Origin: a virus
Strand: one strand, 5' to 3'
DNA length: 21,641 bases
Virus record (IMG/VR): IMGVR_UViG_3300008219_000126
Coordinates: 1-21,641 of that record
In this document: positions 1 through 21,641 of the stretch, piece after piece
How positions within the stretch are numbered: the stretch's first letter is position 1
Layout: each line of letters starts with the position of its first letter
Translations under genes and position numbers: made by a program
Notes under the pieces: generated by a model
Databases searched by the model: none
Seen by the model: only the letters and a program-made list of their open reading frames with translations
What the model was told of the DNA's origin: nothing

Positions 1-1
1 A

Positions 2-403
2 ATGAAGAATCAATACAATATATTTGATGGCGACAAGAAGTTTCATGGTGACGACCACAACCTATGGTCGTATTGCATCTACCTTGGCTCATATGTTTAC
101 AGGGGTCGTGAGTATGACCTTGGAGTGTATGAGGGCAAGGACTTAGATGAAGTATCATTTGTCATTGTCTATGGAGAAAATTGTTTTAGTTATATATCTC
201 AATTCATTGGGTGTAAAGTTGAGGGGTTGGCAATGATTCAACCTATGAATAGTGTTCAGCTTCGCAATGCTGGTCCACATGACTCTTATTACGAACGTAA
301 ATGCCCACTTCAAATGGAAACACTTACTCGATACCGGAGGTATCTATCGGCAGGAAAGCAGCAGCACACTACACCCAACTATGATTCAAGAACCAGCTAC
401 TAA
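2..403 (+). CDS. Hypothetical protein, 133 aa
   Basis: I do not recognise this gene. The open frame starts at an ATG one base from the window edge, so no ribosome binding site can be inspected and the true start could lie upstream. The product is rich in tyrosine and aspartate, with short beta-like stretches such as SFVIVYG, no visible membrane segment or signal peptide, and a polar C-terminal tail from about residue 110. The next gene begins ten bases after the stop, so the two probably share a transcript with the gene at 984. The company of a sliding-clamp-like gene suggests an early or replication-associated role, but that is inference from position only. Confidence 0.6.
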   Translation: MKNQYNIFDGDKKFHGDDHNLWSYCIYLGSYVYRGREYDLGVYEGKDLDEVSFVIVYGENCFSYISQFIGCKVEGLAMIQPMNSVQLRNAGPHDSYYERKCPLQMETLTRYRRYLSAGKQQHTTPNYDSRTSY

Positions 404-412
404 GGTAAAACA

Positions 413-982
413 ATGAACGCAATTAAAGAATCACAAGCAACGTACACCTTGCCCTTCAATGTCATGAAGGCATTGGCCCCTATTGCCACCCATAAGGAAG
501 CAAAGAGCAAGGGTAGATACATCTATGGCATCGCCATTAAAGCAAAGCCAAGGCCCGATGGGCTTACCCGCTTTGTGGCCACCAACGGACACTGTATGCT
601 CATTATTGACTATGTATTTGATGAGGATACCAGCCTCGGTGTATGCTTCATTGAAGGCGATGAGGTAAAGCAATACATTGCAAGCAAGGGTCACTACAAG
701 CCAGAGTTAGACCATTGCAGGCTGGATGACCTTCCAGACTATGAGAGTGTATTGCCTAAGGATACAAGCGCTACCAGTGGGGCTATTGGCTTTGACCCAC
801 AGTATCTGGCAATGCTTGGCAAGATAGGCAAGGCATTGAAGTTACCTACCCATAGGAATCAATGGATGGCAGAGTTTAGTGGACCATTGAGCCCAGTGGT
901 ATGGCGATTGATTCATAATCCATACCTTGAGACTGGTATCTCTGATGTACAGTTTATTATCATGCCTGTAAGGATTGATTAA
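413..982 (+). CDS. Shortened DNA polymerase III beta (sliding clamp)-like protein, 189 aa
   Basis: The product resembles the middle and last domains of bacterial DnaN, the ring that holds the replicative polymerase on DNA. Landmarks occur in DnaN order: YTLPFNVMKAL near residue 11 (domain 2 start, compare TLPQATMKRL in E. coli), FVATNGH at 54-60 (compare VATDGH), LPDYESVLPK at 107-116 (compare FPDYRRVLPK), FDPQYLAML at 127-135 (compare FNVSYVLDVL), and C-terminal FIIMPVR at 181-187 (compare VVMPMR). Domain 1 is absent and the stretch between PDY and FDP, where DnaN carries the first half of domain 3, is only about 16 residues. At 189 aa it is about half the usual 366 aa. An AAGG at 402-405 precedes the ATG by eight bases. 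Clamp ancestry is likely from the motif order; whether it forms a ring or acts as a decoy or inhibitor is unknown. Confidence 0.7.
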   Translation: MNAIKESQATYTLPFNVMKALAPIATHKEAKSKGRYIYGIAIKAKPRPDGLTRFVATNGHCMLIIDYVFDEDTSLGVCFIEGDEVKQYIASKGHYKPELDHCRLDDLPDYESVLPKDTSATSGAIGFDPQYLAMLGKIGKALKLPTHRNQWMAEFSGPLSPVVWRLIHNPYLETGISDVQFIIMPVRID

Positions 983-983
983 C

Positions 984-1310
984 ATGAGTACAACAACTGT
1001 TATTGATTCTTATTACCATGAATCACCTGGTATTAGTGTTGCCTTTATGAAGGAGAACACTAATGAATGGTTTGTGGCGTGGGATAAGCTATCTAATGCA
1101 ATACTAAACTCTATGCTGCCCGACCCAATGGCAGCAGAGGATACGGATAGCGGTGAGGTATGGCAATACATGGGCACAATATACAATCCGCTCTTTGCTT
1201 CATGGCATCATGAGTTTAGGCATAGGATGCATCCTAAGACCAAAGGTAGGGAAACCTATAGGGTCGATGCTATAAGGCCTCCACTGGCCTTAAAGGTATG
1301 CTATAAATGA
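984..1310 (+). CDS. Hypothetical protein, 108 aa
   Basis: I do not recognise this gene. I chose the ATG at 984 because AAGGA (970-974) lies nine bases upstream. An in-frame TTG at 975 would give three more residues but would overlap the end of the clamp-like gene. The product has a tryptophan- and aromatic-rich N-terminal half (EWFVAWDKL) and a histidine/arginine patch (WHHEFRHRMH at about 74-83), which could be metal- or nucleic-acid-binding, though no known motif is complete. It is the last gene before the terminator at 1351, so it closes the small operon that starts at or before position 2. Confidence 0.6.
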   Translation: MSTTTVIDSYYHESPGISVAFMKENTNEWFVAWDKLSNAILNSMLPDPMAAEDTDSGEVWQYMGTIYNPLFASWHHEFRHRMHPKTKGRETYRVDAIRPPLALKVCYK

Positions 1311-1350
1311 GTCCCCCGTAAGGGGAAACATTAGTCAATCGAACACTAAG

Positions 1351-1380
1351 CCCTCCGGTAATAATGCCGGGGGGTTTTTT
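1351..1380 (+). terminator. Rho-independent terminator after the clamp-like operon
   Basis: CCCTCCGG (1351-1358) pairs with CCGGGGGG (1367-1374), one pair being a G-T wobble, around an eight-base loop. Six T follow at 1375-1380. Two weaker hairpins precede it: TCCCC/GGGGA at 1312-1326 and TTAGT/ACTAA at 1331-1349. The layout is a textbook intrinsic terminator 40 bases after the stop of the 984 gene. Confidence 0.9.
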
Positions 1381-1812
1381 ATTGTCTGTTACTTTGTGTA
1401 ATACATAGAATGTATTTGCTGGCAGCGCGCGCGTACTCTATTCAATATCATTTGGTATCTGAATCACTTTGTTCTGATGAATGGAATGGTATTTATTTTT
1501 AGTTCTATCATATGATATTCATTTATCACACTGATATTGCATACAGTACTGCTTACATAAAACAATGATTGATATAGGTACCTAAGCACACAGCTATAGG
1601 AAGGCTGTTAGATGGGACACAAACCGAGTCTATTGTTAGGGCGGAGCACTATCGTTTCACCAAAGAATTTACAACTTTTCGTACTCACCGAGAGTAGGCA
1701 TTGAACGGTGCATATTTGGACGTGACGACACCACTGTGAGTGCTGGTCTTGACACGTAAAGGCCAGATAGTGCTACTGTGCTGGTTCCTCTCGAGGTGTT
1801 CTTGGGAGGGCA
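1381..1812. other. Non-coding stretch before the 1851 gene
   Basis: About 430 bases with no frame that looks coding on either strand. It is AT-rich to about 1600 and includes an alternating GCGCGCGCG run at 1425-1433. An ACAGC/GCTGT hairpin lies near 1590-1610. I see no tRNA cloverleaf. A TTGACA box lies at 1749. The stretch probably holds the promoter and leader of the downstream gene; nothing else can be supported. Confidence 0.5.
1749..1777 (+). promoter_or_regulatory. Possible sigma70-type promoter for the 1851 gene
   Basis: A perfect TTGACA (1749-1754) is followed, after 17 bases, by GCTACT (1772-1777), which matches the -10 consensus at only three of six positions. Position supports it: it lies between the terminator at 1351 and the next gene, which needs its own start of transcription. 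The weak -10 keeps confidence low; a phage activator or another sigma factor could compensate. Confidence 0.3.
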
Positions 1813-1830
1813 ATGAAACAATGTGAATGA
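1813..1830 (+). promoter_or_regulatory. Five-codon leader reading frame (MKQCE) overlapping a start codon
   Basis: ATG at 1813 opens a five-codon frame that ends TGA at 1828-1830, overlapping an ATG at 1827 as ATGA. A GGAGG at 1805-1809 sits three bases before the first ATG. The nine bases ATGAAACAA occur at both 1813 and 1827, so the arrangement looks like a small duplication. It could couple translation into the downstream gene, or simply be chance, since GGAGG is closer to the ATG than is usual. Confidence 0.3.
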
Positions 1831-1850
1831 AACAAGGAAACATAACAATC

Positions 1851-2702
1851 ATGGCAAAACGAACAAAAGTATCTCCACTGACCTGCATCTATTCAGAATC
1901 ACCCTTGCAGAACCTTGACGGGACACCGGTTAAGACGGCCGAGCAATTGGCTAGCCTTCTCGCCTCTGGTGAGGTTCTAGATGTCCTGTATCGGAACAAG
2001 GGCGGATATGTATATGCCGATGAATTGGACGATAACCCTCTTGACGACTGGACTTCCCCGGAATGGGCGGTGGCATACAAGCTGGCTAGCTTCAATGCTT
2101 CCGCATTGCAGAAACTGGGTATTGCTTTGCTTCCCCAGTCCACTGGGGAGGTGGCCCAAGAAACCAAGGCTACAGAGTCTCGAGGCAAGGCCAGCAATGG
2201 CCCGGTGAATCCGGGCTCTAAACCTACTGCCCAGGTGGCTACCATCGAGGACCGCTTGGGAGGTATGTCAATCGGTGAACTACGGACCTTTGCAAAGGAG
2301 GGAGACTACGAGTCTCGAGGTACCTCTACAGCCAAGCTCTGCAGTGACTTGGTACAGGAGGTGAAAGCTCGGCAAGCTCTGAATGGTCAGAGCATGGCAG
2401 GGGCGGTCCAGGAATTCGCCGTCGAATACGTCCAGAGCTTGAACGGTTCCGATGCTAAGACCGGTGAATTCCGGCATCGGTGCAATGAGCGGTTTGGACC
2501 CAAGAGCTTGGAGCACAGTCGTGCAGCCCTCAAGACTGCATTGAACCAACGGCGGAACCAGACTGGTTCATGGTCCCTACACAAGACGATAGAGGAGACT
2601 CCAGAGGCCTCGGTGGACCTTAATGAAGTTGTCGCCCAGCTTGGCCAGCTTGGGGCCGGTCTTGCCCAGCTAGGCCAGATAGTCCAGAGCATGCAGAAGT
2701 AG
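1851..2702 (+). CDS. Hypothetical protein with possible SAP/Rho_N-like segment, 283 aa
   Basis: No family is recognised with confidence. I chose ATG 1851 (MAKRTKVSPL) because AAGGA at 1834-1838 is the nearest ribosome site, 12 bases away; ATG 1827 in the same frame would add eight residues. About residues 138-168 (SIGELRTFAKEGDYESRG onward) have the spacing of a SAP or Rho N-terminal DNA/RNA-binding helix pair. Around 200-240 there is a basic, helical segment (FRHRCNERFGPKSL). The last 25 residues repeat leucine and glutamine regularly (AQLGQLGAGLAQLGQI), suggesting a short coiled coil for oligomerisation. The gene stands alone between two terminators and its codons look more GC-rich than those of its neighbours. 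A nucleic-acid-binding oligomer is a reasonable guess, not a demonstrated role. Confidence 0.7.
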   Translation: MAKRTKVSPLTCIYSESPLQNLDGTPVKTAEQLASLLASGEVLDVLYRNKGGYVYADELDDNPLDDWTSPEWAVAYKLASFNASALQKLGIALLPQSTGEVAQETKATESRGKASNGPVNPGSKPTAQVATIEDRLGGMSIGELRTFAKEGDYESRGTSTAKLCSDLVQEVKARQALNGQSMAGAVQEFAVEYVQSLNGSDAKTGEFRHRCNERFGPKSLEHSRAALKTALNQRRNQTGSWSLHKTIEETPEASVDLNEVVAQLGQLGAGLAQLGQIVQSMQK

Positions 2703-2726
2703 TCAAGACAAGCTCTCTGCAGCACT

Positions 2727-2759
2727 AAACCCTCGGGGCTTCTGCCTCGGGGGTTTTTT
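2727..2759 (+). terminator. Rho-independent terminator after the 1851 gene
   Basis: AAACCCTCGGGGC (2727-2739) pairs with GCCTCGGGGGTTT (2744-2756) through 13 pairs including two wobbles, around a TTCT loop, and the T run continues to 2759. It begins 24 bases after the stop codon. The sequence resembles the terminator at 1351-1380: both follow CACTAA and contain CCCTC, a G-rich right arm and six T. Confidence 0.9.
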
Positions 2760-3238
2760 GCGTCTGGACTACTCCAAGCACTAGCTGGCCTTGCTGTACC
2801 CGGCAGAGCCCGACGGCTACCACTGGTGCACTCGACTGGGAAGCCTTCCTGGCCTTCTAAGGGCCCTGCACTGTGTCCTGGTACCCCGGGGTAGTGGTTA
2901 CACCCTACGGCGAAGCTGGGAGGCCTTGTAGGCACCTCCAACGCCCAGCAAACGTCAAAAGTGGGCGGTGTTCTGACCGCAGGGTGCCGAGGTGGCCATG
3001 TTTGGCCTTGTCGGGATTGTGAGGTGGTCCAGGGGGTAGTGGGATGGGGGCTGTGTCCCCCTCTATTCAATACATGCCTATTTTGTACATATTGTTCTAT
3101 CTCTTTGTACTCCTCTGAATATGACACCTAACTAAATAGCTACAAACCCTTAGAACATAGAATCAGAATAGCTATACATTCCTGCCATAGTACTAAGGAA
3201 TAGAACATACCCTATACTATATATGCATAACATATGAT
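2760..3238. other. Gene-free stretch, GC-rich then AT-rich
   Basis: From 2760 to about 3060 the sequence is conspicuously GC-rich. It holds a perfect 12-base palindrome TACCCCGGGGTA at 2882-2893. All three forward frames are interrupted by stops, although short runs such as LYPAEPDGYHW (from 2791) and LDWEAFLAF in the next frame look protein-like, so a decayed gene is possible. From 3061 it becomes AT-rich, with TAGAACATA at 3151 and 3201 (50 bases apart) and the inverse TGTTCTAT at 3093. No tRNA or conserved RNA is recognisable. Confidence 0.4.
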
Positions 3239-3279
3239 CCCCCCATAGCGCGGAGGGGGGGCCTCCCCCCCCGGGGGGC
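3239..3279. repeat. G/C-tract inverted repeats
   Basis: Runs of C (3239-3244), G (3255-3261), C (3265-3272) and G (3273-3278) lie next to each other and can fold into several competing very stable hairpins, for example G7 against C7 with a three-base loop, or C6 against G6. A short TTT follows at 3280-3282. It may act as a strong terminator, a polymerase pause or a structured replication element. Such homopolymer runs are also places where assembly errors occur. Confidence 0.5.
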
Positions 3280-3359
3280 TTTACTAGCTTAAATACAACC
3301 CCCTCCTTAAAAAAAATCCTATTTCACTTGGCACGCTTGCAAGTTCTTGAACTTATTTC

Positions 3360-3388
3360 TTGACAGCCAGCATTAACTATATTACTAG
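3360..3388 (+). promoter_or_regulatory. Possible promoter upstream of the 3576 gene
   Basis: A perfect TTGACA (3360-3365) is followed after 17 bases by TACTAG (3383-3388), which has three of six -10 consensus bases. The -10 overlaps the first ACTAGT palindrome, so a protein binding that palindrome could control initiation. It would be the start point for the 3576-7908 gene run. The match is only partial and the region is generally AT-rich, so this stays tentative. Confidence 0.3.
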
Positions 3389-3542
3389 TTAGTTAACTAA
3401 GTGTTAGTTAATATACTTAGATAATGTAGTAATGTATTCTAGTAGAATAGTAGTAATAGGTAGTAGTAGTAATAGATAATATACTCTCTCTCTTTGGGGA
3501 GAGAGAGTACTAGTAGGTATAGATACTAGTTAGTTACTAGTA
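3383..3542. repeat. Cluster of ACTAGT palindromes and direct repeats
   Basis: ACTAGT occurs at 3384, 3509, 3525 and 3536. A 13-base direct repeat, TACTAGTTAGTTA, lies at 3383-3395 and 3524-3536. TTAGTTAACTAA at 3389-3400 is a perfect palindrome. TACTAGT (3524-3530) pairs with ACTAGTA (3536-3542) around five bases. Between the outer copies the sequence is low-complexity and rich in TAGTA. This is the pattern expected of multiple regulator sites or iteron-like replication sites; which one cannot be decided from sequence. Confidence 0.6.
3482..3509. repeat. Perfect 11-bp inverted repeat (CT/GA hairpin)
   Basis: TACTCTCTCTC (3482-3492) is the exact reverse complement of GAGAGAGAGTA (3499-3509), with TTTGGG as loop. 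It has no T tract, so it is not a simple terminator. It sits inside the ACTAGT-rich region about 70 bases before the 3576 gene and would lie in that gene's leader RNA if transcription starts upstream of it. Confidence 0.75.
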
Positions 3543-3575
3543 GTATAAGGTGCTCAGCACAAGAGGAAGGATACC

Positions 3576-3950
3576 GTGAGGGCAATTGAGCAAAGCAAGA
3601 AGTTTGCAGATATAGCAAAGAAGAATCTCATATTGATCAGCACTCTTCAGGCAATGTTTAACGACATGGGTTTGCACATAGATGCATATGTGAAAGATGA
3701 AGATGGTGTGACTCTCCCCTATCGTTGGCGGGCCAGGACTAGGCGATTTGAGATTGTAGACAGAAAAGACAACGAGATGGTTTGGGTTCCTGTCGTAGAT
3801 GTTCATGACATGGAGAAAGTATCTGACCTTCTCAAGGTAGTTGACATGCTCTATGATTCAGGAGTGAGGGAGCTTGAAAGGGTTTCCGTTGTCTTAGAAG
3901 AGAGCTATGAGGTTGCGTCAGACTTTTACACACGTATTTCTGGGGAATAG
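3576..3950 (+). CDS. Hypothetical protein, 124 aa
   Basis: I do not recognise the family. Translation probably begins at GTG 3576, because a strong AGGAAGGA (3563-3570) ends five bases before it. The product starts with a lysine-rich amphipathic helix, has a short basic middle (RWRARTRRFEIVDRK, about 50-64) and ends with long acidic helices (VSDLLKVVDMLYDSGVRELE). No membrane segment or signal peptide is visible. The next gene starts three bases after its stop, so it leads a five-gene run to 7908 that includes virion-type proteins. The helical make-up would fit a small virion component or chaperone, but this is a guess. Confidence 0.7.
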   Translation: MRAIEQSKKFADIAKKNLILISTLQAMFNDMGLHIDAYVKDEDGVTLPYRWRARTRRFEIVDRKDNEMVWVPVVDVHDMEKVSDLLKVVDMLYDSGVRELERVSVVLEESYEVASDFYTRISGE

Positions 3951-3953
3951 AAA

Positions 3954-4325
3954 ATGGCTGCGATTACTACTGCGACGATGACATCCAAGATTGGTGGTCG
4001 GATGATCACTAAGATTGCTGCTGGAGTTGATGCTGACCAAAAGGGTCTCATTGGTGGCACGGTCGATGTGTTTATGGCGGAAGTGGACAACACAGCCAAT
4101 GCGTCTACTGATTGCTACTTCAAGATCTACAACGTGGCTGCGCCTACGTTCGGGAGCAATGCTCCAGACTTTATCGGTGAGGTTCGTGGTGGAGCCAAGA
4201 GGACATTTACCTTTCTGAAGGGCATGACATTCGCCACAGACCTCAGCTTTTGCGTGGTTACCTTGGGCGGAACGACTGGCAACTCTGCCCTGTCTGGCGT
4301 TAACGTCAGAATCATTACATCATAG
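3954..4325 (+). CDS. Small virion-type beta protein, first of two tandem paralogues, 123 aa
   Basis: The second half (CYFKIYNVAAPTFG, then LKGMTFATDLSFCVV, then LSGVNVRIITS) has the layout of small beta-sandwich proteins often found in tailed-phage structural regions: a KIYN strand, a 'G..F...LSF.VV' strand and a C-terminal 'G V.VRI' strand. The 4335 product shows the same order of strands, so the two are most likely a tandem duplication. It begins three bases after the stop of the 3576 gene. A role as a minor capsid or tail decoration protein is inferred from this resemblance and from neighbours; a specific function is not known. Confidence 0.75.
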   Translation: MAAITTATMTSKIGGRMITKIAAGVDADQKGLIGGTVDVFMAEVDNTANASTDCYFKIYNVAAPTFGSNAPDFIGEVRGGAKRTFTFLKGMTFATDLSFCVVTLGGTTGNSALSGVNVRIITS

Positions 4326-4334
4326 GAAGAAGAC

Positions 4335-4697
4335 ATGGCAACTACCACCACTGATCGCCACGTAGCCATCGCTACCAAGCTTATTGTAGACACTGCCTTG
4401 TCCAGCACAGTTCAGACTGATGTTCTTGGTACAACGGGCACGTTGTATACGTTGTTTGTGAACAACGGGAACACTCACAATGTCTACATTAAGCTCTTCA
4501 ACAAGATTGTTGTGAGTCTTGCGTCTGATGTAGCAGATTTAGTCTATTTGGTGCCTGCGAGTACCGTAGATTGTCTGATTATCGACCAAGGATACGCATT
4601 TGATGTTGGTTTGAGCATGGTTTGCGTGCGTAATCCAACAGATACAGACGATACAGCACCCAGCGCAGGCGTAGCAGTACGCCTCGTTTGCTCATAG
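4335..4697 (+). CDS. Small virion-type beta protein, second tandem paralogue, 120 aa
   Basis: This product follows the pattern of the preceding gene: VYIKLFNKI near residues 50-58, LIIDQGYAFDVGLSMVCV in the latter part, and a final GVAVRLVCS that matches GVNVRIITS of the neighbour. The two are clearly divergent, so the duplication is old or selection has driven them apart. The start ATG is preceded by AGGAAGAAG (4324-4332). Ten bases separate it from the 4707 gene's start. The threonine-rich N-terminus differs from the neighbour's and may carry a separate attachment function. Confidence 0.75.
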   Translation: MATTTTDRHVAIATKLIVDTALSSTVQTDVLGTTGTLYTLFVNNGNTHNVYIKLFNKIVVSLASDVADLVYLVPASTVDCLIIDQGYAFDVGLSMVCVRNPTDTDDTAPSAGVAVRLVCS

Positions 4698-4706
4698 AGG
4701 TTCATC

Positions 4707-6014
4707 ATGGCGAAGTACGAGAAAAAAGAGGCTAAGAAAGTTGATGTTAAGCCTGAACGGCTGCACGACTCGCTGAGGGGAGAGTACGAGGAGGCTCTTC
4801 AGGGAGCCCCAAAGAAGCAAAACGTAGGCAAGGCCCTGTCAGACAAGAGCCTTGAGGAGCTTCTCCAGGGAAAGAGCGCACTAGAGCAATCAATTGCAAA
4901 CGACCAAGCTATGCTTGATCAGCTTGGGCCAGTCAATACGCAAACAGAAAAAGGTAGGGCACTAGCAGAAGAGAAGATGGCGGCGGGCGCAGGACTTGAA
5001 GATAAGTATGATCTCCTTGACCGCATTGACGTTGCGATTGGCGTCCTGGAAATGGACACAAAAGAGAGCACAGACTTAGATGCTGAACTTATACCTATTA
5101 GGTTACCCGTGGCAGAAGAAGCCACTAAAAAGAAGAAAAACGTAGGAAAAGATCTCTCTAGCAAGAGCCTTCAGGAGCTTTATGACGGTAGGGCGGCCCT
5201 ACAGGGCAACATTGATGAGTTGCAGGCCCAATTGGCCAGCGATAGACGGGACCGGCCTCGTGGGAGTCTGACGTACAAGAGCTACCGAGATCCGTATCCG
5301 GGGCTTGATCACAGCAAGCGGTGGCGTTGGAAGCACGGACCTCAGCTTCAGGCAAACATCAAACTCTTTGATCTCATTAATAAAGAGATTGAGGTAAAGG
5401 AGATGGACGTAGAAGAAGACATGAACCTAGACGGCGAGCCTTCTCCCTACGATGAAGAGGCTCTAAAGGAAGCATTAGCCACAGGCGGCAAGGTAGAAGC
5501 TCCAGACTGGGTGATTGATGCTCTTCTTGAGGAGCTTCCATCGGGAACGGTTGAAGGGGGATATTTTAGGCGTCGTCGTTGGCAAGAAGGGCGGCCCCAC
5601 CAAGGGGGCGGTATAGAAACTGTCTCCAGCCCAGAGGGTGGGGAGACTCCAACGGAAGCCGCTGAAAGCTGGGGGAAAATACGTTCGGAGGGATCGGCTG
5701 CTTCCGACGAAGGATACGAGCTTAGGGACAGGATTTATCAAGCAAATAGAAATCTTGAGTCTAGGTGGGGACTTGAATCTGGAATGTATGGCGGAGCAGA
5801 GGCCATACTTGGTGCTGCGGATAAGGGGCTTGTTACTTTAGACCCAGAGTTTGAGAAAGATCTTAGGGGATCGTTAACCCTGAAAAAGCAGAGAGATCTG
5901 GCAGAGTCAAAAACACGAGAACTTTATAAATCTGGACGTAGTGGGTATGCTGGGATGGTTGGCCGGGAAGCGGTTGAAGAAGAGTTCCCAGAGGCAAAGA
6001 AGAAGGCTGAATAG
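4707..6014 (+). CDS. Repeat-containing helical protein, 435 aa, possible virion or ejected protein
   Basis: No known family is recognised. The N-terminal half carries two copies of a helical module. Copy 1 covers about residues 36-117 and copy 2 about 141-234; both open with KK-x-NVGK-x-LS-x-KSL-x-EL and close with a helix ending in EMD. The DNA of the two openings is also similar (4812-4870 against 5130-5190), so the duplication is not ancient. A third, diverged copy starts the product of the next gene. The rest is charged, with an arginine cluster (YFRRRRW, 286-292), a glycine/serine-rich linker (about 300-335) and a C-terminal basic helix. No catalytic motif or membrane segment is seen. 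An AGAGG lies seven bases before the ATG. Virion or internal protein is inferred from neighbours. Confidence 0.75.
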   Translation: MAKYEKKEAKKVDVKPERLHDSLRGEYEEALQGAPKKQNVGKALSDKSLEELLQGKSALEQSIANDQAMLDQLGPVNTQTEKGRALAEEKMAAGAGLEDKYDLLDRIDVAIGVLEMDTKESTDLDAELIPIRLPVAEEATKKKKNVGKDLSSKSLQELYDGRAALQGNIDELQAQLASDRRDRPRGSLTYKSYRDPYPGLDHSKRWRWKHGPQLQANIKLFDLINKEIEVKEMDVEEDMNLDGEPSPYDEEALKEALATGGKVEAPDWVIDALLEELPSGTVEGGYFRRRRWQEGRPHQGGGIETVSSPEGGETPTEAAESWGKIRSEGSAASDEGYELRDRIYQANRNLESRWGLESGMYGGAEAILGAADKGLVTLDPEFEKDLRGSLTLKKQRDLAESKTRELYKSGRSGYAGMVGREAVEEEFPEAKKKAE

Positions 6015-6021
6015 GTGAAGC

Positions 6022-7908
6022 ATGGCGACCGCCTTCAAGGACAAATCAACAGAAGAGCTTACCTCTGCTAGGGATAAGCTTGATGCTGATATTGTAGGGT
6101 TCACCGCTAAGCTCGATGCTGCCGGCACCAAGGGTTCCATGGCCAGCAAGAAGGCAGATGTTGGCTCCCAGCTAGAAGCTCACAGCAGCCTTAGAGATAA
6201 GATCCAAAAGGAATTGGATGCTAGAGAATTTGAGGCTCCTTCGGAGCCCCAGCGTCCAGCCTATGAGGGTGTAGACTCTGAAGTTAGGTACGCCGAGCAT
6301 AAGAAGCGAGAAGCTATTGAGCGTTTGGGAGTTGACCCTACCCAGCCGATGATGGGATTCCCACATCGTATGCAGAATGTGCCCAAGCCCAGACCCAGAC
6401 CAACAGATCCTTCTGAAGTGGCAGTGGCGGCCTATCCTCCGGAGGAGCCCATTACGGCTGGTATGGAGGGTATTACTCCAGAGGAGGGAACAGACATTCT
6501 TAGGTTTGGCGCTGAACTAGCAGCGAGCCAAACTCCAGCAGATATCCCCATCAGCGCAGGCTACATGGCAAAGGCTGTAGCAGAGAGAGACATTCCTGGG
6601 ATGGTTTTGGGGGCCATGGGGATGATCCCCTACATCGGGCTTCCCGCTGATCTTATGCGGATGATTAAAGCTGGGGACAAGTCTTGGGGGACACTTGAAC
6701 TAGCGGCGAAGACGCTTAAATCTGGCGATATTGATTTTAATACCTGGGACAGTACCAAGTTGAACTACACTACGCTCGCGCACGACCGGAAGATGGAGAA
6801 GTTCATTGAGGGTTCCGAGAGCGATAACCCCATCAATAGAATTACAGATTATGGAGATAGAGATCTTATACACACTTCTATCGCCATCAAAATGGATAAC
6901 CTTACAGACTCCTTGTTAGAAGGTACGTGGGTTAGAGAGGCCGCTGAGCAGTTTGTTAAGAATCCTAAGAAGAAGGTGCGCATAGGCCCATCTATGGATG
7001 ACATTCTTGGCGACCCGGACTTAGAGGGTATAAGCCAGAAATCTAGAGAGGAGCTTAAGGAGATTCTCCCTTGGGTTGAGTGGGAGAATGCCAGAGAGAT
7101 AAATACTTATATATTTGAACATGTGGATGAGTTCGCTAGGTTCGCTGATGGATACGCTGCCAAGCTAACAAAGTCGCCCCCCGTACCGAAAACCAAGCCC
7201 GCCCAGGCAGCCAAAACAGCAGCTAGAGAAGCCGATGTTAAGGGTTGGGAGTCACCATATTTTTCAACAAGCAGACTTACAAGCCCAGAGGATAAGGAGT
7301 TTATGTGGTACGGGCTCCATGAGAAGTGGAGGCGGGCTGGTTCGAAAATGCCGCCAATTAAGACGGAAGAGCAGGTGGCGGAAGCGCTTGACCAGGTTGC
7401 TCATGCACAGCGTGGCCTGCCGGAAGAGACAATGCTTAAGCTACAAAGAAGCAACCAATTTTCGCCAGCCTATAATGGTGCCGCAGAGAATGTTGGTGAC
7501 GTTATCACCAGAATGTCAAGGAAGGCGTCTCACCACGCCCCCGAAGCATGGTTGAAGCCAAAGATTCATAGTGCCATCAGTGATATCCACCTAATGGAAG
7601 ATTCCATTGAGATGCAGCTTAGGGAAAACCTAGGTCAAATAAAGGAAAGTGGGCTAACTCTTGATCAAGCTAGGGAAGAGATGCGTCGCTTAGGGCAAGA
7701 GTATGCAGACGCGCACAGAACGCTTCCTGTTTACAATGAAGTTCAGATGCTTGCGAATGACGCGGCGATTGCTTTTGGCGAGTGGCGCTTCGATGACGCA
7801 AGAGTGAGCCTTCAAAAGCTTCTTAAGTACGTTGATAGTGAGGATTGGTACGATAAACTAATGAGAGTTCAGCCTAGGTACGCTCGTCCTGGGGTGAAGC
7901 CACCCTGA
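6022..7908 (+). CDS. Large putative virion/internal protein with shared N-terminal module, 628 aa
   Basis: The function is not recognised. Residues 4-71 are a third copy of the helical module found twice in the upstream product: FKDKSTEEL at 5-13 and the closing helix LRDKIQKELDAREFE at 57-71. A proline-rich link (about 105-140) follows. Residues 172-217 are hydrophobic and glycine-rich, with GMVLGAMGMIPYIG at 193-206, a pattern of paired helices seen in some phage internal proteins and toxin carriers that interact with membranes. The remainder is long, charged and mainly helical, with basic proline-rich linkers (near 385-400 and at the C-terminus). No nuclease, lysozyme or protease motif was identified. 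It starts eight bases after the previous stop. An ejected internal protein is my best inference. Confidence 0.75.
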   Translation: MATAFKDKSTEELTSARDKLDADIVGFTAKLDAAGTKGSMASKKADVGSQLEAHSSLRDKIQKELDAREFEAPSEPQRPAYEGVDSEVRYAEHKKREAIERLGVDPTQPMMGFPHRMQNVPKPRPRPTDPSEVAVAAYPPEEPITAGMEGITPEEGTDILRFGAELAASQTPADIPISAGYMAKAVAERDIPGMVLGAMGMIPYIGLPADLMRMIKAGDKSWGTLELAAKTLKSGDIDFNTWDSTKLNYTTLAHDRKMEKFIEGSESDNPINRITDYGDRDLIHTSIAIKMDNLTDSLLEGTWVREAAEQFVKNPKKKVRIGPSMDDILGDPDLEGISQKSREELKEILPWVEWENAREINTYIFEHVDEFARFADGYAAKLTKSPPVPKTKPAQAAKTAAREADVKGWESPYFSTSRLTSPEDKEFMWYGLHEKWRRAGSKMPPIKTEEQVAEALDQVAHAQRGLPEETMLKLQRSNQFSPAYNGAAENVGDVITRMSRKASHHAPEAWLKPKIHSAISDIHLMEDSIEMQLRENLGQIKESGLTLDQAREEMRRLGQEYADAHRTLPVYNEVQMLANDAAIAFGEWRFDDARVSLQKLLKYVDSEDWYDKLMRVQPRYARPGVKPP

Positions 7909-7932
7909 CCCCTACCGGCGCCTCAGAATGGA

Positions 7933-7949
7933 TTCTAGGCCCCCTAGAA
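7933..7949. terminator. Inverted repeat between convergent genes
   Basis: TTCTAGG (7933-7939) and CCTAGAA (7943-7949) form a perfect seven-base-pair stem with a three-C loop. It lies between the stop codons of the 6022 gene and the reverse-strand gene ending at 7970, where a bidirectional terminator would be expected. There is no T run on either side, so termination would be weak or factor-assisted. Confidence 0.4.
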
Positions 7950-7969
7950 GCTCATTGAGAGCACTCCGC

Positions 7970-8257
7970 CTAGTACTTCATGTAATCAACGCGAACGAAG
8001 TGGTAGGTGCTTCCACCCACAGAGATACGTGCATCAAGGCCACGAGGGCAGCGCTTTGAAACTTGATTGATTGCGTTAGCCCGAGAAGCCTCGTCAGGAA
8101 AATCAAGGACAACCTCTTGGTCGCAGCTATAAACACTAAGCGGAAACGACTTGGCCTTAGGGGGGCGACCAGGACCGCGCTTAGGGGCCACGGGCGCTGA
8201 GACTACGGCAGTTTCGGTTGTACTCTTTGCTGGCTTCTTAGAGGAAGTGCGGGGCAT
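7970..8257 (-). CDS. AT-hook-containing small DNA-binding protein, 95 aa
   Basis: This is the only convincing reverse-strand gene in the window. Its ATG at 8257 is preceded on its own strand by GGAG seven bases away. The N-terminal third is lysine-, serine- and alanine-rich and disordered, followed by KRGPGRPPK at 26-34, which matches the AT-hook core (GRP flanked by basic residues) that binds the minor groove of AT-rich DNA. The C-terminal 60 residues (SVYSCDQEVVLDFPDEASRANAINQV onward) look like a small alpha/beta domain of unknown family. It is convergent with the 6022 gene and divergent from the 8285 gene with only 27 bases between starts. An architectural or regulatory role is inferred from the AT-hook. 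Confidence 0.8.
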   Translation of the reverse strand: MPRTSSKKPAKSTTETAVVSAPVAPKRGPGRPPKAKSFPLSVYSCDQEVVLDFPDEASRANAINQVSKRCPRGLDARISVGGSTYHFVRVDYMKY

Positions 8258-8264
8258 TGTAGAA

Positions 8265-8305
8265 CTCCATGATATTAGTTTTTTATGTCTAAAGACAAAT
8301 TGGTT
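8265..8305 (-). promoter_or_regulatory. Candidate promoter region for the AT-hook gene
   Basis: Read on the reverse strand, TTGTCT is followed after 15 bases by TAATAT, each matching four of six consensus positions, just upstream of the AT-hook gene. It would overlap the start of the 8285 gene, so the two divergent genes could interfere with each other. The short spacer makes this tentative. Confidence 0.25.
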
Positions 8306-8809
8306 GCTACTCGAATAACCGAACGACAGTATAACGCACTGATAGATGCGGCAGATAATGCCGGCGTAAAACGCTCAGACTTCGTAAGGAACGCAATCTC
8401 TATGGCACTGTCTAGAGGTGGAGAGCATCGTTTTATGGAGATATCCATTACGCCCCGTGCAGGAAGCTCATTGAACTCTGTTCTAGAGTGGCTTTGCTCA
8501 AGACAACCAATGATATCTGATCTTATTAGTGCCGGGGGTACTATGGACTCCGACGTTCGTAGGGTACTTTACCAAGAGGTATCTAAAGTACAAGCACGAA
8601 GGCTAGAGAAAGTGCTAAGAGGAATGAAGCTTGAGGTGATAGGACATGAGGAAGGTTGCTCTAGACAAGCAGTTCATGCTTCAGTAAAGAGAGCAATCAG
8701 AGACCTTAAGACAAACAAAAAGTTCATTACCGCATTGTGCGGAGCCCTTCCAGAGTCAGGACTAACGCCTGACGTAATCATCGAGGCTATAGATCATGTC
8801 GAAAGATAG
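8285..8809 (+). CDS. Ribbon-helix-helix plus sigma-region-4-like HTH protein, 174 aa
   Basis: Residues 5-42 (KLVATRITERQYNALIDAAD, then KRSDFVRNAI) have the strand-helix-helix pattern of Arc/CopG-type ribbon-helix-helix DNA-binding domains. Residues 110-142 (LRGMKLEVIGHEEGCSRQAV, then KRAIRDL) match the helix-turn-helix of sigma70 region 4, in which 'G.s.qaV...l.RAi..L' is typical. The centre (60-105) is a helical linker. Two different DNA-binding folds in one small phage protein are unusual. The start lacks a visible Shine-Dalgarno sequence, so translation may be leaderless. Its end overlaps the next gene by 14 bases, directly upstream of the terminase genes. It could be a late-gene regulator or a DNA-recognition component of packaging; I cannot choose between these. 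Confidence 0.85.
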   Translation: MSKDKLVATRITERQYNALIDAADNAGVKRSDFVRNAISMALSRGGEHRFMEISITPRAGSSLNSVLEWLCSRQPMISDLISAGGTMDSDVRRVLYQEVSKVQARRLEKVLRGMKLEVIGHEEGCSRQAVHASVKRAIRDLKTNKKFITALCGALPESGLTPDVIIEAIDHVER

Positions 8810-9077
8810 AAAGCAACCAGACCCACGATTCTCCTTGAAGACCTTTGATGGGATTCTTCATACAGTTGAGGACACCCTTGAGCAGTTCAATAGTGGAATA
8901 CTCGATAAGGGAGACGTGTCTACTATCGGAAGCCTGCTAACCATTGCTCGTCAGACCATTTCCGACAAGAGCAAGTATGCAAAGCTGAAGAACCCGGCAG
9001 CAAAGAAGAACGAACCGGCACAAGAGCTTACCAGCCACGGTCCCTTCGGGATCCTTAGAGGCGGCAAGTCGGGGTGA
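8796..9077 (+). CDS. Probable terminase small-subunit-type or packaging accessory protein, 93 aa
   Basis: The start lies inside the 8285 gene (14-base overlap), and its TGA overlaps the GTG start of the large terminase, so the three are translationally coupled. About residues 13-65 are helical with the spacing 'L..FNSGILDKGDVSTIGSLL..A...I', which is common in the short proteins encoded just before large terminase genes. The C-terminus (KNPAAKKNE) is basic and the final residues glycine-rich. There is no clear helix-turn-helix, so DNA recognition may come from the adjacent 8285 protein. The assignment rests mainly on position and size; small subunits are poorly conserved. Confidence 0.6.
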   Translation: MSKDRKQPDPRFSLKTFDGILHTVEDTLEQFNSGILDKGDVSTIGSLLTIARQTISDKSKYAKLKNPAAKKNEPAQELTSHGPFGILRGGKSG

Positions 9078-10690
9078 TTGTATACCCAGACCACAAAGAC
9101 TTCTGGAACCCAGAAGCCTTTCTACCTATGACAAGGGTTCGCACTAAGAGCGGATCCATAGAACCATTCCATCTTTGGGATCAGCAAAAGATCCTATCCG
9201 CAGCCGTTATGCGTTGCTACAAAGAGGGAAAGTGGCTTGTACACGTAAAGCCGCGTCAGGAAGGTAGCTCAACGTTCTTTACCGGCGTTGGTGTACAGCA
9301 CGCAGCGTTCAGAACAGGATGCAGAGTAGGCATCCTCGCCCACAAGAAAGTTCAGAGCCAATATCTCTCATCTGTAGCAGTGCGATTCCATCGCTATATG
9401 CCCGATGAGATTAGGCCAAAGAAGACTCCAGGACTCAAGAGAAGTCTGGAGTTCCCAGAGATTGATAGCCGTATGACTATTGCCTCTGTAAAAGATGACG
9501 AACCGCTTCGCGGTGAGACTGTTCAGGTATTGCTAGCCACAGAGATATCCGCATGGTCTGAAAACGGTGGGCCAGAAGCCTGGACAGCAGCGCTCAACGC
9601 TGTTCCCGGAGACGGTGGCTTTGTCATTGCTGAATCAACACCACGCCACCACGGCGACCAGCTACACCTTGTGTGTACAGACTCTGAGGCGCCAGACAGC
9701 AAGTGGATGAAGGTGTTCATTCCTTGGACCATTGTTCAGGAATACAAAGTACAGCCACCACCAAGGTGGAAGCCTCGACTAGATGTGCGTGACTATATGG
9801 ATCAGCACAAGATCCCAGAAGACTCTGCCTATTGGATGCAGACAGTTGGATTAGAAAAGTGCCGAAACGACCTAATGAAGTTTCGAGCAGAGTATCCAGT
9901 AAATGAACTAGACTGCTGGATTCTGGCTGGTGACGCTGTATACAACGCAAAGAGACTCATGGAGATATTAGATCTTCTCGACAGAGGCACAGGATTGAAT
10001 GTCGAGACAGATGAATGGGTTGTGTTTAAGAAGCCAATGCCCAATAGCAGATACATAATCTTTGTAGATCCTGCTGGATCATGGGCCAAAAGAGACATGT
10101 TTGGCGTCGAGATATTCGATGTCGATGGTTGCTCGCAAGTGGCCGAATATCTAGGGCATGCAGAAGCCTTCCGTATGGCAAGAAGGATCATTGAGTGGGC
10201 TAAGCAATACAATAATGCCCGCATATACATCGAAGCCAACGGTGTAGGTGAAGCGGTTTTATCTCATGTGGTTGCTATGGGATATCGAAACGTCTACCAC
10301 AGGAAAGCATCTGGATATGGTTCTGGTGGGAAGCAACGCATTCCAGGCTGGTACTCCAACTCAAAGACAAAAGCACAAGCAGTTGGATACCTACAAGAAC
10401 TCATAGATGATGGCTCAATCACAATCCACTCAGTTCGCTGCCTTCGGCAACTCCTGAACTATCGGGGCCAGTGGGACAAGCTCTCTAGAGACGTGTCTGG
10501 CGGGCACTATGATCTTGCTGCCGCTGTGGCTGGTATTGCTTGGGCGTGGCGTAATGAGATAGGTGCCCAGCACCATAAGAAAAACATGTCCCCAAAACAG
10601 ATAGAAAATGAAGCCTGGCGAAGACTTCTTGATAGGATTGACCGCGCATCTATCAATGAATGGGACACCCCATGGGGTAAGCACATATGA
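9074..10690 (+). CDS. terL: Terminase large subunit, 538 aa
   Basis: This is the ATP-driven motor and nuclease that packs DNA into the head. The N-terminal ATPase shows a Walker A-type KPRQEGSSTF at 59-68, a Walker B strand VLLATE at 152-157 with E157 as the likely catalytic acid, and AESTPR at 186-191 as the coupling motif. The C-terminal RNase H-like nuclease shows its three expected acidic residues in VDPAG (D332), IEANG (E387) and HYD (D480). The length is normal for the family. The GTG start overlaps the previous stop as GTGA, and the stop overlaps the portal start as ATGA, so expression is coupled to both neighbours. The identification is firm. Confidence 0.95.
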   Translation: MIVYPDHKDFWNPEAFLPMTRVRTKSGSIEPFHLWDQQKILSAAVMRCYKEGKWLVHVKPRQEGSSTFFTGVGVQHAAFRTGCRVGILAHKKVQSQYLSSVAVRFHRYMPDEIRPKKTPGLKRSLEFPEIDSRMTIASVKDDEPLRGETVQVLLATEISAWSENGGPEAWTAALNAVPGDGGFVIAESTPRHHGDQLHLVCTDSEAPDSKWMKVFIPWTIVQEYKVQPPPRWKPRLDVRDYMDQHKIPEDSAYWMQTVGLEKCRNDLMKFRAEYPVNELDCWILAGDAVYNAKRLMEILDLLDRGTGLNVETDEWVVFKKPMPNSRYIIFVDPAGSWAKRDMFGVEIFDVDGCSQVAEYLGHAEAFRMARRIIEWAKQYNNARIYIEANGVGEAVLSHVVAMGYRNVYHRKASGYGSGGKQRIPGWYSNSKTKAQAVGYLQELIDDGSITIHSVRCLRQLLNYRGQWDKLSRDVSGGHYDLAAAVAGIAWAWRNEIGAQHHKKNMSPKQIENEAWRRLLDRIDRASINEWDTPWGKHI

Positions 10691-12447
10691 ATGCCCACAC
10701 AGATCTACATGCAGGACCCAAGGCTGAGCACAAGTCCATCCAAAGAATGGTTGGGCTAGTTCTCCAAACAGAAGAGTGGTACCAAAAGCACCGTGCAGAC
10801 GAAGTAATTCGTAACCTTTCTTACTATAGAGGAAGGTTCTGGGATGGGGATGGAATCTCCATTAAGGCTGCCGATTCTCGTGGGTATAACGCTGTTCAGA
10901 ATGAGATCTTTCCTATTGTGGACACCATTGTTTCAGCATTGGCAATGGATCTTCCACAAGTTGAAGCCCTTGATCAGCGCCAAGGCGCCACAGATGTGCC
11001 GGAAAAAGAGAACGATCCAACCTTTGCTGGACGCAGGATTGCTTCTGTATTGAACTGGTTCGCAGAAGAAGATGAACTAGATACTGTCATTCAAGAGCTT
11101 GTTCTTCATGCGCTTCTGTTCGACCAATCTGTCGTTAAGGTGTCCTGGTCTGCCAATCTGGGTAGGCCGATTTGGCGAACCAAACTACCGTGGGAAGTAC
11201 ATTTCGATCCAAGCGCCAAACGGGTCGCTGATGTTGGCTGGTCATTCGAGAGATTCGTTCTACATTATGACGATTTCAGGGGCAGGATTGAAAGCGGCGT
11301 CTACGATAGACCAAAGAAGGCTATTCCGGCAGATACCTACCCTAGTTCAATCATTGATACTAGGATGCCTCTCGAGCAAGAAGTTGAGCTTAGGGAGAAG
11401 GGACTAAAAGAGTATGTTTCTCTTATAGAGTTTTGGGACTTTAGAAAGAAAAAGCTATACCACCTGCATCCAGATACGGCTCAGCTTCTCATGGAAGCAG
11501 ACATGCCTTATGAGCGACCATACGATGCGCTCATCTTCCATCCTGGTGTTGGTCGTATTCGTGGCATCTCTGATGTAAGTTTGATTGCTCCAATCCAGAG
11601 GGACATCAATGAGCTTGTTTCTGCTCGTCGTGAGATTGTGGCCCGTCTTCCCCGTCGTATGCTGGTAGACCGCAAGCTATTCAGGTCTGACGAAGAGTTT
11701 GAACGGTGGAAGAACGCAAGATCTTGGGAGCCCGTGCTTGTTGAGGGCCCGCCAGACGGAACCATTGATCAGCATGTGTGGGTCTCACCAGAGATGCCGA
11801 CTACATTTGATTTTAATACGCATCTAAACCAGGGCATCGAGTCTATTCGTTGGTTGCCTGGAATGGCTGACTATCAGCATGGTCAAGTAAAGAACATTCG
11901 TACCGCAGCAGAAGCGAATATGATTCGTGGCGCCATTGAAGGTCGCCTAAACATTAGGGCAAGGAAGGTTGTTCGCGTTGTGACAAGCATGTTCCGAAAA
12001 GCATTGGCTACAACTAAGTGGGCGTTAAGAAATCCAGAAGCTTCTGGAATCAATGTCGAAGCAATCGCGTCGATTACCCAGGCGGAACCAAATAGTTTAA
12101 TGCTTCAGAAGGACCTGCTTGAGGTGTCTCCTTCGTTCAGACTTCTTCCATTCTCTCCACTTATGGAAGACAAGATCGCACGAAGGGACTCTCTTACAAA
12201 CCTCCTTGCCCCACTTTCGAGCCCATCTCCACTTGGAGAAGCCATGAACCAAAGAGAGCTTGCAAAAGAAATTGTAGATGCTTTTGGGTTCAGACCATCC
12301 TTGGTAAAGACAGAAGAAGAGGCTGTTCAAGAACAGGCGGCAGCACAACAAGAAGAGTTATCGCCTGGGGCTGCGGGTCCAGGGCAGGTAGGGCTTCCAC
12401 TTCCACCCAATATCGGACTTCCTCCTGGGGTTATCCCGGAAGGTTGA
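10687..12447 (+). CDS. Portal protein, 586 aa
   Basis: The position directly after the large terminase with an ATGA overlap, the 586-aa length and the sequence layout identify the ring through which DNA enters and leaves the head. Visible portal-like features are an N-terminal aromatic helix (EEWYQKHRADEVIRNLSYYRG), a central beta-rich part with 'PWEVHFDPSAK' and 'SLIEFWDFRKKKLYHL', and a long helical segment 'IAPIQRDINELVSARREIV' followed by the 'TAAEANMIRGAIEGRLN' helix typical of the portal stem and crown. The C-terminus from about residue 545 is glutamine-rich, then a proline/glycine tail, probably disordered. A P22-like class is plausible from the tail genes downstream. Confidence 0.9.
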   Translation: MNAHTDLHAGPKAEHKSIQRMVGLVLQTEEWYQKHRADEVIRNLSYYRGRFWDGDGISIKAADSRGYNAVQNEIFPIVDTIVSALAMDLPQVEALDQRQGATDVPEKENDPTFAGRRIASVLNWFAEEDELDTVIQELVLHALLFDQSVVKVSWSANLGRPIWRTKLPWEVHFDPSAKRVADVGWSFERFVLHYDDFRGRIESGVYDRPKKAIPADTYPSSIIDTRMPLEQEVELREKGLKEYVSLIEFWDFRKKKLYHLHPDTAQLLMEADMPYERPYDALIFHPGVGRIRGISDVSLIAPIQRDINELVSARREIVARLPRRMLVDRKLFRSDEEFERWKNARSWEPVLVEGPPDGTIDQHVWVSPEMPTTFDFNTHLNQGIESIRWLPGMADYQHGQVKNIRTAAEANMIRGAIEGRLNIRARKVVRVVTSMFRKALATTKWALRNPEASGINVEAIASITQAEPNSLMLQKDLLEVSPSFRLLPFSPLMEDKIARRDSLTNLLAPLSSPSPLGEAMNQRELAKEIVDAFGFRPSLVKTEEEAVQEQAAAQQEELSPGAAGPGQVGLPLPPNIGLPPGVIPEG

Positions 12448-12477
12448 CAAACGTTAAACTGTAAACTTGGATGAACG

Positions 12478-12873
12478 ATGCCTAAGCTCATTAGACTAGC
12501 AGAGAAAGCCCTAGACGGTGATGAAGACGCCATGGATGAGTTGGAGCTTATGGCTCCTAAGGGCGTCTTAGACGATATGACCGTCGAGGAGTTCGCAGAA
12601 AAGATGGTGAACGACGAAGAGTTTGCAGATGAAATCTATTCTGCGCAGGGCACCAAGTACGGTGGAGAGATGCCACCGGAAAAGCATAATTCTGGTGGCG
12701 ATACGATCACGGTGGGCAAAGTAGATATGTCTACTATGGATGTCAGTACACTAAGAACGCTTGAAGAAGCTGGCCTTATTGAAATCAGCAAAGATTTGAA
12801 TAGGGCTATTAGTGGAGAAAATACGGATGAGAACCCAGGAAACAATCCTGGCAATGAGAATGAAAACTACTAG
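12478..12873 (+). CDS. Small acidic protein, 131 aa
   Basis: Unrecognised. The product is strongly acidic, with an N-terminal helical part (IRLAEKALDGDEDAMDELE) and a C-terminal asparagine/glutamate tail (NPGNNPGNENENY). Acidic proteins in this position, between portal and scaffold, are often assembly factors or head minor proteins, but no specific family is seen. The upstream gap is 30 bases, and no strong Shine-Dalgarno precedes the ATG; a four-codon frame (MNDA) at 12471 overlaps the start, which could aid reinitiation. Confidence 0.65.
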   Translation: MPKLIRLAEKALDGDEDAMDELELMAPKGVLDDMTVEEFAEKMVNDEEFADEIYSAQGTKYGGEMPPEKHNSGGDTITVGKVDMSTMDVSTLRTLEEAGLIEISKDLNRAISGENTDENPGNNPGNENENY

Positions 12874-12884
12874 CGGATTGCTTC

Positions 12885-13412
12885 ATGCCAATCTTTGATT
12901 ATGTTTGCTCTGGATGTGGTTCTTCAAAGGAGCACTTGTACCTTGGATCTGAATCTATACCGGACAGTATTGCTTGTAGCTGTGGTAGCAGTTCCACTCG
13001 CAGTGGTGTTTATAGCTTCAATCCTGTCGGCCCTATTTGGTCTGGCCTTGAAGACTATTCAAAGGCTATCTATGGCACTTCTGGGATGATGCGCGGACAA
13101 GAAGTAAGAACATACAAAGATATTAAGAAGTTTGAAGAAGAGAATAGTTTTGTAAGAACAGACCCAAACTCCGTAAAGTATCGTTCATCTGTTGATGATA
13201 TGAAGCAGGAAGCGCTTGAACTTGACCGTGTTGCAGAACAAGATGGTCGTGAAGCCGTAGCAGATCATATCTACAAACAAGAGATGAAAGACGCTACCGG
13301 TTGGACGAATACACAATATAATCGCTGGAAGGAGATTTCAGATGCCTGTGACCCCACCGATGCCCAACTTGCCGGGGGCACCAACTGCGGGAACACTCCA
13401 GATCCCGTCTGA
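12885..13412 (+). CDS. FmdB-type zinc ribbon protein, 175 aa
   Basis: The first 34 residues (MPIFDYVCSGCGSS with C8 and C11, then ACSCG with C31 and C33) match the FmdB/CxxC zinc ribbon, except that the second knuckle is CxC rather than CxxC. Residues 35-175 are a longer extension than in stand-alone FmdB proteins (around 70-110 aa), rich in acidic helices (DMKQEALELDRVAEQDGREA) with a cysteine pair near the end. Zinc ribbon proteins of this type recur in phage head gene clusters, with no settled function. The last 71 bases overlap the next gene's start in another frame, an unusual amount for this cluster. Structural or assembly role is inferred from location. Confidence 0.8.
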   Translation: MPIFDYVCSGCGSSKEHLYLGSESIPDSIACSCGSSSTRSGVYSFNPVGPIWSGLEDYSKAIYGTSGMMRGQEVRTYKDIKKFEEENSFVRTDPNSVKYRSSVDDMKQEALELDRVAEQDGREAVADHIYKQEMKDATGWTNTQYNRWKEISDACDPTDAQLAGGTNCGNTPDPV

Positions 13413-13929
13413 CGAAGAGCTTCAAAACATGCCTCTGGAGGAACTAGAAAAGCTAGTTCTTCAGGCAACAGATGATGTGAATCTTGCTCTTCAACAACAG
13501 GGTGTTGATCTTGGAATCGGTACCGGTGCGCCAATGGGTGCCGGGGCGCCGCCCGCACAGGGCGCAGAACTTAGTTTAGTTACCCCAGAGTTGATACAAA
13601 AGGCTTCGGATGCGCTAATGGCTGCCGGAATCCTTCCTGGTCCTGTAGCAGAAATGTCCCCAGAGTTTATGGAACTGCTTGTTCTTTTGGCAGATGCGAT
13701 AAGTCCTGGTGTTTATAATCTACAAAACGAAGATGATTTAGTGGAGTTTTTAAATGGAATCGCAACAGGAATCATTGCCCTCCCAGCAATCCCAGGAGCC
13801 CCAGGAGCAGGAGGAGCAGTCCAAGGCGGACCTCCAGCAGAAGCTGTTGGAGGGCCTCCAGTCGCAGCACCAGGAGGAGTCCCCGGAACAACCCCAGCAG
13901 CAGGACCAGGAATCATCCCCGGAACTTAG
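13342..13929 (+). CDS. Proline/glycine/alanine-rich protein overlapping both neighbours, 195 aa
   Basis: A good AAGGAG (13328-13333) lies eight bases before the ATG, supporting this start inside the FmdB-type gene. The N-terminal half has an acidic helix (DEELQNMPLEELEKLVLQ) and a further helical segment (PEFMELLVLLADAISPG). From about residue 140 the product becomes low-complexity, with repeats such as GAPGAGG, GGPPAEA and PGTTPAAGPG. This tail (13754-13929) is encoded in the same DNA as the start of the scaffold-like gene, one frame apart. Its role is unknown; position suggests a head assembly function. Because both neighbouring frames have supported starts, I consider the gene real. Confidence 0.7.
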   Translation: MPVTPPMPNLPGAPTAGTLQIPSDEELQNMPLEELEKLVLQATDDVNLALQQQGVDLGIGTGAPMGAGAPPAQGAELSLVTPELIQKASDALMAAGILPGPVAEMSPEFMELLVLLADAISPGVYNLQNEDDLVEFLNGIATGIIALPAIPGAPGAGGAVQGGPPAEAVGGPPVAAPGGVPGTTPAAGPGIIPGT

Positions 13930-14671
13930 CGAGCTTGCGCCGGAAACGGTTGAAACAACAGAGCAGATTGAGTCTTCGAGTGGCGACTCAAGTATTGTTC
14001 CTGAAGCTGAGCAGCCTGCTTCTGATCAAGGACAGGAGGCACAAGAAGAACAAAAAATAGAGTTCTCATCGTTTGATGATGTATCTATTGATTCCATTCC
14101 AGAAGAATCGCGCCCCTATGTGCAGCCTATTCTTGATCTTGCATCCAACTATGTTTCAGAGCTTCAAGAAGAAAAGAATAGATTTGAATCTGCAAGAAGT
14201 GAGTTCCATGAACTCATGGATTCCATTCGATCTTCAGAGGATATCAAACCTCTAGTTTCTAAGTTAGAAACACAGCAAGTTACTATTGACGAGATGACTA
14301 AAGACGTCGTGTCTGCGTCATGGCGAGCATTTAATGCTGCCCATCCTGAGATTGATAACCTTCCACAAAATGCAAGAGATGAGTTCGCTGGGCAACTCGA
14401 GCATATTTATGAAAGGTTTCAGGGCGAAACACTTGTAGATAGAATGGAAGACGCATATAAGTATTCCTTGTATCGTGCAGGTATTAAATTGGATTCACTT
14501 TCTGCTGCTACCATTCCAGAGCCAAAGCTGGAGCAAAAGCAACCTAATCCCGTAGCGACCAAGCAAGCGGTAGTAGCAGATGGACATGTTGCTCATGGTC
14601 AGCCTGTACGCAGCGTTGACGAGATGGAATGGGGTGAAGTGCTTGGTCGTTACGATTACCTTCTTGAATAG
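13754..14671 (+). CDS. Probable capsid scaffolding protein, 305 aa
   Basis: Position immediately before the major capsid gene, acidic and helical composition, and a coiled-coil centre identify it as a likely scaffold, the internal core around which the procapsid forms and which is later removed. The first 60 residues are glutamine/glutamate/serine-rich (QQESLPSQQSQEPQEQEEQ) and disordered. Residues 105-215 are charged helices (YVSELQEEKNRFESARSEFHE). The C-terminus near 285-305 is compact and acidic-aromatic and may contact the capsid subunit. The start has GGAG (13743-13746) seven bases upstream and the frame is closed by TAA at 13751-13753, so it cannot begin further upstream. The N-terminal 176 bases overlap the previous gene. 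Confidence 0.8.
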   Translation: MESQQESLPSQQSQEPQEQEEQSKADLQQKLLEGLQSQHQEESPEQPQQQDQESSPELSELAPETVETTEQIESSSGDSSIVPEAEQPASDQGQEAQEEQKIEFSSFDDVSIDSIPEESRPYVQPILDLASNYVSELQEEKNRFESARSEFHELMDSIRSSEDIKPLVSKLETQQVTIDEMTKDVVSASWRAFNAAHPEIDNLPQNARDEFAGQLEHIYERFQGETLVDRMEDAYKYSLYRAGIKLDSLSAATIPEPKLEQKQPNPVATKQAVVADGHVAHGQPVRSVDEMEWGEVLGRYDYLLE

Positions 14672-14689
14672 TTAGCTGGAGATGCCGAC

Positions 14690-15772
14690 ATGGCTTTGCT
14701 AGAATACGCAACACGAACCGTCCCTGACGTTGTAAAGAAAAGCGTTCTCTCTTTTTATAATAGAGATCCTCTTCTTTCTCGCCTTCAATCGCGTAACCAG
14801 GTGAAGCGCTCTGGAGGCACCAACGTTCGCGTTGTTCGCGTCAAGAGCGGTCACTCGGATGTGACGCAGATTGATGCATCCAACATCAGCGTCCCGCTGA
14901 ACAAGAAGGAGACACTATCCTCCATGTCGGGAGATTGGGCCAAGTACATTAAGCCCATCATCCTTCCGCACATTGATCGGGATCGTCAGTCCAACAAGGA
15001 AGACGTAAAGCGCTTCATTCAGGACATGACGAATGCTGCGATGCAGAGCTTGAAGAACGATGTAGTTCGCCAGCTTTATATTGGAAACATCACCACTCTA
15101 AGTGGTCTTGGTACCCTGAATGGAAACACAACGGGTCTTTCCTCTACTGGTTTTGAGAATGGTGCCCTTCGGTTCCAGACTCCAGCCGATCAAGCTTCCG
15201 CCACTATCGCCTATCTTGGTGAGACTCGTGTGAACGATACCACTGACTTTGTGGACAACTGGTTTAACCAGTACGCCGTACACACTGGTTTTGGTACTGA
15301 CTTCATGCAGACGGCAGAAGAGATCAAGATCACTGCTGATACTTATGCAGAGGATGAAGAGGGCATCTCCCTTGGCGTCGTGTCCATCTCGGACCACGTT
15401 GCATTGGGTGAGGAGCTTCGTGCCTACCCCGGTGGAGCAACTGCTGGAGCCATTGTTTACACTGTGGATGACTTGGAGAAGGGTCGAGCCCATCCGACTG
15501 TCCATGTAGCCAATGGTGTTCAATACTTTGCAAACCGTTGGATGACGGATGCTGCCATTGATTCTGGTGGAACATTCCAGAACCATGCGTACTTCCTGAA
15601 CCCGAATGCTATCGAGTATTGGGTGAATGCAAACAACGACTTCCGCGTTACGAAGTTCTCTGATCACTTGGAGACATCGAACACAGATGCGGACATTGCA
15701 TACATCCTTCTCGAGATTCAGTTCGCTGTTCCCAACCTCATGGCTAACGGCTGTACGTCTGACACCGTATAA
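14690..15772 (+). CDS. Major capsid protein, HK97-fold type, 360 aa
   Basis: Assigned as the shell-forming capsid protein from its place after the scaffold, its length and sequence features: an N-terminal arm (LLEYATRTVPDVVKKSVLSF), an acidic/basic helical part (EDVKRFIQDMTNAAMQSLKN) resembling the HK97 spine helix, a central domain with beta strands, and a C-terminal 'FLNPNAIEYWVNANNDF' segment followed by a hydrophobic strand 'YILLEIQFAVPNLMANGC', a common capsid ending. GGAG (14678-14681) lies eight bases before the ATG, which suits high expression. No leader protease is seen, so maturation, if any, is not by a fused protease. The precise family cannot be named here. Confidence 0.9.
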   Translation: MALLEYATRTVPDVVKKSVLSFYNRDPLLSRLQSRNQVKRSGGTNVRVVRVKSGHSDVTQIDASNISVPLNKKETLSSMSGDWAKYIKPIILPHIDRDRQSNKEDVKRFIQDMTNAAMQSLKNDVVRQLYIGNITTLSGLGTLNGNTTGLSSTGFENGALRFQTPADQASATIAYLGETRVNDTTDFVDNWFNQYAVHTGFGTDFMQTAEEIKITADTYAEDEEGISLGVVSISDHVALGEELRAYPGGATAGAIVYTVDDLEKGRAHPTVHVANGVQYFANRWMTDAAIDSGGTFQNHAYFLNPNAIEYWVNANNDFRVTKFSDHLETSNTDADIAYILLEIQFAVPNLMANGCTSDTV

Positions 15773-15786
15773 GTAGGAGTATTGAA

Positions 15787-16263
15787 ATGCCCATTGATTC
15801 CCGAGTTTATCTAGACTCCCCAACCCAAACGAGCACCGAGGCCCCAGGAAAAGTTGGGGAGGTTCGGTCATATCTTGACCCCACTTATGGGTTCCAGATG
15901 TACCGGCTGGTGAAGGCTGGTGCTGCGATTGCCGCCAATCGAGTAGTTGAATGGCAAGCTGGCATTACTGGCGCAGCGATTGAGGTAGATTCCAACTTTG
16001 TTCCTTCTGTCCAGGTTGCTGGTGTGGCCCAGAACGCCATTGCCAGCGGAAGCTACGGTTGGGTTTGCTGTTCTGGGATTTGTGTGGTCAAGACAAACGC
16101 ATCTGTTGCTGAGTTAGCCGCTGCTGTCACCAAGGGTGCCAGTGGTTCAGGTGAAGTTGATGACACAGACTTCGGTGACGTTGAGGAGTCCATTATTGGT
16201 TACTTCCCATCTGCCATTGGTTCTGCGACAACCGGAGCAATCAGACTGTCTGGCCTGCTTTAG
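15787..16263 (+). CDS. Probable capsid decoration/stabilising protein, 158 aa
   Basis: The gene follows the capsid gene by 14 bases with a good AGGAG (15775-15779). The product is small, alanine/glycine/valine-rich and beta-type, with segments such as RLVKAGAAIAANRVVEW, VAGVAQNAIASGSYGWVCCSG and VVKTNASV, the layout of phage head decoration or stabilisation proteins that bind the outside of the shell. A CC and later a single C in YGWVCCSGICVVK could form a disulfide or metal site, though this is speculative. It is followed by hairpins at 16272-16330. The assignment is by layout and position. Confidence 0.7.
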   Translation: MPIDSRVYLDSPTQTSTEAPGKVGEVRSYLDPTYGFQMYRLVKAGAAIAANRVVEWQAGITGAAIEVDSNFVPSVQVAGVAQNAIASGSYGWVCCSGICVVKTNASVAELAAAVTKGASGSGEVDDTDFGDVEESIIGYFPSAIGSATTGAIRLSGLL

Positions 16264-16271
16264 ACACTATT

Positions 16272-16330
16272 AGGGGCTACTAGCCCCGCTCTAGTAGCCC
16301 CTCGGTGTAGTATGCACTGGGGGGCTACTT
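16272..16330 (+). promoter_or_regulatory. Mutually exclusive hairpins between decoration and adaptor genes
   Basis: AGGGGCTACTAG (16272-16283) pairs perfectly with CTAGTAGCCCCT (16291-16302), giving a 12-base-pair stem. The right arm (AGTAGCCCCTC, 16293-16303) can instead pair with GGGGGGCTACT (16319-16329), an 11-pair stem with one wobble. Only one can form at a time. No T tract follows, so it is not a plain terminator. It could set different expression levels of capsid-side and tail-side genes by attenuation or RNA processing, or stabilise the capsid message. Confidence 0.55.
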
Positions 16331-16345
16331 GTTTATGGGGTTGAA

Positions 16346-17842
16346 ATGAATCTTTCTGATCTTAGAGAAGCGATTAGGGTCAAGACTGGGTATCCAGAGA
16401 GGGGGGCGTCTGGGACTACAAGGCTGAATAGCGCAATCAACTATGCGCTTCGGCACTTGTGGGGAGACATGCCTGAAGCTCTACTAAGAGAAGAACTTCG
16501 ATTCCCAATGATTGTGGCTAGAGAAACAGGAACCTTAGATATTGTTGCTAATGATGTGAGGGCATTTAAGGTAAACCTTTCTGCTGGAACGCTTACAGAT
16601 GACGGTACTCTTGATGGTCTTTGGCTAGAGGTAAAGAGAGGAGATTCCTACATTCTTCGTAGGATTCAAAAGGTAGTTCTGAGTTTTACGCCTACTGGAG
16701 AAACGACAGCGGCAGACTATATTGTCATTGATAGACCATGGATCAATACAACAGATACTGGTCTTACATACAGAATCTATGCATATGAGTATCCATACCC
16801 AGCAGATGTACAAAAGATTCGCAACATAATCATCAATCCAGAGACAAATCCTAGGGAGATGTTGGAAACAATGTTTCCAGAGGAGTTGGATCGTTGGAAG
16901 ATTGGGTATGGGTGGAGGTCTACAGGTAGGCCACAGAAGTACGCAAGAGGTGATTACTTCGTATTAGATCCTCCTCATTACACACCGCAGGTCTCTCTTG
17001 CTACACAGCAAGCTGTAGCTGCACCAGTTGTCTATATGTGGGGGTACGATTCATCTGGAGCAGAGCAGACGGACTATGGTGTTGCTGGTACCTTTTCGTA
17101 CAAGGTGGTTCATGTTTGGGGTAGGCAGAACATCCAGACGTTTAGGGGTGTGAAGCAAGCGAGGTACATGAGTGCTAGCTCTCCAGCATCGTCTCAAATC
17201 TCTACTACTTGGGGTGGCGGGGCGATTACCATCTCCACGCCAAACATTGATTACATCTACATGAACAATAAAGATTCTGGAGAAGTATCAAATACAAGCT
17301 CTGGATATGAGAAGTGGATCTTTAGGGCTAGGCACGAGATTGATGAAACTGTATCGAGTGGTACTGGTTCTGTGTACCCGGATGTTGAGAAGGATGAGAT
17401 CTACTATCTGTGGAAGGTCATAGATGGGTCCACGACTACTGTATATGACCGTGGTGACCTTGATCCTGTAGATCGCAGGACAACGATCAAAGATCTTCAC
17501 GGTCACTTCCACCTTCGGTTCGATAGAATCCCAGACAGCGCCTACAACATTCTTATGAATGTCGTTAGAAGGCCCCCTGTGCTCTTGTATGACACCGACG
17601 CACCACGACTACCACCTGAGTGCTTCGAAGCGCTCACGGAGCTTTCAGCGTCGTATTTGCTGGGTGATCGTGATGGGGACATGAACCGGAAGACCCTGTA
17701 CTACACCTCGTACATGAATGAGCTAGCTAGGCTGAAGAGGATCTACAGCTTTTCTGGGCACGACAGCCCATCATTTGGAGATGGATTAGGTTCCAGTCCA
17801 AGGTTTGGTATTGCTGATTATCCAGTTGAAGAGAGCACTTAA
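16346..17842 (+). CDS. Head-tail adaptor-type protein, 498 aa
   Basis: The N-terminus (MNLSDLREAIRVKTGYPERG, then TTRLNSAINYALRHLWG) has the helix pattern of phage head-to-tail adaptors, which dock beneath the portal. Near the end, RRPPVLLYDTDAPRLPPECF and ALTELSASYLLGDRDGD again look like adaptor helices, and a tyrosine-rich C-terminal tail follows. Between them lies a beta-rich insert (about 110-370) with repeated strands, far larger than simple adaptors of 150-250 aa. It ends TAATG, with the stop overlapping the next start. The next gene is a hub/nozzle-type protein, as expected for a short tail. The exact family is not certain. Confidence 0.7.
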   Translation: MNLSDLREAIRVKTGYPERGASGTTRLNSAINYALRHLWGDMPEALLREELRFPMIVARETGTLDIVANDVRAFKVNLSAGTLTDDGTLDGLWLEVKRGDSYILRRIQKVVLSFTPTGETTAADYIVIDRPWINTTDTGLTYRIYAYEYPYPADVQKIRNIIINPETNPREMLETMFPEELDRWKIGYGWRSTGRPQKYARGDYFVLDPPHYTPQVSLATQQAVAAPVVYMWGYDSSGAEQTDYGVAGTFSYKVVHVWGRQNIQTFRGVKQARYMSASSPASSQISTTWGGGAITISTPNIDYIYMNNKDSGEVSNTSSGYEKWIFRARHEIDETVSSGTGSVYPDVEKDEIYYLWKVIDGSTTTVYDRGDLDPVDRRTTIKDLHGHFHLRFDRIPDSAYNILMNVVRRPPVLLYDTDAPRLPPECFEALTELSASYLLGDRDGDMNRKTLYYTSYMNELARLKRIYSFSGHDSPSFGDGLGSSPRFGIADYPVEEST

Positions 17843-20031
17843 TGACTTGGCCTAAGTACAAGGGGCTAACCGTAGGCGCAGCCAAGGTGATGAGTGAAGA
17901 CCCACTTACAGATGGGTCTACTGCTCTTGAGATTATTAACTTTAGGCTGGACGAAAGGGGTCTTTTAGACAGCACCTTTAGAATCATGCCATTGATGGAT
18001 AATGATTCTTTCTATGAGCTTAGTGGGACCACATACGGTGGACTTAACTATATCAATGGTAAGGATGGTAAAGTTATTGGCCTATTTACATGTAAGGTTG
18101 GTGGGTCAGTACCAGAGCTTTTGATACTATCTACCGCTGGTGTATTTAGGTTTCAGCCATGGAACAGCAATACAACAAGCACTACTGATAATATTTATGA
18201 CCAACAGTATTACTATAGGTCTGACAATACTAAAGAAACAGTAGTTCCACAGGGACTTATTGCATACCCTCCTCAGTTTGAGAGGGTTGGAGATAGGATC
18301 TACTTCACCTTCTGTGATGGTGGTGGGGCATGGGTGTGGGATCAGACCAGGCTTCGTAGCTTTGGGTATAGAAACGCACCATCTGCAACAGACGCAGAGG
18401 GACCATCAAGGTCTGGCACAAGCCCAAATGCTGCTGGGTTCAGCAAGGCCGGTCGTATTGGGACCATTGAACCAAATTGGACCCTATCTACTGAAGACAT
18501 TACCGCTACCCCCGTAGTGGATCTACCACTTACTATTGTTGGTGGTATAGATTCAGGAAAGTGGGCTTATCATGTTGTCTTTGAAGGCCCAGACGGGGCG
18601 TACTCGTCCACCTCACCAAGAGGTGATCAGCCAACAATGAGAATGGATGTAGAGACAGATATTGAAGATCCTAGGCCGGATAGGCTTCGCCGTAGGTTCA
18701 GGCTGTACAACATTCCGGTTGGACCGGTAGGAACAAAGGCAAGAATCATTCTTCGCACAATGAATCTTGAAAGGCTTCCCTCAACAGATGAGGGATTACC
18801 AAGGTTTTTGCACCGAATTCCCAACAATCAGACGCTAGAATATATTGATGATATTCCAGATGAAGAGCTTGGATCTGTTTGGATAAACAGAGATGTTGTT
18901 CCTTCGGGTTTCTACTTTATGAAGTCCTTCAGTGGAAGCATGTTTATGATGCGTACTGATGGCAATCCATCAAGAATATGGTGGAGCGAGCAGGAAAACC
19001 TTAGTGGCCCAACCCCTGAAAGCATGATGGAAGGTCACTGGAGAGAGGTCTTTCCAGCTACGGGGCCAATCACTGCGGCTATCACAACTAGACTAGCCTA
19101 TGCCGAGCAGTCTTCTGCTTTGCTCATCTTCAAAGAAGGATCAACACACTTCTTATCTGGTGAGTATCCAAACTGGCACATTGGAACGCTGCACTCAAAC
19201 GCTGGGTGTGCTGGTCCCTCGCTTGTTCAGGCTGTTCCTGACGGATCTGTGATCTGGTATGGGGCTAAGACGTTCTGGAGGATGGATACAGATGGAAAAG
19301 TTTCTGACATTGGAACCCCCATCCAGAAGCGCCTTAGTAGGGTAAACCCCACTTACGCACACATGGGTATATCATTTGTTGATTATCGTGTTGGGGAGGC
19401 TGTTTTTGTTCTTCCAGTAGATGATCAAACAGAGCCCAATATGCAATTTATATTTGACTATCGGGTGCAGGGCTGGAGGCTTAGAGAAGACCTAAAGTTC
19501 AACTGTGCTGCGGTCACCCCAAGTAGTGGGGTCGTCATTGCTGGCGGCACCTACGACACTAGGCCAAACATCTATGTATATGGTCGTGGGTACCCAGGGT
19601 ATTACGCGCCAAACCCAACCGCCTCATACACTACTGGGTGGCGATCTTTTGGTGGGCTTGGGCCAGAGCTTCATGCTTCGCACAGGGCATCAGACCTAAT
19701 CTTCCTTATGGAAGAGAGGTGTGAGGCGTCTGCAACAGTAACAACGTACCAAGATTGGGATGCAGACGTAGCTATCAACACAGAGTCTATTACTCTTGCT
19801 CATCCAGAAAACTCTGACATTGCCTACTATGCGGTAACAACAACCCCAGCGGCATATGATGTTGGGGTATATAGAGCTAGAAGGCCATACAGCAATCGTA
19901 TTGCTATTGATGTTCCATCGCATGAGGTCTTCAGTGTGAAGCTGGAGTCCTCAGATCCAATGGCGCTGTATACTATCGACGCCTTTGGTCCTCAAACCTC
20001 ACTTCCTGGAAGTAGGACACCAAGTAGCTAA
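17842..20031 (+). CDS. Beta-propeller tail hub/nozzle-type protein, 729 aa
   Basis: This resembles the tail hub proteins of short-tailed phages (P22 gp10 type, T7 gp12 type). The product is beta-rich with repeated blade-like motifs containing tryptophan and aromatic residues: VWDQTRLRSFGYRNAP, NPSRIWWSEQENLSG, ALLIFKEGSTHFLSGEYP, DGSVIWYGAKTFWRMDTDG and FIFDYRVQGWRLRED. The N-terminus is 'NFRLDERGLLDSTFRIMPL', often seen at the beginning of this family. It starts at TAATG, overlapping the adaptor stop, and its stop overlaps the following start the same way. The product presumably forms the tail tube below the adaptor. No enzymatic motif is visible. Confidence 0.8.
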   Translation: MTWPKYKGLTVGAAKVMSEDPLTDGSTALEIINFRLDERGLLDSTFRIMPLMDNDSFYELSGTTYGGLNYINGKDGKVIGLFTCKVGGSVPELLILSTAGVFRFQPWNSNTTSTTDNIYDQQYYYRSDNTKETVVPQGLIAYPPQFERVGDRIYFTFCDGGGAWVWDQTRLRSFGYRNAPSATDAEGPSRSGTSPNAAGFSKAGRIGTIEPNWTLSTEDITATPVVDLPLTIVGGIDSGKWAYHVVFEGPDGAYSSTSPRGDQPTMRMDVETDIEDPRPDRLRRRFRLYNIPVGPVGTKARIILRTMNLERLPSTDEGLPRFLHRIPNNQTLEYIDDIPDEELGSVWINRDVVPSGFYFMKSFSGSMFMMRTDGNPSRIWWSEQENLSGPTPESMMEGHWREVFPATGPITAAITTRLAYAEQSSALLIFKEGSTHFLSGEYPNWHIGTLHSNAGCAGPSLVQAVPDGSVIWYGAKTFWRMDTDGKVSDIGTPIQKRLSRVNPTYAHMGISFVDYRVGEAVFVLPVDDQTEPNMQFIFDYRVQGWRLREDLKFNCAAVTPSSGVVIAGGTYDTRPNIYVYGRGYPGYYAPNPTASYTTGWRSFGGLGPELHASHRASDLIFLMEERCEASATVTTYQDWDADVAINTESITLAHPENSDIAYYAVTTTPAAYDVGVYRARRPYSNRIAIDVPSHEVFSVKLESSDPMALYTIDAFGPQTSLPGSRTPSS

Positions 20032-20807
20032 TGTTCATGTTCTTTCCATTTGGTGTATTCAGCAAGGAGGTCATTGATCCAGATGTGATTGGTGACGAGT
20101 TTCAAGAAGCTCTTAGAACCGCTTCTGCTACAACTCATTATCAGTGGACTACAGGATCTGTTGATTCTCTTGATAAGCTTGATGCATCTAAGCTCTGTAA
20201 TGTGCATGTGAAGAGGGTTAATGCAAGCTTTCAGCCTACATCGTATGGTGAGCAACTCTTGGCGGCAGACAGCGGCACGCTAGCTGCGGACTCAACAGAT
20301 CATGATCTGAACAAGAACGCAAACACATGGTTGATCCCATACAATAGGGGGTTTAATGAGGTTGGGGGTGGGGATGTTTCTGTTAGTTGGACATCTGAAT
20401 ACCCAGAGCTTGTCCTTTCTTGTTTCTCATTTCAATACATTAGGTGGCAGAGGGATTGGGTGACAACCTACGAGTATTGGGACACTGGTGTCACGCCAAG
20501 GGTTCAGATTCGCATTGAAGTAGACGGAGGCCGCATACCTGGAACCGGCCCATACTCTACCGGCGTAGACAGTCAATACAGGGGACAGGGAATCTCTGAT
20601 TCAGCAATAAGATCGGCAGTATTCTCTTGTGACATGCTGTCGGCTGGTGACCACTCTATTACAGCATCTGCTTCACAATCGAGCGCAATCGAGAACCAAT
20701 TCTTAGAACAAAAATATCTTGATAATGGTCCCATTGATGGGGTGGCTATATGCCAAAGGTCAATGACCGTTATTAGGCTTGCTATGGGTGGAAAGCTGGG
20801 GTCGTAA
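20031..20807 (+). CDS. Probable tail or appendage protein, 258 aa
   Basis: Not recognised by family. The gene overlaps both neighbours as TAATG, so it is co-translated with the hub gene. The ATG at 20031 is followed by a second at 20037, which would remove two residues. The product begins with a short hydrophobic stretch (MFMFFPFGVFS) then soluble, beta-type sequence with tryptophan/tyrosine-rich strands (QYIRWQRDWVTTYEYWD) and a C-terminal part with SITASASQSSAIENQF. It may be a structural part of the tail tip or an adhesin-anchoring protein. The hydrophobic N-terminus is too short for a clear membrane anchor. Confidence 0.7.
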   Translation: MFMFFPFGVFSKEVIDPDVIGDEFQEALRTASATTHYQWTTGSVDSLDKLDASKLCNVHVKRVNASFQPTSYGEQLLAADSGTLAADSTDHDLNKNANTWLIPYNRGFNEVGGGDVSVSWTSEYPELVLSCFSFQYIRWQRDWVTTYEYWDTGVTPRVQIRIEVDGGRIPGTGPYSTGVDSQYRGQGISDSAIRSAVFSCDMLSAGDHSITASASQSSAIENQFLEQKYLDNGPIDGVAICQRSMTVIRLAMGGKLGS

Positions 20808-21562
20808 TGCCTATTGATAAACCAGATTCTGGAACAATAATAACGAAAGCATCTATTGAAAATATGCATGAGCAGGTTCGCTCTGTGATCAATGCTGTTC
20901 CATCGGTCAACCTTGGAAGGGGAACATTCAACATTGAACAGCTTCCATCTTTGATTGCAAGGTCAAACGATACGTCTGCATTTCATATGCGTGGGATCGT
21001 TAATGTCACACAACCCTGTGACGTTAAGTCGCTGGCAGATCAAACGGTGACAACATTTAGCGATACGGCTCCGAACACATGGGACGAGCTTCAGACTTCA
21101 AGTGGAAGCAATCCGTATTTTGTTGATGAACTAGAGCTAAATGATGGCTGGTTCTTAAAAGAAGATGATGTTGTATTTGCATTCTTATGCTGTAGGATTC
21201 GCAAAACTACACAAACAACGGACGGTCATCAGATGTGGCTTGGTCTAAATAAGACCATAAGAAGTGGTTGGTTACCGGCTCTTGGTGACGAAACACCAGT
21301 ATTAGATGCTGTTGATGTGGGATGTGTACGTCTTGAGGACAGCAGCGGTAACTATGGACGAGATCTTGAAGAGACCATTACGATTGCGTCTGCATTTAAT
21401 GGAACGACGTTTGGATACAGCGGGGATTGGACGCTGGCTAAGATTCGTGTCCATGGTGTAATGATTCAGGCTGAAGGTGCAGCGTTCTCTGGAGAGGTGT
21501 TTGAGGTTACCAACGGGACCATTGGCGCATTTGTTCTTAGAACCAGTGGAATTCAGACATAG
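20807..21562 (+). CDS. Probable tail or appendage protein, 251 aa
   Basis: Unrecognised. It begins at TAATG overlapping the previous stop. The N-terminal 45 residues contain a helical stretch (ASIENMHEQVRSVINAV) that could anchor the protein on the tail. The remainder is beta-type (FLKEDDVVFAFLCCRIRK, GDWTLAKIRVHGVMIQ), ending in a compact strand pair. The pattern of an anchoring N-terminus followed by a beta domain fits phage tail appendages, but no receptor-binding or enzymatic motif is visible. Role inferred from gene order. Confidence 0.65.
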   Translation: MPIDKPDSGTIITKASIENMHEQVRSVINAVPSVNLGRGTFNIEQLPSLIARSNDTSAFHMRGIVNVTQPCDVKSLADQTVTTFSDTAPNTWDELQTSSGSNPYFVDELELNDGWFLKEDDVVFAFLCCRIRKTTQTTDGHQMWLGLNKTIRSGWLPALGDETPVLDAVDVGCVRLEDSSGNYGRDLEETITIASAFNGTTFGYSGDWTLAKIRVHGVMIQAEGAAFSGEVFEVTNGTIGAFVLRTSGIQT

Positions 21563-21569
21563 GTGATTT

Positions 21570-21641
21570 ATGCCGGACATCCCATCTCTTTCGCTTTCTG
21601 CTATCAATGTAACGGCAGAAGAGTTTTACAATAAGTCTATA
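21570..21641 (+). CDS. Start of a further tail-region gene (cut by window edge)
   Basis: An ATG at 21570, preceded by AGGTGAT (21561-21567), opens a frame that runs without stop to the window end (24 codons, starting MPDIPSLSLSAINVTAEEF). It lies seven bases after the stop of the previous gene and in the same direction, so it is likely the next virion gene. Too little is visible to suggest a function. Confidence 0.55.
   Translation, partial: MPDIPSLSLSAINVTAEEFYNKSI

Follow-up and report, generated by a model that had tools for sequence, protein, structure and literature searches.

A conserved terminal overlap of two head-module genes in an uncultured tailed-phage family, with constraint on both reading frames

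The window analysed here, the whole stretch of 21,641 nt, is a fragment of an uncultured tailed phage, and its head module is encoded on the + strand. Two genes of this module, here called gene A and gene B, share a segment of DNA directly in front of the capsid gene. The features are as follows:

9074-10690, + strand: large terminase gene (PHROG match)
10687-12447, + strand: portal gene (PHROG match)
after the portal gene and before the Zn-ribbon-like gene, + strand: gene of a 131-aa protein
12885-13412, + strand: Zn-ribbon-like gene, with an N-terminal Zn_ribbon_8 match under the Pfam cut-off
13329-13334, + strand: ribosome-binding site AAGGAG of gene A in the sequence, 7 nt 5' of its ATG
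13342-13412, + strand: second, smaller overlap of 71 nt, between gene A and the Zn-ribbon-like gene
13342-13929, + strand: gene A, an ORF of 195 aa with an ATG start and homologues in 22 relatives
13743-13746, + strand: ribosome-binding site GGAG of gene B in the sequence, 7 nt 5' of its ATG
13751-13753, + strand: TAA in the sequence closing the B frame, directly 5' of the B ATG and in frame with it
13753-13770, + strand: start-site block, read as N-G-I-A-T-G in A and M-E-S-Q-Q in B, its codons nearly fixed in the relatives
13754-13929, + strand: dual-coded segment of 176 nt, the C-terminal tail of A and the N-terminus of B
13754-14671, + strand: gene B, an ORF of 305 aa with an ATG start and homologues in 22 relatives, probable capsid scaffold
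14690-15772, + strand: major capsid protein gene (phrog_9953, major head protein, E 3e-11), used as bait for relatives

The B frame is the +1 frame of A (13754-13342 = 412 = 3x137+1), and the GGAG of B is located within the gene A codons GTG GAG. This anatomy agrees in every respect with the first-pass annotation, which had described two genes written over the same 176 bases in different frames, good ribosome-binding sites at both starts, the TAA at 13751 as the end of the upstream B frame, and a Pro/Gly/Ala-rich tail of A lying over a Gln/Glu/Ser-rich start of B. Downstream, gene B directly precedes the major capsid protein gene, with its stop 18 nt upstream of the latter. The smaller overlap of A with the Zn-ribbon-like gene is an ordinary one, since its length is variable among the relatives: at loci with a clear A start, it ranges from none, with a gap between the genes, up to an overlap of about 86 nt.

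For the terminase, the best E-value among the matches listed was obtained with Roseobacter phage CRP-7 (22.8% identity, E 9e-29). The portal, capsid, A and B proteins matched none of 50,697 phage records, and the phage seems to belong to a family without a named isolate in this collection.

AlphaFold predicts a helical core for protein A, with helices up to residue 142 and a pLDDT of 85-95, followed by a disordered Pro/Gly/Ala tail with a pLDDT of about 44-52. The start of B falls inside the last predicted helix of A, and the structured core of A ends where B begins. A fold search with A gave no match under E 0.5, and no part of A is sufficiently conserved for a profile. Judging from the position of its gene among the head genes, A may be a minor structural protein or take part in assembly. 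In protein B, the N-terminal ~100 aa are acidic, rich in Q, E, S and P and predicted to be mostly disordered, with one low-confidence helix at 18-37. Further helices are predicted at 117-160, 165-196, 205-242 and 293-304, including a short helix pair at the C-terminus, at moderate confidence (overall pLDDT 64.6). Scaffolding proteins usually contain a helix-loop-helix, which is C-terminal in P22, and are encoded by a separate gene (PMC3185693). From its position and predicted fold rather than from homology, B is a probable capsid scaffold. The earlier description of B as scaffold-like thus holds with respect to its position upstream of the capsid gene and its predicted fold, and finds no counterpart among scaffold families: B itself had no match in PHROG and Pfam, including any link to lambda Nu3, and the B members of the family gave weak and scattered PHROG matches, none to a scaffold family. 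Profile searches against the PDB returned coiled-coil or chance matches only. The fold search with B yielded one strong match, BFVD A0A516LKR5 (E 4.7e-14, 24% identity), an unnamed viral protein of 296 aa with no function attached, and no confident match to a named structure.

Scans of IMG/VR with the capsid protein revealed 23 distinct loci, the window included. All relatives are metagenomic contigs, and none were found among genome contigs and named phages. The loci form several well-supported clades with capsid identities as low as 43% (median 58%) and a GC content of 0.40-0.69; they share ancestry, and counts over loci are not independent events. Conservation of both frames in related phages had been proposed as a check of the overlap, and it was observed throughout: in 23/23 loci the overlap is kept in the same +1 phase with a length of 98-203 nt, and none of the relatives found has a stop in either frame. 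The start of B is at the identical place in A in all 23 loci, where the last helix of A ends with the motif NGIxNG, and a GGAG/GAGG-type site precedes it in every case. The B frame is closed 0-17 codons upstream of this start in 22 loci and 32 codons upstream in the remaining one (L023), and the gap between B and the capsid gene is 7-66 nt in all of them. The start-site block, with the nearly fixed codons AAT GGA ATC ... GGA, is the most conserved portion of the overlap. Beyond this block, the overlap varies in length as well as in sequence. The GC content of the overlap is 0.56-0.71, independent of that of the locus.

The decisive evidence for selection on both readings is the choice of codons. 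Columns with the same residue were taken from 10 close pairs and the expected counts of identical codons were matched by residue and by pair. Within the overlap, gene A uses the same codon in 228/290 columns compared to 166 expected (z 8.2), and gene B in 215/264 compared to 169 expected (z 6.5), so that the reduced synonymous change proposed in the first-pass annotation as a mark of two coding frames is present in both genes; a single pair, L020/L024, has no excess of synonymous identity in B. The variability by codon position points in the same direction. In the A frame it is 0.23/0.23/0.32 in the overlap vs. 0.29/0.19/0.47 outside, and in the B frame 0.25/0.28/0.28 vs. 0.25/0.17/0.47; the near-equal variability of the codon positions inside the overlap counts for constraint on both frames. 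The individual codons are similarly affected. The glycine of A is encoded by GGA in 234/285 overlap codons compared to 54/181 outside, and the four-fold degenerate codons of A end in G in 1.4% of the cases compared to 20% outside, the wobble base of A in the overlap being nearly never G and seldom T. Codons of B end in T in 4.6% of the cases in the overlap and in 31.5% outside, and aspartate in B is GAT in 7/80 codons vs. 263/469. At the ribosome-binding site of B, the glutamate codon of A is GAG in 22/23 loci compared to 111/307 in the remaining part of A, where GAA is the commoner codon.

The open frames themselves are of unequal value as evidence. In synonymous resamplings of A, the B frame survives in 7-84% of the cases, depending on the locus. 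Such an open +1 frame is cheap, since the second base of every Pro, Gly and Ala codon is C or G, with which a +1 stop cannot begin. When B is resampled with normal codon usage, the A frame survives in just 0.2-23% of the cases per locus, and the open A frame over B is therefore more telling than the open B frame over A. The length of an open frame as such was considered as a proof of dual coding and rejected as weak, given the 7-84% for B.

Taken from these sequence comparisons, the segment is very probably an old same-strand terminal overlap, in which both disordered tails would be translated and selected and B would initiate on its own site. Here, A would be translated through to 13929, and B from its own Shine-Dalgarno sequence and ATG inside the last conserved helix of A; we infer that the segment of 98-203 nt is thereby read by ribosomes in both frames. 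Selection keeps the tail of A rich in Pro/Gly/Ala and the N-terminus of B acidic and rich in Q, E, S and P simultaneously.

The best surviving alternative is that B alone is translated across the segment and that the tail of A is a passive, functionless read-through to the first stop. The variable length and sequence of this tail and its predicted disorder would fit such a scenario, as would the tendency of a Q/E/P-rich B frame, when read one base earlier, toward Pro, Ala, Gly and Thr. However, the A frame should then be interrupted in most cases, as the resamplings of B demonstrate. Furthermore, if B is held fixed, the frame is kept open and synonymous codons are drawn at normal usage, the tail of A would contain 33% G+P+A, compared to the 69% observed, although in the GC-rich loci L023 and L051 the composition of the tail is marginally past the expectation (20/300 and 11/300 resamplings, respectively). 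In addition, the wobble base of B is shifted to G or C, as selection on A predicts. A passive tail is thus strongly disfavoured and appears quite improbable.

Frameshifting is known to produce C-terminally different products in gp10A/10B of T7 and gpG/GT of lambda, and programmed +1 frameshifting within the A/B overlap would lead to an A-B fusion in a comparable manner. The location of B in the +1 frame of A and the fact that both frames are open over the whole overlap in all relatives would allow this. Nevertheless, B has its own conserved ribosome-binding site and start in all loci, no common slippery or frameshift motif was evident by eye at the A stop among the relatives, and in the region around the B start, the one that was folded, no consensus RNA structure was found among them. 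A fusion by frameshifting is therefore a slightly fainter prospect than a passive A tail. The distance between the signals also bears on the way B is started: since the stop of A lies 98-203 nt past the start of B, termination-reinitiation at this stop cannot start B. Initiation of B is likely independent and would take place on an mRNA held open by the ribosomes translating A.

If, on the contrary, only A were translated, the true start of B would lie downstream of the A stop and the upstream ATG would be spurious. In favor of this, the +1 frame stays open over an A-like tail through composition alone, as often as stated above. But the Shine-Dalgarno sequence and start of B are conserved in 23/23 loci, GAG is forced upon A at the former and GGA at the second and sixth codons of B, and the wobble base of A is, as mentioned, nearly never G and seldom T. 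Moreover, with A held fixed, the N-terminus of B would contain 33% instead of 76% Q+E+S+P+D, and its mean net charge in the overlap would be +1.3 instead of -8.3. This reading is strongly disfavoured as well and very improbable. A constraint on the nucleic acid rather than on two proteins, through an RNA or DNA signal within the overlap, might explain the strongly conserved nucleotides of the start block and the GC content held irrespective of the genome, but is no more probable, since the block shows no consensus RNA structure and, past it, codon-phase-specific biases needless for such a signal persist where sequence and length vary.

Since the compositions exceed the resampling in both directions, neither tail is the passive outcome of the other protein and each frame is pulled to its own composition. 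The +1 register allows this. The wobble base of A is the second base of B, and an A or C at this position results in Gln, Glu or Pro in B; the wobble base of B is the first base of A, and a G or C results in Gly, Ala or Pro in A. For example, the A codons CCA GGA GCA are read as CAG GAG CA- in B, placing Pro-Gly-Ala over Gln-Glu-Gln/His. By this register, two disordered tails that are defined by their composition are easily co-encoded.

The A/B overlap belongs to the known class of overlapping phage genes, for which protein B of the microvirus phiX174, an internal scaffolding protein, is the precedent. This protein is encoded within gene A of phiX174 in another frame (PMC8227390). As with the probable scaffold gene of the window, this scaffold gene shares its DNA with a same-strand gene that is read in a different frame, has its own start, and both frames are constrained. 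In contrast, phiX174 is a small ssDNA phage whose gene B is wholly inside A, a replication gene, whereas the window contains a terminal overlap of 98-203 nt between two head-module genes of a tailed dsDNA phage, formed by two disordered tails; homology is not claimed. In viral terminal overlaps in general, the 3' end of one gene covers the 5' end of its successor, proline and disorder-promoting residues are enriched and synonymous codons are constrained (PMC8227390, PMC6195259), and the A/B overlap resembles them in all three respects. The curated set of these overlaps comprises eukaryotic viruses and excludes bacteriophages (PMC6195259). Compared to this set, the conservation here extends over a whole phage family and neither frame can be named as ancestral. 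In lambda, the scaffold Nu3 starts inside the protease gene C, that is, as in the window, within the preceding head gene and just ahead of the capsid genes. Nu3, however, is in frame with C, the two having sequence in common, whereas A and B use different frames and share no residues. CRP-7 (MK613349), with its distantly related terminase, has the same order of terminase, portal, small genes, scaffold and capsid, but its annotated scaffold gene meets the neighbor by 1 nt and in another phase. In the literature, no description of the A/B overlap was found.

The first-pass annotation had further proposed that one tail arose from the other by overprinting, which is unproven. A and B have an identical phyletic distribution, and further capsid scans of IMG/VR yielded only overlapping loci, which makes the phylogenetic criterion for the direction of overprinting unusable. 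CRP-7 was considered as an overlap-free outgroup and rejected, as its scaffold, neighbor and capsid have no detectable homology to those of the window. Beside the phylogenetic criterion, codon usage is accepted for this purpose (PMC8227390). In the overlap it departs from the background in both frames, with a mean log deviation of -0.20 for A and -0.26 for B and a pooled RSCU correlation with the background of 0.13 and -0.06, respectively, and hence does not separate the frames. The disordered N-terminus of B extends well beyond the A stop and is therefore more than a by-product of the A tail.

In tailed dsDNA phages, a long overlap between different frames is readily written off as a misannotated start codon. 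All relatives found have kept the overlap described here, its two frames are both constrained, and the residues it encodes are disordered and evolve fast in A as well as in B. The 23 natural versions of the overlap represent a test series for the co-encoding of two low-complexity proteins. They are also a warning, since gene callers that trim overlaps would remove about 60 residues from A or B. One may speculate, with considerable doubt, that A and B cooperate when the head is assembled, their tails being under joint selection and co-evolving, and that length and register of the overlap set their relative expression. If so, the whole family would have kept the arrangement through a divergence to 43% capsid identity.

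Two further observations concern this region. The locus L003 has a capsid protein near-identical to that of the window and a B that is 93% identical, but an A (L003:3647-4249) that is just 71% identical, in which the final ~30 residues are nevertheless identical. The divergence of A likely reflects a recombination boundary or a fast-evolving patch that ends within the overlap. On the minus strand, an antisense ORF of 67 aa (13713-13916) spans the A/B overlap, which is probably a mere consequence of the composition of the latter.
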